From an uncultured Bacteroidota bacterium (lineage in GTDB: Bacteria; Bacteroidota; Bacteroidia; JABEUT01), in contig CAIPDV010000019.1 of assembly GCA_903863935.1 (NCBI GenBank), forward strand, positions 1-63,482: a stretch of DNA of 63,482 nt, given 5' to 3'. The notes under the pieces are model-generated. The model did no database searches. It saw only the letters and a list, made by a program, of their open reading frames with translations, and was not told the DNA's origin. Positions 1 through 63,482 of the stretch are shown in pieces. Position 1 is the first letter of the stretch. The number at the start of each line of letters is the position of its first letter. Position numbers and translations under genes: made by a program.

Positions 1-134
1 TAATCAAGGGCTGGGGTCTTGATAATTACCAACGTCATACATGGGTGATGTTCCTGTTTTTTATGCCCGTTTTCTTTCTTGGAATTTATTCAAAGTACAA
101 GAAAGAGAAACAAGATGAAATGAAAAAAGATTAG
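1..134 (+). CDS. 3' end of an unidentified membrane protein (partial)
   Basis: The window opens inside a reading frame (first full codon at base 3) that ends at TAG 132-134. The visible 43 residues contain a hydrophobic stretch (WVMFLFFMPVFFLGIYSKY) followed by a charged tail rich in Lys and Glu, as expected for a last transmembrane helix with a short cytoplasmic end. The family cannot be recognised from this piece. It is followed within 85 bases by an attC-like inverted repeat, so it could be the gene of an integron-type cassette, but this is inference. It could equally be an ordinary chromosomal gene. Confidence 0.5.
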   Translation, partial: IKGWGLDNYQRHTWVMFLFFMPVFFLGIYSKYKKEKQDEMKKD

Positions 135-216
135 GTCACCCAAACAAATAGCATGAACTCCTAATAAACAGAAGTGAAGTATTCAAACTGTTGCCTTGTG
201 TACCAAAACACGAACG

Positions 217-410
217 CATAACACTCGTTTTAAGTAATAGGGGGCAGACGGAAGTGCAATCATCGGCAAACCATTACTCAGCAGCAGTTGTCAGCGGACG
301 TGAGCCAATCAGCATTTTTTCTTAACTTCATCATCGGCAGCATTAACCAGCTTCAGTTGTGGTCGGACGTTCCCTGCATCCCCCTACTACTTAAAGCGGC
401 GAACGTTATG
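217..410 (+). other. attC-like recombination site (long imperfect hairpin)
   Basis: A CATAAC at 217-222 is matched by GTTATG at 405-410. Inside these, TTTAAGTA (229-236) pairs with TACTTAAA (388-395), and GGGGG (240-244) pairs with CCCCC (380-384). The order is that of integron attC sites: outer AAC/GTT core, inner paired arm, unpaired bases between, and a long variable loop. At about 194 bp it is longer than most described attC sites, and the outer cores fit RYYYAAC/GTTRRRY only in part. It sits after one reading frame and about 70 bases before another, as in a cassette array. No integron integrase is visible in the window. Confidence 0.5.
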
Positions 411-480
411 GGCAAGTTTAAGAATAGACACGACTAAACAAATAATAAACAGAATATTAATAACTTAAAAGGACAATAAA

Positions 481-612
481 ATGATTGAAATTCAACTTGA
501 CAATGGAACGACAATTCCTTTACACGGAAAATCTCTTTTGATACTTCCAGCAGGAAGTCGGACAAATCATATCATTAACAATGAAGATGATTACAATGTA
601 ATTAATAAGTAA
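481..612 (+). CDS. Small hypothetical protein, 43 aa (possible cassette gene)
   Basis: An ATG at 481 preceded by an A-rich leader with AAAAGGA opens a 43-residue frame beginning MIEIQLDNGTTIPL and ending at TAA 610-612. No family is recognised. The start lies about 70 bases after the right core of the attC-like site, the usual place for a cassette gene. No second attC-like site follows before the transposase relic at 668, so the cassette may have been truncated by that insertion. It may also be too short to be a functional gene. Confidence 0.35.
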   Translation: MIEIQLDNGTTIPLHGKSLLILPAGSRTNHIINNEDDYNVINK

Positions 613-667
613 GCTATCGGTTAATAATTCCACAAAAATAGTAAAAATAAGATTCCAAAGTACTTTT

Positions 668-1261
668 TTAACTGGGAAGTAGCTCAATTAGCTTGTTGGC
701 TTTGTGGTCGGGGAGTTTAGAGAGGGTAGTTTTCAGCCATTGCAGGGGTTCTACACCTCTGAGTTTGCAAGTACCCATGAAGGAATAAAGCATAGCAGAA
801 CGCTGTGCCGCCTCATGGCTGCCTGCAAAGAGGTAGTTTTTCCTGCCCAGTGCAACAGGGCGTATCACGTTTTCCACCAAGTTATTATCTATTTCCAACT
901 TGCCGTCTGTTGCATAAAGGCTGAGCTTTGCCCACCTTCCCAACGCTGCGGCTTCCTCAGTCTTTACACGGTGCGGTGCGATAACCTTTTGTAATTCTAA
1001 TTTTACAACCTCTGCGGTTAATCCGCCTTTTGCATAATCAATTGGCAGGTCTGTAACTTTGTTTTCAATGTCTGACAGTTTTTTATTGTCAAGGTGCGTT
1101 TGCATATCAGAGCCTTTTATTCTACTTTTAGAATTATCCCAGTCTTTTTCGGTGGTCATAATCCCGGTTGATGTCCTGAAACGAGGTAACCCGTTTCCGG
1201 TAACATCAACCATAATGTAAGTGCCTTTACTTTGCTCTCTAAGATAAAACCGTGTATTCAT
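668..1261 (-). pseudogene. Chimeric relic: tyrosine-recombinase N-terminus fused in frame to IS66 transposase C-terminus
   Basis: The 197-residue frame has two unrelated halves. Residues 1 to about 94 look like the Arm DNA-binding domain of Bacteroidota phage-type integrases (FYLREQSKGTYIMVDV, TGIMTTEKDW, GGLTAEVVKLELQ). Residues from about 103 onward are the end of an IS66-family transposase (DGKLEIDNNLVENVIRP, ALGRKNYLFAGSHEAAQR, then a Leu-rich tail ending LIELLPS). The IS66 part keeps the last acidic residue of its DDE triad but lacks both aspartates, and the integrase part lacks its whole catalytic domain, so neither enzyme can be active. The junction is near 955-980. A TATCTTTG -7 box lies upstream on the minus strand (1305-1312), probably inherited from the integrase. 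Confidence 0.8.
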
Positions 1262-1339
1262 ATTATAGGGTTAATAAGTTGGTTTTGAATTCGTTTTACA
1301 GATGCAAAGATACTTCAACCAGCTCTACGAAGGCACTAA

Positions 1340-1365
1340 AAAAGGCACTTTTTCAATTGCCTTTT
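1340..1365 (-). terminator. Rho-independent terminator after tRNA-Arg
   Basis: On the minus strand AAAAGGCA pairs with TGCCTTTT over a 10-base loop and is followed by a run of T. It lies about 40 bases beyond the tRNA-Arg 3' end. Confidence 0.7.
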
Positions 1366-1406
1366 AGTTAAAATGCTGATTTACAGAGAATAAATTTGAT
1401 TAATTG

Positions 1407-1480
1407 TGGTCCCGGAGGGATTCGAACCCCCAACTTCCTGATCCGTAGTCAGGTACTCTATCCAGTTAAGCTACGGGACC
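1407..1480 (-). tRNA. tRNA-Arg (anticodon ACG)
   Basis: The minus strand folds into a 74-base cloverleaf with acceptor stem GGTCCCG/CGGGACC, discriminator A and T-loop TTCGAAT. The anticodon stem CCTGA/TCAGG encloses loop CTACGGA, so the anticodon is ACG, read as inosine-CG for Arg codons CGU/CGC/CGA. The 3' CCA is not encoded. It lies 6 bases downstream of the DinB-like gene on the same strand and is followed by a terminator, so it could be the end of a longer transcript. Confidence 0.95.
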
Positions 1481-1486
1481 AATATT

Positions 1487-1915
1487 TTATTTTATAGCAC
1501 CTTCTTTACCTAACATTTTCCGTAACAATCCTATTTGCCCTATATGGTAAGCTTCATGAAAACCCATGAAGGTCAATTGTTCCAGCACTACTTCGTCCGT
1601 TATTTTCCCCAGGCTTTCTATTATTTGGGGCTGCGAATCTACATACAATTTCTTTAATACGTCTAAAGAAATTGCTTTTGACAGGTCCGGATCAATCGTT
1701 CCCCTTGCATAAATGGCCTTCATGGCCTCGTCGGCAACAGGAGGTAACCCAAGTTGTGAAGTAATGGAATTACGGGTATAAATCAAATGCCCTACAATCC
1801 AGTTAATGGAATTGCAATTATGCATTTCCTTAAGGCTCTCTTCATTGGTTATCCCTTCCAGGTTAACCTTAAAAACCCGCTCATTGGAGGCAAAAAGTTT
1901 TTGAATCGGCAGCAT
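1487..1915 (-). CDS. DinB-family four-helix protein
   Basis: The 142-residue protein fits the DinB/YfiT superfamily of metal-binding four-helix bundles. Visible hallmarks are an early helix with a His (NSINWIVGHLIYTRN) and a C-terminal HEAYHIGQIGLLRK motif, which supplies the remaining metal-binding histidines. Members include thiol transferases, but most are uncharacterised, so no substrate is proposed. The ATG lies one base after the stop of clpS, so the two are probably cotranscribed. Another DinB-like protein is encoded at 42.1 kb. Confidence 0.85.
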   Translation of the reverse strand: MLPIQKLFASNERVFKVNLEGITNEESLKEMHNCNSINWIVGHLIYTRNSITSQLGLPPVADEAMKAIYARGTIDPDLSKAISLDVLKKLYVDSQPQIIESLGKITDEVVLEQLTFMGFHEAYHIGQIGLLRKMLGKEGAIK

Positions 1916-1916
1916 G

Positions 1917-2165
1917 CTACTTCTCTATTGAAACTGTTAACTCAGCTTTGCTGAGGGATGCCAGCATTCCTGTCAGTTCCTTAAGGCTGCCAAGTTTTAC
2001 ATCGCAGCTTCCTTTCAAATGAACCAGATAGGCACATTGTTCAGCCTGTTCGCGGCTATGGCCGCAAACCTCAACAAGCTTGTCAATAACATATTCAAAC
2101 GTATGAAAATCGTCATTGCTTAAAACCAGTTTGTAAACTTTCTTTTTTGTTTCAGCTCCTTTCAT
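1917..2165 (-). CDS. clpS: ATP-dependent Clp protease adaptor ClpS
   Basis: ClpS is the N-recognin adaptor that hands N-end-rule substrates to ClpA/ClpC. The conserved core is present: a LSNDDFHTFEYVIDKL segment equivalent to the NDD.TPMEYVV substrate pocket, then REQAEQCAYLVHLKGSCDV. The frame can be read from a TTG at 2183, but the ATG at 2165 gives the normal 82-residue length and is preferred. It sits one base upstream of the DinB-like gene and 45 bases after the giant SPOR protein gene. No clpA or clpC is in the window. Confidence 0.92.
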   Translation of the reverse strand: MKGAETKKKVYKLVLSNDDFHTFEYVIDKLVEVCGHSREQAEQCAYLVHLKGSCDVKLGSLKELTGMLASLSKAELTVSIEK

Positions 2166-2210
2166 AATACAGAATTCTCGCAAATATATTCAATATTGAA
2201 TATACCCGTA

Positions 2211-5200
2211 TTATTTGTTATTTATAGACTGGGCTTGCTGCAGCGAAATTTTCCTGCCCTGGTAATATGCAACAATTACCGCCTGCTGAAAGCCTTCATT
2301 GTATAGCTTTTGCTGCAAGGTGTTTGCCGCATCATATCCGGTAAACTTACCCGCATAATAGGATGTAACTCCGTGTTTTTCGCTGTGCGGTTCAATTCCT
2401 TCGTCGGCATACATCAAAATTTTGTTGGCAATATCAAGTGGTAATTCACCGGTGAAGGATGCTATCTGAACCGTATAGATTACTTTGTTCTTACTTGCCT
2501 CAACAAAGGAACCATTATCTTCTTTGGTAGTTGTTTTTTCATCTGTGGCATTATCACCTTCTCCATTATCCGTATTATCTTTCTTCGCTTCGGTTACAAC
2601 TGCCGGTTTGCTTTTTACATCATCCGGATTTTTTTTGGAAGTATTTTTCGCTGACTCCACCGGTTGCTTTGTTTCTGCATTTCCGGTCTTCTTCGATAAT
2701 TCGGATGCTTTGGTAAGGCTTATTCGTTTACCATTAAAATAGGCAGTTATAAAGGCATCCTTGGCAGAAGAATTTTCCATAATAATCTCTTTTGCAGTTT
2801 TCGCCTCATCCATAGTGGCATAAGTGCCGCAACTGTATTTTATTGCCCCATTTTCTTCTACTGATGTGTATAATTGTTTCAACTTCTTCAACCGGGTAAA
2901 ATCTTTATGTTTCGGAAATGAACCAACTTGAACCGTGTATACTAAACCGTTTACATTTTCCAACGATTTAGCGTTTGGTGGTATTGTATCCTTTATTTTC
3001 TTACTTGCTCTTTTCCGTTCATCTATCAACGTCTTTTTGCTAGGTATAATGGTGTTTTCGCCAATCACAACCACTTTATTATCGCCTGATGATGTTACAT
3101 TACCTTCCGTATTTGAATTTGCTTCAGTGCCTGAATTCTCCCCGTTTGTTTTTTTCTTTTTATGTTTTACTGTTGTGGTGGTACCTGCATTTTCATTTCC
3201 GGCTCCTCCATCCGAAACTGCAGGCTGAGTAGTGTTACCACCCGCATTATCAGTTGTAGTGTTAGTGGCAACAGGTGGAGGAACTGTTATACCGAGTTTG
3301 GATAGTGCTTCAGCAATCGTTATGCGTTTGCCATCGTAAAATGCAATTAGGAAAGCATCGGGATAACCGAGTGCACGTATTTTCCCTAATGCATCTTTGG
3401 CAACATCAAACAACCTGAACATACCTGCGGAATAACGTATATAGCCTTCCGGTGCACTCAAACCGATAATTGGCTGGAAGCCCTGGAACAAGTTTTGAGG
3501 GATTGCATTTTTAAATGCCCCCACCTGCACTTTGAATATTAAACCCATTGGTAATGGCGGGTCAATAGGAATAGGATTGGATGCGGAATAGGGAGATCTG
3601 CGCACTTCCTCAAAAATATTTCCGTTTTCCGCAAGCGATGACGTTTGACTATTTGTTGTGTTCGATTTATCAGAACTTGTGCCGGCTGCAGGAGTACTGT
3701 TGGATGGTGCAGTGGCAACATTATTATCCGTAATAGGTTTTTCTTTAGGAGTTTTTTTCTTATTCCTGTTTGTCGTTTTAGTGGATGCGATCGTTGTTTT
3801 AGTGGCTGATGTCCCATTCTTACCCGATGAATTATCAGGGGTTTTAGATTGGCTGGTGGTTTTATTTGTATTATTTTCTGTTGCAGGTGCACCCGGATTA
3901 TCGGCCGGATTCTTAGTCTTTGTAGTATTGTCAGTCATGAATGACCTGTCTGCACGGGAAGATTTTTTTGATTTATTCTTAATGAAATCCGAATAGGTGA
4001 AATGCATAGAACTATCCGAATTAGCTTTACCCATTGTACTTGCAGTCTGGTCTGAATCTACTTGAAAATAGAGGTAAACCGCACTTTGCTGCCTTAATAT
4101 GGCTGTTGCCAGATCCTGCTTGGCTGATTTAATATAGGCATGCTTATTTGCAAGAATGGGTGTGTTATTGGCTCTGTCTCTTTCCGACATTGATCTGCGA
4201 TAACTATTGTCGGCATCTTTCAACATGCGCTTTGCGGCTGTAACCTTATACACTTCACCCTTATCAGGCTTCACATTAATACCTTCAATCTGGTCTAAAT
4301 TCGTGTAGTACTGGCGATAATTGGCTTCCGCCACGGTTTCATCGCCCTTTAAATTTAACTGAAATATCAAATCATCCAGCGAATCGGCTTTATTGTATAA
4401 TACTTCTGATTTTGCTTTATCTTTTTCACCCTGGGCTTTGCTTCTTATTTTTTCGGCAATGTCAACCAATGATGAAGCTGCTGTAAAATAGTTTTGAGCT
4501 TTTTGACTTAAACCGGCTGCCGCTGTATCTGTATATTGAACTGTTGTAACCGCTTGTGCAGCCTGTAATTTCTTTTGTTTGGCGGAAAGTTTTTCAGGTT
4601 TCGGTTTAGGAACCGCATTTGCCAATGAATCAAGCAGGGCATCGTGCGGGGTAGTTGTTTTCTTATACCCCAGTGTTGGAGACATTGTTTTGGCGGGTGG
4701 TAAAACATTCGCCAATGAATCTGCTTTTGCTTTGTTTGAAACGGAATCCTTTTTCGTTGCCTGATTATCATTTACAGTAACCGTTTCGTTGCCTCCATCG
4801 GGATTATTTACTGCTTTTTTGTTATCGCTATTATTAGTTGTGCCGGCAATTTTTGAATTATTCCCTTGTGTGTTGCTGCTATTCGAAGGTTGATTCGTTC
4901 CCTTTGAATTGTTTTTTGTACCGGAGGATTTTCCTGGAGCAACCTTATTTACTCCTGCATTTTTGCCACCCTCCACTTTTGCTGTAGTAATTGTATTCAC
5001 TGCATTCACATCCGAATTTGTATTGGATTGTGGATTGCTTACCGTTGTATTATTTCCTGAAGAATTAGTATTGTTCACATCTCCCCCATTTCCGGAATTG
5101 CCATTTGCAATTGAATTACTTACATTCGGGTTAGATGTATTATTAGGAGTTATCGGGTTATTTTTTTGTCCCGATGAACTTGAATTTGCATCTCCGCCAG

Positions 5201-8200
5201 ATGGATTACTTGTATTTCCCGGCTGATTATTTTGATCGTTGCCTGAATTATTACCCTGCGAATTATTACCTGAGTTTGAGTTACCGCTTTCCGGTGAGGT
5301 ACTATTATTTGCCGCAACACTATTTTTATTTCCCAATGCAGGGCTTCCTGCCTGCAGACTGCCAGTTGATGAACCATTATCACTTCCCGAATTGGATGCC
5401 TGATTATTTTTTGTTACGTTGTTTGTATGCTGAGGATTATTATTGCCACTCGTACTTCCGGGTGTAGCTGAATTACTATTGTTGCTTGCAACTGGATTAT
5501 TTGGTTGTGGGTTTTCAGTGGTCGTGTTATTATTTCCTTGGGAAACTACCGGATTGCCACTTGTGGCAGGGTTTCCACTTGATGAACTATTATCACTATT
5601 TACAGATTTAGCAGAATTATTATCTCCTGAATTTGTACTATTTGTTTGAGGGTTTCCCTGAGCAGAATTATTATTTACAACTACAGGTGAGTTATTACCC
5701 GATGAAGAATTAGTTGATACCGGATTACCAGACGATGAACTATTGTTCCCGTTAGTTATTGCAGGTGCATTATTCCCGGATGTTGAATTGGTGGTTACCG
5801 GATTCCCTGTGGATGAATTATTGTTTCCGTTTGCTGCGAATACAGAAGGGCTGCCCGTATTGGATTTATTTGGTTGAGGATTTACGGGTGCAGAACTATT
5901 GTTTCCATTAGCTGTGGATATGGTAGGGCTGCCCGAATTGGAGTTATTTACTTGAGGATTGTTGGATGTTGAATTATTGTTTCCGTTGGTTGCAAAAGGC
6001 GTTTTATTTCCAGAATTGGTTGCAGCCGGATTCCCTGTTGAGGTATTATTGCCATTGGCTGATGACGCATTATTTGTTGCAGGTTGCCCACTGTTTGAAT
6101 TTCCATTTGTAGTTACCGGCTGACTTCCATTCTCGGTAGTTGAATTATTATTCTGAGTATTGCCTGAACTTCCTGAATTAACCGGAGTATTATTATTTCC
6201 TGTAGACGGATTATTTTCGTTACTTCCCGGAATATTACCATTGGTAATGGCAGCCACAGCAGGGTTATTGGTCGTAGGTATAGTTGCTCCGCCAACAGAA
6301 TTATCGGGGCTTCCACCTTGTGTTGAAGAAGATGCTACGCCATTTGATTTGGAGGCACGATGTATGTTTTTACCGTACCGTGAATGTTTAGAATGTCCTG
6401 CATTTTTTGTGGTACTGTTTACTATTTCATTTTTCTGATTGGTATTACCGCCGTTCACATCACCCGGATAATTATTCACCGTTTTGGTGTCAGTAGAAAG
6501 TGAATCGTAATTGGTTTTGTGGGCTGCCGTATAATCATCAATCTCCTGTTGCAATCCTGGTTGTGCTGAAGTATTATTAACGGTACTTGCTTTATTGTCT
6601 CCTGCATTAACTCTGGCGGTATATACACTATCTGCTTTTTCTGCTTTACTCTTCAACCACGAACTCTCCTGATGCATTTGCTGAAGTGCATTATTATTTT
6701 CCTGTATCTCGGCTTGCTTTTCATCTTTACTTTTTTTCAAATCATCGGCTTGTTGTAACAGTGCCGTTTTTTGTGGCTGGTCATTGGCTTGCCCGGCCTG
6801 TGTAATGTATTCCTGTGATTTATTTTGCAAGCCATTCACTTCTACTACAAGGTCATCATTGGCACGGGCCACCTGGAACGAATCTTCCTTCACCTGCTCA
6901 GCCTGCCTGCGTATTAAATCTCCCGGACTGATGCGAGTTGTGGAAGCTTCACTGTTGCTATTCCCTGAATTAGCATTCTCTGAACTTGTATTACTGGCTT
7001 TGTCAATTTCTATTTGTTTGGAAGCTGCTTCGCTTTTATATTCTGCTGCAAGCTGGTATGCTTCTATTCCTTTTTCTTCCGAACCCTTTGACTGATAAAT
7101 TAAATTATTAGCGGCTGCAATACTGTCCTGGTTTTTGCCTTTAGCACTATTCACGGCCTGGTTCTTTACTATTTCATTGGCATGTTGCTGCAATTGTTGC
7201 GCCTCTTCCATTTTGTCGCCGGCATAGTCAATGGCTTTTGCTGCTTTGTCATCCAATACTTCTTTTTCCTGTTGCAGTTGGGTAATACTTTCCGGAGCGG
7301 AAGGAGTTGAATTATTTCCTGCTGAAGAGCTTGATGCATTTGAATTGGCTCCATTATCGTTACTACCCGGATTTGAAGAACTGCTGTTTGCATTATTCGC
7401 AGCAGCTTCGGCCATCAGTTTCTGAATGTTTGTTGTATCTACATTCACATCCATTTGCGCCTGATCCTTTATAAAATTAAAAGCCAGTTGGTAATCGGAA
7501 TCCTTTGATATCTCAGTAGGATGGCTTTTTATCTGAAGATTTCCGGATTCATCAAAATGAATATCCTGCTTCATGGCCTCCGCATTTTGTGAAGAAGGAA
7601 AAATAACGGGTTGCGACTGGGTTTTATGGTTTGATGCTTCAACGGTATAGTTATAACTACCTCCATTAGGCAGTGTAAAAGAATACTTTCCATCATCGGA
7701 TGATGAAACATAGGTTCCTACAACCTCGTTGGTTTTATTATTCTTAACAGTTATTTTGCAAAGCACCGGGGTTTTCCCATCATCAGAATAGGCATTTCCG
7801 TCAATCACCATGGTTTCCGGCATACGGATATTGATGGCTATTTTATATACATCAATCGTTCCTTCAGGGCTTGAACGTGTTGACGAAAAAAATGCTGTTT
7901 GGCCTACTGTATCGGGCACAAATAAAATATCATCGTCCGGTGTGTTGATAGGGAAATCAAGGTTTACAGGTTCCGACCACTTATTGGTAATTTCATCGTA
8001 AACCGATTTAAAAATATCATACCCACCCATGCTGTTATGCCCTTTGGAACAGAAATAAAGGGTATGACGTGGCACATCATACACAGGATAATCTTCATCA
8101 AAGGCTGAATTTATAGCACTTCCCAGGTTTTCAGGTGTTCCCCAGCTTCCATCGGGCTTGCGGCTTACAAAATAAATATCCTTGCCATTCTTTTCACTAC

Positions 8201-8936
8201 TGCCATAACTCGAAAAATAGGCATGTTTTTTATCAGGAGTTAAGTAAATAACATTATTTCCCCCTTTATCCTTATCTGTTTTTGTTTTAAAACTTTCAGG
8301 TTCCGAGAGAAGGGTACCTCCGTTGCTATGCATGTCATAGGCTTCAAAATAATCAGCAAGATTCAACTCCTTTTTCCTCAGCACATTCAAACCGTGTAAG
8401 TTTGATATGAGTTCCTTTCCATTCACGCACATATCAATGTAATGCCTTACGGGATATTTTTTCAATTCGGAAGGTGCGGCAATCTGTTCGAATTTCCTGT
8501 AGGTGCGGATAGCTTCATTAAACCTGTAGTTTAAATGGAGTGCTCTGCCCAAATAATAATACGCCAGGTTATCTACCGAAGTTTGCCGAACGGAAAATGA
8601 TAAATATTCCACCGCTTTATTTTTATCGGCTTTTGTAAAAAGCATACAGGCACCAAAGCGGTAATTATAATTTGGGTCGCGCGGATAAAGACTTAATAAT
8701 TGTGAATACAGCGGATAGGCTTCAATAAAGTTTCCGTCTTCAAAATAGCGGTTGGCTGCTTTCCTCAGGCGGTTTTCTGTTTCGTGTGCCGCATTATTTT
8801 TGGCCGTATTGTCCTTATCCTGGGCTGCTAATTTTTCGGTTGGAAATACTAAAGCTGTGAAAAAGATAACAGCCATAACCCGGGTAAAAAACCCGCTTCG
8901 TATTTTGGTGAATGGCAAATGGTAGCTTTTTCTCAT
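2211..8936 (-). CDS. Giant secreted envelope protein: TPR, PD40 repeats, CarboxypepD-like domain, Asn/Ser-rich linker, three SPOR domains
   Basis: The 2241-residue protein starts with a signal peptide ending near LAAQ (about 38). Then come TPR-like helices (about 45-160), PD40/WD40-like blades (about 225-370, YLTPDKKHAYFSSYG, DIYFVSRKPDGSW) and a carboxypeptidase-regulatory beta domain (about 375-460). A coiled-coil region (about 560-820) precedes a linker of about 500 residues made mostly of Asn, Ser, Gly and Thr (about 870-1390) and a second Ala/Lys-rich helical part. The C-terminus has three SPOR-like domains near 1800-1880, 2000-2085 and 2150-2235, each starting with VQVGAF, VQVGSF or VQIASF and ending in a YxGKRI/YQGRKI motif. 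TPR-PD40 proteins of this type normally end in an OmpA domain; here SPOR modules, which bind denuded septal peptidoglycan, take that place. ATG 8936 overlaps the plsY stop by one base. Confidence 0.85.
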   Translation of the reverse strand: MRKSYHLPFTKIRSGFFTRVMAVIFFTALVFPTEKLAAQDKDNTAKNNAAHETENRLRKAANRYFEDGNFIEAYPLYSQLLSLYPRDPNYNYRFGACMLFTKADKNKAVEYLSFSVRQTSVDNLAYYYLGRALHLNYRFNEAIRTYRKFEQIAAPSELKKYPVRHYIDMCVNGKELISNLHGLNVLRKKELNLADYFEAYDMHSNGGTLLSEPESFKTKTDKDKGGNNVIYLTPDKKHAYFSSYGSSEKNGKDIYFVSRKPDGSWGTPENLGSAINSAFDEDYPVYDVPRHTLYFCSKGHNSMGGYDIFKSVYDEITNKWSEPVNLDFPINTPDDDILFVPDTVGQTAFFSSTRSSPEGTIDVYKIAINIRMPETMVIDGNAYSDDGKTPVLCKITVKNNKTNEVVGTYVSSSDDGKYSFTLPNGGSYNYTVEASNHKTQSQPVIFPSSQNAEAMKQDIHFDESGNLQIKSHPTEISKDSDYQLAFNFIKDQAQMDVNVDTTNIQKLMAEAAANNANSSSSNPGSNDNGANSNASSSSAGNNSTPSAPESITQLQQEKEVLDDKAAKAIDYAGDKMEEAQQLQQHANEIVKNQAVNSAKGKNQDSIAAANNLIYQSKGSEEKGIEAYQLAAEYKSEAASKQIEIDKASNTSSENANSGNSNSEASTTRISPGDLIRRQAEQVKEDSFQVARANDDLVVEVNGLQNKSQEYITQAGQANDQPQKTALLQQADDLKKSKDEKQAEIQENNNALQQMHQESSWLKSKAEKADSVYTARVNAGDNKASTVNNTSAQPGLQQEIDDYTAAHKTNYDSLSTDTKTVNNYPGDVNGGNTNQKNEIVNSTTKNAGHSKHSRYGKNIHRASKSNGVASSSTQGGSPDNSVGGATIPTTNNPAVAAITNGNIPGSNENNPSTGNNNTPVNSGSSGNTQNNNSTTENGSQPVTTNGNSNSGQPATNNASSANGNNTSTGNPAATNSGNKTPFATNGNNNSTSNNPQVNNSNSGSPTISTANGNNSSAPVNPQPNKSNTGSPSVFAANGNNNSSTGNPVTTNSTSGNNAPAITNGNNSSSSGNPVSTNSSSGNNSPVVVNNNSAQGNPQTNSTNSGDNNSAKSVNSDNSSSSGNPATSGNPVVSQGNNNTTTENPQPNNPVASNNSNSATPGSTSGNNNPQHTNNVTKNNQASNSGSDNGSSTGSLQAGSPALGNKNSVAANNSTSPESGNSNSGNNSQGNNSGNDQNNQPGNTSNPSGGDANSSSSGQKNNPITPNNTSNPNVSNSIANGNSGNGGDVNNTNSSGNNTTVSNPQSNTNSDVNAVNTITTAKVEGGKNAGVNKVAPGKSSGTKNNSKGTNQPSNSSNTQGNNSKIAGTTNNSDNKKAVNNPDGGNETVTVNDNQATKKDSVSNKAKADSLANVLPPAKTMSPTLGYKKTTTPHDALLDSLANAVPKPKPEKLSAKQKKLQAAQAVTTVQYTDTAAAGLSQKAQNYFTAASSLVDIAEKIRSKAQGEKDKAKSEVLYNKADSLDDLIFQLNLKGDETVAEANYRQYYTNLDQIEGINVKPDKGEVYKVTAAKRMLKDADNSYRRSMSERDRANNTPILANKHAYIKSAKQDLATAILRQQSAVYLYFQVDSDQTASTMGKANSDSSMHFTYSDFIKNKSKKSSRADRSFMTDNTTKTKNPADNPGAPATENNTNKTTSQSKTPDNSSGKNGTSATKTTIASTKTTNRNKKKTPKEKPITDNNVATAPSNSTPAAGTSSDKSNTTNSQTSSLAENGNIFEEVRRSPYSASNPIPIDPPLPMGLIFKVQVGAFKNAIPQNLFQGFQPIIGLSAPEGYIRYSAGMFRLFDVAKDALGKIRALGYPDAFLIAFYDGKRITIAEALSKLGITVPPPVATNTTTDNAGGNTTQPAVSDGGAGNENAGTTTTVKHKKKKTNGENSGTEANSNTEGNVTSSGDNKVVVIGENTIIPSKKTLIDERKRASKKIKDTIPPNAKSLENVNGLVYTVQVGSFPKHKDFTRLKKLKQLYTSVEENGAIKYSCGTYATMDEAKTAKEIIMENSSAKDAFITAYFNGKRISLTKASELSKKTGNAETKQPVESAKNTSKKNPDDVKSKPAVVTEAKKDNTDNGEGDNATDEKTTTKEDNGSFVEASKNKVIYTVQIASFTGELPLDIANKILMYADEGIEPHSEKHGVTSYYAGKFTGYDAANTLQQKLYNEGFQQAVIVAYYQGRKISLQQAQSINNK

Positions 8937-9577
8937 CAACTTTTAGTTTCCGCCTTTTTAAATAATTGAATCTTCGATTCCTGCTTATTCAGCAAACGGA
9001 TAATATTTTTACGATGCATGAATATAACCAGGGCCGGCAGAAAAATTGAAAAAGCCAAAACCCATTTATATTGCATTTTCGACATAACTGCCATCCAAAC
9101 CGGGAAACTAAGTGCTCCAATCATAGAGGCTAAAGATACATAATGAAACACAAAGAATACAAGGGCAAATACAACCACACACAATAAAGCCACTATGGGA
9201 GAAAAGGCAAGAATGATTCCGATTCCGGTAGCTACCCCTTTTCCGCCCTTAAACCCGACATAAATTGGCAAAATATGCCCGATTATAGCGGCACATGCCA
9301 AAACAACTTCCAAATGAATACGTTGTGAACTTCCCGAAGGATATGAACTGAATGTAATGATGCCGACCGCAAGCCACCCTTTCAGCATATCAATGATCAA
9401 CACTAAAATACCTGCCTTTTTACCTAATACACGTAACGAGTTGGTAGCACCTGAATTACCGCTTCCGTGCTCACGCACATCGGTAGCATAAAACTTTCTT
9501 CCAATCCATACTGAAGTAGGAATTGACCCAATCAGATATGCAATGGCAGTAAGAACTATATCTTGTAAACTAATCAA
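8936..9577 (-). CDS. plsY: Glycerol-3-phosphate acyltransferase PlsY
   Basis: PlsY is a polytopic inner-membrane enzyme that transfers acyl groups from acyl-phosphate to glycerol-3-phosphate, the first step of phospholipid synthesis. The 213-residue protein has the expected loops: YLIGSIPTSVWIG, HGSGNSGATNSLRVLGKK, and the glycine-rich KGGKGVATGIG. Five or more hydrophobic helices are visible. The start is a TTG at 9577, because an in-frame stop lies just upstream and no ATG fits the N-terminus. The stop overlaps the ATG of the giant SPOR protein (TGATG), which suggests translational coupling. Confidence 0.95.
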   Translation of the reverse strand: MISLQDIVLTAIAYLIGSIPTSVWIGRKFYATDVREHGSGNSGATNSLRVLGKKAGILVLIIDMLKGWLAVGIITFSSYPSGSSQRIHLEVVLACAAIIGHILPIYVGFKGGKGVATGIGIILAFSPIVALLCVVVFALVFFVFHYVSLASMIGALSFPVWMAVMSKMQYKWVLAFSIFLPALVIFMHRKNIIRLLNKQESKIQLFKKAETKS

Positions 9578-9638
9578 GGTTAACGGACTGTTTATCTACA
9601 AAATTAGCAAACAAAACACTATAACGGACTGAGAAATA

Positions 9639-10508
9639 TCAGCCCAGGTAGGTTTTCAGGATCTTGCTACGCGAATTGTGGCGTAACCTCCTGATAGCCT
9701 TATCTTTAATTTGCCTTACACGCTCCGGCGAAATTTCCAGCCTGCGGGCAATTTCCTCTATTAACAGGGGCGATTGCAGGTTACTCAGGCCAAAATAGTA
9801 CTTCAGCACATCGGCTTCGCGTTGCGGAATGGTAGATAAAGTTCTGGTTATCTCTACTTTTAGTGATTCTTTCAATAATTCGTTCTCCGGGCTTACTGCA
9901 TCTTCATCCTTGGTAACATCATACATGTTGCCATCGTCATCTTCACCGCCAAGGGGAGCATCCATTGATACAGTCCGGGCATAGTTTTGCATAGACAAAC
10001 GTATATCCGATTCGGTAATTTTTGTGATTTCCGATATCTCTTCTGCCGTAGGTTCTCTGCCAAACACTTGCTCCAGACGTGATGTGGCTTGGGTAATTTT
10101 ATGTATGGTATTGATCTTGTTCACCGGCAAACGGACTAATCTTGAATTTTCTGCCAATGCTTGGTGAATGGTTTGACGAATCCACCAAACTGCGTATGAA
10201 ATAAATTTGAATCCTTTGGAATGGTCGAAGCGTTTTGCTGCTTTCAGCAAGCCAAGGTTACCTTCATTTATAAGATCTTGCAAACTGAGTCCGCGGTTCT
10301 GATATTGTTTTGCAACCGATACCACAAAACGGAGGTTTGCTTTGGTAAGTTTCTCTAATGCGCTATCATCGCCCGCCTGAATTTTTTTAGCTAACTCTAC
10401 TTCTTCATCGGGTGTTATCATATCAACGCGGCTAATGTCGTGCAGATATTTATCGAGTCCGGGAGTGTCCCGGTTGGTTACTTTTTGCGAAATTTTTAAT
10501 TGTCTCAT
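9639..10508 (-). CDS. rpoD: Primary RNA polymerase sigma factor (RpoD/SigA, short Bacteroidota type)
   Basis: The 289-residue protein has sigma-70 region 1.2 (DTPGLDKYLHDISRVDMITPDEE), region 2 (LRFVVSVAKQYQNRGLSLQDLINEGNLGL and FISYAVWWIRQTI), region 3 and region 4.2 (IEEIARRLEISPERVRQIK). It lacks the long region 1.1 and non-conserved insertion of proteobacterial RpoD, as is normal in Bacteroidota. This sigma is the one expected to read the TTTG-N19-TAnnTTTG promoters found in the window. It is transcribed apart from surE, with a 170-base divergent spacer. Confidence 0.95.
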   Translation of the reverse strand: MRQLKISQKVTNRDTPGLDKYLHDISRVDMITPDEEVELAKKIQAGDDSALEKLTKANLRFVVSVAKQYQNRGLSLQDLINEGNLGLLKAAKRFDHSKGFKFISYAVWWIRQTIHQALAENSRLVRLPVNKINTIHKITQATSRLEQVFGREPTAEEISEITKITESDIRLSMQNYARTVSMDAPLGGEDDDGNMYDVTKDEDAVSPENELLKESLKVEITRTLSTIPQREADVLKYYFGLSNLQSPLLIEEIARRLEISPERVRQIKDKAIRRLRHNSRSKILKTYLG

Positions 10509-10678
10509 GGGAATTTCTATTATATAAATGTTAAACGACTCAGGTACGAAATAGTTACGTTAATAGATGTTAATATTTGAATAGCTTTGGCACATATATT
10601 AGACGTACGTAATAACAACTTAGTTGGGTTGTTACTTACTTTAATTTTTCACGATTGCCTTAACGATTTATTAGACGG

Positions 10679-11533
10679 ATGAAACGGAAAAAACCTTTGA
10701 TTTTAGTAACCAACGACGATGGAATTACCGCCCCGGGCATAAAAGCCCTTGTAGATGTGGCAAAAAACTTTGGCGATGTGTGTGTAATTGCCCCCGATAA
10801 ACCCCAATCGGGAATGGGACATGCCATAACGGTTCATTCCGGAATAATGGTTGTAAAACAGGATTTTCCGGGTGCTATGGCCGCATTTGCCTGCACCGGT
10901 ACCCCGGCCGATTGTGTAAAATTGGGCAAATACCATTTGCTTAAAGAGAAGCCTGATATATGCCTTTCGGGTATTAATCACGGGGCCAATATGTCATTGA
11001 ATGTAATTTATTCGGGAACCATGTCGGCTGCGCTGGAAGGTGCGCTGGAAGGAATACCCTCTATTGGAATATCGCATTGCAATAATGACCGTGAAGTAAG
11101 TATTGAAGCCAGCAAAAAAGTAGCGCATATTTTATTGGAAACATTTTTGCACAACAAACCCGACCCGCGCTTCGCTAAAGCTACGGACGAGGCAAGCCCG
11201 CGCTTCGCCAAAGCTACGGCAGGGCGAAGTAATAATTTATGCCTGAATGTAAATGTGCCCGATATCCCTTTCGGGGAAATTAAAGGACTTAAATTTTGCA
11301 GACAGGGCCAGGGGAACTGGAAAGAATTTTATGAAGAACACAAGGAGGAAAACGGAGCTGAATTATTATGGCTAAGCGGCAAATTCGAAAACTTTGAAAA
11401 ACGAAGTACCGATTCCGACCTTTGGGCACTGGCAAATAACTACGTCTCGGTTGTGCCTATACATGCCGATATGACACACTACGAAGAACTGGAAAAAGTG
11501 AAAAAGTGGGAAGTGAAGTGGTGGCAGGAATGA
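10679..11533 (+). CDS. surE: 5'/3'-nucleotidase SurE with an in-frame repeat insertion
   Basis: SurE hydrolyses nucleoside monophosphates and related phosphates. The metal-binding N-terminus ILVTNDDGITAPG, the DKPQSGMGHAIT loop, GTPADCV and LSGINHGANM are all present. At 284 residues it is longer than most family members (about 250). The excess is mainly two tandem 11-residue units beginning PRFAKAT near residues 162-184, encoded by a 33-bp DNA repeat that looks like an intergenic palindromic element rather than native protein. The insert lies between conserved segments, probably in a surface loop, so activity may be kept. Confidence 0.93.
   Translation: MKRKKPLILVTNDDGITAPGIKALVDVAKNFGDVCVIAPDKPQSGMGHAITVHSGIMVVKQDFPGAMAAFACTGTPADCVKLGKYHLLKEKPDICLSGINHGANMSLNVIYSGTMSAALEGALEGIPSIGISHCNNDREVSIEASKKVAHILLETFLHNKPDPRFAKATDEASPRFAKATAGRSNNLCLNVNVPDIPFGEIKGLKFCRQGQGNWKEFYEEHKEENGAELLWLSGKFENFEKRSTDSDLWALANNYVSVVPIHADMTHYEELEKVKKWEVKWWQE
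11164..11229 (+). repeat. Tandem 33-bp palindromic repeat inside surE
   Basis: Two copies of a 33-bp unit lie head to tail (11164-11196 and 11197-11229), both starting CCCGCGCTTCGC and containing AAAGCTACGG. The second copy has inverted arms CTTCGCC (11203-11209) and GGCGAAG (11223-11229). A diverged copy in opposite orientation lies at 13571-13602. The unit length is a multiple of three and has no stop in the surE frame. Confidence 0.8.
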
Positions 11534-11542
11534 TTTTATGAG

Positions 11543-11573
11543 TTTGGAATATCCGGTAAAAAGAATATCTTTG
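11543..11573 (+). promoter_or_regulatory. Bacteroidota promoter of the antitoxin gene
   Basis: TTTG (11543-11546), 19 bases, then TATCTTTG (11566-11573) match the -33/-7 consensus. The antitoxin ATG begins five bases after the -7 box, so the mRNA should have almost no leader. Confidence 0.75.
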
Positions 11574-11578
11574 TAAGT

Positions 11579-11803
11579 ATGAATACAAAGGATATAATTG
11601 CAGAAGTTCTTTCTCTTCCCGTTGAGCAAAGAGCCATGGTGGCAGATTCTATCTTAAAGAGCCTTAGCCCGCCTGAAACGGAAATAGATAAAAAATGGGC
11701 TGCCGTTGCAAAAAAACGTCTAGCTGAAATTCAATCGGGACAAGTGAAACCAATCCCCGGAGAAGATGTTTTCAAAAAAATAAGGGACCGTTTTCCTTCA
11801 TGA
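11579..11803 (+). CDS. Addiction-module antitoxin (putative addiction module component family)
   Basis: The 74-residue protein matches small antitoxins paired with RelE/ParE toxins: an N-terminal helix (DIIAEVLSLPVEQRAMVADSILKSL), a linker, and a C-terminal toxin-wrapping segment (WAAVAKKRLAEIQSGQVKPIPGEDVFKKIRDRF). Its stop overlaps the toxin start in an ATGA, the usual coupling. The partner toxin is truncated after 11 codons, so this is an orphan antitoxin. It still has a clear promoter and may persist as a regulator or as an anti-addiction gene. Confidence 0.85.
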   Translation: MNTKDIIAEVLSLPVEQRAMVADSILKSLSPPETEIDKKWAAVAKKRLAEIQSGQVKPIPGEDVFKKIRDRFPS

Positions 11804-11868
11804 ATTATTTTTTTCATCCGGAAGCCGAATCAGCACCCCGTCGGGGTGCAAGCTATTTACATTGTTAA
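11800..11868 (+). pseudogene. Truncated RelE/ParE-type toxin gene
   Basis: The frame opens with MNYFFHPEAES, the typical start of ParE/RelE-like toxins that follow this antitoxin family. It then runs into a perfect palindrome and stops after 22 codons (TAA 11866-11868). A normal toxin is about 95-100 residues, so most of the fold and all catalytic residues are missing. The end overlaps the 3' end of the convergent gene at 11857, so the rest of the toxin gene was probably lost in the event that brought that gene in. Confidence 0.75.
11833..11849. repeat. Perfect 7-bp-arm palindrome GCACCCC/GGGGTGC
   Basis: GCACCCC, three bases and GGGGTGC form a perfect GC-rich hairpin in an AT-rich setting, exactly where homology of the toxin gene ends. 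Confidence 0.75.
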
Positions 11869-12297
11869 GAAAACACCCTTATCTTCATTTTCCAAAATAT
11901 GGGCACTAACTGCCAATGAGAGTGGTTCATCTATTTTCCAAAAACCAATCCGTTTGACCAAAAATGAATCTGGGTGGCTTTCCTCCCATCGCGCTATTAA
12001 ACTTAATGATGGAGCAATTTTATATAAGAACCCATCTGTAATGAATTCCGAAATAACATTATAAAATATTTTACCATCTCTAATTATATCCTCTCCAAAA
12101 TAATAAACACCCAAATTAGGCAAATCGGACTCTTTTGAAACTTCATGAACTTGAAGTTCTAAGTCATCTGCTATTATAGCATCTGGCAAAATAAATGAAG
12201 AGTGCTTTTTAATTGATTCAAACAAATCAGAATCTTTTAATCCTGAATAATTTACAGGATTAAGGTGGATTATTTGCTCTTGGGTAAGTGATTTCAT
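11857..12297 (-). CDS. Hypothetical protein, 146 aa
   Basis: A cytoplasmic protein with no signal peptide or membrane segment and no recognised family. It begins MKSLTQEQIIHLNPVNYSG and is rich in Ile, Leu, Ser and Asp. The base composition is more AT-rich than surE next door, hinting at an acquired gene. Its last codons overlap the truncated toxin frame on the other strand. It is divergent from the lipoprotein gene at 12416. Confidence 0.6.
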   Translation of the reverse strand: MKSLTQEQIIHLNPVNYSGLKDSDLFESIKKHSSFILPDAIIADDLELQVHEVSKESDLPNLGVYYFGEDIIRDGKIFYNVISEFITDGFLYKIAPSLSLIARWEESHPDSFLVKRIGFWKIDEPLSLAVSAHILENEDKGVFLTM

Positions 12298-12395
12298 GTT
12301 TAAAGTGTTTACTTGTATTACAAACGAAAATCCATCACTTTTATTGTGGAGAGTTTAAGTAGCTTAGAATCCAACCTTTTAAAGAAATATTTTGG

Positions 12396-12403
12396 TATCT
12401 TTG
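12396..12403 (+). promoter_or_regulatory. -7 box TATCTTTG of the lipoprotein gene
   Basis: A perfect TAnnTTTG box ends 12 bases before ATG 12416. No clear -33 TTTG is seen at the usual distance. Confidence 0.5.
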
Positions 12404-12415
12404 TAAAAATAATTG

Positions 12416-13006
12416 ATGATGAGAAAAAGTCTGTTTATTCTATTTGTTATTTTGGTTAGCTGTAACGTACCTAAGCAAAAGTCAACAACCAATACAAAAG
12501 AAGATTCAATAAAGAATGCTTTAGCGGCAAAAAGAATTGAAGATTCATTGAAAACACATTGGATATTTAAGAAAGACACTGATCAAATGAGAAATATTGT
12601 AAATAGATTTGCTACTTTGAAATCAGGTGATGACATATTCTCTCTTTGCCTTAGAGATAAAGATAATCAAGTTGATATATATATATGTTCTAATAGCGAT
12701 GTATTTGCCGATGCTGACATTTTATGTAAATTCGATAATGATAGCATTCAAAAAATTAATTGTGGAAAGGCAGAGAACCGCACAGCATTGTTTCTTTTTG
12801 GTTCACCTACGACAGTTGAGGAATTAAAAGAACTTAAGGATGATAAAGAAATGCTAAAAATCTTTACAGATCAAAATAAGCGGATTAAGACTGAACAAAG
12901 CCAATTTGTAAAGAATCTGAAAGACCATAAAAAGTTAATAATTGAAGCGCATTTATATGGCAAAACAGAACAATCCTCATTCGATATAACTGGATTAAAA
13001 TGGTAA
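12416..13006 (+). CDS. Putative lipoprotein of unknown function
   Basis: The 196-residue product starts with a short hydrophobic signal and a lipobox-like LFVILVSC, with the Cys near residue 15, so it is probably an envelope lipoprotein. The mature part is Lys/Asp/Glu-rich with no recognised domain. One central stretch (LCLRDKDNQVDIYICSNSDVF) looks like a small beta sheet. Three start codons stand in a row (TTG, ATG, ATG); the ATG at 12416 is used here. Local AT richness is high, and the flanks are repeats and relics, so recent acquisition is plausible. Confidence 0.65.
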   Translation: MMRKSLFILFVILVSCNVPKQKSTTNTKEDSIKNALAAKRIEDSLKTHWIFKKDTDQMRNIVNRFATLKSGDDIFSLCLRDKDNQVDIYICSNSDVFADADILCKFDNDSIQKINCGKAENRTALFLFGSPTTVEELKELKDDKEMLKIFTDQNKRIKTEQSQFVKNLKDHKKLIIEAHLYGKTEQSSFDITGLKW

Positions 13007-13063
13007 GGTAATCCCTTTAATCGCTGATTTGCAATCAGTGCTTGTACTAATGTTTAATTTGTA

Positions 13064-13181
13064 ATTAAATTCTTTCATCAATCTTTATAGGGCTTTGTTC
13101 ATTGGCACTGCTTAACCTCCATTCCTGAGGCTGATTGACAAATCCTGCTTCTACCGGGTTTATTCTTAACCACAAATATAG
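13064..13181 (-). pseudogene. C-terminal relic of an IS200-like/REP-associated (Y1) transposase
   Basis: On the minus strand, the 38 codons before the TAA at 13064-13066 read YLWLRINPVEAGFVNQ followed by PQEWRLSSA. This is the typical end of Transposase_17/RAYT proteins (NPVKAGLV...W.SS). The catalytic HUH motif and tyrosine part are absent, and no start is available. It is a decayed fragment. Confidence 0.7.
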
Positions 13182-13297
13182 TGAAATGGGCCTTGATATA
13201 CTAAAACGAATAGTATATTTATTTTATCAAATAATTTGCAACGCAATTATCAGGCAATTGCTACACATTTGCCTGGCATTTATTAAGCAAAAATTAT

Positions 13298-13324
13298 ATG
13301 TCAGTACCCCCTCGTTACTGACAT
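13298..13324. repeat. Hairpin with ATGTCAGTA/TACTGACAT arms
   Basis: Two perfect 9-bp inverted arms enclose a 9-base loop. A related hairpin follows about 75 bases later. Confidence 0.7.
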
Positions 13325-13371
13325 AAAAATAGCGGGTTTAATTATTTATCTATCAGCCAAATATAGCTATA

Positions 13372-13404
13372 TGTCAGTAAAGTGATTTTTTGATTTTACT
13401 GACA
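13372..13404. repeat. Hairpin with TGTCAGTAAA/TTTACTGACA arms
   Basis: Two perfect 10-bp inverted arms enclose a 13-base AT-rich loop. It shares the TGTCAGTA arm core with the hairpin at 13298. Both lie near the Y1 transposase relic, as REP-like palindromes often do. Apart from these elements, the stretch 13182-13539 holds a weak GTCGG/CCGAC hairpin with a T-run near 13524-13540 and no gene. Confidence 0.7.
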
Positions 13405-13539
13405 CATTCGCAAAATCAGTAATCTGAAAATTTTGCGAAAAAATAGAGTTTTTTCTCCTTTTTTATTATAAATCTTTCATTGGGGTTCGGGGTGAATAGC
13501 AGTGTTCATAAATAATTAGCCAGTCGGGCTCCGACCTTT

Positions 13540-13570
13540 TTTGAAAAACACATTTCATGAAGTAACTTTG
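13540..13570 (+). promoter_or_regulatory. Promoter of module A
   Basis: TTTG (13540-13543), 19 bases, TAACTTTG (13563-13570). This 31-base block is identical at 27 positions, including most of the spacer, to the block at 40486-40516. That exceeds what promoter consensus alone requires. Confidence 0.75.
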
Positions 13571-13602
13571 CTTCGTCCGCCTTAGCTTTATGCGATGGCG
13601 GG
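13571..13602 (-). repeat. Inverted, diverged copy of the surE palindromic repeat
   Basis: Read on the minus strand this segment resembles the 33-bp unit in surE (CCCGC, TCGC, TAAAGCTA, CGGACGA in order). It lies between the module A promoter and the first ATG, in what would be the mRNA leader. Confidence 0.5.
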
Positions 13603-13608
13603 TATAGT

Positions 13609-13902
13609 ATGAAAAACGAGAGTATATATTCAGAACAATTAACAGGTAAAAAATTCACCAAAAACCTTGCTGTTATTTTATTGATAATAACAATGGGCAG
13701 TTTAGCATTACTTTACAAACCAATGCATTACGAATTTGAGTTTTTGAATTCTCGTTGTTATTTCATTGTTATTTTCCTTGTTATCTACTGTTATTTTCGT
13801 TGTTATTCATTGTTATTTTCGTTGTTATTTCGTTGTTATTTTCCTGTATTTTCAAGGCTTTTTATAGCTCAAACTATATCCCCAATCGGTCATAACACAT
13901 AA
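13609..13902 (+). CDS. Possible small membrane protein (97 aa), doubtful
   Basis: The frame follows a strong promoter. It starts MKNESIYSEQLTGKKF, has one convincing hydrophobic helix (LAVILLIITMGSLALLY), then becomes a Cys/Tyr/Phe/Leu run that is simply the translation of an 11-12-bp DNA repeat array. The second half is therefore unlikely to be a selected protein sequence. It may be a short membrane peptide with a repeat-derived tail, or the region may act as RNA or DNA rather than as a gene. Confidence 0.3.
   Translation: MKNESIYSEQLTGKKFTKNLAVILLIITMGSLALLYKPMHYEFEFLNSRCYFIVIFLVIYCYFRCYSLLFSLLFRCYFPVFSRLFIAQTISPIGHNT
13671..13692. repeat. Inverted element TGTTATT/AATAACA of module A
   Basis: TGTTATT (13671-13677) and AATAACA (13686-13692) face each other across 8 bases, 101 bases after the promoter. 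The same core units form the array that follows. The counterpart in module B is a perfect 27-base palindrome. Confidence 0.55.
13755..13845 (+). repeat. Phased array of eight TTGTTATTTTC-like units
   Basis: TGTTA starts at 13756, 13767, 13779, 13789, 13801, 13811, 13823 and 13834. Spacings are 11, 12, 10, 12, 10, 12 and 11 bases, mean about 11.1, close to one helical turn. Units read roughly NTTGTTATTTTC with drift in the last bases. There are no spacers as in CRISPR, and the period is not a multiple of three. Confidence 0.8.
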
Positions 13903-13920
13903 CTTATAACTCATAACTAA
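13885..13920 (+). repeat. ATAACTT-type short repeat cluster
   Basis: Degenerate 7-8-base units CATAACAC, ATAACTTA, TAACTCAT, AACTAA follow one another after a GGTCATAAC start. A similar cluster, also starting GGTCATAAC, lies at 60218-60255 beside ribF. Confidence 0.55.
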
Positions 13921-13995
13921 TTTTAAAAACCCTTCTTCATACGTACTTCATTTTGGGGTAGTAGTATTGCGTCATAATCAACAAAACAAACTGTC

Positions 13996-14265
13996 ATGAA
14001 ACTCACAAATGTAATTGCAACCGGAGCCATCTTCTTTGCTTTCGCTCTTACTCCTATAGTAAGCTTTGCACAAGATAAAAAAGAAGACCGCAAAGACATC
14101 CGCAAGGATGAACGTAAGGAAGTGCGCAACAAAGCACAAAGAAACCGTGCTATTGAAAAAGGCCATCCAAGACAAGCTGTAAAAGACGAAAAGAAAGTTC
14201 AGGCCGACAAGAAAGACCTGCATCACGATCGTAAAGATCTTCGTAAAGACAGAGCTGCCAAGTAA
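13996..14265 (+). CDS. Small secreted highly charged protein
   Basis: The 89-residue product has a clear signal peptide (MKLTNVIATGAIFFAFALTPIVSFAQ). The mature part of about 63 residues is almost wholly Lys, Asp, Arg and Glu, with a repeated K-D-R-K-D pattern. It should be a periplasmic or surface-exposed, probably helical or disordered, polyampholyte. Such small proteins are common in Bacteroidota, but no function is established. The gene is followed by a strong bidirectional terminator. Confidence 0.75.
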   Translation: MKLTNVIATGAIFFAFALTPIVSFAQDKKEDRKDIRKDERKEVRNKAQRNRAIEKGHPRQAVKDEKKVQADKKDLHHDRKDLRKDRAAK

Positions 14266-14286
14266 TCTTTTTTAAGGTTAAATTGT

Positions 14287-14317
14287 AAAAGCCACTTGGA
14301 TTATCCGGGTGGCTTTT
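14287..14317. terminator. Bidirectional terminator between convergent genes
   Basis: AAAAGCCAC (14287-14295) pairs with GTGGCTTTT (14309-14317), with A and T runs on both flanks. It serves the small charged-protein gene on the plus strand and tamL on the minus strand. Confidence 0.85.
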
Positions 14318-14330
14318 ATTGTTAGCATAC

Positions 14331-16874
14331 TCAGAATGGATAACCGATACCGAAGTTCACTACCGTTCGTTTGGTAGTATACTCGCGTAATGGGATAAGC
14401 CTGTTGCCGGCTGATAGTGCGGGATCTCTCACCGGCTGCCCGAAATCTACCCGGAACACGAAATAGTTAAAGTCTAAGCGCAAACCAATACCTGCGCCAA
14501 CAGCCATTTCAGAAAAAAATGCATTAACACCGCTAATTGTTGCAAGAGGGATTGCATCGTTGGCCCTGCTCGGTAAAAGCCAAATATTTCCGGCATCTTC
14601 AAAAATAGCGAGCCCGAAATATTTTATAAGGCTAACCCTGTATTCAAAGTTCTGTTCGAATTTAAACTCACCAATTTGACCTGCAACTGCTGATGAGCTA
14701 CTACCACCCGGACCCAAAGTTTGAACATTCCAGGCGCGAATATCATTCGATCCTCCGGCCCAAAAACTCTTTGTAAAAGGCAACTCACTTGAATTATCAT
14801 AGGGTAAACCAACCCCGGCAAGTCCTCGTATTACAATCTTCTGCCCTCTACCAATCAACCAATAATATCTGTATTCACCGTCAATTTTTACATATTGTGA
14901 AAATGGAGGTAATCCAGGAAGGTAATAACTGCCACTCTGATTAACCGGCAATTTTGCAAGGTGTTCATAGGCAAAGAAAAAATTCAATCCTGAACTTTCA
15001 AGGTTCATTTTAAGATATCCGAAATGTTTTTGATATCCGGATGACTGATTATTGATCAATACCGAAATTCGGCTATCTGTTATAAATTGGTTTTTGAAAC
15101 TATTTTGGAATACCTGGTTATACGATTGAAGCAGTTGGGAAAAGGTAGAAGAAAGTTCAGCATTAACCAGGTTTACCTCAAGCAAGGCAAAGGTTATATG
15201 CTGATTTTTGATTGGGTCGTAATCAAATGAATACGAACCTCCTAATATGCGCCTTGTATAATCGGGCCGTTGCTGGTAATTAAAACTAAAGCGAATGGTA
15301 GATTGTGGATTTACACGCCTTTTATAATGGCCCAAACTAAATGGGAACAAAGGGCGTGGAACGGAAAATGATACTTCCGGACCAAAGTCAACGGTATTAA
15401 GAGGTATGTATTTATTAATGGCAGAATTTTTTTTACTGCCGACCAAAATTTGCTGTGCTATCAATCCACCGGTTATTTTCAACTGGAACTTTTCTGCCCC
15501 TTTGAACTGGTTATAATTGTTATATGAAATATTGCCTTGTATTCCGCCATCACCACCCGTATTGGTTAGTTCAAGTTCTGTACCCACATCATGCTTTACA
15601 CGGGGCATTAACTGAATATAACAATCTACAAAATTGCTGTCTTTTAACGGTTGATACTTTAACGAGATGTAGGTGAATTCACCCAGTTGTGAAAGACCGG
15701 TATAGGTGTCTTCACGGTTAACAATTCGGTATACATCACCCGGAGTTACAAATATTTTAAGCCGGAATTTAGAGGGCTTAAGGCAAAGTTGCCCTTTGGG
15801 ATAAAGTATTTTAAGTCCGTCGTACATCATCGAATCTCCTGCATGATAAATGTTCTCTGTCGGATCATAATTCATCTGTATAGTAACATTGTGAATGGTG
15901 TATCTAACATGGCTTGTCTCAATGGTAGAATCTTTGTTGTTTGGGTCACGCTGAACAAATTTTTTGACGTTAATCATAACATCAACAAGGTGGTTTTTGC
16001 TGTCCGTATCCAAGGTGTAGCTCACATATTGTTTCGAGAAAAAATAATACCCTTCATTATTTAACTGCAGAGTAAGTTTATCGCTTTCCGCATCCATATT
16101 GTCTTTATCATAATTTTCACCTCTCCGTATAACACAATGTACCGTATCGGAATATACTTCGGCAGCTAGTCCCGGATCTTCAAAAAGATACTCGATCTTA
16201 TTAATTTTATAGGGTTTACCAGGCTTTAAAGTGTAGGTTACATCTGCCCTCCTGCCTTTTTTATAAACAGTATCTTTTACGGTTGCATTAAAGTATCCTT
16301 TATTAAACAAAAACGTTTTGATCTGCTCCCTCGATTTTTGAGTAAGCGTTGAATCCAGTATCACCGGTGCTTCACCCTGGCTCATTAACCAGGCTCTCGA
16401 AAGAAACCTTGGGGAAAATTTTGCATTCAAGTGTTCGCGTGTCCATGGTTTTTTGCCTTTTGCAATCCTTTTTGTGGTTTTTCTATAAACCAAATCAGAA
16501 TCTCTTTTAGCCTGATTGATCCTGGCTTTTGCTGTATCGGGTATATTATAAAGCCACAGATAGAAAGGAAAAATAAAAAGGATTCTGGTATTTGGTTTTT
16601 GTTTAACAAAGGGCAATACCTCGGAAGCAGCTATCTTTTGCGGAACAACAAACTGTTCAATTCCTTCCTGCCCTATTTTTGCAATATTGAATCCTGAGTT
16701 TTTTTGGTCGGAACCCAGCACATAATCAATTTTATTGCTGCTTAAAAGATACTGTCCCGTAGGAACATTTTTTACCGTGTTGCAGGAGAATAGGAATACC
16801 AAGGCAAGCACACCTGCAAATTGCAGGGAACAATTCCTTATTATAATGAAATGCCGCCCGGGATATATTCTCAT
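14331..16874 (-). CDS. tamL: Omp85 outer-membrane lipoprotein TamL
   Basis: TamL is the Bacteroidota counterpart of TamA: a lipidated Omp85 protein thought to work with TamB in outer-membrane assembly. The 847-residue product has a lipoprotein signal ending LVFLFSC followed by NTVKNVPTGQYLL, the family's usual mature start. POTRA-like domains come next (for example EQIKTFLFNKGYFNATVKDTVY). A C-terminal 16-strand-type barrel contains the conserved region around SFWAGGSNDIRAW and ends FGIGYPF. No tamB is adjacent in the window. A TAGTTTTG -7 box lies at 16880-16887, five bases before the ATG, so the mRNA may be leaderless. Confidence 0.88.
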   Translation of the reverse strand: MRIYPGRHFIIIRNCSLQFAGVLALVFLFSCNTVKNVPTGQYLLSSNKIDYVLGSDQKNSGFNIAKIGQEGIEQFVVPQKIAASEVLPFVKQKPNTRILFIFPFYLWLYNIPDTAKARINQAKRDSDLVYRKTTKRIAKGKKPWTREHLNAKFSPRFLSRAWLMSQGEAPVILDSTLTQKSREQIKTFLFNKGYFNATVKDTVYKKGRRADVTYTLKPGKPYKINKIEYLFEDPGLAAEVYSDTVHCVIRRGENYDKDNMDAESDKLTLQLNNEGYYFFSKQYVSYTLDTDSKNHLVDVMINVKKFVQRDPNNKDSTIETSHVRYTIHNVTIQMNYDPTENIYHAGDSMMYDGLKILYPKGQLCLKPSKFRLKIFVTPGDVYRIVNREDTYTGLSQLGEFTYISLKYQPLKDSNFVDCYIQLMPRVKHDVGTELELTNTGGDGGIQGNISYNNYNQFKGAEKFQLKITGGLIAQQILVGSKKNSAINKYIPLNTVDFGPEVSFSVPRPLFPFSLGHYKRRVNPQSTIRFSFNYQQRPDYTRRILGGSYSFDYDPIKNQHITFALLEVNLVNAELSSTFSQLLQSYNQVFQNSFKNQFITDSRISVLINNQSSGYQKHFGYLKMNLESSGLNFFFAYEHLAKLPVNQSGSYYLPGLPPFSQYVKIDGEYRYYWLIGRGQKIVIRGLAGVGLPYDNSSELPFTKSFWAGGSNDIRAWNVQTLGPGGSSSSAVAGQIGEFKFEQNFEYRVSLIKYFGLAIFEDAGNIWLLPSRANDAIPLATISGVNAFFSEMAVGAGIGLRLDFNYFVFRVDFGQPVRDPALSAGNRLIPLREYTTKRTVVNFGIGYPF

Positions 16875-17012
16875 TGCTGCAAAACTAATTGTCTTTAGCT
16901 TCCAATTAATTTCAGGTTACGAAAATAGCTGAATTAGTTAGTATGTACAATGCTAAAGCGTAGCTGATTGTGAAAAACAGCTTTGAAGTATACCGGGAAT
17001 GAAATATGAATC

Positions 17013-19811
17013 TTATTTAACCACGAGCATCCTTAGTGTCTTCACCTCATCTTTCGTAATGATGTTGCAAAAGTAAACTCCGGCTGCCTGATTGCTCAGA
17101 TCAACAGTAGTTATGTTTCCGCCTTTGTGTGCGTTACTCAATTGCGATTGCTGAATAAGGTTGCCCCGCTGGTCATAAATTTTTAACTGCACAGTTCCCT
17201 CCTCCGGCAAGAAATAACTTACTGTTGCTTTGCCTGAAGTTGGATTAGGGTATATTTCAGCCTTTAAATTTAATGCCTGTGGAGCGATATTACTTATGGT
17301 TGCAATTTGACTTACATCGGTAATATTTGCCGTATATGCTCCGCGGGTATGTGTTGCAACTGCAACCAACCCATCGGACTGGCGGACATCAATCATATCG
17401 CAAACAGAATTACCTATTGTGTTGGAAGCCTGTTGCACCCATACGGTAACGCTGTCGCGCAAAGTATCTGTAGCATATAAACCGGTACTTGCTGCTACCC
17501 AATAAATTGTTTTACCCGAAGGAAGGTCCTGGAATGCAGCCCACCGTAATGAAGGCTGGTTTGTTCCATTCAGATTACCACCAATGCGGGCCCAGGTTGC
17601 ACCGCCATTATAGGTGTAGAACAGATTCTTAATTCCGTAATTGGAGTATACTACAATTGCCTTATCGGCATTGGCAGGATCAACTGCCACACAAGTTACA
17701 AAAGCATTTGGCGGGAACGAGGAGTAACCTACTTTTTCTGTTACATCGGTAGGTGTAGGTGTTCCAACATTTGCGTTATCAACCCTGTAAACACTCTTAT
17801 TACTGGTTCCGTAATAAACCCGGTGAGCTGGCACATTTGAAACCGCCATAGCAGTAATGTCTGAATTTACAGCCGGAACACTATCCGTCCATTTTACCCA
17901 ATTGGTGCTGATTGAATCCCACATATTTGAAAGTGGAATTGCTGAAAGGTTGCTATTTCTCCATAAGTATTTTCCACCTGCAAAATACATGATGTAGTCG
18001 TTATTCGGATCAATTACGTAAGGGTTTAGCCATTCATAATTTTTGCCCCCTATAGGGTCCATGCGGTTAAAAGCAACTACTGTTCCGTTCACCGTATCCA
18101 TTTGGGTTTTGAACAACCAACCCAATGTGTTTTCATAATAAAAAACCTTGCCACTATCTGCAATTGCACTAAATGAACCATCACCAAAAACAGGTTTGGT
18201 CCATAGGTTATTTGACGCAAGTGAGTTATCGAAAAGACTGTTATTGTCTTGCGCTCCGCCAACTAATATCGGGCTTCCCGAGGTTTCATGGTTTGAATTT
18301 ACTGTATATAGCATGGTAGTTGCATATCCGTTATTAAGACTATTCCAGGATATATTATTCAAGGTATCATCCATCGTTTTATAAATACCCCCATCGTTAC
18401 CGGAATACATGATATATGGATTTGAAGCTGAAAAGAATAAGATATGCTGGTCCGGATGGTGGCCCGGATAACGTTGAATATTAGGAACCGTGGTGTGAAC
18501 CGCATATCCTCCTATATGGGCTGTATGTGAAGTATCGTAAAAACCGCTTGTAGACCGGAAAATTGAAGTTCCGCCAATAAACACGGTTGAAGTATCAGTT
18601 GGAAGGAAAGTTACAACCATATCATAGGAACCCTGACAGTTAAACTTATCGAATACGCTGCCTGTGCTTGGCAGGTTTGGAGAAAGGTCAGTCCATGCGC
18701 CGCCTGCGCTATCCCCGTTCCCGGAAAGATATTTGTATTTCCACAGGCTGTTCCATTCCACCTGATGCTGAAAGTTTGTATCAGGAGAACCGAAGCCGGG
18801 TGTATTCGCTAAAAAGTAAAGCTGGTTATGATCAGTAGGAGCATAGTTCATCACTATCCTATTGTAAGTGGTTGGGAAATTCGGAGGGGTAATATTGGTA
18901 TAATTCAATCCATCGGTCGATCTCCAGATACCTCTTTGTGGTCCATCACTACTTAAGGTAACATACACAACTCCCTCAGGAGTTACGATCACGTTTGTGT
19001 AATATGAATAGCTGCTGTAATTGCCGCCCAATAATGTTTTCCAGGTGCGGCCGGAATCTTTAGATCGGTTAACTTCACCTATAGTTGTAACATACACAAC
19101 ACTTAAAGAATCAGGTTGTGAAGGATCTGTTGCAACACTCCATATAGCTTGCCAGAAATTGGAAAAAGATGTACTGTTAATGGATGTGCTGGTTAATACA
19201 GACCAGGTTTGTCCATTATCTACCGACCTGTATAATCCATTGCCCAAATAATATGCTCCCGTTGCACTAGCCGAGGCACCAAAACATTCCCCTGAACCAT
19301 AATACCAAACATTGCTGTGGTTGTTGGTTGTACGGGTATCCTGAGCCAAACATGTCACACTTTGTTCCTGAGCAATTTTAGTTGTAAGTGCCCAGCTTTT
19401 GCCACTGTCCGCACTTCTCCACATGCCTCCGGCTGCAGTTCCTGCCAGTAATACTGCTTCATTTTTCACGTCTGCCGCAAACGATCTTGTTCTTCCTCCA
19501 ACATTCCAGGGGCCACGCATTTGCCAAACAGCAGCCAGCGATGCATCCATACGGTTATCTCTCTGAAGGTCGTTTGGAAGGTTGCTTGCAAACGCAAGTT
19601 CAAGTGCACGGATATTATCCGGTATTCTGCCGGTGGCAGGATCTGCCAGGCGCTGATGTTCCCATTGCACATAACCATCTATATCTTCACCTCCATTTGA
19701 TAAAACAGATGGTTTCGAAATTGATTTGTGGCTATTGCTATAATTATGAAATGCAAAAGCAAGTCCTAAAACCGCAAAAAGCATAAAAGTGTTCAGTACT
19801 ATTTTTTTCAT
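17013..19811 (-). CDS. Secreted Asp-box (BNR/sortilin-like) protein with T9SS sorting domain
   Basis: The 932-residue protein begins with a signal peptide (MKKIVLNTFMLFAVLGLAFAF). The body carries Asp-box motifs typical of beta-propellers of the BNR/VPS10-like group: SADSGKSW, SVDNGQTWS, SKDSGRTWK, NGGATW. The last 80 residues form a type A T9SS sorting domain (YPNPTSGKATVSYFLPEEG, then QAAGVYFCNI and a Leu-Val-Val-Lys end), so it is exported across the outer membrane and probably anchored or released. The propeller could bind glycans or proteins or be enzymatic; this cannot be decided here. Confidence 0.85.
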   Translation of the reverse strand: MKKIVLNTFMLFAVLGLAFAFHNYSNSHKSISKPSVLSNGGEDIDGYVQWEHQRLADPATGRIPDNIRALELAFASNLPNDLQRDNRMDASLAAVWQMRGPWNVGGRTRSFAADVKNEAVLLAGTAAGGMWRSADSGKSWALTTKIAQEQSVTCLAQDTRTTNNHSNVWYYGSGECFGASASATGAYYLGNGLYRSVDNGQTWSVLTSTSINSTSFSNFWQAIWSVATDPSQPDSLSVVYVTTIGEVNRSKDSGRTWKTLLGGNYSSYSYYTNVIVTPEGVVYVTLSSDGPQRGIWRSTDGLNYTNITPPNFPTTYNRIVMNYAPTDHNQLYFLANTPGFGSPDTNFQHQVEWNSLWKYKYLSGNGDSAGGAWTDLSPNLPSTGSVFDKFNCQGSYDMVVTFLPTDTSTVFIGGTSIFRSTSGFYDTSHTAHIGGYAVHTTVPNIQRYPGHHPDQHILFFSASNPYIMYSGNDGGIYKTMDDTLNNISWNSLNNGYATTMLYTVNSNHETSGSPILVGGAQDNNSLFDNSLASNNLWTKPVFGDGSFSAIADSGKVFYYENTLGWLFKTQMDTVNGTVVAFNRMDPIGGKNYEWLNPYVIDPNNDYIMYFAGGKYLWRNSNLSAIPLSNMWDSISTNWVKWTDSVPAVNSDITAMAVSNVPAHRVYYGTSNKSVYRVDNANVGTPTPTDVTEKVGYSSFPPNAFVTCVAVDPANADKAIVVYSNYGIKNLFYTYNGGATWARIGGNLNGTNQPSLRWAAFQDLPSGKTIYWVAASTGLYATDTLRDSVTVWVQQASNTIGNSVCDMIDVRQSDGLVAVATHTRGAYTANITDVSQIATISNIAPQALNLKAEIYPNPTSGKATVSYFLPEEGTVQLKIYDQRGNLIQQSQLSNAHKGGNITTVDLSNQAAGVYFCNIITKDEVKTLRMLVVK

Positions 19812-19841
19812 GGTAATGGTATGTTACGTGGTAAGAAAGAA

Positions 19842-19871
19842 CAAATGTAAGACTTAAAAGGGGAAAACAAA
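19842..19871 (-). promoter_or_regulatory. Promoter of the Asp-box protein gene
   Basis: On the minus strand TTTG (19871-19868), 18 bases, TACATTTG (19849-19842), about 30 bases before the ATG at 19811. Confidence 0.6.
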
Positions 19872-19919
19872 AATTTGGAATGGCAAGAGTTCCGGCAATG
19901 CAAATATTCGTAAAGCAAA

Positions 19920-22109
19920 TTACCTGTTGGGGTTGTTCCTATTCTTGTACATCATGGCAGTATCATACTTACCGGCATAGTACCTTGCTTTAACCATGTC
20001 ACCTCTTTTATAATAGTAGGTTTTCAAAAAATTACTGATGATATAATTCTTATCATATAACTGAATTGATTTCTCATAATCAGCTACTGCTTCGGTTGTG
20101 TCTTGCTGCATCAGATAGGCATTGCCCATAGTTACATATACTACGTCTGACTCATATCCCATGCTAATTGCGTGTTTATCCACACCTATTACCTTATCAT
20201 ATTTGGCTTCGGAAAAATACAAACGGGTTAAATAAATATAATCAAGATAGTAGGCAGGTTTTAGCTTTATAGTGTTCAAATAGCATTTTTCCGATTCATC
20301 CCGATAGGAATTAAGTCTCATTTCACAGGCACTTAAATTATTGTTTATTGATTCCGCCGTTTGATCCCAATAACCTTTCTTTTTAACCATGTTAACTGAA
20401 TCCCGCTGTAAATAATTAACAGTATCGTGTACTTTTTCAGCCAGTGCTTCATAACATGCACCCATGTTGAACCAGGCTTCCGAATAGGCGGTGTCTACTT
20501 GGAGTGCCTTTGAAAAATCATCGATTGCTCCCCGTAAATTTCCATACAATGTGTATTGAACCATTCCCATATTATTCCAGGAAGTGCCATACATTGGATA
20601 AATATCAACCGACTTGGCATAACCCTTTAAGCCCGCCAGATAAAGAGAATCGAGCCTTACTTTATTTTGCGGATTTACAGCTTTCAGCTTTTGAGCATCT
20701 TCAATATAAGTAGCAGCCAAAAGGGATTGCAGCTTTGCCGAGCGCGGGGCTTCCGTCACATCGTGCTTATAGAGTGACTGGTGCGACTTCCAATCCGGGT
20801 TTCGGACAAAAACCCTGACACAAGAAATAACACATATTCCAATTATAAGTGGATACACAAACTGTGTCTGTTGTTTCATCAGCATTTTATCAATTGGCAT
20901 TTTAAACAGATAGAACAATAAATATGCGGCAAGCAATGCAAATGCCACAGAAGGAAGGAACATGAATCGTTCTGCTACAATACCTGCACCCACCTGAAAA
21001 ATGTCGGTGTATGGGAATAAGGTTCCGCCAAAAAGAAGCAGGAGAAATAAAAGAGGTTTATTGTTTTTAAGATTCTTTATTAGAATATATATCAACGCGC
21101 CTGCAATAAGAATGCCCGCCAACACACTGAAATCAGTCCATTCCGGGAAAGCATTGAATGCATCGTAGCCATAATAGGATATAAGATCTTTTGGAAAAAC
21201 AAGTTTGCCCAAATAGAACCAAACGGTTGAAAATGCCAATGGGATTTTATGATACCAGTGAACTCCAACCAATGGGTTTTCAATAAATATAAAGGTACGG
21301 TGATAGTCGGTGTGTGGCAATACCCGTTTCACAAAAAACCGGTTCCCCAATAAAATGAATATGAACATTGAAAGCAAAGAAATGCCAACCGCTTTAAGCC
21401 CTTTTGAGCTGAAAAAGTATAATACCAACATGGTTATCGGCACAAAAATAAATGCATCGGGTTTGCATAGGGCTCCTAATCCGAGTGAAAGAGATCCGGA
21501 TAATGCCCAGGCAATTTGAAAATAAATTTTATCTGATTCGAAACATTTCAAGAATGCATAAGTACAATAAAACCCAAAAATGAAAACCAGCATTTCATCA
21601 CGGTTCTTCAAACTCGCCACCACCTCACTATGCAGCGGATGGACTATAAAAAGTAAAATCGCTACCAATAAAAAATAATCGCTTATATGGTCATATAGAA
21701 TTTTCCGGAAAAAGTAAAACATGAATATACACACAAAGGCATAAAAAAGTATATTCACAAAATGCCCCCAATGTGCAGAATCTCCGAAAAAAATATACTC
21801 GATGGCAAAGGTTGCTTTTACAACAGGTCGGTAACCGTAGCCCCCTTTTTGGTCCCAGGCATAGCGTTTCTTAAAAAGCTGTGGAATACCACTTATCCCT
21901 TTTGCAACTGTTGAGTCGTTATGCAGAACAAATTCATCATCAAGAGAAAACCCGTTGGGAATTGTATTCCCATAGAAAACAAAACAAATGCCAATTACCG
22001 AAAGAATAAATATCAGGTGGAAATTGATACCCGTAAAATGAAATGGTCCCTTCGGTTGAAGAGGTTTAGCCGGAGGCGGGTTCTTTATAGGTTGCTTATT
22101 GGTTGCCAT
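19920..22109 (-). CDS. GT-C-fold membrane protein with C-terminal TPRs (TMTC/PMT-like)
   Basis: The 729-residue protein has a Pro-rich cytoplasmic start, then about nine to ten transmembrane helices. An early periplasmic loop contains SLDDEFVLHND, the acidic motif position of dolichol-dependent GT-C glycosyltransferases, and a later loop contains SLKNRDEMLVFIFG. The last 250 residues are TPR repeats (for example AWFNMGACYEALA, VVYVTMGNAYLMQQDTTEAVADYEKSIQL). This layout matches the TMTC/protein O-mannosyltransferase-like proteins common in Bacteroidota, which may glycosylate exported proteins. The donor and acceptor are unknown. A TACTTTTG box lies at 22127-22134. Confidence 0.75.
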   Translation of the reverse strand: MATNKQPIKNPPPAKPLQPKGPFHFTGINFHLIFILSVIGICFVFYGNTIPNGFSLDDEFVLHNDSTVAKGISGIPQLFKKRYAWDQKGGYGYRPVVKATFAIEYIFFGDSAHWGHFVNILFYAFVCIFMFYFFRKILYDHISDYFLLVAILLFIVHPLHSEVVASLKNRDEMLVFIFGFYCTYAFLKCFESDKIYFQIAWALSGSLSLGLGALCKPDAFIFVPITMLVLYFFSSKGLKAVGISLLSMFIFILLGNRFFVKRVLPHTDYHRTFIFIENPLVGVHWYHKIPLAFSTVWFYLGKLVFPKDLISYYGYDAFNAFPEWTDFSVLAGILIAGALIYILIKNLKNNKPLLFLLLLFGGTLFPYTDIFQVGAGIVAERFMFLPSVAFALLAAYLLFYLFKMPIDKMLMKQQTQFVYPLIIGICVISCVRVFVRNPDWKSHQSLYKHDVTEAPRSAKLQSLLAATYIEDAQKLKAVNPQNKVRLDSLYLAGLKGYAKSVDIYPMYGTSWNNMGMVQYTLYGNLRGAIDDFSKALQVDTAYSEAWFNMGACYEALAEKVHDTVNYLQRDSVNMVKKKGYWDQTAESINNNLSACEMRLNSYRDESEKCYLNTIKLKPAYYLDYIYLTRLYFSEAKYDKVIGVDKHAISMGYESDVVYVTMGNAYLMQQDTTEAVADYEKSIQLYDKNYIISNFLKTYYYKRGDMVKARYYAGKYDTAMMYKNRNNPNR

Positions 22110-22288
22110 TTGAAGTCGGGGGAACTCAAAAGTAAAGGTTTTTTTAAGATTTGGGTAATTATGGCCTGCAATATTGAAACAACCTTAATGAAAGTGGCAC
22201 TTATTCGGCGCAAACAATGTATATTCCATATCCATGAATATTACTGGAATTAGGGTTTTTATGTTACCTTTGTCTGAAAGTACCCAGG

Positions 22289-23542
22289 ATGTTCTCATGG
22301 CAATTATTTCGTGAAACTTTTTCATTTGCTTTTCAGGCTTTGTTTCAAAACAAACTGAGAAGCACCTTGTCATTGCTTGGAATTACCATTGGTATTTTTT
22401 CAATTGTAACTGTTTTTACATTTATAGATTCACTGCAAATAAGCCTTCAGAAAGACGTGAACAACCTTGGCAGCAATGTTGTGTATGTTGAAAAATGGCC
22501 CTGGTCATTCACCAAGGATTATCCATGGTGGAAGTACTGGATAAGGCCGCAGCCTACCGTAAACGAAATGGAAATTATCCAGAAAAAGGTAAAGGATGCG
22601 GATGCAGTAGCTTATACATTCAGCAAGCGCGCCACTGTGGAGTACTTTAACAGTTCTGTGGATATGGTTAGCATTAACGGCATAACAGATGACTATAACC
22701 ATGTAGTAAACTGGGTTCAGATAGCGAATGGCCGGTATATTACACCTGCTGAGTTTACAGGAGGAAGTAATGTGGCAATTATTGGTGCTGATGTGGCGAC
22801 AGGATTATTCGCGAATGATGATGCATTAGGCAAATACATAAAAATAAAAGGCCGGAAAGTATTGGTTGTAGGCGTAATGAAAAAACAGGGCGAAAGTAAA
22901 ATATCCGATATTAATATGGATGTATCGGCCCTATTGCCTTACAATTATATGAAGTCGATTTTTGATACTCATAATCTATGGACCCCTCGCGTAATTCTTG
23001 TAAAAGCAAGAGATGGAATAAGCAACGCGCAGTTGATGAGTGAAGTGGAAGGTGTAATGCGCCCGATAAGGCAACTCAAGCCATCTCAGGAAGATAATTT
23101 TGCGCTGAATGAATCAAGCATGGTGAGCAATAACTTCAATTCTCTATTCGATATTATTGCAATTATCGGATGGGTGGTTGGCGGATTTTCTATTTTGGTT
23201 GGAGGAATTGGCATAGCCAATATTATGTTTGTTTCAGTAAAGGAAAGGACCTCATTGATCGGCATACAAAAATCATTGGGAGCAAAAAACTATTTCATCC
23301 TTTCACAATTTATTGTTGAAGCAGTTGTACTTTGCCTGATTGGCGGAGTGATCGGGTTACTATTAATATACGTGCTTACAATTGCCATTGGCGATTCATT
23401 TGGAATGGAATTCATTCTTACCTTCTCGAATATAATGCTTGGGCTTTCTTTGTCTGCATTTATTGGGCTTATCTCCGGCTTCATTCCTGCCTACACCGCC
23501 TCACAACTCGATCCGGTGGAAGCTATTCGTTCAACTTACTGA
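22289..23542 (+). CDS. MacB-type ABC transporter permease (FtsX domain)
   Basis: The 417-residue protein has the MacB layout: an N-terminal helix (STLSLLGITIGIFSIVTVFTF), a periplasmic MacB_PCD-type domain (about 50-270) and three C-terminal FtsX helices, ending in TASQLDPVEAIR, the conserved tail of the family. Such permeases pair with a LolD-like ATPase and drive lipoprotein or peptide extrusion. No ATPase gene is adjacent, so the partner is encoded elsewhere. A TACCTTTG -7 box (22265-22272) lies 16 bases before the ATG. It runs divergently from the GT-C protein. Confidence 0.88.
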   Translation: MFSWQLFRETFSFAFQALFQNKLRSTLSLLGITIGIFSIVTVFTFIDSLQISLQKDVNNLGSNVVYVEKWPWSFTKDYPWWKYWIRPQPTVNEMEIIQKKVKDADAVAYTFSKRATVEYFNSSVDMVSINGITDDYNHVVNWVQIANGRYITPAEFTGGSNVAIIGADVATGLFANDDALGKYIKIKGRKVLVVGVMKKQGESKISDINMDVSALLPYNYMKSIFDTHNLWTPRVILVKARDGISNAQLMSEVEGVMRPIRQLKPSQEDNFALNESSMVSNNFNSLFDIIAIIGWVVGGFSILVGGIGIANIMFVSVKERTSLIGIQKSLGAKNYFILSQFIVEAVVLCLIGGVIGLLLIYVLTIAIGDSFGMEFILTFSNIMLGLSLSAFIGLISGFIPAYTASQLDPVEAIRSTY

Positions 23543-23549
23543 TTCGTTT

Positions 23550-23900
23550 ATGGTTGGAATAAAAACAAAAAGGCCGGTTATTGTAAGTATCATTAGCATC
23601 ATTGGCTGGATAATGGTTGTAATGAGTTTTGTCTATGCCTTCTCACCTAACGTAAAAAAAATAGGAGAATTTTTTCCGGCACTTTACAGTTTCATTGTTT
23701 GCCTTCAATTCATTTCTTTTGTAGGAATATGGTATATGAAAAAGTGGGGTATTCACATGCTAATAGCCGCCTATTTTGCTAAAAATATTTTACTGGTTTT
23801 CATGAATAGCTTTACTCCGGCCGATCTTACATTTCTTGTTTCAGCCATATTCATAATAATCCTGATGTTCTATTATAAAAGGATGGATATAAACCTTTAA
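23550..23900 (+). CDS. Small integral membrane protein, 116 aa
   Basis: The ATG at 23550, seven bases after the permease stop, gives a compact protein of four predicted helices (VIVSIISIIGWIMVVMSFVY, FPALYSFIVCLQFISFVGIWY, IHMLIAAYFAKNILLVF, LTFLVSAIFIIILMFYY). No family is recognised. The frame is open further upstream inside the permease gene, but that part is out of frame with real coding. It is probably cotranscribed with the permease and the following amino-acid permease. Confidence 0.7.
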   Translation: MVGIKTKRPVIVSIISIIGWIMVVMSFVYAFSPNVKKIGEFFPALYSFIVCLQFISFVGIWYMKKWGIHMLIAAYFAKNILLVFMNSFTPADLTFLVSAIFIIILMFYYKRMDINL

Positions 23901-23906
23901 ACATTG

Positions 23907-25373
23907 ATGGAAACTACCGAGAAATCTGAATTTAAACAATCGCTTTCGCTCTTCGATTCTACCATGATCGTGTCAGGTTCCATGATAGGATCGGGTGTAT
24001 TTATTGTGAGTGCATTGATGTCGCGTCAATTAGGTTCAACAGGATATCTTATACTGGCATGGGTAATAAGTGCAGTAATTACGCTCATAGCAGCCCTTTG
24101 TTATGGTGAACTTGCCGGCATGATGCCAAAGGCAGGCGGACAATATGTGTATCTGAAGGAAGCTTACAACCCACTTATGGGTTTTCTTTACGGCTGGACC
24201 AGTTTCATGGTTATTCAGACCGGAACAATTGCAGCTCTTGGTGTTGCATTCGCAAAATTCACGTCGGTCTTTTTCCCAGCATTAAGTACAACCAATATTA
24301 TTATCAACTTAGGATTTTTACATATTTCCGCCGCCCAAATTTTAGCCATCGTAATCATTATTATTATCACCCTGATAAACATGCGTGGTATCGAATTGGG
24401 AAAACTTATCCAGGGAATTTTCACCTCTACCAAATTACTTGCCCTCGGAGTGTTGATCATTGCAGGAATAATTCTTTCCATGAACGGGCATTTCATTAGC
24501 GATAATTTCCACAACATGTGGAATGCTGTGCCGACAGTAACTATGGATAATACCCCTTCAAATGGTTTACCAATTAAAGGATTTGCTATTGTTATGGTAA
24601 TGGGTGTTGCAATGGTTGGCTCGTTGTTTTCCAGTGATGCATGGAATAATATCACTTTCATTTCATCGGAAGTAAAGAATCCCGGACGCAATATCCCGCT
24701 CTCACTTTTGCTTGGAACGATGATTGTTGGTATTTTATACATCCTTGCGAACCTTACCTACTTAGCAATACTTCCCATGCATGGCGCAAAAGACGGAGTT
24801 GATGTAATTCACCAGGGAATTGCATTTGCAAAAGATGACAGGGTTGGCACTGCTGCCGTATCGGTAATGTTGGGCAATGTAGCAGCATATATTATGGCTG
24901 CACTTATTATGGTATCTACCTTCGGATGTAATAATGGCATAATCCTCTCCGGAGCAAGGTTGTATTATGCAATGGCAAAAGACAATCTCTTTTTTAAGCC
25001 AGCACTAAAACTTAACAGGAAGGGAGTTCCTTCAAAATCCTTGATTTTTCAATGCGCCTGGGCTTGTCTATTATGCCTTACAGGCTCCTACAGCAGCTTG
25101 CTCGATTATATAATTATTGCCTCCCTCCTATTTTACATCTTTACCATTTACGGGATTTTTATCCTCCGCAAAAAACAACCCGATGCTGAAAGGCCCTACA
25201 AGGTTTTCGCTTATCCTGTTTTACCAATCCTTTACATCATTTTAGCGGCAGGAATCTCGGTCGATCTACTTTTCAACGACTCCAAAGACACTCTTCCCGG
25301 GTTAGCAATCATTCTTCTTGGAATACCCTTCTATTTCATTATGAAGAAAACACTTGCTGTTAAAAGTTCATAG
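23907..25373 (+). CDS. APC-family amino-acid permease
   Basis: The 488-residue protein has about 12 transmembrane helices. The APC signature lies in helix 1 (VSGSMIGSGVFIV), and a typical early segment is GELAGMMPKAGGQYVYLKEAYNPLMGFLYGW. This places it in the LAT/basic amino-acid permease-like group of the APC superfamily; the substrate cannot be told. The preferred start is ATG 23907 rather than the TTG three bases earlier. It lies six bases after the small membrane protein gene and two before mnmH, so an operon is likely. Confidence 0.9.
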   Translation: METTEKSEFKQSLSLFDSTMIVSGSMIGSGVFIVSALMSRQLGSTGYLILAWVISAVITLIAALCYGELAGMMPKAGGQYVYLKEAYNPLMGFLYGWTSFMVIQTGTIAALGVAFAKFTSVFFPALSTTNIIINLGFLHISAAQILAIVIIIIITLINMRGIELGKLIQGIFTSTKLLALGVLIIAGIILSMNGHFISDNFHNMWNAVPTVTMDNTPSNGLPIKGFAIVMVMGVAMVGSLFSSDAWNNITFISSEVKNPGRNIPLSLLLGTMIVGILYILANLTYLAILPMHGAKDGVDVIHQGIAFAKDDRVGTAAVSVMLGNVAAYIMAALIMVSTFGCNNGIILSGARLYYAMAKDNLFFKPALKLNRKGVPSKSLIFQCAWACLLCLTGSYSSLLDYIIIASLLFYIFTIYGIFILRKKQPDAERPYKVFAYPVLPILYIILAAGISVDLLFNDSKDTLPGLAIILLGIPFYFIMKKTLAVKSS

Positions 25374-25375
25374 AC

Positions 25376-26431
25376 ATGCAATCTGTTTCTGCTACTGAAT
25401 TCATTTCGCTTTCTGCTAAACATCCGGTTATAGATGTCCGCACTCCTGCTGAGTTTGAACATGGGCATATTCCAGGCGCAGTTAACATACCGCTTTTTAC
25501 GAATGAAGATAGAGTTGTAGTAGGTACCTTATATAAAGAGCATGGCAAAAAACCGGCTATGCTGAAAGGCATGGAACTTGCAGGGCCCAGGTTTGCCGAG
25601 TATATTCACAAGGCCGAACAAATATCTGCTGAAGGAACTTTATTGGTTCATTGCTGGCGCGGTGGTATGCGCAGCGCAGGTATGGCCTGGCTTTTTGAGT
25701 GGTACGGATTCAAAGTGATAACTCTGCAAAAGGGCTACAAAGCTTTCCGTACAATGGTTTTGGAAACATTTGCAAAATCCTATAACCTTTCAATGCTTTC
25801 GGGCCGGACAGGAAGCGGTAAAACTTTAATTCTGCGGGAACTCGAAAAGCAAGGAAAACCAGTATTGGACCTTGAACAAATTGCCTGTCATAAAGGTTCA
25901 GCATTTGGAACACTTGGAGAAAAGCCACAACCCACCCAGGAGATGTTTGAGAATGAATGTGCAATACGGCTTCTCCACTTGCAAAATGATGAAGCTATTT
26001 GGGTTGAAGACGAAAGCCAGAATATTGGCAAGTGTGTATTACCGAATTCTTTTTGGAATCAGATGCGTGCGGCACAGGTTCTTTTAGTTGATATTCCTGT
26101 TGAGAAAAGGGTGGAATACTTAACAACGGAGTATGGAAAATACAGCAAAGAGGATTTGATTGTATCAATTGAAAAAATACGAAAACGATTGGGGAATCAA
26201 CATGCCAAAGCAGCCATTGAAGCCATACATACAGGTGACTTGAAAAAGGCTTGCGAGATCTCGCTGGTCTATTACGATAAAAGTTACAACCATGGAGCAG
26301 CAAAGCGCAACAGTTCCACAATACACAAAATGAGTTTTGAGGAATTAACTCCGGAAAAAATTGCGAATGAAATAATCGCAACCTCCCTAAACAAAAAGTC
26401 AGGGACTAGCCCTCACTTCTTACTATTTTAA
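25376..26431 (+). CDS. mnmH: tRNA 2-selenouridine synthase MnmH (SelU)
   Basis: MnmH converts 2-thiouridine at the wobble position of certain tRNAs to 2-selenouridine through a geranylated intermediate. The 351-residue protein has an N-terminal rhodanese domain with its Cys at about 93 (VHCWRGGMRS) and a P-loop GRTGSGKT (about 143-150), the two-domain layout of the family. The selenium donor needs SelD, which is not in the window; without it only the geranyl activity would be expected. The start is two bases after the permease stop. Confidence 0.92.
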   Translation: MQSVSATEFISLSAKHPVIDVRTPAEFEHGHIPGAVNIPLFTNEDRVVVGTLYKEHGKKPAMLKGMELAGPRFAEYIHKAEQISAEGTLLVHCWRGGMRSAGMAWLFEWYGFKVITLQKGYKAFRTMVLETFAKSYNLSMLSGRTGSGKTLILRELEKQGKPVLDLEQIACHKGSAFGTLGEKPQPTQEMFENECAIRLLHLQNDEAIWVEDESQNIGKCVLPNSFWNQMRAAQVLLVDIPVEKRVEYLTTEYGKYSKEDLIVSIEKIRKRLGNQHAKAAIEAIHTGDLKKACEISLVYYDKSYNHGAAKRNSSTIHKMSFEELTPEKIANEIIATSLNKKSGTSPHFLLF

Positions 26432-26440
26432 TCCTATTTA

Positions 26441-27853
26441 TTATTCTACAACCAATCTGCCTGTAGAAATTTGTTCGCCATTAACAGACATTACTCTGTA
26501 AAGGTAAATTCCTTTTGGCTGGCTGCTCAAATTAATTTGGCCTTTGCCGGTTGTGATGAAAGAAGAAGAAACTTCTTGTCCGAGTACATTGTAAATCTTA
26601 ACCTGATTGTTTCCGTTTGGTGTTGTAAAGTTAAATACACCGTGGCTAGGGTTTGGATAAACAGCCACTGTTGTATTCTCTGTTATTTGTTGAACAGCCA
26701 AAGGTCCGCTAGGCTTGATACCATAAATTACACCAACTTGCAGTGCAAAATCAAATGGGCTTGGATTCATGGTTGTAACCAGGTAATAACCGTCATTATA
26801 ACCGCTCCATCCCCAGTTCATGTGCATTTCGTTGGTAGCACTGTAACCATCGCAAACCCATGAGTGCCCACCTTGTGAGGCATCGAAGCCTTGAAATTGC
26901 ATTGGTCTTTTATTGTTGAGTTCATTTTCTAAAAGAGCGATCCAGTTTGTTTCAGTATAGCTTCTGTACATGGCTCCATTAATGGTATTTGGGTCATATC
27001 CGAAATACTGCACATATGAATTTTCAGCTGACGGTGCACCGCCTAATACGTTTGCACCACTTCCGGTTGGACTATAATCCATACCAACACTTACACCGCA
27101 ATCATACATTAATTTAGCTACCTGGTTATTAGTTTTTCCAACACTAGAAGGCATTGCAGACCATACATAATGGGATGTATCAAATTCGGCACATAACTGG
27201 CCATAGTTTTGAGAGTATCCATAAGCAACCTGATCATAATAGCAATAAGAACCTAGCCCAACACTTGGATAGGACCAGTATCTCATAATCTGAGCCATTG
27301 CCGTTGCAACACATCCGGTTACTGAACCGCCCGGACAATAAGCATTGTACCATGGTGATTGATCCCAGTAGGTTTTAACCAGTGGAAGAACGCTATCTTT
27401 TGTTGTACTTACTGAATGTGTTGGTCTGGCAGTGCGAATGTTCGATGAATAGGAGGTCCATTCATTGGCAATATCAGTTGTAGCAATAATGTTATGTGCT
27501 CTCATAGCAACCACTTCACCTTTACGCTCCTGTAGCCAGTAATCTACGTTATTATTAGTTCCTGCAGGGTTTACAAATGGTCCTTCATCGGAATATCCGA
27601 TAATAGGATGTGCTGCATCTTCCGCAGTAACAATTACAAATCCTTTATTACTGTTCACATTAAACACATAAAATACCGGAACTCCATTGGCATCATTTTC
27701 GGTATATGATAATGAGAATGACTGAGCTGATGCATATTTAGCTGCATAGAAATTTTGTGCCACTTTCTGCGCAACACTAATTGCAACCGGGGTAGCTTTA
27801 ACCCCGCCTAATCCGAGCAAAGTAATAAAGGCGAAAATCTTAATTTTTTTCAT
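26441..27853 (-). CDS. Secreted C10 (streptopain-like) cysteine protease with T9SS tail, copy 1
   Basis: The ATG at 27853 gives a 470-residue preproprotein; the frame is open 32 codons further, but the signal peptide (MKKIKIFAFITLLGLGGVKA) starts here. It has an inhibitory prodomain of the Spi type (GFVIVTAEDAAHPIIGYSDEG), then the catalytic Cys in SVTGCVATAMAQIMRYW (about 181) and His in QGGHSWVCDGY (about 330), with a following NWGWSGYNDGYY. It ends in a type A T9SS sorting domain (YPNPSHGVFNF, KGIYLYRV). Copy 2 lies just upstream on the same strand, so the pair arose by tandem duplication. Confidence 0.93.
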   Translation of the reverse strand: MKKIKIFAFITLLGLGGVKATPVAISVAQKVAQNFYAAKYASAQSFSLSYTENDANGVPVFYVFNVNSNKGFVIVTAEDAAHPIIGYSDEGPFVNPAGTNNNVDYWLQERKGEVVAMRAHNIIATTDIANEWTSYSSNIRTARPTHSVSTTKDSVLPLVKTYWDQSPWYNAYCPGGSVTGCVATAMAQIMRYWSYPSVGLGSYCYYDQVAYGYSQNYGQLCAEFDTSHYVWSAMPSSVGKTNNQVAKLMYDCGVSVGMDYSPTGSGANVLGGAPSAENSYVQYFGYDPNTINGAMYRSYTETNWIALLENELNNKRPMQFQGFDASQGGHSWVCDGYSATNEMHMNWGWSGYNDGYYLVTTMNPSPFDFALQVGVIYGIKPSGPLAVQQITENTTVAVYPNPSHGVFNFTTPNGNNQVKIYNVLGQEVSSSFITTGKGQINLSSQPKGIYLYRVMSVNGEQISTGRLVVE

Positions 27854-27983
27854 GATTTTTATAAAGTTGTTCTTAAGCGTTATAATCGGGGATTTGCAAG
27901 TATAGTAAATTTCCTGACTAATTATTACGGAAAGGGTCATTATTGACATTAATGTGAAAATTTAACATTGGCAGTAAATAAAA

Positions 27984-28007
27984 AAGTGAGGGATTTCACC
28001 CTCACTT
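27984..28007 (-). terminator. Terminator between the two C10 protease genes
   Basis: AAGTGAGGG (27984-27992) pairs with CCCTCACTT (27999-28007) over a 6-base loop, with T-rich flanks in both directions. It should end the upstream gene (28035-29441), so each protease has its own transcript. Confidence 0.85.
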
Positions 28008-28034
28008 CTTTTTTTGTCTATTAACTATGAATAC

Positions 28035-29441
28035 TTAATCAATAACCAATCTTCCGGTAGAAACAGAAGTGCCTTTTTCATTAAGCACTCTGTATAAATA
28101 AACACCTTTAGCTTGATTTCCAAGGTTAACCTTGTTAATGTCTGAAGTTACTTTGTAAGTACTAACTTCCTGGCCTATCATGTTATATACTTTAATTTGA
28201 GCGTTAACCATGTTAGCAGGTAATTCAAATGTAAATTCACCGTGACTTGGATTAGGGTAAACATTAACTGAAATATTATCAGATACTTGTTGAATAGCGG
28301 TTGGATTTGGTTCAATTCCGATAATTGCACCCAGATCTCCATTAAAGTTATATCCTGAACCTGCCGGAGCCAAAGCTGTAGAAGAGTAATATCCGTTGTC
28401 ATAACCACTCCATCCCCAGTTCATGTGAATTCCGCTGCCATTATAACCATCAGCAACCCATGAGTGTCCTTCATTTAATGACATATCAGTTCCCTGATAT
28501 TGAACAGGACGGCCATGGTTGAATTCATTTTCCAATAAAGAAACCCAGGCACTGGAAGTATAACTTGCTTGCATTGCACCAAATATAGTGTAAGAGTAGA
28601 AGTTAAAATATTGCGTGTATGAATTTAACGCTGAAGGAGATGGGCCGATAACTACTGCTCCGCTGCCTGTAGGGCTATAGTCCATATTTACACTAACACC
28701 GCAATCATACATCAATTTAGCAACTTGCTTGTTGGCAGATGTTACATTGTTTGGCATAGATGGCCATACATAATGAGATGTATCGAAAGTAGCACACAAT
28801 TGGCCATAATTTTTCTGGTAACCATAAGCCACTTCATCATAGTAGCAGGTTTTAGCACCTAAGCCAACCCATGGATAGTTCCAGTATTTCATGATCTGAG
28901 CCATTGCTGTTGCAACGCATCCTGTAAGGGAATTGGAAGGACACATTCCATTGTAAGGTGATGGTTGATCCCAGGTGGTGCTACAAAGTGCATTTACACT
29001 TGATGTGCTGTGAGTAGGCCTTTCTGTATTATTGATATATGCTGTCCATTCATTGGTAACTTCTACAGTTGCCTTAATGTTATTGGCACGCATTGCTGCA
29101 ATTTCATTTTTACGGTTACCCATCCAGAAGAACATATTATTGTGATCAGTTGGGATAACATAATGCCCGGTATTTGAACTACCGATGATAGGGAAACCGG
29201 CATCTTCTGCTGAAACAATTACAAATCCGCCTTCATTGGCAATATTAAATACATAATATAACGGCTGTCCGTCTGTTGAAAGTTCAGTGTAAGCAAGGGT
29301 TAAATTTGAGGCAGCTGTATTGTAAGTTTGGGTGAAAAAATTACCGGCTACTTTTTGAGCTGTACCCATTGGAACAGGATTAGCATTTACTGCCATTGCG
29401 CCCAATAATAATGCAGAAACGAGATACTTAATTTTTCTCAT
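28035..29441 (-). CDS. Secreted C10 (streptopain-like) cysteine protease with T9SS tail, copy 2
   Basis: A 468-residue paralogue of the downstream protease with the same order: signal peptide (MRKIKYLVSALLLGAMAVNA), prodomain (GGFVIVSAEDAGFPIIG), catalytic Cys about 175 (SLTGCVATAMAQIMKYW), His about 326 (NEGHSWVADGY) and T9SS sorting tail (YPNPSHGEFTF, KGVYLYRV). The catalytic cores are very alike, while prodomains and loops differ, which suggests different substrates or activation. A TACATTTG -7 box lies at 29484-29491. The 267 bases upstream hold no gene. Confidence 0.93.
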   Translation of the reverse strand: MRKIKYLVSALLLGAMAVNANPVPMGTAQKVAGNFFTQTYNTAASNLTLAYTELSTDGQPLYYVFNIANEGGFVIVSAEDAGFPIIGSSNTGHYVIPTDHNNMFFWMGNRKNEIAAMRANNIKATVEVTNEWTAYINNTERPTHSTSSVNALCSTTWDQPSPYNGMCPSNSLTGCVATAMAQIMKYWNYPWVGLGAKTCYYDEVAYGYQKNYGQLCATFDTSHYVWPSMPNNVTSANKQVAKLMYDCGVSVNMDYSPTGSGAVVIGPSPSALNSYTQYFNFYSYTIFGAMQASYTSSAWVSLLENEFNHGRPVQYQGTDMSLNEGHSWVADGYNGSGIHMNWGWSGYDNGYYSSTALAPAGSGYNFNGDLGAIIGIEPNPTAIQQVSDNISVNVYPNPSHGEFTFELPANMVNAQIKVYNMIGQEVSTYKVTSDINKVNLGNQAKGVYLYRVLNEKGTSVSTGRLVID

Positions 29442-29708
29442 GTTGTTATTTAAGGTTTAATAATTTAGAGTTAGCTGTGTTTGCAAATGTATTAAAATAG
29501 CATTACTTTAAAAAGGAATTGTCTCATTTTTTCAGCTTATACCAAAAACCCTTGTCTTTTAGTACAATTAATTTGCATGTTTTATGCAATTAATCATGTT
29601 TTCCGGAAGCCGAAATTTCAATATCATCCCTATATTTATATAAATATACGAAGCTGGCTCTTGTATGGATTTAATTATGAAATTGGAGAAAAATTACTTC
29701 CAATCTCA

Positions 29709-31142
29709 TTACATATCAGCTAGAAAGTGCAGGAAAAATCCGTGCTGGTTTAGCTGGTTGAATGAATATTCAAACCTCAGAACTACATCATAATAAGCTA
29801 CAAAATCGAGCCCTATGCCATTGCCCCAAAGCGGGCCGTTCGCCAAGGTATTGAATTGCACATGCGGGTCTGCTGCTCCTACATATCCCCAATCGGAAAA
29901 CAGCGTTAGATAGAACGCGTAATATGCCTTATCAAATTGTCTTACACCGAATAATGGCAATTGCTGAAAGGGCACATTCAATATCCGGAATTTGATCTCA
30001 TTTTTAACTAATGTATAGTTATTTCCATCTATAACATAGGCTTCGTATCCTCTTACAAAAGCATTGCCATAACCCAGACCGCGCTGCAGGTAGTACGATT
30101 GGTCTCCTGCCACCGAAACCTTTCCATCAGCTTCAACAGCATAATAAAACTGATCACTCAACTTCCAGTACTTATGTATGGATGATTGCACGTATAGTAT
30201 ATTAAATGCCTGCTGTTTTGGCAGGGCCATACCTAGCCCGTAATCATTAATACTTCCGTCAAAATAATATCCCTCCAGGGGATAATAAGCATGGTCACGC
30301 ATATCCCGCCTGAAATAATATTTCCCACCAAAAAATGCGGTGTGTGTAAGATTGTGAGGTAAATAATCGGAGGCTAATTTTAATATCGTGTCATTAATAT
30401 AACATGCGGAAAAGTTCAATTCAAGGTAATGAGTATTATATAATCCCTGCCGGAAAGTAAAATCAAGCGCGGAGTTATATTGTTGTTGCAGAACGCTATT
30501 CGGGGTTTTCAAAAAAGTGAGAATGTTATGTACCGAAGTGTAAGCTATCTCTTTGTTTTGCGAAGAAGAGAAACTAACCTGCATTCCCAGATCCTGATTC
30601 TTGGTCAAATAGGGAATATCATACGAAACACCCCACTGCTGTGTGTACCCAAGTTGCAACTTAACCCGCAATACTTCCTTTCTTCCTCTTGAATTATTAT
30701 CGGAAATTAAAAATCCGTAATCCACCTTATCAAGGCTGCGGTGGTCCTGATCCCACCACACATTAAAGTTTCTTTCTTCCAGTTGAAAAATAGGAGCCGG
30801 AATAATATACCATCGTTCAACAACTCTTATTAGCACATCAACCTGTCCGTTCGAACTTGGAAGGGTATCGAAATTTGCAAAATTGAAAAGCGAGGTATTC
30901 AGAATATTATTTTTAGAACGCATGGTGGTTTGTTCCCATTGCGAAGCGGGTATTGTATCGCCCTTCTTAAAAGTCAATTCACGCAGGATAATAGACGTTT
31001 TAGTACGGAAATTCCCTACAACCCGAATACCGGAAATGATGATCTTTTTCCTTGTATTTGAATCTTTTTGCTGGGCGAAAAGAGAGGTCCATGAAATTAC
31101 CGCCGAAAATAAAACAAGAAAAATACGGCAGCAAAAATTCAT
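29709..31142 (-). CDS. Omp85-family outer-membrane protein with a single POTRA-like domain
   Basis: The 477-residue protein has a signal peptide (MNFCCRIFLVLFSAVISWTSLFAQ) and one POTRA-like domain (IIISGIRVVGNFRTKTSIILREL, then VDVLIRVVERWYIIP). A beta barrel of about 350 residues follows, with the conserved-type FVRGYEAYVIDGNNY loop. The last strand ends in an aromatic residue pattern (FFLHFLADM). It is shorter than BamA and TamL, so it is more like accessory Omp85 or patatin-associated barrels. It starts eight bases after the CBS-domain gene, so the two are probably cotranscribed. Confidence 0.78.
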   Translation of the reverse strand: MNFCCRIFLVLFSAVISWTSLFAQQKDSNTRKKIIISGIRVVGNFRTKTSIILRELTFKKGDTIPASQWEQTTMRSKNNILNTSLFNFANFDTLPSSNGQVDVLIRVVERWYIIPAPIFQLEERNFNVWWDQDHRSLDKVDYGFLISDNNSRGRKEVLRVKLQLGYTQQWGVSYDIPYLTKNQDLGMQVSFSSSQNKEIAYTSVHNILTFLKTPNSVLQQQYNSALDFTFRQGLYNTHYLELNFSACYINDTILKLASDYLPHNLTHTAFFGGKYYFRRDMRDHAYYPLEGYYFDGSINDYGLGMALPKQQAFNILYVQSSIHKYWKLSDQFYYAVEADGKVSVAGDQSYYLQRGLGYGNAFVRGYEAYVIDGNNYTLVKNEIKFRILNVPFQQLPLFGVRQFDKAYYAFYLTLFSDWGYVGAADPHVQFNTLANGPLWGNGIGLDFVAYYDVVLRFEYSFNQLNQHGFFLHFLADM

Positions 31143-31150
31143 TGCTATTT

Positions 31151-31813
31151 TCAGATATTTAAATAGTGCATAAACGAATCGTAACGATCCTTGAGTCCGC
31201 TCTTCAGCTCGCTCTGGGTAAAGGATTCTTTTATCGTATACCCGTACCGCTCCAGTGTTTGCAATACAGCGGAAGCATCCTGGTGATTAATTTTGATTGT
31301 AACATCCAGCTCGGTAGAATCGTGATGGGGAGTAAGAAAAAGGCTCAGTACTTTTGCGCCGTTGCTTTCGGCAATCTGTGCTATTTGCGAAAGTGAATAG
31401 TCCGTCTGATGCAACGCAAGAACTATCAAACTGCCCGGATCTTTTGCATCGGTCATTTCAGCAAAATAGTTCAATAGTTTTTGCTGTGTAATTACACCCA
31501 TGTACCGTTCACGTTCATCCAAAACAGGTATCAAAGTTATCTTTAACAGATCATATAATTTTAATGCCTCATAGGCATGCTGGTATTCAAAAACAAAAGG
31601 TTTTCCAAGGTTCTTGCGTATTTTACCAATATGTTCTTCCGGCGATAGCAGGTCAATTATTTCAAGATCGGATATAATGCCTGCATAACTGGTTTTATCT
31701 ATTACCGGCATGTGCGATACCTTGAATTCATCCATCCATTCGAGTGCTTTCTTAGCGTCATCATTAACGGTGAGCGGAGGAACATCTATACTTATAAGGT
31801 CTCTGGTTAGCAT
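31151..31813 (-). CDS. CBS-pair protein with C-terminal ACT-like domain
   Basis: The 220-residue soluble protein has two CBS motifs (MDEFKVSHMPVIDKTSYAGIISDLEI and LLKITLIPVLDERERYMGVITQ). These are followed by an ACT-like part (GSLIVLALHQTDYSLSQIAQIAESNGAKVLS, VTIKINHQDASAVLQTLERYGY). CBS-ACT proteins such as AcuB-like regulators bind adenine nucleotides or other small ligands; the target is unknown. The link to the outer-membrane protein downstream is only by position. Confidence 0.85.
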   Translation of the reverse strand: MLTRDLISIDVPPLTVNDDAKKALEWMDEFKVSHMPVIDKTSYAGIISDLEIIDLLSPEEHIGKIRKNLGKPFVFEYQHAYEALKLYDLLKITLIPVLDERERYMGVITQQKLLNYFAEMTDAKDPGSLIVLALHQTDYSLSQIAQIAESNGAKVLSLFLTPHHDSTELDVTIKINHQDASAVLQTLERYGYTIKESFTQSELKSGLKDRYDSFMHYLNI

Positions 31814-31866
31814 TTACTTTTAGTTTGAAAAGTTCAAATCTACTCTTTTTTGTATACAATTCCCAT

Positions 31867-34800
31867 TTAGAAGAAAGCCCGTACAGAAGCATTTCCTGTA
31901 TTCACCACAGGAGAGCCCTGAGAAGCCCGTCCCGTATAGGAAAGATTTAACTGTATATTGCCCGAAAGATTACACAGATAACTTATACCCCAGGTGTAAT
32001 TATTCCCTACCATAAGCCCTTGCAAAATTTCGAGCCCCAGCGGAGATGCAGGATCGCCGGTGAATCCTATTCTTATAAAATTGACATTGGCTGTTAAACT
32101 TCCTTTTGTAAGCACATTGTATTTTAACTCAAGTCCGCTGTTCTGTTGAATGGATGAAGCACCTCCGTCTGCTACAGCATTCTTTTTGTCGGAATACAAG
32201 AATGACAATGTTGTACGGAAACTGGAACTGGGTTGAAAGTTCAGTTTGGGTTGCAACTGGTAATAATTCACATCAAAATTATCATTCGAAAAATATGTTG
32301 AGTTGCTTATATCTGCACCCACCTTACCTTCTCCTTCCATAATCCATTTAGTTGTAATACCTACCCGTGCATGCAGGTCCTGGTAGGTTGCAATGCGTGA
32401 TTGTGCACCGTCTTCTACAAGTACTGTCTTATTGCGGGTATCGCTGTATGTATAATCCATTCCAAAGTGCGGATTGAGCTGGTTAAAATAAACTGTGTTG
32501 CGCAGCGATGAATTCAATCCAACTACATTCGTATCTCCTGTTTGATTAATGAACGGATTATAGGCATTCCAGGGATTGGTGGATGTTGTTTTACGGTCGG
32601 CATGCAATGCCAGTTGTTCTGAGAATAGAGAAATTATTTTCCTCACCCCTTTCTTGGAAGACCAGACGGCACTCGGCCTTAAGGTAAAGGTTTCCGTAAA
32701 ACTGCTCGTATACGTTTTCATATAATCGGTGGTTGGCAAATACACGCGTATATAATTTGCCTGATCCGGGAAAGGTGCCAGATAAAATTCATTCAGTTGT
32801 TTTATTCCATCATTGTTGTAGTCGGTCCATGCATAAACCCCGGTGCCCTGGGCAACCTGTATATACGTATACTGTTCCCTGGGCTGCAACCCGCTTCCGG
32901 CCTGATAATAGGTACCTGTGTATAACAAGCCTTTCAAAATTGTGGCATCATACTCCGCTTGTCCTACAAGAGCATTCACGGGAGTTTGCCCACCGGCAAT
33001 GGCAGAATCTTTTGTGAGAATTTCCATAACATGGTATGTGACGTTTGCTTTAAACCGGCTTTTCGGATTCTTTAAAAATGCCGCATCCACCGAAACATTT
33101 TTGGTGAAAAGTGATTTTACAAGATCATTATGCAAAATATCGGCTCCATAATCGGTGCGCTCGGAATAGTTGATTCCGTATGTTCTTCTGGCAGTATCAG
33201 GGGTTTTTATAAAGACATTCCATTGGTAGAACTGGTAATTACTTGCTTGTTCAAATAGCGTTGACGAGCTGCCAACAATACTATCGGTATGCCTCGATCT
33301 GAAAATATCTTTTTCGGTAGATTCACCCACACCAATGATCCAGAAGAAAAGCGGATGCGATAAAGTTGCCAGCTCTTTATAATAATTACTTGTGAGTTCC
33401 GGTGATTTGGTTTGAAGTAAAGAACCAATAATATTTGCTAAAAATCCTTTTTCATTTAATTTTAATGTCGCAATTTGTTTAGTTGCAAAATAATCGGCTG
33501 ATTCCATAAACGACTGGAAATCGTATCCTATCTGATCCTTCCTGTTTCCTACTAATAAATTGGCATCAATGATCTGCTGGTTATCATGAATACTATCACT
33601 CGTGCGGTTCCAGGTCCTATCAAAATCAATCGAACGATATCTTTCAATGGGTGAAAAATTCTTTTGTACTCCTTCATAACTTATGTTTGATTGCAGTCTC
33701 CATACATTGCCTTTGTTCTCTTTCGAACTGTCTTTAAAGTAGGCTACGTTATGCAGTAAAAATTTTCCTGCATAACCCGCATCCGGTCCTTTTCCAAAAC
33801 TCGAAAATTCATTCACATCATTGTTTGTAAGTGCACCCTCCGCAATAAGGGTAGTGTGTTTTGCAAGCTGGTAATCTCCACCGAAGGTGAGCATTTGCTT
33901 TTTCTTGGGTGTGATAAGCAAAACATCGGGAATAAAATTTCCCTGACGGATTCCGTCAACCGGTGGTTTCCATTGGAAAACCCTGCCGTTGGCGGCAGAT
34001 TGAATTTGTATGTAATCGCCCTGGCCTTGGGGAACCTGCGAGAAACTTACATTATAAAGTATTTGGGTGGAGTCGGCGCAATACACAAATACTGTGTCGT
34101 GCAGGAATACCGTATCTACCACTCTCCGGTAGAGCACCAATGTGCTATTAAAAGGCGTTTGAACTGCACCGGGTGTAATTGCATTCTGAATATTATTCCC
34201 GATTGTACCAAGAAATTGTTCCTGTTCCGCTGTAAGGTTTTGCGCGAGTGGCTGGTGCTTGGCATCCTGTTCTGAATAGAGGTTGAACCGCAGATCGAGT
34301 TTGTCCTGATGATATTCAGTTGCAGCATGAATAAGCGAACGCACGTAACTCAGGTCGCTGTACTGAAAATCAACAATGATGTGGGAAGTGGCTGTAATTA
34401 AGTGTTTCGGAGTAAAAGTAAGTTGCGCTGAATTGTAATCAATCGTGTAATCACTGTTTTGCCCGCGCTGCAATAATTGTCCATCGAGGTATACTTTTTC
34501 AGTGCCCGATAACACCACAATAAAGTTTTCATTGTCGGTACCTGTAAGCCTGTATGGGCCCATGTTGCCATCAATAGGAGTTAGATTATTCTCCGCAAAT
34601 TTTCCTTTCGAAATGGCTCCGGCAACAGTCACTTTCATCATGCCAGCTTTGTTAGTGTCTTTGTTGTATTTCGTAATAAACCGGGTTGAAAAAATTCCTC
34701 CTTGCGCCTTTTTATTGAACTTCATAAAGTAGTCGTTAGGGCTCGCCAATTCAAAATCTCCGGCAATTAAAGTATTATGCTGATCGTAAATTTTCACAAA

Positions 34801-35628
34801 CACTTTATCAAAATCCTGCAACTGGGTTGTGTTACCTTCCGGCTGAATGGGCAAGTTATTATCTGTTGCTGCAACTTGCACATTTATGTTGTTACTCAAC
34901 TTACCCGCAAGCTGCAAATTCAAACTTGAATTTACATTCATGTTTTGATTATTCCCGAATGAAATGCCACGTGAAATACTTCCGCTCTTACTCAAAGTAC
35001 CTAAATCGAAAGGGTCATTGGAGTTGGTATTCGGACCTACATTGTATAAATATGCACTCTGATTATTATATAAAGTCGGGTGAACAACAGAATTATCTTT
35101 ATGCTGTAATGACTGTGAGAATAAATAAGGAAAAGCTCTGTAAGTACTATAAACGGTATCCATTTTAATGCCAGCCGCCAGCATCTTTTTCCGGTTCAGG
35201 ACAATTTTACCATCTTCCGGCAGAATTTTAAAATAGGTAGAATCGGGCTCTACCTTATATTTTGTAACCTTCAGCGGACTTGGAACAACACGAAATGTAT
35301 CTTCGTATCCATATGAGATTGTATCATTTTTATCTTTTGGGTTTGTTCTTCGTAAGAGAATCTGCACATCTTCCGAAAACGAACCGGAAACATTCGAATC
35401 AATCACTATTCTGGTCATTGAAATATGCAAAGTTCCCGGAATTATACTGAGGGTATCAAGTGAAATGGTATCTCCTTTTGCAGGTATTGCAATTGCCCGT
35501 TTGCGAATATTCGACAATTGCTGGGCTCCTCCCCTGCCGGGAAGTAACGCACATAAAAAGAGTAATGAAACCAGGAATCTGTTCACTCGGTGAAAACCAC
35601 TAATATCGTAAATTAACGCAAAAGACAT
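31867..35628 (-). CDS. Very large outer-membrane beta-barrel protein with SprA-like segment
   Basis: The 1253-residue protein has a signal peptide ending near LPGRGGAQ. A segment near 210-300 ([45 protein letters not shown]) resembles a conserved block I know from SprA, the T9SS outer-membrane translocon, although SprA is about twice as long. The second half alternates short beta strands with Tyr/Asn-rich turns, as in a large barrel, and ends in Phe-Phe. It is probably a SprA-related paralogue or a separate barrel family of unknown role. The relation is recalled, not computed. Confidence 0.6.
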   Translation of the reverse strand: [1253 protein letters not shown]

Positions 35629-35676
35629 ACATTTGTTGCCAGCCCGACAAAGTCATCCCGGCGGGGACATACTACT

Positions 35677-36438
35677 ATGAAAAAAATAATTACATATAAT
35701 TTGAATGGCATACGCTCGGCTATGTCGAAAGGTTGGCTTGACTGGGTAAATATAGTGAACCCTGACGTTATATGCGTTCAGGAAATAAAAGCCCACAAGG
35801 AACAACTGAACTTGCAGGACTTTACTGACAGGGGGTACCATAACTATTGGTATTCGGCAGAAAAGAAGGGGTACAGTGGTGTTGCTATCTTCACCAAACA
35901 AGAACCTGACCATGTTGAATATGGCTGGGATTACAAAGACAACGAAGGAAGGGTAATCCGGGCAGATTTTGGTGATGTGTCTATTATCAGCGTTTATGTG
36001 CCATCAAGTACTTCGGGTGAAGAACGCTTACTATTTAAAATGGACTGGCTTGCTAAGTTTCAAAACTATATTGACAAACTGAAAAAGACCCGCCCTAACC
36101 TTATTATTTGCGGGGATTACAATATCTGTCACAAACCAATAGATATACATAACCCCATAAGCAATGCCAATTCTCCCGGTTTTTTACCAATAGAGCGGGC
36201 ATGGATAGATAGTTTTATGAACACGGGGTTTATTGATTCACTTCGACACTTTAATCCAAACCCGGGCCAATATACCTGGTGGAGTTTCCGGGCGAATGCA
36301 AGGGCTAATAACAAAGGCTGGCGAATTGATTATAATTTAGTGAGCGAACCCATGGGAAAAGCCATGAAAAAAGCTTATATATTGCCTGAGGCCAAACATT
36401 CGGACCACTGCCCGATGGTTACGGAGTTTGATTTTTAG
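35677..36438 (+). CDS. xth: Exodeoxyribonuclease III (AP endonuclease)
   Basis: Exonuclease III repairs abasic sites and removes 3' blocks. The 253-residue protein shows the catalytic set of the family: YNLNGIRSA (Asn), CVQEIKAH (Glu), ICGDYNICH (Asp/Asn) and KHSDHCPM (Asp-His). Length is normal. Its last 20 bases overlap the end of the convergent gene at 36419. A short imperfect palindrome (GTCATCCCG/CGGGGAC, about 35651-35668) lies just upstream of the start. Confidence 0.95.
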   Translation: MKKIITYNLNGIRSAMSKGWLDWVNIVNPDVICVQEIKAHKEQLNLQDFTDRGYHNYWYSAEKKGYSGVAIFTKQEPDHVEYGWDYKDNEGRVIRADFGDVSIISVYVPSSTSGEERLLFKMDWLAKFQNYIDKLKKTRPNLIICGDYNICHKPIDIHNPISNANSPGFLPIERAWIDSFMNTGFIDSLRHFNPNPGQYTWWSFRANARANNKGWRIDYNLVSEPMGKAMKKAYILPEAKHSDHCPMVTEFDF

Positions 36439-36907
36439 GAGATGTGTTTCCCTTCCATTTAGTCAATTCTCCAAATACTTCATTTATTTTTCCCTCGTAC
36501 CAAAATTGATCATCACGGTAAGACATTGAATAGATTTTAACCGTACTTTTTCCTTCTTGCTCCAACCTTATAAGATGTGACCTTATAAATGATCGGCTTG
36601 GAACAATTTCACAAGTGATTTTTACTTTTCCCTTGTCGTATTGAACTTCACTTTCATTAAAATAATCTAAATAATTTACTTGCATGGTACCATTCAAACA
36701 GTTAATTTTATATACATATTTTCTGTATCTCCATGACATCAAAATTGTCATAAAACAGAAAAGAAAAATCACCCAAAGAAAACCCGTTTCATCGATCTTA
36801 TGTGACACAATTAATGGTATGGCAATTGCCGAAAGAAGGTTAAATACAATTACCAAATAAAACCGTTTTATAAAAGAAACTTTCTCAGTAGCTAATTGAT
36901 ATTGCAT
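36419..36907 (-). CDS. Hypothetical membrane protein, 162 aa
   Basis: Two N-terminal transmembrane helices (YLVIVFNLLSAIAIPLIV and GFLWVIFLFCFMTILMSW) are followed by about 95 soluble residues with a beta-rich character (KVKITCEIVPSRSFIRSHLIRLEQEGKSTVKIYS). The topology resembles small PH-like membrane proteins, but no family is recognised. It lies 22 bases after the alpha/beta hydrolase gene on the same strand. Confidence 0.65.
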   Translation of the reverse strand: MQYQLATEKVSFIKRFYLVIVFNLLSAIAIPLIVSHKIDETGFLWVIFLFCFMTILMSWRYRKYVYKINCLNGTMQVNYLDYFNESEVQYDKGKVKITCEIVPSRSFIRSHLIRLEQEGKSTVKIYSMSYRDDQFWYEGKINEVFGELTKWKGNTSPKNQTP

Positions 36908-36929
36908 TGTTACGTCTTACTAAGGGAAA

Positions 36930-37814
36930 CTATTTTTTCTTCCTTTTCACTCCACAATCCTTCAAAAACTTCAGCACTTCTTTTTCCCAGGCTTGGGTAT
37001 CATTAAAAAAGAAGGAATGACCTTGCTCGGGATCGGCAATGGAACCACCAAACAATGTGTGGTTGGGAAATATTTTATACCGGTTATGTTGTCCTTTTTT
37101 TTCAAGAACAGGGCCCAATGTTTCACAGGGGGCTATACTATAATCGTTATGTGCCTGCATTAGAAAGATTGGTCTTTCCGGTTTACTTAGGGCGGGAACC
37201 AAACTATCGGCCCACATTTTATACCATATTGTTGAAACGGGAGCCATTGCAATAAAACATTTTATTCCCGATTGGGTTTTCCCGACTTTTTCAGCAGTAA
37301 GCAACACCTGAAGTCCTCCATAGCCGGCACCTGCAACAACAATTTTATTTGAATCAGCATACGGTTGATGCTTTATCCAATAAAGAGCTGACATTACATC
37401 CTTATTGGCTGATTGATGGAGCTTATAGGTCTGCTTAAATGCCAACTGCGCCATCTCTCTTCTCCGGTTAATTTGCTTTTCTTCCGAAACAATATATACT
37501 CCCGAATTATCACTATGTCCGCTACGTATGGGTTTAAAAAAAATGAAACCCTGCTTTACCCAAAATGAAGCAAGTGTTTTGCTTGAATCGGGATTCTTTT
37601 CACTATCGTGATTCCACATAAACACCGGAAAAGGGCCTTTCCCGGAAGGTTTATAGAGGTATCCTTTCAAGTGTAAACTATCCGAAGTGTAATAAACAAC
37701 TTCAGGAACTAACTTTTGGAGAGCCGTATCCGGAGGTGGAACAATTTTTATCTGACCATCCGCACTCATACTCATGAAAAAGATGGTCGTTGCTAAAATA
37801 AAAAGGTACTTCAT
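36930..37814 (-). CDS. Secreted alpha/beta-hydrolase-fold protein lacking the nucleophile Ser
   Basis: The 294-residue protein has a signal peptide (MKYLFILATTIFFMSMSADGQ) and a dienelactone hydrolase/S9-like alpha/beta fold: FPVFMWNHDSEKN (oxyanion region), VVAGAGYGGLQ (strand-elbow-helix), MQAHNDYSIAP (acidic residue) and GHSFFFND (His). The elbow reads G-A-G-Y-G where G-x-S-x-G is expected, so the nucleophile is Gly. The other two triad positions are kept. It may be a binding protein or have a changed mechanism. A TACTTTTG box lies at 37822-37829. Confidence 0.8.
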   Translation of the reverse strand: MKYLFILATTIFFMSMSADGQIKIVPPPDTALQKLVPEVVYYTSDSLHLKGYLYKPSGKGPFPVFMWNHDSEKNPDSSKTLASFWVKQGFIFFKPIRSGHSDNSGVYIVSEEKQINRRREMAQLAFKQTYKLHQSANKDVMSALYWIKHQPYADSNKIVVAGAGYGGLQVLLTAEKVGKTQSGIKCFIAMAPVSTIWYKMWADSLVPALSKPERPIFLMQAHNDYSIAPCETLGPVLEKKGQHNRYKIFPNHTLFGGSIADPEQGHSFFFNDTQAWEKEVLKFLKDCGVKRKKK

Positions 37815-37900
37815 AGTTCATCAAAAGTACCACTTTTTAAGGAGACAGTTTGGAAAATGCCATTTAATAAGGGATGCAGAAAGCCGTAATCCCGAAAAGT

Positions 37901-38374
37901 TTATTCCAGATAGGATATTACCGGAAAATGCTTCACCGGAAAATTAAGTGAGTTAGCAATGAAACACATTTTGTTGGCCTCATCATGTAAAGCATTTGCT
38001 TTTTCAATCATACCTTTCTCTTTAACAACAATATCAGGGTAGAGAGATATATCCTCAAATTGTCCGCTTCCATCAGGGTTCTCCTTGAGTTTGCCTGTGG
38101 CTTTGTCAAAGTATTCCATTACCACTACGCCATTAACGGCGCACAAATGCAAATACCATAGCATGTGGCAAGATGAAACGGATGCAACCAGCATTTCTTC
38201 CGGGTTGTACCTTTCGGGGTTACCGCGGAAAGCACTATCGGATGAGGCCGGCAAGTCAGGTTTACCCTCAACAGAAACTATATGATCACGCGAATAACTG
38301 CGATAGGACTGCGTTCCGGCTCCTTGATTGCCAGTCCATTTAAGATTAATAAAGTAATTATGATAAATGCTCAT
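37901..38374 (-). CDS. OsmC-family thiol peroxidase
   Basis: OsmC/Ohr proteins reduce organic hydroperoxides. The 157-residue form from ATG 38374 has the peroxidatic Cys in SVSSCHMLWYLHLC and the second Cys in DEANKMCFIANSLN, plus an Arg-containing NPERYNPEEMLVAS loop. The two-cysteine pattern fits an active enzyme of the OsmC-like branch. A TATATTTG -7 box lies at 38390-38397 and gives a short leader. The gene is divergent from psd. Confidence 0.88.
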   Translation of the reverse strand: MSIYHNYFINLKWTGNQGAGTQSYRSYSRDHIVSVEGKPDLPASSDSAFRGNPERYNPEEMLVASVSSCHMLWYLHLCAVNGVVVMEYFDKATGKLKENPDGSGQFEDISLYPDIVVKEKGMIEKANALHDEANKMCFIANSLNFPVKHFPVISYLE

Positions 38375-38469
38375 TTTATTGGCAAAATTCAAATATAAGG
38401 AACATTAACAAGCATCAAACTAGTCAATAGGAAGGAAAGTTTTACCTTTGCAGGATAACATTACACCAC

Positions 38470-39120
38470 ATGATTCACAAGGAAGGATATAAACTCATTT
38501 TAGGGTTCTTTTTATTACTGGCTTTATTAAATGGCATTGTAATGTACTTTGGGCCACCTATGTGGTTGATAGTATCGTTGCATATACTCTCACTTGGCTT
38601 CTGGATACTAATTATCCAATTCTTCCGGAATCCAAAACGGAATACACCCAAAAACCCTAATCATGTAATTGCCCCTGCCGATGGCAAAGTGGTAGTAATA
38701 GAAGAAGTGGAAGAACCGGAATATTTCAAAGATAAACGTAAACAGGTTTCAATATTTATGTCGCCCTTGAATGTGCATGTAAACCGTTTTCCGGTTGGTG
38801 GAACCGTGTCGTATGTTAAGTATCATCCGGGTTTATATCTGGTGGCCTGGCATCCAAAATCGTCTACCGAAAATGAACGTACAACAGTGGTTGTAAAAAC
38901 AGATACACATGGAGAAGTGCTATTCCGCCAGATTGCCGGTGCTGTTGCACGTCGCATTGTATACTATTGCAAAAATGGTGACAAGGCTGAACAGGGCGGA
39001 GAAATGGGATTCATTAAGTTTGGTTCCAGAGTAGATATTTTTTTACCCTTGACTGCAAAAGTGAAATCAAATCTGAACGATGTTGTTAAAGGTGGAGAGA
39101 CTGTTATTGCAGAATTTTAA
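38470..39120 (+). CDS. psd: Phosphatidylserine decarboxylase (short, Gly-Ser-cleaving type)
   Basis: The enzyme makes phosphatidylethanolamine using a pyruvoyl group formed by self-cleavage. The 216-residue protein has two N-terminal membrane helices, FRNPKR, VIAPADGKVVVIEEV, IFMSPLNVHVNR and the cleavage motif KFGSRVD, where the Gly-Ser bond breaks. This is the compact archaeal/Bacteroides-like class. A TACCTTTG -7 box lies at 38443-38450. The stop is two bases from the OmpA-like gene, so they may be cotranscribed. Confidence 0.93.
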   Translation: MIHKEGYKLILGFFLLLALLNGIVMYFGPPMWLIVSLHILSLGFWILIIQFFRNPKRNTPKNPNHVIAPADGKVVVIEEVEEPEYFKDKRKQVSIFMSPLNVHVNRFPVGGTVSYVKYHPGLYLVAWHPKSSTENERTTVVVKTDTHGEVLFRQIAGAVARRIVYYCKNGDKAEQGGEMGFIKFGSRVDIFLPLTAKVKSNLNDVVKGGETVIAEF

Positions 39121-39122
39121 CA

Positions 39123-40370
39123 ATGAAATATTTTATCGTCATAGCTGTATTCTTAGTGGGAATATCATCTTCGTATGCCCAGAAGCATGCTACCTGTGAT
39201 GATGCAATTCCAATAAAGACCGCTTCATTTGGCCCGGTAACTCCTGCGGGTTGGGCTGATTCTTCGCTCTGCGAGAAAGGCAATGAAAATATGTATTTCG
39301 GTAAATCACACAAAGTGGTTTGGTTTTCATTTATTGCCCCAAGTGATACGGTTCTTACATTTCAGATAGTTCCTGAAAATGCGACTGACGATTTTGATTT
39401 CATGCTTTTCAAAGCCGACAGAGGCGATTTTTGCCAGAAAGAAAAACAACGGAAAGTAAAGCCCATCCGAACCAACTTTGCAAAACCAACTGCTTATAGC
39501 AAGGGTGCTACAGGTCTTTCGTTAAAAGGAACTGAAGCCTTTATTGCTCCCGGATATAATTCACCAAACAGTTCGGCAGTACAAGTAAAAAAAGGTGAAT
39601 GGTATTATCTTGTGGTAGATAATTATGTAAGCAACAAAGGTGGGTTTATGTTGAACATCCCTATTCTTTCTGCAACTGCTCCTGTTACTACCGATAACAA
39701 ATCATACATTGATGCAATGCCAATTAAGGCTCCACCAATTACGCCTCCAACCGCAATACCTGCTACTCACCCGAATTTTTATATCCATGTACTTGATAGT
39801 GCAAACCATCCTATAAAAGCATTACTTATTCTGGATGGCATTCAGGAGGGTGCCTCCATTAAGGCTGATACAGATATATTTTCGGTAACTCTTAAAAAAT
39901 ACCAGACAGTAAAGATACGCGCAAATGCTGCCGGACACATGCCTTACCAGTCAAGCTATTCAACCACTGGTGACACCTCTTCTGCAACCTTTTGGGTAAG
40001 ATTACAACCTATAAGGGCGGCTGAAAAAATAACGTTAAAAGATATTTATTTTCAGGGCGACAGTCCCAATATACTTCCGGAATCATTGCCGGCATTGGAT
40101 TACCTGCTTACCTTTGTTGTAAACAATCCGAATGTGAATATATTAATCAAAGGATATACCAACGACCCGGATCATTCGGCCTCGGAACAATATGACCAGC
40201 GTTTATCAGAAAAAAGAGCCAAGGCAGTGATGAACTATCTTGTTGAAAATGGTATTGATAAAAAAAGAATGAAATGCATTGGCTATGGCAATTCCAAATT
40301 ACTTTACCCTCGCCCTATTAACGAGGACCAGAAAGCAGCCAACAGAAGGGTGGAGATTGAGATACAGTAA
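39123..40370 (+). CDS. OmpA-family envelope protein with N-terminal jelly-roll-like domain
   Basis: The 415-residue protein has a signal peptide (MKYFIVIAVFLVGISSSYAQ), a 180-residue beta domain with several Cys (HATCDDAIPIKT, VVWFSFIAPSDTVLTFQI), a linker rich in Pro/Ile, a short regulatory-like beta domain and a C-terminal OmpA peptidoglycan-binding domain (DIYFQGDSPNILPESLPALDYL, IKGYTNDP, RLSEKRAKAVMNYLVENGID, NRRVEIEI). It probably links an exposed beta domain to the cell wall. An 8-bp inverted repeat AATTTCAT/ATGAAATT (40385-40403) just after the gene may be a weak terminator. Confidence 0.85.
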   Translation: MKYFIVIAVFLVGISSSYAQKHATCDDAIPIKTASFGPVTPAGWADSSLCEKGNENMYFGKSHKVVWFSFIAPSDTVLTFQIVPENATDDFDFMLFKADRGDFCQKEKQRKVKPIRTNFAKPTAYSKGATGLSLKGTEAFIAPGYNSPNSSAVQVKKGEWYYLVVDNYVSNKGGFMLNIPILSATAPVTTDNKSYIDAMPIKAPPITPPTAIPATHPNFYIHVLDSANHPIKALLILDGIQEGASIKADTDIFSVTLKKYQTVKIRANAAGHMPYQSSYSTTGDTSSATFWVRLQPIRAAEKITLKDIYFQGDSPNILPESLPALDYLLTFVVNNPNVNILIKGYTNDPDHSASEQYDQRLSEKRAKAVMNYLVENGIDKKRMKCIGYGNSKLLYPRPINEDQKAANRRVEIEIQ

Positions 40371-40485
40371 TTAATTAGTCGTTGAATTTCATAAAATGAA
40401 ATTGTACGGGTTGGCATTTATCAAATTTAGTGAAAAATAAATAATGCAACTCAATTACAAATTAACTGAACGGTCAATGACTTTC

Positions 40486-40516
40486 TTTGAAAAACCTATT
40501 TCATGAATTATCTTTG
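40486..40516 (+). promoter_or_regulatory. Promoter of module B
   Basis: TTTG (40486-40489), 19 bases, TATCTTTG (40509-40516): a full-consensus Bacteroidota promoter. It matches the module A promoter at 27 of 31 positions. Confidence 0.8.
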
Positions 40517-40630
40517 TGTTACAGTTTACAGTTGCATGCAATCAGTTATCAAAAAACAAATTAAAAAAGGCGAGAAAAACACAATAACATTTACTTGTTT
40601 TTGGGACAAATGCGTAAATTCATTTCTTGC

Positions 40631-40657
40631 TATTTTCCTGTTAATAACAGGAAAATA
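40631..40657. repeat. Perfect 27-base palindrome TATTTTCCTGTTA-A-TAACAGGAAAATA
   Basis: Two 13-base arms mirror each other across a single base, 115 bases after the module B promoter. Each arm equals one unit of the array that follows, so the palindrome is two array units facing each other. Confidence 0.85.
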
Positions 40658-40702
40658 TTTTATAATGCCTTCTAAATCAATATGTTTTAATAATTGCCAG
40701 TC

Positions 40703-40766
40703 CTGTTATTTTCCCTGTTCCCGCCCTGTTTCCTTCCTGTTATGCCTCCTGTCAATTTCCTGTTAT
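40703..40766 (+). repeat. Phased array of six CCTGTTATTTTC-like units
   Basis: CTGTT (CTGTC in one unit) starts at 40703, 40715, 40726, 40737, 40749 and 40760, with spacings 12, 11, 11, 12 and 11. It begins about 187 bases after the promoter, as does the array of module A. The units keep CCTGTT best and vary in the second half. Confidence 0.75.
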
Positions 40767-40873
40767 TTTTTACCCGTTTTTACGATATTAACAGGTTAAA
40801 AAGAGGCGCGTTTTTACTGCACAAAAAATCCAGACCCGGCAAATGGATATAGCAAATATTAATAAATTTTTAA

Positions 40874-42013
40874 TTACGCCAAAATCCCTCTCGAAATAAC
40901 TATCTTCTGAACCTCCGTAGTTCCTTCGTAAATCTGAGTGATCTTCGCATCGCGCATTAAACGCTCAACATGATACTCCTTCACGTAACCATATCCACCG
41001 TGAATTTGTACAGCCTCAACAGTTGTGTCCATAGCCACTTTCGAAGCGAAAACTTTTGCCATTGCACCGGCTTGAGTATAATCTAAATGATGATCTTTTA
41101 ACCATGCAGCTTTCAGGCAAAGCAGACGGGCAGCATCAATTTGGGTTGCCATATCTGCCAGTTTAAATTGAATAGCCTGATGTTCGCAAATAGGTTTGCC
41201 GAATGCTTTCCGTTCTTTGGAATATGCAAGAGCTAATTCATAAGCGCCGGATGCAATACCCAGTGCTTGGGAAGCAATACCAATGCGGCCTCCGCTTAAT
41301 GTCTTCATAGCAAATTTAAAACCGAAACCATCTTCACCAATCCGGTTTACAGCTGGAACTTCCACATCCTGGAACATGAGCGAATGAGTATCGGAACCAC
41401 GTATGCCAAGTTTGTTTTCTTTCTTGCCAATTATAAATCCGGGCATTCCTTTTTCAACAATAAATGCATTGATGCCTTTATGCTTTTTGTCCGGATAACT
41501 TTGTGCAATAACCAAGTAAACCGAAGCACTATTTCCGTTGGTGATCCAGTTTTTGGTGCCATTTAAAATATATTTATCTCCCTTAGGGATAGCTGTTGTA
41601 TGTTGTGAGGTAGCATCAGAACCAGCTTCCGGCTCTGACAAACAGAAGGCTCCGATGATCTCACCTTTTGCAAGTGGCACCAAATATTTTTGCTTTTGTT
41701 CCTCTGTTCCGAATTCTTCCAGACCCCAGCAAACAAGGGAATTATTAACGGACATAGCCACAGAAACTGAAGCATCTACCTTCGAGATTTCTTCCATTGC
41801 CAGTACATACGAAATGGCATCCATACCTCCACCTCCATACTTTGGGTTTACCATCATACCAAGGAAGCCTAATTCGCCCAATTGTTTTATTTCTTCTTTG
41901 GGAAATTTTTGGAGTTCATCACGTTCTATAACACCGGGTTTCAGCACATCGTTTGCAAAATCGCGTGCTGCTTTTTGTATCATCAGGTGTTCTTCGGAGA
42001 GTTGGAAATTCAT
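40874..42013 (-). CDS. Acyl-CoA dehydrogenase (short/medium-chain type)
   Basis: This FAD enzyme introduces the alpha-beta double bond of acyl-CoA. The 379-residue protein from ATG 42013 has the family blocks [68 protein letters not shown] and [10 protein letters not shown]; the Glu in YEGT is the usual catalytic base. The frame opens nine codons earlier, but this start gives the normal N-terminus ([13 protein letters not shown]). A TATATTTG box lies at 42038-42045. Chain length preference cannot be told. Confidence 0.93.
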
Positions 42014-42077
42014 GGCTTGGTTTAATTTTTCTGGACGCAAATATATATAAATCTGTTTGGCCTAAATGTGAGGGTTT

Positions 42078-42533
42078 TTATTCATTCACAATTATTTGAT
42101 TCAGGTGGTGTTTCAAATGGCCTACGTAATCTTCAATTATGAATTCAAGGGTCATTTCATTATGCCCTTCAATTGTAGCCATGTTTGTTAGTTTGGCTGG
42201 ATTGATATTCCAAAGAATGTGCAGCAAATGCAGGTTATATGCCTCCCAAAGACGTATTAATTCATTCCATGACACTGTGTTATAATGCTGAACTGAAACC
42301 CATTGATTCTGTTCATAGGATGGCAATTTGAGGTTATTTTCGAGTTGCATCCTTACAAATCTTTGATGGTTGTTAGCAGCGGAATCAATTAAATGACCAA
42401 GGATTTCTTTCTTACTCCACTTATCGGGAGCTGGTTTTTTTCCGGCTTCATCTTCTGAATATTTCAACAGTTTTTTAGCTGATTCATCCAGTATTCTTTC
42501 AAATTCTACAATGGTATTTTTTATCTGGTTCAT
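42078..42533 (-). CDS. DinB-family protein (YfiT-like)
   Basis: The 151-residue four-helix protein has the metal-site histidines in KKEILGHLIDSAANNHQRF and DYVGHLKHHLNQI. Related proteins include YfiT-like hydrolases and thiol S-transferases. Start and SDR stop share a base (TAATG), so translation is coupled with the SDR gene. It is only distantly like the DinB protein at 1.5 kb. Confidence 0.85.
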   Translation of the reverse strand: MNQIKNTIVEFERILDESAKKLLKYSEDEAGKKPAPDKWSKKEILGHLIDSAANNHQRFVRMQLENNLKLPSYEQNQWVSVQHYNTVSWNELIRLWEAYNLHLLHILWNINPAKLTNMATIEGHNEMTLEFIIEDYVGHLKHHLNQIIVNE

Positions 42534-43267
42534 TATGGGTTCATTATGTGAAACAATTCTTCTCTTTTTGCCCGCAGTCCTATTGATTGCCCTATCGGGG
42601 CTTCCAGTACATCATCATTAATAGCTTTCATGGCATCCGTTAAAAATTCTTGTAATGGAATTCCGCCATGGCTTTGCGTTTTATCAGCCCTGCGCTGGTG
42701 CCCGAGTTCAGTATCGGTAGATGGTGGTATTATTTCAAAAACTTTTACTGAAGTATTTTTTAATTGGTGGCGTAACGACATTGTCAGCGAGTGGATTGCA
42801 GCTTTGGTAGCGCAGTATACTGGCATAAATGAAATGGGTGCAAATGCCAGTCCCGATGAAATATTGATCAGTGCGGAATCGGTTTTACCTGCCAAATGCC
42901 TGGCAAATAAAGAGACGAGATGGATCGGTGCAATAAGGTTTATTTCTATTTCTTCTCTTATTTTTTCAAGATTGGAAGGTTGTGTCAGGTCGACCGCTAA
43001 TTGTATTCCCGCATTATTCATTAAAATATTTGTATCGGGATAATCATTCAAAACAATGCTGCACAATTCTTCTCTTTGTTTGGTATCTGCAATATCACAA
43101 TTGATTGTAATTAAATCGGGGTGTTTAATTTTAAGCACGTTCAATCGTTCCTGCCTGCGTCCGCAAATAATTACTTTATTTCCCAATTTCAAAAACTCTT
43201 CCGCAAATGCTAAACCAATGCCCGATGTGCCACCGGTAATTAAAATGGTATTGTTAGATGTTTTCAT
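42533..43267 (-). CDS. Short-chain dehydrogenase/reductase (DltE-like)
   Basis: The 244-residue protein has the classical SDR set: cofactor motif TGGTSGIG near the N-terminus, CGRRQER after strand 2 (suggesting NADP(H)), NNAG, catalytic Ser in NISSGLAF and YCATK as the YxxxK pair. The C-terminus is typical of the DltE-like oxidoreductases. The substrate is unknown. It is coupled to the DinB-like gene. Confidence 0.88.
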   Translation of the reverse strand: MKTSNNTILITGGTSGIGLAFAEEFLKLGNKVIICGRRQERLNVLKIKHPDLITINCDIADTKQREELCSIVLNDYPDTNILMNNAGIQLAVDLTQPSNLEKIREEIEINLIAPIHLVSLFARHLAGKTDSALINISSGLAFAPISFMPVYCATKAAIHSLTMSLRHQLKNTSVKVFEIIPPSTDTELGHQRRADKTQSHGGIPLQEFLTDAMKAINDDVLEAPIGQSIGLRAKREELFHIMNP

Positions 43268-43306
43268 GGTAAATAGGATGGAGCGTAAAGGTACACTCTT
43301 TTTGGA

Positions 43307-43711
43307 TTATTTTTTACCTGCCAGCGAAGCACCGCAGATAATTAAGACTATTCCAATAACACCCATAACAAAATGTAATGCCTGAAACATTTGAAGAAAT
43401 ACTACTTGCAGAAGGATCCAGACAACCAAAACAATACCCTGAAATAAAATTAAATAGGGGTAGAACCGGATCCTTCTTATTGTTAATCCGGCAGCTACGA
43501 TATTCATTATTCCATTAAAAGTAAAAAGCACCAAGCCCGGAATCAGATAGTTCTTGAATGGTGAATGTTCTAAAAGTTCAGTTGTAATTCCTACATATTT
43601 TCCTGATGGATCCAGTATGAATAAGTAACCTGCCACCAAGGCATTTAACCCGGTAATAAACAATAATATTATGGAGAGGACCCTTATCCTTCTATACCCT
43701 TTTATACTCAT
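43307..43711 (-). CDS. Small four-helix membrane protein, unknown
   Basis: The 134-residue product has four predicted transmembrane helices (VLSIILLFITGLNALVAGYL, NYLIPGLVLFTFNGIMNIVA, YLILFQGIVLVVWILLQVVF, FVMGVIGIVLIICGASL). The pattern is like many unnamed small membrane proteins in Bacteroidota. It is 39 bases upstream of the SDR gene on the same strand. Confidence 0.7.
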   Translation of the reverse strand: MSIKGYRRIRVLSIILLFITGLNALVAGYLFILDPSGKYVGITTELLEHSPFKNYLIPGLVLFTFNGIMNIVAAGLTIRRIRFYPYLILFQGIVLVVWILLQVVFLQMFQALHFVMGVIGIVLIICGASLAGKK

Positions 43712-43766
43712 TTGTATACTAAATTAGGTATACATCAAACTTTACAAAATGATAATCGGCAGGTAT

Positions 43767-44855
43767 TTAACTGATAGAAGTTTTGGTCATTTCAGCCTTT
43801 TTATTTAGGAAGGTGGCAAAACCTGCGGCAGACTTATTGATTGCAGTAATCTCTACCTTACTATGTTTCCGGAACAATTCCGTTTCTATACTTACTTTTT
43901 CATTTTTAATAGTTCGTTTCCATATACCGGTAACATGCCCGTCAATCACAATTACAGGCCGGAAGATCCCATTACTGGTAAAGGCCATTTTATGATTTCC
44001 ATGCGGGAATGAGGCACTTCTATCCTTGTAGCTTATTAAAAACTCATCGAAGGCTGGAAGGAGATAAACAGAGGATTTATCGTTTTTAGAAATGGGAAAT
44101 GAGTCAGAAAACCAATATATTTCTTCGCCAATTTTTTCCGAAATAAATTTTGACTTTACCATTTCTAAAGCAGCCCTTGCATCATTAGCAGGCAAGCCGG
44201 ACCACCACCTGAAATCGCTAATTGTGGCAGGGCCATGACTTGAAAAGTAACGTTGCGCAAGCATTGCCAAGGCCTCTTCTCTGGCAAAAGTTTTCTTTTT
44301 GGGTGCTCTTTCAGCCAATAAAGCATAGGTATTGTTTTTGCCGTTTCTGGCACCGTTGCAAACAATTCCATTTATTTCGGCATGGAACATAATATGAGTG
44401 GAGCGAAAACTTTCGGTCGAGATTTTAGCTTTATTAAGCATTCCCATTAACTCTTCACGGGTTAAATGCTTTCCATCCGACAAAGCCTTTTCAATAATTT
44501 TAAGACACCTTAAAACTACTTTATCCGTAAGTCCGAGATCTTTGGCAAAGGCCTTCATTGCTGACCGAATATGGGGGGCTGTCAATTCAAGCATCCAATA
44601 AATATCATCAGCAGAAACTAAATGCCAGGTCGGCCGTAATAAATGTGTGCGAATTATTTCGCCTTTGTCAATAGCGGTTTCTATTAATTTATCTGTTGAA
44701 CCAGGTAGTCTTACACCTATTGCCCATTTAGCCATTTGGTAATCCTGTGCCTGCATAGCACCCATACACGCTAATACTTCTTTTGGAGTCTTCAGTTTTG
44801 TTCCCGCAATCTGTTGGCTGTGCAAGCGGCTATTAGCTATGTCGGACAGCGTCAT
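43767..44855 (-). CDS. Winged-helix AlkZ-like protein (HTH_42 family)
   Basis: The 362-residue protein fits the HTH_42/AlkZ group. AlkZ is a DNA glycosylase that unhooks interstrand crosslinks, and related members are widespread. The N-terminus has the MGAMQAQDYQMAKWAIGVR segment containing the Q-x-Q motif that marks this group, followed by HLLRPTWHLV, FRWWSGL and VIDGHVTGIWKR. The last motif is well conserved in the family. Substrate range is not predictable. The start overlaps the truncated DUF1801 gene by one base. Confidence 0.82.
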   Translation of the reverse strand: MTLSDIANSRLHSQQIAGTKLKTPKEVLACMGAMQAQDYQMAKWAIGVRLPGSTDKLIETAIDKGEIIRTHLLRPTWHLVSADDIYWMLELTAPHIRSAMKAFAKDLGLTDKVVLRCLKIIEKALSDGKHLTREELMGMLNKAKISTESFRSTHIMFHAEINGIVCNGARNGKNNTYALLAERAPKKKTFAREEALAMLAQRYFSSHGPATISDFRWWSGLPANDARAALEMVKSKFISEKIGEEIYWFSDSFPISKNDKSSVYLLPAFDEFLISYKDRSASFPHGNHKMAFTSNGIFRPVIVIDGHVTGIWKRTIKNEKVSIETELFRKHSKVEITAINKSAAGFATFLNKKAEMTKTSIS

Positions 44856-45112
44856 TATTTCAACTTTTTCCTTTTGGCTTTTTCTACATTTTCCTTCACC
44901 CTGAACTTTACAATTTTAGTGATCAATGCTAAGGGAAGCGGCTCATCAAACGGAAACTGAACAGAACCTTTTGCACTTTTATAACCGGATATTTCTTTGG
45001 CAAAATTAGCTATTCCGGAAGCTCCGGGATAAAAACCGATATGATGCGAATGGCCCGCAAACCAAACCAAAATCCCATCCATTTTATAAGCAGGCATACT
45101 ATAACTAATCAC
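44855..45112 (-). pseudogene. DUF1801 (YdhG-like) gene lacking its 5' end
   Basis: The frame carries the family's core and C-terminus: EVISYSMPAYKMDGILVWFAGHSHHIGFYP, KGSVQFPFDEPLP, IVKFRVKEN. Normal members are about 115-120 residues, starting 30-40 residues before this motif. Here the frame runs back to a stop a few codons upstream, leaving only a GTG start at 45112. The missing N-terminus, and the integrase module beginning within 200 bases, suggest that it was cut by an insertion or deletion. It may still be translated as a partial protein. Confidence 0.65.
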
Positions 45113-45294
45113 TTCTTCAGCCTTTGGTGCGGCTTTCTTAAGTTATCATGTTTTTGCACACCTTCCATCATGTTTATCAATACTCTTTAATTTATATGGT
45201 ATATTGAGTTTTGCCGACCTTATTGCAGTATATTCTTTTGAAAAGCGAATTAATGAAGTGGAAGAAATACTTTTAAGTGTTGAACAATAAAATA

Positions 45295-46029
45295 CTAATT
45301 TATTTTTTGCAATTCTTCCAGTAATTTTTGAATAGCCTTTTTAAGTTTAGGTTTCTGAGAGTATTCAAAACCTTGATACGTGGAAAGTAATTGCCTTGTT
45401 TTTTCAGCGTCCCATCCAGTAAGTAAATTTATTGCCCTGCTAATATTAGTATTTAGTTTCTGTTTTTCGTCAAATACGTTAATTTTTTGAAGATAGATAA
45501 ACAGCAAAACCATTGCTTCTTGATTCAATAGGAGGTCTTTATTTTCTTTCGCTGTTTTAACAGGTGTTATTTCTTTGAGAATTAATTTATGTTGCTCATT
45601 CCATAGCCTACCTTCAATAAAATCCATTAATTTTTGGTACTGATGATGAAACGATGGTTTCTGTTCAGGTGCAAGTTTATCCCACCTTACTAAATAGTGA
45701 TTTTTAAAATTGATTAATCTTTCAATTAAGTATTCACTTGTTGCACCCGGTCTATCAATTACATGAAATAGTAGGTTTAAATCATCCCTATAACATTCAA
45801 TTACTCCAATCATTTCATGGGCTGTAAATACGCCTTGTTTAACAGCTTCAAGATTACTTATGTGTTTATCATCCATAGGGTAAATTGCCATTGGTAAGTA
45901 TTGAGTTTTCCCTTTAACCTTTATTGGAACATATCTTGTATTACCTTCAATATAGGGTTGGTCTATTTTTACGTTCTTTTTTTTGGGCTTAGTGGTTTTC
46001 TTTGTCGGTTTTTTCTTTCCCGTAGCCAT
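45295..46029 (-). CDS. Integrase-linked hypothetical protein, 244 aa
   Basis: The protein starts with a very basic tail (MATGKKKPTKKTTKPKKKNVK). A mainly helical body follows (EYLIERLINFKNHYLVRWDKL, QEAMVLLFIYLQKINVF, ISRAINLLTGWDAEKTRQLLSTYQGF). Its layout recalls the RteC-like or other unnamed proteins that accompany tyrosine recombinases in Bacteroidota mobile elements, but no family is assigned. It begins nine bases after the integrase gene and is surely cotranscribed with it. A DNA- or RNA-binding role is a guess from the basic tail. Confidence 0.65.
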   Translation of the reverse strand: MATGKKKPTKKTTKPKKKNVKIDQPYIEGNTRYVPIKVKGKTQYLPMAIYPMDDKHISNLEAVKQGVFTAHEMIGVIECYRDDLNLLFHVIDRPGATSEYLIERLINFKNHYLVRWDKLAPEQKPSFHHQYQKLMDFIEGRLWNEQHKLILKEITPVKTAKENKDLLLNQEAMVLLFIYLQKINVFDEKQKLNTNISRAINLLTGWDAEKTRQLLSTYQGFEYSQKPKLKKAIQKLLEELQKIN

Positions 46030-46038
46030 GTATTAAAA

Positions 46039-47250
46039 TTAAGCTGTTGCTAATTTTGATTCAAGTTTATTTGCAAAACCCTGTAAATATTGGTTTGTTA
46101 TCTTAGCATAAACCTGTGTAGTTTTAATATTTGTATGTCCTAACCATTTACTTACAGCTTCAATAGGTACTTCATTGCTTAATAAAATGGTAGTAGCACA
46201 AGTATGCCTTGCAACGTGGTGAGTAAGGTTCTTTTTAATGCTTGTGAGGTCTGCAATTACTTTTAAATAGGCATTTAGTTTTTGATTTGAAAAAGTTGGC
46301 AGAACCTTATTAAATACTATCCTTTCGGGGGAATCTTCATATTTACTAATAATTTGCAATGCAGGGGGTAATAATGGTAGGGTAACAGGTTCGTTTGTTT
46401 TTTCCTGCTCAATTCTTAGAACATATTTTCCATTCTCTTTAGTAATCCTGTCTATCGTAAGGTTTTGGGCATCCTCAAAACGTAATCCCGTATAAACAGA
46501 GAAAATGAATATATCCCTTACCCTTATTAGGCTTGTATTTCCGCCTAAAGAATGAGAAATTATATTTTTTAGTTCCTCATCAGTTAAAAAGGTTCTTGTT
46601 GAATTGACTTTTTTTAACTTAAAATTTGAGTAGGGGTTCTTAAATATAAAGCCCTCTTTTATTGCGTTTATAATAACAGTTCTAAGCCTCGTATGATGTT
46701 TATTTACCGTATTCCTCATCATAGTATCTTCGCCCTTGTTTACTTGCTGATTCAATAGGAATAAATCAAATTCCTTTATGAAACTGTAATCAATGTTTTC
46801 AATTAAAATATCATTCATCTTTTTCCCTTGTAAAAAATTCTCCAAATGGTTTTTTGTTGTCGTATATCCCACTATTGTTTCATTCACTACTTCACCCGCT
46901 TTTTTCAATCTTTCAATTAAACGTGAGTAACTATCCAAAAGGTAAGCATCCAGTTTATCTTTCTTAGTAAGGTAGTTTTTAATATTGTGGGCTGTTACAG
47001 GCTTTTTCTCTTTTTCTAACCTTTGGGCAATATCATGTACCTCCTGTTTAATATCTATCAGGGCTTTATTTACCTTATTGTTCTTCCAAACCTCTTGACT
47101 GGATACATTCCAGTCTTTAGGCTCACTATAATAGCCGGTTGCCACCTCTGATTTTTTACGGCTTACAGTTATGCGTAAATAAATGGGGCTTTTCCCGCCC
47201 TTTGCCTTTAGTTCATTAAGGTAGAGCTTTATACTAAGGTTGTTTATCAT
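46039..47250 (-). CDS. Tyrosine recombinase/integrase with Arm domain
   Basis: The 403-residue protein has an Arm-type DNA-binding N-terminus (SIKLYLNELKAKGGKSPIYLRI), a SAM-like core-binding domain (about 105-215) and a catalytic domain with Arg (TGLRFED), Lys (EQEKTNEPV), His-x-x-Arg (HHVARHT), His (WLGHTNIKT) and the nucleophile Tyr (QVYAKI). All catalytic residues are present. It lies 140 bases from tRNA-Ser, a usual integration target, and is transcribed away from it. It should catalyse integration of a small element including the downstream gene. Confidence 0.93.
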   Translation of the reverse strand: MINNLSIKLYLNELKAKGGKSPIYLRITVSRKKSEVATGYYSEPKDWNVSSQEVWKNNKVNKALIDIKQEVHDIAQRLEKEKKPVTAHNIKNYLTKKDKLDAYLLDSYSRLIERLKKAGEVVNETIVGYTTTKNHLENFLQGKKMNDILIENIDYSFIKEFDLFLLNQQVNKGEDTMMRNTVNKHHTRLRTVIINAIKEGFIFKNPYSNFKLKKVNSTRTFLTDEELKNIISHSLGGNTSLIRVRDIFIFSVYTGLRFEDAQNLTIDRITKENGKYVLRIEQEKTNEPVTLPLLPPALQIISKYEDSPERIVFNKVLPTFSNQKLNAYLKVIADLTSIKKNLTHHVARHTCATTILLSNEVPIEAVSKWLGHTNIKTTQVYAKITNQYLQGFANKLESKLATA

Positions 47251-47251
47251 A

Positions 47252-47322
47252 GGTGAGACATTTTATAGTTTGGTGATACATCGGTGAAACAAAGATAGTA
47301 TAAAATGGCAATTAGGTGAAAC
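47252..47322 (-). promoter_or_regulatory. Integrase promoter with four phased GGTGAnAC sites
   Basis: GGTGAGAC (47252), GGTGATAC (47272), GGTGAAAC (47283) and GGTGAAAC (47315) repeat in one orientation at distances 20, 11 and 32, all close to whole helical turns. On the minus strand a TATCTTTG -7 box spans 47297-47290. One site overlaps the -33 region and another abuts the -7 box, so a bound protein would block transcription. The protein could be the integrase itself (arm-type sites) or a repressor. Confidence 0.7.
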
Positions 47323-47330
47323 AATAAAAA

Positions 47331-47356
47331 ATTAAGCCCTCTGTGAAGGGCTTAAT
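47331..47356 (-). terminator. Terminator of tRNA-Ser
   Basis: ATTAAGCCCT and AGGGCTTAAT form a perfect 10-bp stem over a 6-base loop, followed by T-rich sequence on the minus strand. Confidence 0.88.
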
Positions 47357-47389
47357 TTGAAAGGGTTTGAAGAAATTTGATTTTTATCA

Positions 47390-47479
<90 letters not shown>

Positions 47480-47645
47480 TAGTAAGTTATAAAGTAGAAA
47501 GTTTAAAGTGAAAAGTACAAAGACAGTTTGCCTTATACTTTATAACTTTTCCCTTTTTACTGTTTTTGGGGCTGCAAAAGTAAAAAAATGTTTTTGACAA
47601 TGAGTATTTCCCGATACTATTGTTGCAATTCCTTTAATAAAAGGC

Positions 47646-48311
47646 TTATTGTTTGGGTGATGAGTGCTTCAATACCCTTGCTTCAGCATAAAAGATGATC
47701 TCTTCTGCTATGTTTTTAAGATGATCGCCAATACGTTCCACCATTTTCATAATACTTATTACAGGAATGGCCTGTGTAATACTGTCCGGATTGCCTTTGG
47801 TATATTCTTCAGCAATAGCGATGGCTTCATCGGTAATATTATCAATCGCTTCATCTTTTATAAGTATGTCCCGGGCCAGAAGAGTGTCTTCTTTTTCAAA
47901 CGCCTGCAACAGGTTTTTGTACATATCCAGTGAAACTGAAAAAGCTTCTTTTGCGTTGATTTTTTCCAATAACTGCCTATCGAAGCCTGGCTTAGTGTGA
48001 GCTACCATACGGGCAATATTATCAGCAATGTCGCCAATGCGTTCCAGGTTAATATTGATCTTTAAGGCAGAAAGTATAAATCTTAAATCAACTGCAACCG
48101 GGGTAAAAAGGGCAAGTATTGTTTCACAACGGCTATCAATCTGCAATTCCTTTGCATTTACCAGCTTTTCGTTATAAGCGATCTCCTTAACCACAGAAAG
48201 GTCATTATCAATCAATGCATTTCTTGATCGCTCTACCTGCGATAATACCAGTTTATACATTTCCAGCATCTCATTTCTGAGTGCGTCCATTTCGGCCTGA
48301 AGATGTTCCAT
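47646..48311 (-). CDS. phoU: Phosphate transport regulator PhoU
   Basis: The 221-residue protein consists of two PhoU helical repeats, each with the metal-binding E-x-x-x-D pattern (NLERIGDIADNIARM and MVERIGDHLKNIAEE). PhoU links the Pst transporter to the sensor kinase and lowers Pho regulon activity when phosphate is plentiful. It is the last gene of the pst cluster, 63 bases after pstB. Confidence 0.95.
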   Translation of the reverse strand: MEHLQAEMDALRNEMLEMYKLVLSQVERSRNALIDNDLSVVKEIAYNEKLVNAKELQIDSRCETILALFTPVAVDLRFILSALKININLERIGDIADNIARMVAHTKPGFDRQLLEKINAKEAFSVSLDMYKNLLQAFEKEDTLLARDILIKDEAIDNITDEAIAIAEEYTKGNPDSITQAIPVISIMKMVERIGDHLKNIAEEIIFYAEARVLKHSSPKQ

Positions 48312-48374
48312 GTTAGTTTCTAGCGTTTTAAAGTTTCTATAGTTCTAAAGTATCCGTATTTGTTTCCAATGCTT

Positions 48375-49133
48375 TTATCCAAACCTACCTGTTATATAAT
48401 TCTGTGTCTTTTCGTTTTTCGGATTGGTAAATACTTTCTTTGTATCATCATACTCGAGTAATTCACCCAAATAGAAAAATGCAGTCTTGTCGCTAATACG
48501 GGCAGCCTGCTGCATATTATGGGTTACAATTATCAAGGTATAATTTCCTTTCAATTCATACAACAGATCCTCAATTTTAGCAGTTGAAAGAGGATCTAAT
48601 GCAGAGGTTGGTTCATCAAGCAAAATAACTTCCGGTTTCATTGCAACGGCCCGCGCTAAACACAAGCGTTGTTGTTGTCCGCCCGAAAGTGATGTGGCTC
48701 TTTTTTTCAAATGATCTTTCACTTCTTCCCACAGTGCTACTTTCTTTAATGCGTCCTCAACAATATGATTCTTTTCATCCGTTTTTAATTTGATATTATT
48801 CAACGTAAAACCGGAAATCACGTTCTCATAGATGCTCATGGTCGGAAATGGGTTGGGTCGCTGAAATACCATACCCACACGACGTCTAACGGTCATCGCT
48901 TCCATTTCATATACATTCTCCTGGTGCAGGAATATTTTTCCTTCTACTTTGGCATCGGGGGTCAACTCATGCAGCCTGTTGATGGCACGAAGGATGGTGG
49001 TTTTACCACAACCGGAAGGACCCATGAAAGCAGTCACCTGTTTTTCGCCAATCTCCATGTTTATTCCTTTTACCACAAGGTTATCACCAAAAGAAACGCG
49101 AAGATTTTCAGTTCTTAAAATTGTACCTTCCAT
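48375..49133 (-). CDS. pstB: Phosphate ABC transporter ATPase PstB
   Basis: The 252-residue ATPase has Walker A GPSGCGKTT, the Q-loop in VGMVFQRPNPFPMS-like context (FQRPNPFPTMSIYENV), signature LSGGQQQRLCLARA and Walker B ILLDEPTSALDP. FQRPNPFP is characteristic of PstB. Its start overlaps the end of pstA by 19 bases. It energises phosphate import through PstA/PstC. Confidence 0.96.
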   Translation of the reverse strand: MEGTILRTENLRVSFGDNLVVKGINMEIGEKQVTAFMGPSGCGKTTILRAINRLHELTPDAKVEGKIFLHQENVYEMEAMTVRRRVGMVFQRPNPFPTMSIYENVISGFTLNNIKLKTDEKNHIVEDALKKVALWEEVKDHLKKRATSLSGGQQQRLCLARAVAMKPEVILLDEPTSALDPLSTAKIEDLLYELKGNYTLIIVTHNMQQAARISDKTAFFYLGELLEYDDTKKVFTNPKNEKTQNYITGRFG

Positions 49134-49972
49134 CTGCTTTCGAATATTTTAATAATAGTATTTAACACAATAATAAATGAAACTAAAATAACTGAACCGC
49201 CCCAAGCTATTCTGTGCCAGTCGTCATAAGGACTTGATGCGTATGTAAATATTACTTTAGGTATTGTATCCACGGGTTTAAAAATACTTCCGGTGAGCTG
49301 CGGATTACCAAAAGCAGTGAACAACAAAGGGGCTACTTCACCTGCAATTCTTGCTATACCTATAATACATCCGCTGAATATACCGCCAATTCCCGCCGGT
49401 AATAGTATCTTCATTGTAGTTCTGAAATAGGATGCTCCAAGAGCCAGTGATGCCTCCTTCAGGGTTGTTGGAATAAGTATCAAGGTTTCTTCCGTGTTTT
49501 TTATAATTGGTGGAAGCATCATAATTGCCAATGCAATACTTCCGGAATATGCGGAAAACTTACCTGTTGGTTTTACAATCCAAACATAAATAACTATTCC
49601 GATTACGATGGATGGAATTCCTTGTAACACATCAATTGCCAAAGCTACTCTGTCGGCAAGCTTTCTACCTCTGTTTTCAGCCAAGAATATTCCTACCGAA
49701 ACCCCTACAGGAATAGCAATTATTGCAGCAATAACCACTACTATTAAACTGCCTACTATTGCATTCAGAATACCGCCACCTGATTCTCCAACAGGTTTCG
49801 GGCCCTGAGAAAACAAAGCCCAATTAAGGCTTGGAATACCCATTTTAAAAATATAGAACAAAATGATAAATACAACCGCAAGACAACTAAATGTAAGCCC
49901 CCATACAACGGATGTAAATATCTTGTCTTTTATTCGCCTGCCTTGCAGCCCTCTTATCTCATACGGTGTCAT
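49115..49972 (-). CDS. pstA: Phosphate ABC transporter permease PstA
   Basis: The 285-residue permease has six membrane helices and the typical binding-protein-dependent loop (EASLALGASYFRTTMKILLPAGIGG). SGGGILNAIVGS and FLAENRG are also PstA-like. It follows pstC with three bases between and overlaps pstB. Confidence 0.95.
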   Translation of the reverse strand: MTPYEIRGLQGRRIKDKIFTSVVWGLTFSCLAVVFIILFYIFKMGIPSLNWALFSQGPKPVGESGGGILNAIVGSLIVVVIAAIIAIPVGVSVGIFLAENRGRKLADRVALAIDVLQGIPSIVIGIVIYVWIVKPTGKFSAYSGSIALAIMMLPPIIKNTEETLILIPTTLKEASLALGASYFRTTMKILLPAGIGGIFSGCIIGIARIAGEVAPLLFTAFGNPQLTGSIFKPVDTIPKVIFTYASSPYDDWHRIAWGGSVILVSFIIVLNTIIKIFESRWKVQF

Positions 49973-49975
49973 ATA

Positions 49976-50857
49976 TCAATAACTTACTTTTTTAATAATT
50001 AGCCTGCCAATAAGATTTATAATGGTTGTTACAACAAATAACAACAAACCAACTTCAATGAGGGTGCTTAAATATACATCTCCTACAGCTTCTGTAAACT
50101 CATTTGCAATAACACTTGCCATGGTATATGACGGACTAAAAATATTGTGGGGTAATTCAGGTGAGTTGCCAATTAAAATTGTAACAGCCATTGTTTCACC
50201 CAATGCTCTTCCAAGGGAAAGAAGAAATCCTGCTGAAATACCTGAAATATTGGATGGAATAATAACTTTTGTAATCACTTCGGCCCGTGTACTGCCTAAT
50301 GCATAAGCAGCTTCTTTTAGTGCTACAGGGGTCATGCTTATAACTTGCCTGATGAGCGAAACCGAATACGGTATTAGCATAATGGACAGAACGATGGATG
50401 CAGTAAATATTCCAACACCCGGTGCCGGCATATGCATTTTCATTTCAAGTTTGCTCACAAGCGGAGCAACTGTATATAATCCCCAAAAACCGTAAACTAC
50501 AGATGGAATAGCGGCGAGTAATTCGATTACGTTGCGGAAAATATTCGGGATAAGTCCTTTCGGGTAAAACTCACCAAGAAAGAGAGCCGCAGCAATTGAA
50601 AATGGTGCTGAAATTAAAAGTGATAAAAAAGATGTGATGAGTGTACCAATTAGAAATGGGAACATGCCGAAATGATTGGCTACCGGATCCCAGGTCTTTC
50701 CCCATAAAAAACCAAAGCCATTTGCTTTTATACCCGGCCAGGATGAAATTAAAAGGGTGATAAAGAAAATAAGCAACAATACCATAGTGGTGATTGCTGC
50801 AATGCTAAGCCATCTTACAAAAATTTTATTTTCTAATACCCTCCAGCGATTCTTCAT
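49976..50857 (-). CDS. pstC: Phosphate ABC transporter permease PstC
   Basis: The 293-residue permease has six helices, a PstC-type periplasmic loop (WDPVANHFGMFPFLIGTL) and the EAA loop (EAAYALGSTRAEVITKVIIPSNISG). LGRALGETMAVTILIGNSP is the usual PstC motif. It is separated from pstS by 198 bases that contain a terminator-like hairpin. Confidence 0.95.
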   Translation of the reverse strand: MKNRWRVLENKIFVRWLSIAAITTMVLLLIFFITLLISSWPGIKANGFGFLWGKTWDPVANHFGMFPFLIGTLITSFLSLLISAPFSIAAALFLGEFYPKGLIPNIFRNVIELLAAIPSVVYGFWGLYTVAPLVSKLEMKMHMPAPGVGIFTASIVLSIMLIPYSVSLIRQVISMTPVALKEAAYALGSTRAEVITKVIIPSNISGISAGFLLSLGRALGETMAVTILIGNSPELPHNIFSPSYTMASVIANEFTEAVGDVYLSTLIEVGLLLFVVTTIINLIGRLIIKKVSY

Positions 50858-50908
50858 ACTACTTACAGATTTGAACCTGTACTAAAATATAATACTCAAA
50901 GTTTAAAA

Positions 50909-50936
50909 AAAGGGAGTGCCCGCATGATTCTCCCCT
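50909..50936 (-). terminator. Terminator-like hairpin between pstS and pstC
   Basis: On the minus strand GGGGAG and CTCCC pair over a 13-base loop, followed by seven T. Read-through would give less pstCAB than pstS, which fits the known need for excess binding protein. Confidence 0.65.
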
Positions 50937-51006
50937 TTAACCAAAACACAACCTCACACGAAAAAGAACTATTTAGCGGGCTCTTGTGAGATTATTTCTT
51001 TAAACA

Positions 51007-51060
51007 GTGGTCAGTAGTCAGTCATAATAACTGATAACTGACGACTGAATACTGATTACT
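51007..51060. repeat. GTCAGT-type palindromic repeat at the pstS 3' end
   Basis: A run of CAGT/ACTG units forms an imperfect inverted repeat (GTGGTCAGTAGTCAGTCA against ACTGACGACTGAATACTG). Its edge touches the pstS stop codon. The same family is inserted in ribF at 60477-60546. Confidence 0.75.
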
Positions 51061-52141
51061 GAAGTACCGGTTGTCCGCCGTAGGTAACCGATTTTAAAAT
51101 TGTTTCGGCAGCAGCAACAGCTTTTGGTGGAATAGGAGCATAATTCAAAGGTGCGGTTTGAGCCTGACCTTCGTGAATCATCCACCATAATTCTTTTACA
51201 AGATTGGTTGCTTTATCCTTACTTCTGTTATTGTAATTCTGTTCTTTATACAAAATGATCCATGTAAAACTGCTGATAGGATAACCCTGATCAACATTCG
51301 AGTTGGTAATACTGATGCGGGTATCAGCAGGAATATCACCGTTAGCGCAAAGACTGGTTGATTGGATTGTAGGAGTAATATAATTGCCGGCCGCATTTTT
51401 TACTGAAGCAATACTCATGCTATTTTGAAGCGCATACGCTAATTCAATATAACCTACAGTTCCGGGGGTTTGCTTAATCATTCCTGCAACGCCTTCGTTT
51501 CCTTTACCACCTAACTCGCCTTCAGGCCAGTTAACCGATTTGCCGGCTCCGATCTTTGTTTTCCAGTCATCACTGATCTTCGAAAGATAATCGGTGAAGA
51601 TAAATGTTGTTCCGCTACCGTCAGTACGGTGAGCTACAGTAATGTCCATATCAGGAAGTTTTGCATCCGGATTTTCTGCTGCAATCTTTTTATCATTCCA
51701 TTTGGTAATGTTTCTTAAAAAGATACCTGCAATAATTTCAGGGGTCATCTTCAATTGAGGATTGCCCGGTAAATTATAAGAAATAACGTCGGCACCAAGG
51801 CAGGTTGGAAATTCAACCACTTCAGCAGGCATTGACTTAATATCGGCATCGCTTAAAAATGCATCAGAAGCACCGAAGTCAACAGTTTTATTCATAATTT
51901 GTTTTACACCACCGCCCGATCCGATAGATTGGTAGTTGGTTTGAATACCGCTGGTTTTGCCATATTCGCTGAACATTTTGGAATAAAGCGGGTAAGGGAA
52001 TGTAGCACCTGCACCTAAAATTTGTTTGTCTGCATCATTGGCCGCATTTGGTGTTGTTTTATCTCCTCCTGAACCACATGATGAAAGCCCAATTGCCAGT
52101 ATTCCGGCAAGAGCTAACGATTGTACGATTGAATTTTTCAT
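51056..52141 (-). CDS. pstS: Phosphate-binding protein PstS
   Basis: The 361-residue protein has a lipoprotein signal (LAGILAIGLSSCGSGG) and the PstS fold: ILGAGATFPYPLYSKMF, YQSIGSGGGVKQI, FGASDAFLSD, AHRTDGSGTTFIFTDYLSK and GTVGYIELAYA. The TDGSGTT motif binds phosphate. It is the first gene of the pst set in transcription order after the porin, from which it is separated by a terminator. Confidence 0.96.
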   Translation of the reverse strand: MKNSIVQSLALAGILAIGLSSCGSGGDKTTPNAANDADKQILGAGATFPYPLYSKMFSEYGKTSGIQTNYQSIGSGGGVKQIMNKTVDFGASDAFLSDADIKSMPAEVVEFPTCLGADVISYNLPGNPQLKMTPEIIAGIFLRNITKWNDKKIAAENPDAKLPDMDITVAHRTDGSGTTFIFTDYLSKISDDWKTKIGAGKSVNWPEGELGGKGNEGVAGMIKQTPGTVGYIELAYALQNSMSIASVKNAAGNYITPTIQSTSLCANGDIPADTRISITNSNVDQGYPISSFTWIILYKEQNYNNRSKDKATNLVKELWWMIHEGQAQTAPLNYAPIPPKAVAAAETILKSVTYGGQPVLQ

Positions 52142-52186
52142 TGTTTGTTTTATTTAATTCGGTTAGTTTTATCTTTTAAGCTATAA

Positions 52187-52218
52187 AAGGGTTAAGAACT
52201 CTTTGCTCCTAACCCCTT
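52187..52218 (-). terminator. Terminator of the porin gene
   Basis: AAGGGTTA (52187-52194) and TAACCCCTT (52210-52218) pair, with TTTTATAG following on the minus strand. Confidence 0.65.
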
Positions 52219-52236
52219 CATAGTCCTACACTTAAA

Positions 52237-53751
52237 TTATTTGAAAATATAATAGAATGTTAAACGGGCAATCATATAATTAGCGGCTTTAAGTTGTCCA
52301 GAACCTGCATCGCTAGCCCATGTTTTGGAACCTGACGGTAATACAGGAACCCCTTGATAAGAAATTGCATCGTACCAGATATTTGGTTCAATATGCACTT
52401 TTTTATCTTTAGTAGGAGTCCAGTCTAATCCTGCTGATAAAAACATTTCAGTATAGTTATTTGCTGATACCAAACTTGAAGAGGTGAATTTGCTACTGCT
52501 GTACTTAGTATCCGGATTGTACATGTCAACTCTTGCAAAAATATTTAACATATCAGGCATAACTGTACCACGTGCCCACACTGACCAACCTGATTGTGTT
52601 GCAGAAGCAGTGTCCATTACTACTTTATTATTTACCAAAGGAGCATTTGGATCCCATGTAACTTCACCATTTGCTTTTGATTGCATGAAGTACTCGGCTC
52701 CAACTCCGAACCATTTTGAACTGTAGTTTGCATACCCTTTTACTGTCATTATATTTGATGCATATCCTGTAGCCGTACCATAATATACTTGACCGTAATT
52801 AATATAATCTGCATAAGCACCAACGGTTAAAGCTCCATTCAATGCATTAACATATAAGTTAAACCTGAATTTTTTGGCTTTATCGGTTGTGGTGTTTAAA
52901 CCATTATACGAAGTGGTTGTGGTAGTTTTTGTTGTAGTGGTAGGAGTTACTGTAATTGTAGTATCATTACCAGTTTTTTGAGATATGGTAGGAATTGAAA
53001 TTGGAGTAGTTGTTGAGGTAGAGGTTGAGGTAATTGTAGCTCCACTCAAACTTGTGGTTGCGGGATCAAATCCTGGAATTGGAGAATTTCCGGAGTTATT
53101 ACCAACCTGTATGGCGTAACCTATCAAAGTTCCCATTTTACCTGAGTCAGCTTTAGCTTGCCAAATTTTACCGGCAAGACCAATAGCCATATCCGTAGAT
53201 CCATCTACCTTACGCATGTCCATAATGGTTTTATCCATTGAACGGTATCCGTAAAGCGGTTCTGTCTGGTAAGGAGTAGCAAATGAACAGGTAGGTTGTT
53301 GACCTACGGTTAAATTGCTACCTGGGAATATATTTTTCCATGTAAAATAAGCATTCTTTAAGAAAACTGTTTTGTTTCCGTTCACATCCTGATCACCTTC
53401 ATAAGCTAATAAAGTGGTGGCAGAAAATTTTTCATTGATAACATAGTCATATCCTAAATAAGCCCTGCGGATATCAAATGCATTTTGTCCACTGTAAGCA
53501 TTGGTTTGACCTTTAAATGAACTGCTTTGTCCTCCGCTACCAGGTAATTGATTTGCTACCCCTTTATAAAGTATACCATTACCTCTTCCAGCTGAATCGC
53601 CTTTTGCTGCATAAGCATAGTCAGCCATAACATACCCCCAAAGTTTTCCTCCGGTGGTTGGGGTAGAGGTTGATTGTGCATGCACGCCGTTAAAAGCAAA
53701 AGCTGCTACAGCTAATCCAAGCACTAATTTTGTAGATTTTTTTGTTTTCAT
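52237..53751 (-). CDS. Outer-membrane porin, probably for phosphate
   Basis: The 504-residue protein has a signal peptide (MKTKKSTKLVLGLAVAAFAFNGVHAQ), beta-barrel strands alternating with polar turns, and an aromatic C-terminus (TFYYIFK). Segments such as FDIRRAYLGYDYVINEKFSATTLLAYEGDQ are like other Bacteroidota porins. Placement directly upstream of pstS, and TGTTA direct repeats in its upstream region, suggest a phosphate porin. A low-complexity Thr/Ser stretch (about 235-290) is probably an exposed loop. Substrate is inferred from context only. Confidence 0.75.
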   Translation of the reverse strand: MKTKKSTKLVLGLAVAAFAFNGVHAQSTSTPTTGGKLWGYVMADYAYAAKGDSAGRGNGILYKGVANQLPGSGGQSSSFKGQTNAYSGQNAFDIRRAYLGYDYVINEKFSATTLLAYEGDQDVNGNKTVFLKNAYFTWKNIFPGSNLTVGQQPTCSFATPYQTEPLYGYRSMDKTIMDMRKVDGSTDMAIGLAGKIWQAKADSGKMGTLIGYAIQVGNNSGNSPIPGFDPATTSLSGATITSTSTSTTTPISIPTISQKTGNDTTITVTPTTTTKTTTTTSYNGLNTTTDKAKKFRFNLYVNALNGALTVGAYADYINYGQVYYGTATGYASNIMTVKGYANYSSKWFGVGAEYFMQSKANGEVTWDPNAPLVNNKVVMDTASATQSGWSVWARGTVMPDMLNIFARVDMYNPDTKYSSSKFTSSSLVSANNYTEMFLSAGLDWTPTKDKKVHIEPNIWYDAISYQGVPVLPSGSKTWASDAGSGQLKAANYMIARLTFYYIFK

Positions 53752-53829
53752 TTTTGTTTATTGTTTGTTGTGTTTGTCCGTTTTCGACAATGCAAAAGTC
53801 ATACACTAACATTAAACACAGGTAACGCT

Positions 53830-53867
53830 AATGTTACCAAATTGTTAACTTATGAAGTAAATGTTAA
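53830..53867 (-). promoter_or_regulatory. Candidate Pho-box-like repeats upstream of the porin
   Basis: TGTTA (TAACA on the coding strand) occurs at 53832, 53843 and 53862: one 11-base interval and one 19-base interval. TTAACA direct repeats about 11 bases apart are the known PhoP-box form in Bacillus. Similar repeats lie upstream of the response regulator. The match is suggestive only. Confidence 0.35.
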
Positions 53868-53945
53868 GGAATATTCTAGCCTTAACCCATTGTAGTCATA
53901 CTTAAATTTACAACTGATTATTAGGTATTTGATATGAAAAATACA

Positions 53946-54929
53946 CTAAAAAAGGCGACTTAATTCATAGCAGGTTGCAGCAATAAGTGCAGAAATTGGT
54001 ATAGTTAAAACCCATGCCCAAACAATACTTAATGTAACACCCCAGCGAACCGCTGAAAACCTTTTTCTTGCCCCTACACCTATTACGGCTCCGGTAATTG
54101 TGTGGGTTGTACTTACCGGAATACCGAATAAAATAGTAGAATACAGTGTTAAGGCTCCGGATATTTCAGCACAAAAACCTTCAAACGGGCGTAATTTGGT
54201 AATACGCTGACCCATGGTCTTTACAATCCTCCAACCGCCGAATAAAGTACCAAACCCCATAGCTGCCTGGCATGCAATAACAACCCAATATGGCAATCCT
54301 GCATTTGCAGGAAGTGTATTACTTACAAGTAAAGCCATCCAGATAATTCCCATTGTTTTTTGAGCATCGCTGCCACCATGGCCTATACTAAAGGCTGCCG
54401 AAGAAAAGAACTGAAGTTTACGGAATATTTTGTCCATTTTATATGGATTGCTCCTGCTTGCAAGTGCCTCCACAAATGATGAAATAAGAAATGCCAGCAA
54501 CATTCCAACCACAGGAGATACGACTATAAATATTAATACCTTATAAAACCCGGAGGCAATTATAGCAGACGGACCTGCTTTAATTAAGGCTACCCCCAAC
54601 AAGCCACCAACCAATGCATGAGAGGAACTGGTAGGTAATGCCCAGATCCATGTAATAATATCAACAATAATTGCACCAATTAAAGCACAGGCTACGGCAT
54701 TTAAGGTCATTATATGCTGATCTACTATTCCTTTGCCCACCATAGCCGCAACTTTTGGACCGAAAATTAGGAATGAAATAAAATTAAATAGGGCAGCCCA
54801 GGCTACTGCCGCAGTAGGAGTAAGCACCTTGGTTGAAACAACAGTAGCTATAGAATTAGCCGCATCGTGAAATCCGTTCAGGAAATCGAACATTAGTGCC
54901 AATATGATGATAACTACAAGTAGTGTCAT
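53946..54929 (-). CDS. pit: Low-affinity inorganic phosphate transporter (PiT family)
   Basis: The 327-residue membrane protein has the two PiT signatures: NGFHDAANSIATVVSTKVL near the N-terminus and SIGHGGSDAQKTMGIIW near residue 185. It couples phosphate-metal uptake to protons or sodium. It is 13 bases after the DUF47 gene, a pairing found in many bacteria in which DUF47/PhoU-like proteins control PiT. About ten helices are visible. Confidence 0.94.
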   Translation of the reverse strand: MTLLVVIIILALMFDFLNGFHDAANSIATVVSTKVLTPTAAVAWAALFNFISFLIFGPKVAAMVGKGIVDQHIMTLNAVACALIGAIIVDIITWIWALPTSSSHALVGGLLGVALIKAGPSAIIASGFYKVLIFIVVSPVVGMLLAFLISSFVEALASRSNPYKMDKIFRKLQFFSSAAFSIGHGGSDAQKTMGIIWMALLVSNTLPANAGLPYWVVIACQAAMGFGTLFGGWRIVKTMGQRITKLRPFEGFCAEISGALTLYSTILFGIPVSTTHTITGAVIGVGARKRFSAVRWGVTLSIVWAWVLTIPISALIAATCYELSRLF

Positions 54930-54942
54930 TAACCCGGTTTAT

Positions 54943-55584
54943 TTAAACGTTCTTCACAATAATAGTTTCCAGTACATTGGCTGCATCCTCACACTTATCG
55001 GTAGCTGTTTCAAGAACAGAAAGAACTTCCTTTATTTTAATAATTTCAATTGCATCCTTTTCATTTTCAAACAGGCGTGCAACCGCATTTTCAAAAATAT
55101 CATCGGCATGATTTTCTATACTATTAATACGAATACATGCCGCCCGGATCGATTCCACATTTTTCAGATCGCGTAAGCCTAAAACCGCTTTGTGAAGTTC
55201 TTCCCCACTCTTTTCAATTAGCTCGGCCAGTTTGCAAATGTTGCTTTCCGGCACATGTATCTTATATAATTCAATTCGCTTTGCCGATCCATAAATAAAG
55301 TCAACAATATCATCAATGGCAGAGGTGAGGGCATGAATATCTTCCCTGTCAAACGGAGTGATAAAAGTGCTTCCCAATTCAGTAAATATTTCATGAGTTA
55401 CACTATCGCCAATATGTTCCAATCTTTCAATTTCTCTTAGTAATTCTCTCCTTTTATCCGGTTCTGTGGTGTTCACCATTTTGGTAAGCAAAACAGCTGT
55501 TTCAAGTAGATTGCTTGAAGCCTTTTCAAAGAAGGGAAAAAACTTCTTCTCCTGGGGCATTAAAAATTTAAAAATATTCGCCAT
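54943..55584 (-). CDS. DUF47/PhoU-like regulator of the PiT transporter
   Basis: The 213-residue all-helical protein (MANIFKFLMPQEKKFFPFFEKASSNLLE, then LTSAIDDIVDFIYGSAKRIELY and LSVLETATDKCEDAANVLETI) is typical of DUF47, the Pit accessory family. It has the acidic residues expected for metal binding. It is the first gene of the DUF47-pit operon; a TATCTTTG -7 box on the minus strand spans 55630-55623. Confidence 0.92.
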   Translation of the reverse strand: MANIFKFLMPQEKKFFPFFEKASSNLLETAVLLTKMVNTTEPDKRRELLREIERLEHIGDSVTHEIFTELGSTFITPFDREDIHALTSAIDDIVDFIYGSAKRIELYKIHVPESNICKLAELIEKSGEELHKAVLGLRDLKNVESIRAACIRINSIENHADDIFENAVARLFENEKDAIEIIKIKEVLSVLETATDKCEDAANVLETIIVKNV

Positions 55585-55859
55585 TACGTTTGTAATTAAT
55601 TCAATTTGTAAATTCGGGATGCCAAAGATAGAAATTAGACCCTTACTCTAACGTGAGCAACTAGAATCTGCCTGATTTTCCGGATACAATTATGCTTCTA
55701 CTAAAATTTACTATTTATTGATTATCAAAAGCATATATTCGCATTATTATCGATTTCCTTCCTTCTATTTAATACCTGAATTTAGAGTAAAACACGTACT
55801 CTTTTTACGTTATTTTGCTCTATTTTACATTAAATTAAGGCTGTTCCTATATTAATTAA

Positions 55860-55920
55860 TTGTTAAATTGTTAATTAATTGTTACGCCCTGAATGTGTAT
55901 GTATATTAAGCATAATTTTG
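55860..55920 (+). promoter_or_regulatory. Promoter region of the two-component genes with TGTTA repeats
   Basis: TGTTA starts at 55861, 55869 and 55880, followed by TAATTTTG (55913-55920), a -7 box 42 bases before the response-regulator ATG. The 378-base space from 55585 to 55962 contains the promoters of both divergent operons and no gene. Repeats of this kind could bind the response regulator itself, giving autoregulation. Confidence 0.4.
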
Positions 55921-55962
55921 CGTCGAATTCAGTTCATAAACGCCATTTTTCAAATACCAAAA

Positions 55963-56643
55963 ATGAATAATTTAAAAATACTTTTAGTGGATGATGAGCC
56001 GGATGTTCTCGACTTTTTATCTTTCAATCTCAGAAAAGAAGGATATGAAGTATTCACTGCATCAGAGGGCAGGGAAGCGGTTCAGATGGCTAAAAAAGTT
56101 GCACCAAATTTAATTTTGCTCGACGTAATGATGCCTGAAATGGATGGCATTGAAGCCTGCAAGGAAATACGTGCTTTACCGGAAGGTAAAGATGCCTTAA
56201 TAGTGTTTCTGACCGCCCGGACTGAAGATTATTCCCAAATTGCAGGATTAGACGCTGGAGCTGATGACTATGTATCTAAACCGATCAAGCCAAGAGTATT
56301 GGTAAGCCGTATAAAGGCATTGTTAAGAAGAAGGTTTCAATCGGAAACCGATACTTCCATTTTTGATGTAGGTGGTGGCATAAAAATAAACAAGGAAAAC
56401 TATTCTGTTAAGGTTGACAATAAAGAAATATCACTTCCCAAAAAAGAATTTGAACTACTCTACTTGCTGGCTTCTAAACCCGGAAAAGTATTTACCCGGG
56501 AAGATATCCTCCATAAAATATGGGGTGAAGACGTGGTAGTTGGAGACCGCACCATTGATGTTCATATCCGGAAATTACGCCAGAAGCTGGGCGATGAGAT
56601 CATCAAGACCCTGAAAGGAATAGGCTATAAATTTGAGTTTTAA
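55963..56643 (+). CDS. PhoP/PhoB-like response regulator (OmpR family)
   Basis: The 226-residue regulator has a receiver domain (ILLVDDEPDVLDFLSF, phospho-Asp in LILLDVMMPEMDG, Lys in DYVSKP) and an OmpR-type winged helix (FELLYLLASKPGKVFTREDIL, RTIDVHIRKLRQKLGDEIIKTLKGIGYKF). The start at 55963 is chosen because the true N-terminus MNNLKILLVDDE begins there; the frame runs open for 28 codons upstream. Position beside pit and pst makes it a likely PhoB/PhoP that activates phosphate genes. Confidence 0.92.
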   Translation: MNNLKILLVDDEPDVLDFLSFNLRKEGYEVFTASEGREAVQMAKKVAPNLILLDVMMPEMDGIEACKEIRALPEGKDALIVFLTARTEDYSQIAGLDAGADDYVSKPIKPRVLVSRIKALLRRRFQSETDTSIFDVGGGIKINKENYSVKVDNKEISLPKKEFELLYLLASKPGKVFTREDILHKIWGEDVVVGDRTIDVHIRKLRQKLGDEIIKTLKGIGYKFEF

Positions 56644-56752
56644 ACATCACAGGTTATAAAGAATCAATAGTTTATAAAGTTGTTCTTCCTTAGGTTTTAT
56701 TGAAATTTATAAGGTTTAATTTTGCAAATTATCAATTTGCTTCATTTCCACT

Positions 56753-57769
56753 TTGAAAAAGGAATCGTTAATAATTTCATTCGTTAGTACCCTTCTCATC
56801 ACCGGCATAGTGTATGTTCTGAATATGCAGGTATTCCATACCGAAATTTTAGTGCCCTTTGCTATAACCAAATTTGCCGTTTGTTTAGTTTCAATTTACC
56901 TCGTTTACTATTTGGTTGTTGGCCGAAGGTTAAAGGCCATCCACAGCCTTATTGCAAAAAATCAGGAAGAAATGAAGAACACTTCTCTTTATTCAATAGA
57001 AAAAAGGATTCAAACACTTTTAAAAGAACGGAAAGAAGAACTGGAAAAAATAGAAAAACTGGAACGTCACCGAAGGGAATTCCTCGATAATGTTTCGCAT
57101 GAAATGAAAACCCCGTTGTTCCATATTCAGGGATATATTTCAACTTTGATTGAAAACCATATTGACGATCCGGAAATGGAAAAGAGATATCTGGAGCGAT
57201 CTGAAAAAAGTGCTGAACGGCTTATTCACATCCTGGAAGACTTAGATACCATTTCTCAACTTGAATCAAAAGAAGTAAGTGCCGATATTGAACCTTTTGA
57301 CATTGTTGAATTATGCCAGGAAGTAATAGAATCGGAAACTATTGATTCCGACCAGAAGAATATATCGCTTGTGTTAGAGAACATCATGGAAAAAGCAGGT
57401 GTAATTGGTGATCGTTTTCGTATCAGGCAGGTGTTTGTGAACTTGCTGGTAAACTCTATAAAATATGGAAAACAAGATGGGAGAACGGTCATCCGTTTAA
57501 AAAACAGCCCCGATTTTGTTTATATTGAAGTTGCCGATAATGGCATTGGTATTGCTAAAGAACATTTGCCCCGTTTATTCGAACGCTTTTACCGTGTAGA
57601 TAAAGGCCGTTCAAGGGAACAAGGTGGAACCGGCTTAGGCCTTTCTATTGTAAAACATATTTTAGAGGCTCACCACCAAACCATTGAGGTAATGAGTACC
57701 GAAGGTGTTGGAACAACTTTTCTATTTCGGTTGAAAAAGACGCCACAAAGCAGCAGTTTTACACACTAA
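56753..57769 (+). CDS. PhoR-like sensor histidine kinase
   Basis: The 338-residue kinase has two N-terminal membrane helices with a very short periplasmic loop (IISFVSTLLITGIVYVL and FAVCLVSIYLVYYLVV), a coiled-coil, the H-box DNVSHEMKTPLFHIQGY, N-box LLVNSIKYGK and G-boxes DNGIGIAKEHLPRLF and GTGLGLSIVKHI. There is no PAS or HAMP domain. The short loop suggests sensing through other proteins such as PhoU/Pst rather than directly. The start is TTG 56753; a TAATTTTG box lies at 56717-56724. Confidence 0.92.
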   Translation: MKKESLIISFVSTLLITGIVYVLNMQVFHTEILVPFAITKFAVCLVSIYLVYYLVVGRRLKAIHSLIAKNQEEMKNTSLYSIEKRIQTLLKERKEELEKIEKLERHRREFLDNVSHEMKTPLFHIQGYISTLIENHIDDPEMEKRYLERSEKSAERLIHILEDLDTISQLESKEVSADIEPFDIVELCQEVIESETIDSDQKNISLVLENIMEKAGVIGDRFRIRQVFVNLLVNSIKYGKQDGRTVIRLKNSPDFVYIEVADNGIGIAKEHLPRLFERFYRVDKGRSREQGGTGLGLSIVKHILEAHHQTIEVMSTEGVGTTFLFRLKKTPQSSSFTH

Positions 57770-58167
57770 AAAATCTTTGTCACAGCAAAGTAGGTGATTA
57801 CGGAAACCGTACCGGTAAGCACCATTCCCCAGATGATATCTATAATTACAATTTCGATAGGCCATTTGGCTATGGTAGCCATATTGGTAAGGTCATAAGT
57901 AGCATAACAGATAGCACCCAGAACTGCTCCATTTAGTAAAGCCGTTTGCCAGTTCATTTCCTTCAACCCGGGGTTAATTGCAAAAAACAGGATACCCCCA
58001 ATATATATCAGGTAAAATACAATGGCTGCCGCCCAATTAGGATTAGGCGAAAGAATAAAACCAAGTTTTTCTTTGTAATAGTTTTTAGAGATTACTCCTA
58101 GCCAAACCATATCTATGGCGAAAAAAGTAATAAGGGCTATGAAATAAGTGGAGATAAGTTTTACCAT
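57766..58167 (-). CDS. DUF2177 membrane protein
   Basis: The 133-residue protein has four membrane helices and the DUF2177 pattern (FFAIDMVWLGVISKNYYKEKLG, NGAVLGAICYATYDLTNMATIAKWP, DIIWGMVLTG). Function is unknown. ATG 58167 is preferred to a TTG six codons upstream. Its 3' end overlaps the kinase gene by four bases on the opposite strand. Confidence 0.85.
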   Translation of the reverse strand: MVKLISTYFIALITFFAIDMVWLGVISKNYYKEKLGFILSPNPNWAAAIVFYLIYIGGILFFAINPGLKEMNWQTALLNGAVLGAICYATYDLTNMATIAKWPIEIVIIDIIWGMVLTGTVSVITYFAVTKIF

Positions 58168-58223
58168 GATGGGGTTTTGAAACAAAGGTAGGAATAATAT
58201 TATAATTTTGTATAACCTCCAAA

Positions 58224-58577
58224 ATGAAAATTATGGCCTATAATGAGAAAATAGTAAATAGAATCAGGGAAGCTCTTATAGATATTCCTGATGTAGAAGA
58301 AAAGAAAATGTTTCGGGGCATTACCTTTATGGTGGATGGGAAAATGTGCATTAGTGTTGGCAAGGATAATGTGATGTTCCGTATAGACCCTGTTTTGCAT
58401 GATATTGCAGCAGAAAGATTCGGCGCAACTAGCATGAAAATGAAAGGAAGAGAATATAAAGGATATATAAATGTTACGGAAGAAGGCATAAAGTCTAAAA
58501 AAGATTTTGACTATTGGATTGGACTGTCACTCGACTTTAATTCCAGAGCAAAGGCAAGCCCTAAAAAGAAAAAGTAG
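58224..58577 (+). CDS. TfoX N-terminal domain protein
   Basis: The 117-residue protein matches the TfoX_N fold (EKKMFRGITFMVDGKMCISVGKDNVMFRIDP, AAERFGATSMKMKGREYKGYINV). Stand-alone TfoX_N proteins are common and are not the competence regulator itself. A Lys-rich tail (KASPKKKK) is present. ATG 58224 or 58233 could start; a TAATTTTG box spans 58203-58210. Confidence 0.88.
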   Translation: MKIMAYNEKIVNRIREALIDIPDVEEKKMFRGITFMVDGKMCISVGKDNVMFRIDPVLHDIAAERFGATSMKMKGREYKGYINVTEEGIKSKKDFDYWIGLSLDFNSRAKASPKKKK

Positions 58578-58603
58578 AAACCTAATTTGCTTACTTTTGT
58601 ATT

Positions 58604-59413
58604 ATGCCTCTTAAAGAACTTATAAAGCGCATTGATGAGTTGCAATCTCAAATCCAAGCCCATGGGAAATTGGATAATGAGACTTTGAAAAAGATTAACT
58701 ATAAATTCAGACTTGACTGGAACTACAACTCCAATGTAATGGAAGGTAACTCTCTGACTAAGATGGAAACCCGAACAGTGATGATTAATAACATTACAGT
58801 GGAAGGTAAGCCATTAAAGGATATAATTGAAATGCGGGGACATGATGAAGTTATCACCAATATCATGAAAATTGGCAAAGGAGAATTAAACCTGTCGGAA
58901 GCAAGGATTAAAGAGATCCACAAGAGTATTATGTACGAAGATGACTCTGAAAAGAAAATGAATATCGGTATATGGAAGCCACACAACAATTACCTGTATA
59001 ATTATAAAAAAGAAAGGATTGACTTTACCCCTTATGGGGAAGTAAAGGAAAAAATGCACGAATTGGTAAATTGGCTTAATACACAAAATGAAAAGATAAA
59101 AGTCAATGATAAAAAAGCACTGCATCCTTTAATTTTGGCTTTTGAATTTCATTTGAAATATATACGTATCCATCCTTTTTATGATGGAAATGGCAGAACA
59201 GCCCGGATATTTATGAATTTAATATTAATTGCTTTCGGCTATCCTCCTGTTATAGTAAAGCTGGAAGAGAAGAGGCAATATTATCAGTATTTAAGCGATG
59301 TTGCCGACTATGGCGGTGAACCAGGTTTGTTTTATGAATTTATGGGTGGGCTGCTGGTACGTTCTCAGGTGGAGGTATTGAAGGCTATGAAAGGGGAAGG
59401 TTTAGAGGACTAA
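58604..59413 (+). CDS. Fic-family AMP-transferase with self-inhibitory helix
   Basis: Fic enzymes transfer AMP or related groups to target proteins. The 269-residue protein has the full motif HPFYDGNGRTAR (about 190-201) with catalytic His. An N-terminal inhibitory helix carries SNVMEG (about 43-48), the S/T-x-x-x-E-G/N motif of class II Fic proteins, whose Glu blocks ATP binding until relieved. A TACTTTTG -7 box ends four bases before the ATG, implying a leaderless mRNA. No partner antitoxin gene is adjacent, as expected for class II. Confidence 0.92.
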   Translation: MPLKELIKRIDELQSQIQAHGKLDNETLKKINYKFRLDWNYNSNVMEGNSLTKMETRTVMINNITVEGKPLKDIIEMRGHDEVITNIMKIGKGELNLSEARIKEIHKSIMYEDDSEKKMNIGIWKPHNNYLYNYKKERIDFTPYGEVKEKMHELVNWLNTQNEKIKVNDKKALHPLILAFEFHLKYIRIHPFYDGNGRTARIFMNLILIAFGYPPVIVKLEEKRQYYQYLSDVADYGGEPGLFYEFMGGLLVRSQVEVLKAMKGEGLED

Positions 59414-59420
59414 GAAAGAT

Positions 59421-60206
59421 TTATTTCCACCATATTTTTGTCTCCTGTTGGGCTCTTTTTAGAGATGGAGAATCCTCAAACGATTCCCAACCATATTTTA
59501 AATATTTTATATTTGGAGAAAAATCTCCAGAACCACAATCAAATTCTCCCGAAAAAGGTATTCTGTAATCCCCCCAGTTGCACGTTTCTTTGGTTTGCGA
59601 TTTATAGCTCTGCCAAGTTCCTGCAAATTGGTTATTACAAGATTCATCTGATTGGTCATTGTCATCATCATACTTTAATATTCCGTGGTTATCTATAATC
59701 CAACATGAAGCGAAAGAGCCCTTAAATAGTCCCGTTTTGGTTTGTGTACTATCTTCATTGAAATAATAATCACCAAAAACTACTCCCCTTTTTGCAATTT
59801 CAGCCTTGGTATATTTTTGCGCATCTCCATATCGGAAGTCCCTATAACATCTGATATTAGAAATTACAATTTCCCCTTTAAAACTACGAACTGTATCTTT
59901 TACCATTGATTTCCCAATAATAAAATAAGTATCTGGAGGTTCAGAATCTTTTATTACTGAAATAAATTTTATTTGTAAGCGTTGGTAATTATTCCCAATA
60001 AACCCAAAGACACTAAAGTTTTCGGTATGTGTCCAAATACTTGAAAAATTATATTGACAATATTTGTCTTTAAAGTCGTTTTTGTAAAATGATGTATCAG
60101 TTTCTCCATTTGCCTCTCTCTCCTTCCAAATAGCCCATTGAGTTTTTGTTTGAGCACTCGTTAAAAATGAACTAAAAAAGAATATTAAAACAAGATAGAA
60201 TCTCAT
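59421..60206 (-). CDS. Secreted hypothetical protein, 261 aa
   Basis: The product has a signal peptide (MRFYLVLIFFFSSFLTSAQ). The mature part is rich in Trp, Tyr and Asp, with about six Cys that may form disulphides (ASCWIIDNHGILKYDDDNDQ, SCNNQFAGTWQSYKSQ, ETCNWGDYRIPF). The overall look is a beta-sandwich, perhaps binding sugars, but no family is recognised. It lies between Fic and ribF, and convergent with Fic. Confidence 0.7.
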   Translation of the reverse strand: MRFYLVLIFFFSSFLTSAQTKTQWAIWKEREANGETDTSFYKNDFKDKYCQYNFSSIWTHTENFSVFGFIGNNYQRLQIKFISVIKDSEPPDTYFIIGKSMVKDTVRSFKGEIVISNIRCYRDFRYGDAQKYTKAEIAKRGVVFGDYYFNEDSTQTKTGLFKGSFASCWIIDNHGILKYDDDNDQSDESCNNQFAGTWQSYKSQTKETCNWGDYRIPFSGEFDCGSGDFSPNIKYLKYGWESFEDSPSLKRAQQETKIWWK

Positions 60207-60217
60207 ACTATATTATC

Positions 60218-60255
60218 ATTATTGGTCATAACTTATAACACATAATTCATAACTG
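60218..60255 (+). repeat. ATAACTT-type short repeat cluster
   Basis: GGTCATAAC, TTATAACA, CATAATTCATAAC: degenerate 7-8-base units like the cluster at 13885-13920, here between ribF and the secreted protein gene. Confidence 0.5.
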
Positions 60256-61248
60256 CTACAATATCCCCTCACAAACCTCTTTATCCTTATCCAACCTTGC
60301 CTTTAGTTCTTCCAGGTTATTGAACTTTTCCTCATTCCGTATTTTTTGGAAGAATGAAACCTTAATGGTTTCTTCGTAAATATCTTTATGAAAATGGAAG
60401 ATGTGGACCTCCATACTTCTGCCTTTGTCTTTTATAGTTGGGTTGGTGCCAATGCTCATCATACCTTTATAAATACCAGTAGTCAGTGGTCGGTTGTCAG
60501 TTGTCAGTTCCACCTGACCACTGACCACTGATGACTGACTACTTACGTATACATAAACCGCATAAATTCCATCGGCAGGCACAATTTTATTGTCGAAATC
60601 TATTTGAAGGTTGGCAGTAGGATACCCCAATTCTTTTCCACCTAACTTCATACCATGAATAACTTTAGCATGAATGAAAAAGTGGTATCCAAGGTATTTA
60701 TTGGCAGTCTTGAGGTCATCTCCCTGTATAGCTTTTCGGATTTTGGACGAGCTAATAGCTGCTTCATCTAATTTTAAAGGTGGAATTTCTTCCACATTAA
60801 AACCCAAACCTGGCCCCCACTCCTCCAATTCTTTAATAGAACCTTTGCGTTCATGCCCAAAACGATGGTCGTGGCCTATTACAAGAGTTTCCGTTTTAAG
60901 CTTGCCTACGAGTATATCTTTCACATAATCAAAGGCGGTTACCTGCGATAACTCCTTGGTAAAGGGGTGAATAATAAGATTTTGAATACCTGCTTTTTCC
61001 AGTAAATCTATTCTCTCTTCCAGTGTGGTTAGGAAGAACATCTTAGCAGTATCCGGGAAAAGAACCTGTCTTGGGTGTGGTTGGAAAGTAAGCAAAACGC
61101 TTTCTGCTTTTTTTGATTGGGAGATAGTAAGAACCTTGTCCAATATAGCATGGTGGCCCAGGTGAACCCCGTCAAAAGTACCAGTTGTAACAACATTACC
61201 CTTCTTTCCGGAGGCTGCAAACTCATCAATTGAATTATATACTTTCAT
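60256..61248 (-). CDS. ribF: Bifunctional riboflavin kinase/FAD synthetase RibF with an in-frame repeat insertion
   Basis: RibF makes FMN and FAD. The N-terminal adenylyltransferase domain has TTGTFDGVHLGHHAIL, FTKELSQVTAFDYV, VIGHDHRFGHERKG and SSSKIRKAI. The C-terminal kinase domain has GKELGYPTANLQI, and GIYKGMMSIGTNPT. Between VYVYV and GIYKGMM, where related proteins have only a few residues, lie about 23 extra residues rich in Ser, Val and Thr, encoded by a palindromic DNA repeat. Total length is 330 residues. A promoter TTTG-N17-TAGTTTTG ends four bases before the ATG. Confidence 0.94.
   Translation of the reverse strand: MKVYNSIDEFAASGKKGNVVTTGTFDGVHLGHHAILDKVLTISQSKKAESVLLTFQPHPRQVLFPDTAKMFFLTTLEERIDLLEKAGIQNLIIHPFTKELSQVTAFDYVKDILVGKLKTETLVIGHDHRFGHERKGSIKELEEWGPGLGFNVEEIPPLKLDEAAISSSKIRKAIQGDDLKTANKYLGYHFFIHAKVIHGMKLGGKELGYPTANLQIDFDNKIVPADGIYAVYVYVSSQSSVVSGQVELTTDNRPLTTGIYKGMMSIGTNPTIKDKGRSMEVHIFHFHKDIYEETIKVSFFQKIRNEEKFNNLEELKARLDKDKEVCEGIL
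60477..60546. repeat. GTCAGT-type palindromic repeat inserted in ribF
   Basis: About 70 bases made of CAGT, GGTC, GACC and ACTG units fold back on themselves (GTAGTCAGT at 60479 against ACTGACTAC at 60534). No stop occurs in the ribF frame. It is the same family as 51007-51060. Confidence 0.78.
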
Positions 61249-61252
61249 GGCT

Positions 61253-61281
61253 CAAAACTACGCTATTATAAGGTGTGCAAA
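61253..61281 (-). promoter_or_regulatory. Promoter of ribF
   Basis: On the minus strand TTTG (61281-61278), 17 bases, TAGTTTTG (61260-61253), directly followed by the ATG after four bases. Confidence 0.55.
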
Positions 61282-61286
61282 ACTAA

Positions 61287-62864
<1,578 letters not shown>

Positions 62865-62944
62865 ACGATGAACGATGAGCTATGAACGATGACCGAATTA
62901 GGTTTTCATTCATAGTTCATAGTTCATAATTCATAGTTAAGAAA
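62865..62944 (+). repeat. Degenerate fold-back repeat between atpD and atpC
   Basis: ACGATGA and CTATGAACGATGA units (62868-62892) face CATAGTTCATAGTTCATAATTCATAGTT (62911-62938) to give a long imperfect hairpin with G-T pairs. It lies inside the operon and could affect the relative amounts of the two subunits. Confidence 0.6.
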
Positions 62945-63181
62945 ATGAACTTAGAGATATTAACACCGGACAAAAAACTATACAGCGGAGAAGCTGAATA
63001 TGTTGACGTACCCGGACAAGCAGGCCGCACAGGCATTTTGAGCAAACATGCTCCTATGATTGCCGCACTTAAAGCCGGAAAAGTGAAGGTACGCGATATG
63101 CAGAAGCAAGAACACTTTTTTGATATAAAAGGCGGAATTGTTGAGGTGCGCGATAATTCCGTAATCCTTTTAGCAGAGTAG
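62945..63181 (+). CDS. atpC: ATP synthase F1 subunit epsilon (short form)
   Basis: The 78-residue protein has only the N-terminal beta-sandwich of epsilon (NLEILTPDKKLYSGEAEYVDVPGQAGRTGILSKHAPMIAAL, then FDIKGGIVEVRDNSVILLAE). The C-terminal helical hairpin, which inhibits ATP hydrolysis in other bacteria, is absent. Short epsilon subunits are usual in Bacteroidota. It is followed by a strong terminator. Confidence 0.94.
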   Translation: MNLEILTPDKKLYSGEAEYVDVPGQAGRTGILSKHAPMIAALKAGKVKVRDMQKQEHFFDIKGGIVEVRDNSVILLAE

Positions 63182-63206
63182 AAAGTGTAATGTAAAAAGT
63201 ATAAAG

Positions 63207-63231
63207 AGGAGGCGAAAGGCCTCCTTTTTTT
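63207..63231 (+). terminator. Terminator of the atpD-atpC operon
   Basis: AGGAGGC (63207-63213) pairs with GCCTCCT (63219-63225) over a GAAAG loop and is followed by a run of T. Confidence 0.92.
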
Positions 63232-63264
63232 ATGCCCATTTTTTTCATTATAAGTATGAAAATG

Positions 63265-63305
63265 AGCAATGAAAAAGCAATGGCTTTAGCAATGAAAAAG
63301 CAATG
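63265..63305 (+). repeat. Direct 18-base repeat AGCAATGAAAAAGCAATG
   Basis: Two exact copies (63265-63282 and 63288-63305) lie 23 bases apart between the atp terminator and the IS21-like repeats. Confidence 0.75.
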
Positions 63306-63316
63306 AGTTTGCAATA

Positions 63317-63420
63317 GAAAGTGGAAATTCCGCACAAAGAGACCCCTCTGTTCCGTTTTAAATTGACCCGCTGATTCCGCGGCAAAGTGACCCACCTATT
63401 CCGCAGCAAATTGACCCCCT
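63317..63420 (+). mobile_element. Multiple 24-bp terminal repeats, probable end of an IS21-family element
   Basis: GACCC recurs at 63341, 63365, 63389 and 63413, exactly 24 bases apart. Full units read about GACCCnnntATTCCGCnGCAAAkT, and a more diverged unit may start at 63317. IS21-family elements carry several such copies near their ends as transposase-binding sites. No istA/istB is visible in the 60 bases left, so the element body, if present, lies beyond the window. Confidence 0.6.
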
Positions 63421-63482
63421 GAAATTTAAGTAAACTCTCTGTTGTTTTATGGACTGTAGTTTCAATGATTTTTGGTGTTTAA

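Follow-up and report, generated by a model that had tools for sequence, protein, structure and literature searches.

Integrons are described as rare or absent in most Bacteroidota, and in the Bacteroidetes proper only isolated integrases and one complete integron have been recorded (PMC9024848). Their attC sites are defined by the cores RYYYAAC and GTTRRRY (PMC3053210), while the I2 domain of the integrase has been credited with enabling single-strand recombination and is described as absent from all other proteins, with evolutionary intermediates lacking (PMC7790495). In the open literature, integrons of Bacteroidota appear just as a phylum name, as In0 elements or as one Salinibacter example, and no description of an integron-like system of the phylum was found there; subscription papers and preprints lay outside the scope of that search. 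XerA, with which the recombinase described below is also compared, is a single-site recombinase.

The DNA analysed here, referred to as the window, is the whole stretch of 63,482 nucleotides from base 1 onward of one contig (C19) in a Bacteroidota assembly of 126 contigs that is 98% complete and may miss contigs. A sequence-only reading had placed an attC-like cassette boundary near its start. The comparisons presented below indicate that the site is very probably the junction of two cassettes belonging to an integron-like system of the Bacteroidota.

The hairpin site in the window

The features under discussion are listed below, all on the plus strand unless marked otherwise; those with no other basis given are read from the window sequence.

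1-404 (+), 3′ part of the upstream cassette together with its hairpin site
216-413 (+), putative hairpin recombination site (core and arm detector; geometry common with the best-scoring sites)
216-222 (+), left core GCATAAC
223-224 (+), left spacer AC
225-236 and 238-244 (+), left stem
237 and 387 (+), A x C mismatch between both stems, A237 opposite C387 (the A is an invariant column in the 50-site alignment A2)
245-379 (+), inner segment, 135 nt
380-386 and 388-399 (+), right stem
400-404 (+), right spacer CGAAC
405-413 (+), right core GTTATGGGC
405-603 (+), downstream cassette, truncated, starting at GTTATGGGC (88% identity over 404-602 to an intact cassette in genome G495)
481-612 (+), truncated cassette gene, 43 aa (ORF and comparison with the 128-aa G495 homologue, MLEIQLDNGTTIPLHGKSFLILPAGS...)
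606-1261 (-), IS66-family transposase remnant that interrupts the cassette (Pfam; 606-660 repeated at 98% on contig C77, which belongs to the same genome)

The palindrome of CATAAC (217-222) and GTTATG (405-410) encloses an outer stem of 12 bp, in which TCGTTTTAAGTA (225-236) pairs with TACTTAAAGCGG (388-399) with two G-T wobbles, and an inner stem of 7 bp formed by TAGGGGG (238-244) and CCCCCTA (380-386). The positions, paired arms and long loop are thus as the sequence-only reading had them, and a detector of core and arm pairing, with thresholds of our own choice, scores the site at 16.4, compared with 10.0 for the second-best place in the window and a maximum of 13.4 over 80 Markov-simulated strands of 63 kb. 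The fold energy is unremarkable (z = -1.45). With the covariance model R1, built from the family of sites described below, the window site reaches no more than 9.9 bits (E = 2), its inner segment being longer than theirs and unrelated. Its membership of that family is supported by geometry, flanks and a shared cassette. First, the short left spacer, the right spacer of 5-6 nt and the mismatched invariant A match the geometry of the 90 best-scoring sites. Next, the termini are shared, as the GTTATGGGCAAGTTTAA after the core also starts many cassettes elsewhere, and the CACGAACGCATAAC before the site matches the flank of another site. Finally, the downstream cassette itself recurs between sites of this type.

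Rfam contains no match for the site, and neither BLAST nor a core pattern reveals a second copy in its own genome. BLAST with the whole site likewise returned nothing from the genome, its genus, 395 genomes of the phylum, phages or plasmids, since the sites have structure rather than sequence in common. Two hits (L022 and L023) were chance matches.

Cassettes flanking the site

The interpretation as a cassette boundary is borne out by G495, a genome from another Bacteroidia family, which holds a relative of the downstream cassette between two such sites. The 88% identity over window positions 404-602 starts at the right core, and the sites upstream of it are unlike by BLAST. The G495 cassette is intact: it has a 128-aa gene and lies between two sites that the model recognises (76 and 122 bits), and reverse-complementing the left core that closes it, GCCCATAAC, gives exactly the right core of the window. 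No viral contig matched a pattern made of the core and the cassette start.

The same comparison bears on a different view of the palindrome, in which it is a MITE or transposon end, or a transcription terminator, beside the IS66 remnant. The inverted repeats do adjoin that remnant and have no second copy in the genome; however, the G495 homology begins at the right core and runs on into the cassette, the same cores flank different genes across many genomes, Rfam yields no match and junctions match across arrays, and such an origin is scarcely credible.

Of the two short genes of the same orientation that had been proposed to flank the site, only the one at 481-612 is clearly real, as the truncated start of the cassette gene. 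The other, at 3-134, is an open frame of 43 aa that belongs to no family and continues past the contig end. Because the contig begins at window base 1, the upstream cassette lacks its visible 5′ end, which its left-core test would need. On the other side, the homology to G495 ends near 603 and the C77-repeated sequence, which is part of the IS66 remnant, starts at 606, so it was a transposable element that cut the second cassette short. Within the remnant, the ORF at 668-1261 (-) is a chimera of the Arm-DNA-bind_5 segment of a tyrosine integrase and the C-terminus of an IS66 transposase, as assigned by Pfam.

Searches of the window's genome by pattern, BLAST, family and model revealed no integron-type integrase, in agreement with the sequence-only reading, and neither a cassette-type recombinase nor a further site of the family; R1 has no match in this genome or its 10 congeners. 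The cassettes are stranded there, with neither a recombinase nor another site found, and probably either came by transfer or are what remains of a lost array. A tRNA gene at 1407-1480 (-) adjoins the integrase and IS66 remnants, and may have been the insertion point of an island that carried the cassettes in. A separate 407-aa phage-type integrase of the genome, at window positions 46096-46590 (-), lies outside the cassette family.

A family of hairpin sites in the Bacteroidota

Relatives were retrieved with the right core plus cassette start, AACGTTATGKGCAA, which occurs at 44 places in 395 Bacteroidia genomes. By eye, about half of these form the right-hand end of hairpin sites that agree in layout but differ in stem sequence, and one small contig has two of them at a distance of 425 bp. 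The right core GTTATGGGCAAGTTTAA begins many different cassettes in other Bacteroidia, as the check proposed for relatives of the site had envisaged, and the outcome named beforehand as refuting the reading, a lack of any second copy in relatives, did not occur. The other half or so of the exact matches appeared by eye to be due to chance, and places lacking pairing arms were dropped. Contigs with the found sites show tandem co-oriented arrays.

The collection comprises 101 sites, 90 of them with a detector score of at least 12. Most are about 136 nt long, the cores are 117-119 nt apart in 58 of the 101, and a left spacer of 0-2 nt is combined with a right spacer of 5-6 nt in 83 of the 90. In an alignment of 50 sites, the AAC, the A of the stem mismatch and the CGTT are invariant, and all 16 consensus pairs have compensatory changes on both sides (16/16), so that the hairpin stem is kept in structure rather than in sequence. 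The consensus contains 1x1 mismatches (columns 15/124, 22/117 and 25/114) and asymmetric spacers, and no plain single-base bulges. GTTRRRY fits only 4 of the 90 sites and RYYYAAC 3, so that the family lacks the canonical attC cores. Canonical attC sites near IntI loci gave too few clear examples for a second model, and those few mostly have near-symmetric spacers. In one array (L076, G516:C46) five sites with near-identical stems (AAGATTTATGAAATAAAAAAAAGGGGGG) follow different cassettes, like the homogeneous repeats of Vibrio.

Some sites also contain TAnnTTTG, the -7 promoter motif of the Bacteroidetes type. It lies on the plus strand of 18 of the 90 sites, at about positions 58-65, while the opposite strand has 4 and shuffled sequences 4.75. 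Given this enrichment, the following cassette may in some cases be transcribed from a promoter within the site.

Some of the relatives are metagenome bins. Matches to R1 occur in 42 of 60 class relatives. Among near-complete genomes of the phylum, closed ones included, they occur in 111 of 198 and in 67 of 103 genera, these counts being lower bounds; five out of five Bacteroidota isolate genomes have matches, with 7-46 sites each. It matches none of 25 non-Bacteroidota genomes, several of which have IntI.

Cassette junctions and content

If cassette circles opened at GTT, the bases after the GTT of one site should pair with the left core of the next, and not with the left core of their own site. 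The right core matches the next left core over 8-10 nt in 45 of 57 neighbouring pairs, compared with 6.4% for random partners, and in 37 of 46 pairs when the commonest core is omitted, while pairing inside one site usually extends over just 4 nt. The 12 pairs of the 57 that fail are perhaps explained by missed intervening sites. In G422 the junctions match in all six cassettes (6/6); GTTATAAGC and GCTTATAAC form a seventh match, by which the first junction lies 101 nt past the recombinase stop codon.

The 43 cassettes delimited by such junctions have a median length of 1055 bp and usually one gene, and the longest ORF is on the strand of the site in 40 of them. The products include a CAP12/Pycsar TIR protein, a Schlafen-type helicase, MerT-HMA, a LinB-like nucleotidyltransferase, a superoxide dismutase and an HNH nuclease, and others look by eye to be secreted by the type IX system. 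At L087, 156-2175 (-), a 948-bp cassette with a CAAX-protease gene is present in two tandem copies whose sites are identical, a pattern that re-insertion or duplication would produce. On a Chryseobacterium plasmid (L223, 20275-27725), a group II intron, IS110 and other transposase genes lie within the cassette array, and an element of about 110 bp, GTTGGGAAAAATCGCC, is inserted near several site cores.

The recombinase and an attI-like site

The arrays come after the gene of a tyrosine recombinase of about 370 aa and have the same orientation. Tyrosine recombinases of the class relatives match the integron integrase family in two pieces with a gap between them, and an alignment of nine candidates, most with sites nearby, retrieved 80 loci. 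Co-oriented downstream sites are present at 10 of 13 named Bacteroidota loci that have at least 2 kb of downstream sequence; downstream sites occur at none of 24 controls, of which one (L169) has a single stray detector match, upstream and on the reverse strand. At one exceptional locus (L106) the sites are on the side and strand contrary to that expected from the recombinase. Many contigs break less than 300 bp after the recombinase gene, as repeats would cause. In the closed genome G067 the gene at 147,670-146,590 is followed by 12 sites over 144,913-112,616, the closed genome G069 has a recombinase with four sites and two further site clusters without one, and a plasmid of Chryseobacterium sp. 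SNU WT5 bears the recombinase gene together with an array. The two G069 clusters, at 547-576 kb and 802-817 kb, are CALIN-like, with the complete array elsewhere in the genome. Relatives of the recombinase at L138, L141 and L144 are in records labelled Firmicutes, Undinarchaeales and Spirochaetia, either by transfer or by mis-binning.

At 12 loci an exact reverse complement, 9-10 nt long, of the first left core is found 64-138 nt after the stop codon of the recombinase gene and resembles an attI. The junction is often preceded by a TATA-A-A motif, as in TATAAACAA|GTT. The bases before the GTT differ between attI and attC, which suggests that exchange would take place, like that of integrons, at this G or immediately behind it.

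While the arrangement is that of an integron, the enzyme is not a typical IntI. The catalytic Lys motif and HxLRH are 58-59 aa apart in the family, compared with 99-101 aa in IntI proteins, IntI1 included, and 65-66 aa in Xer. The I2 (additional) domain near patch III is absent as judged from this spacing, alignments to IntI4 (2a3v) and TIGR02249 break at its position, and no protein among 100 relatives reaches the integron integrase cut-off. These properties argue strongly against a canonical cassette array inherited from an IntI integron, that is, a CALIN of attC sites without an integrase: although the cassette architecture, the attI position and the GTT core are identical to those of integrons, the core consensus is confined to 4/90 (GTTRRRY) and 3/90 (RYYYAAC) sites, the I2 domain is missing, and the family model matches none of the 25 genomes sampled outside the Bacteroidota, several of them with IntI, which makes such an inheritance highly improbable. 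The designation attC-like accordingly holds for a hairpin at a cassette boundary, whereas the sites and the recombinase differ from canonical attC and IntI in the defining features that were tested. It is for this reason that the system is regarded as a separate, integron-like one and not as an ordinary integron remnant: by its sequence features it would work like an integron and is outside the canonical family by the tested definition, namely the I2 domain and the core consensus.

The predicted structure of the recombinase has IntI4 (2a3v) as its best PDB match (E 1e-17), and by sequence archaeal XerA scores on par with IntI. The core of the enzyme reaches 217 bits with the XerA-type family NF040815, the cut-off of which is 220, and one member reaches 224. 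Together with the absence of the domain that lets IntI bind hairpins, the equal scores would fit a Xer-like recombinase that uses the sites as ordinary double-stranded DNA, the palindrome being a pair of inverted binding sites that stays unfolded. However, the stem sequences vary yet their pairing is kept, with double changes in each of the 16 pairs; the invariant mismatched A and the asymmetry of spacers of 1-2 and 5-6 nt are features that matter for a folded strand; and the attI flanks inspected are, by eye, free of such a hairpin stem. Use of the duplex is therefore considered unlikely, and recombination of a folded strand is preferred.

In a quick tree (one fast run, moderate support), IntI is placed among the I2-less proteins with Xer outside. 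The broader proposal, that these are widespread, overlooked integrons of the Bacteroidota with an I2-less hairpin recombinase bearing a HARP-like domain, and that they represent the grade from which IntI arose, is put forward tentatively and falls somewhat short of being our expectation.

The N-terminal domain

Most members of the recombinase family have about 90 extra N-terminal residues, among them a W(S/D)...W motif, and the fold predicted for this domain contains strands at residues 3-11, 14-20, 38-40, 45-49 and 67-69 and helices at 25-32 and 54-62. Its best match in the PDB is the HARP domain of SMARCAL1 (4o66; E 0.07, probability 0.82), followed by XPB bound to forked DNA (6p4f), and Pfam gives weak HARP and DUF5710 matches in 2 of 19 members each. 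These matches are only suggestive of a HARP-like domain, the assignment being below the usual significance, and this domain may share a function with the HARP and XPB regions.

Proposed mechanism and comparison with known systems

An array consists of the recombinase gene, an attI-like site about 100 nt past its stop codon, and then tandem co-oriented cassettes that end in hairpins. Each cassette starts with the reverse complement of the left core belonging to its own site, which is what a circle opened there would give. The recombinase would take the folded single strand of a site as its substrate and cut at G/TT of the right core, and circular cassettes would be inserted by it at attI or at an existing site. 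The HARP-like domain might help to recognise branched DNA, replacing the I2 domain of IntI.

More than half of the sampled Bacteroidota genomes carry cassette arrays of integron logic with an I2-less enzyme. This would add a large gene reservoir, with TIR effectors, a Schlafen-type helicase, MerT, nucleotidyltransferases and secreted proteins, which current integron finders may miss, and would offer a natural system for testing how hairpin recombination began. If the I2-less grade is indeed ancestral to IntI, the origin of integrons would have its missing intermediate.

Four described systems invite comparison. The HARP domain of SMARCAL1 and the fork-binding region of XPB are the top two structural matches of the recombinase N-terminal domain, but at an E of about 0.07 and as domains of eukaryotic or archaeal helicases. 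XerA, annotated as ‘site-specific tyrosine recombinase/integron integrase’ (NF040815), is the best family match of the recombinase core at 217 bits, whereas the Bacteroidota recombinases have an attI and cassette arrays behind them and usually the N-terminal domain of about 90 aa in addition. The Bacteroidota integrases reported with IntegronFinder as In0 elements belong to the same phylum, in that paper’s usage, and to integron function, although the arrays found here, in about half of the sampled genomes, are absent from that survey (PMC9024848). The closest counterparts are the integrons themselves, sedentary chromosomal ones and CALINs included. The Bacteroidota recombinase differs from theirs in having no I2 or additional domain, in its extra N-terminal domain and in being co-oriented with the cassettes, and the sites differ in cores other than GTTRRRY/RYYYAAC, in spacers of 1-2 and 5-6 nt and in a 1x1 stem mismatch with an invariant A. 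In common with integrons, however, are the tandem circularisable cassettes, a hairpin with a GTT core at each boundary, an attI beside the recombinase gene, arrays of tens of cassettes, clusters without an integrase and the occurrence on a plasmid.
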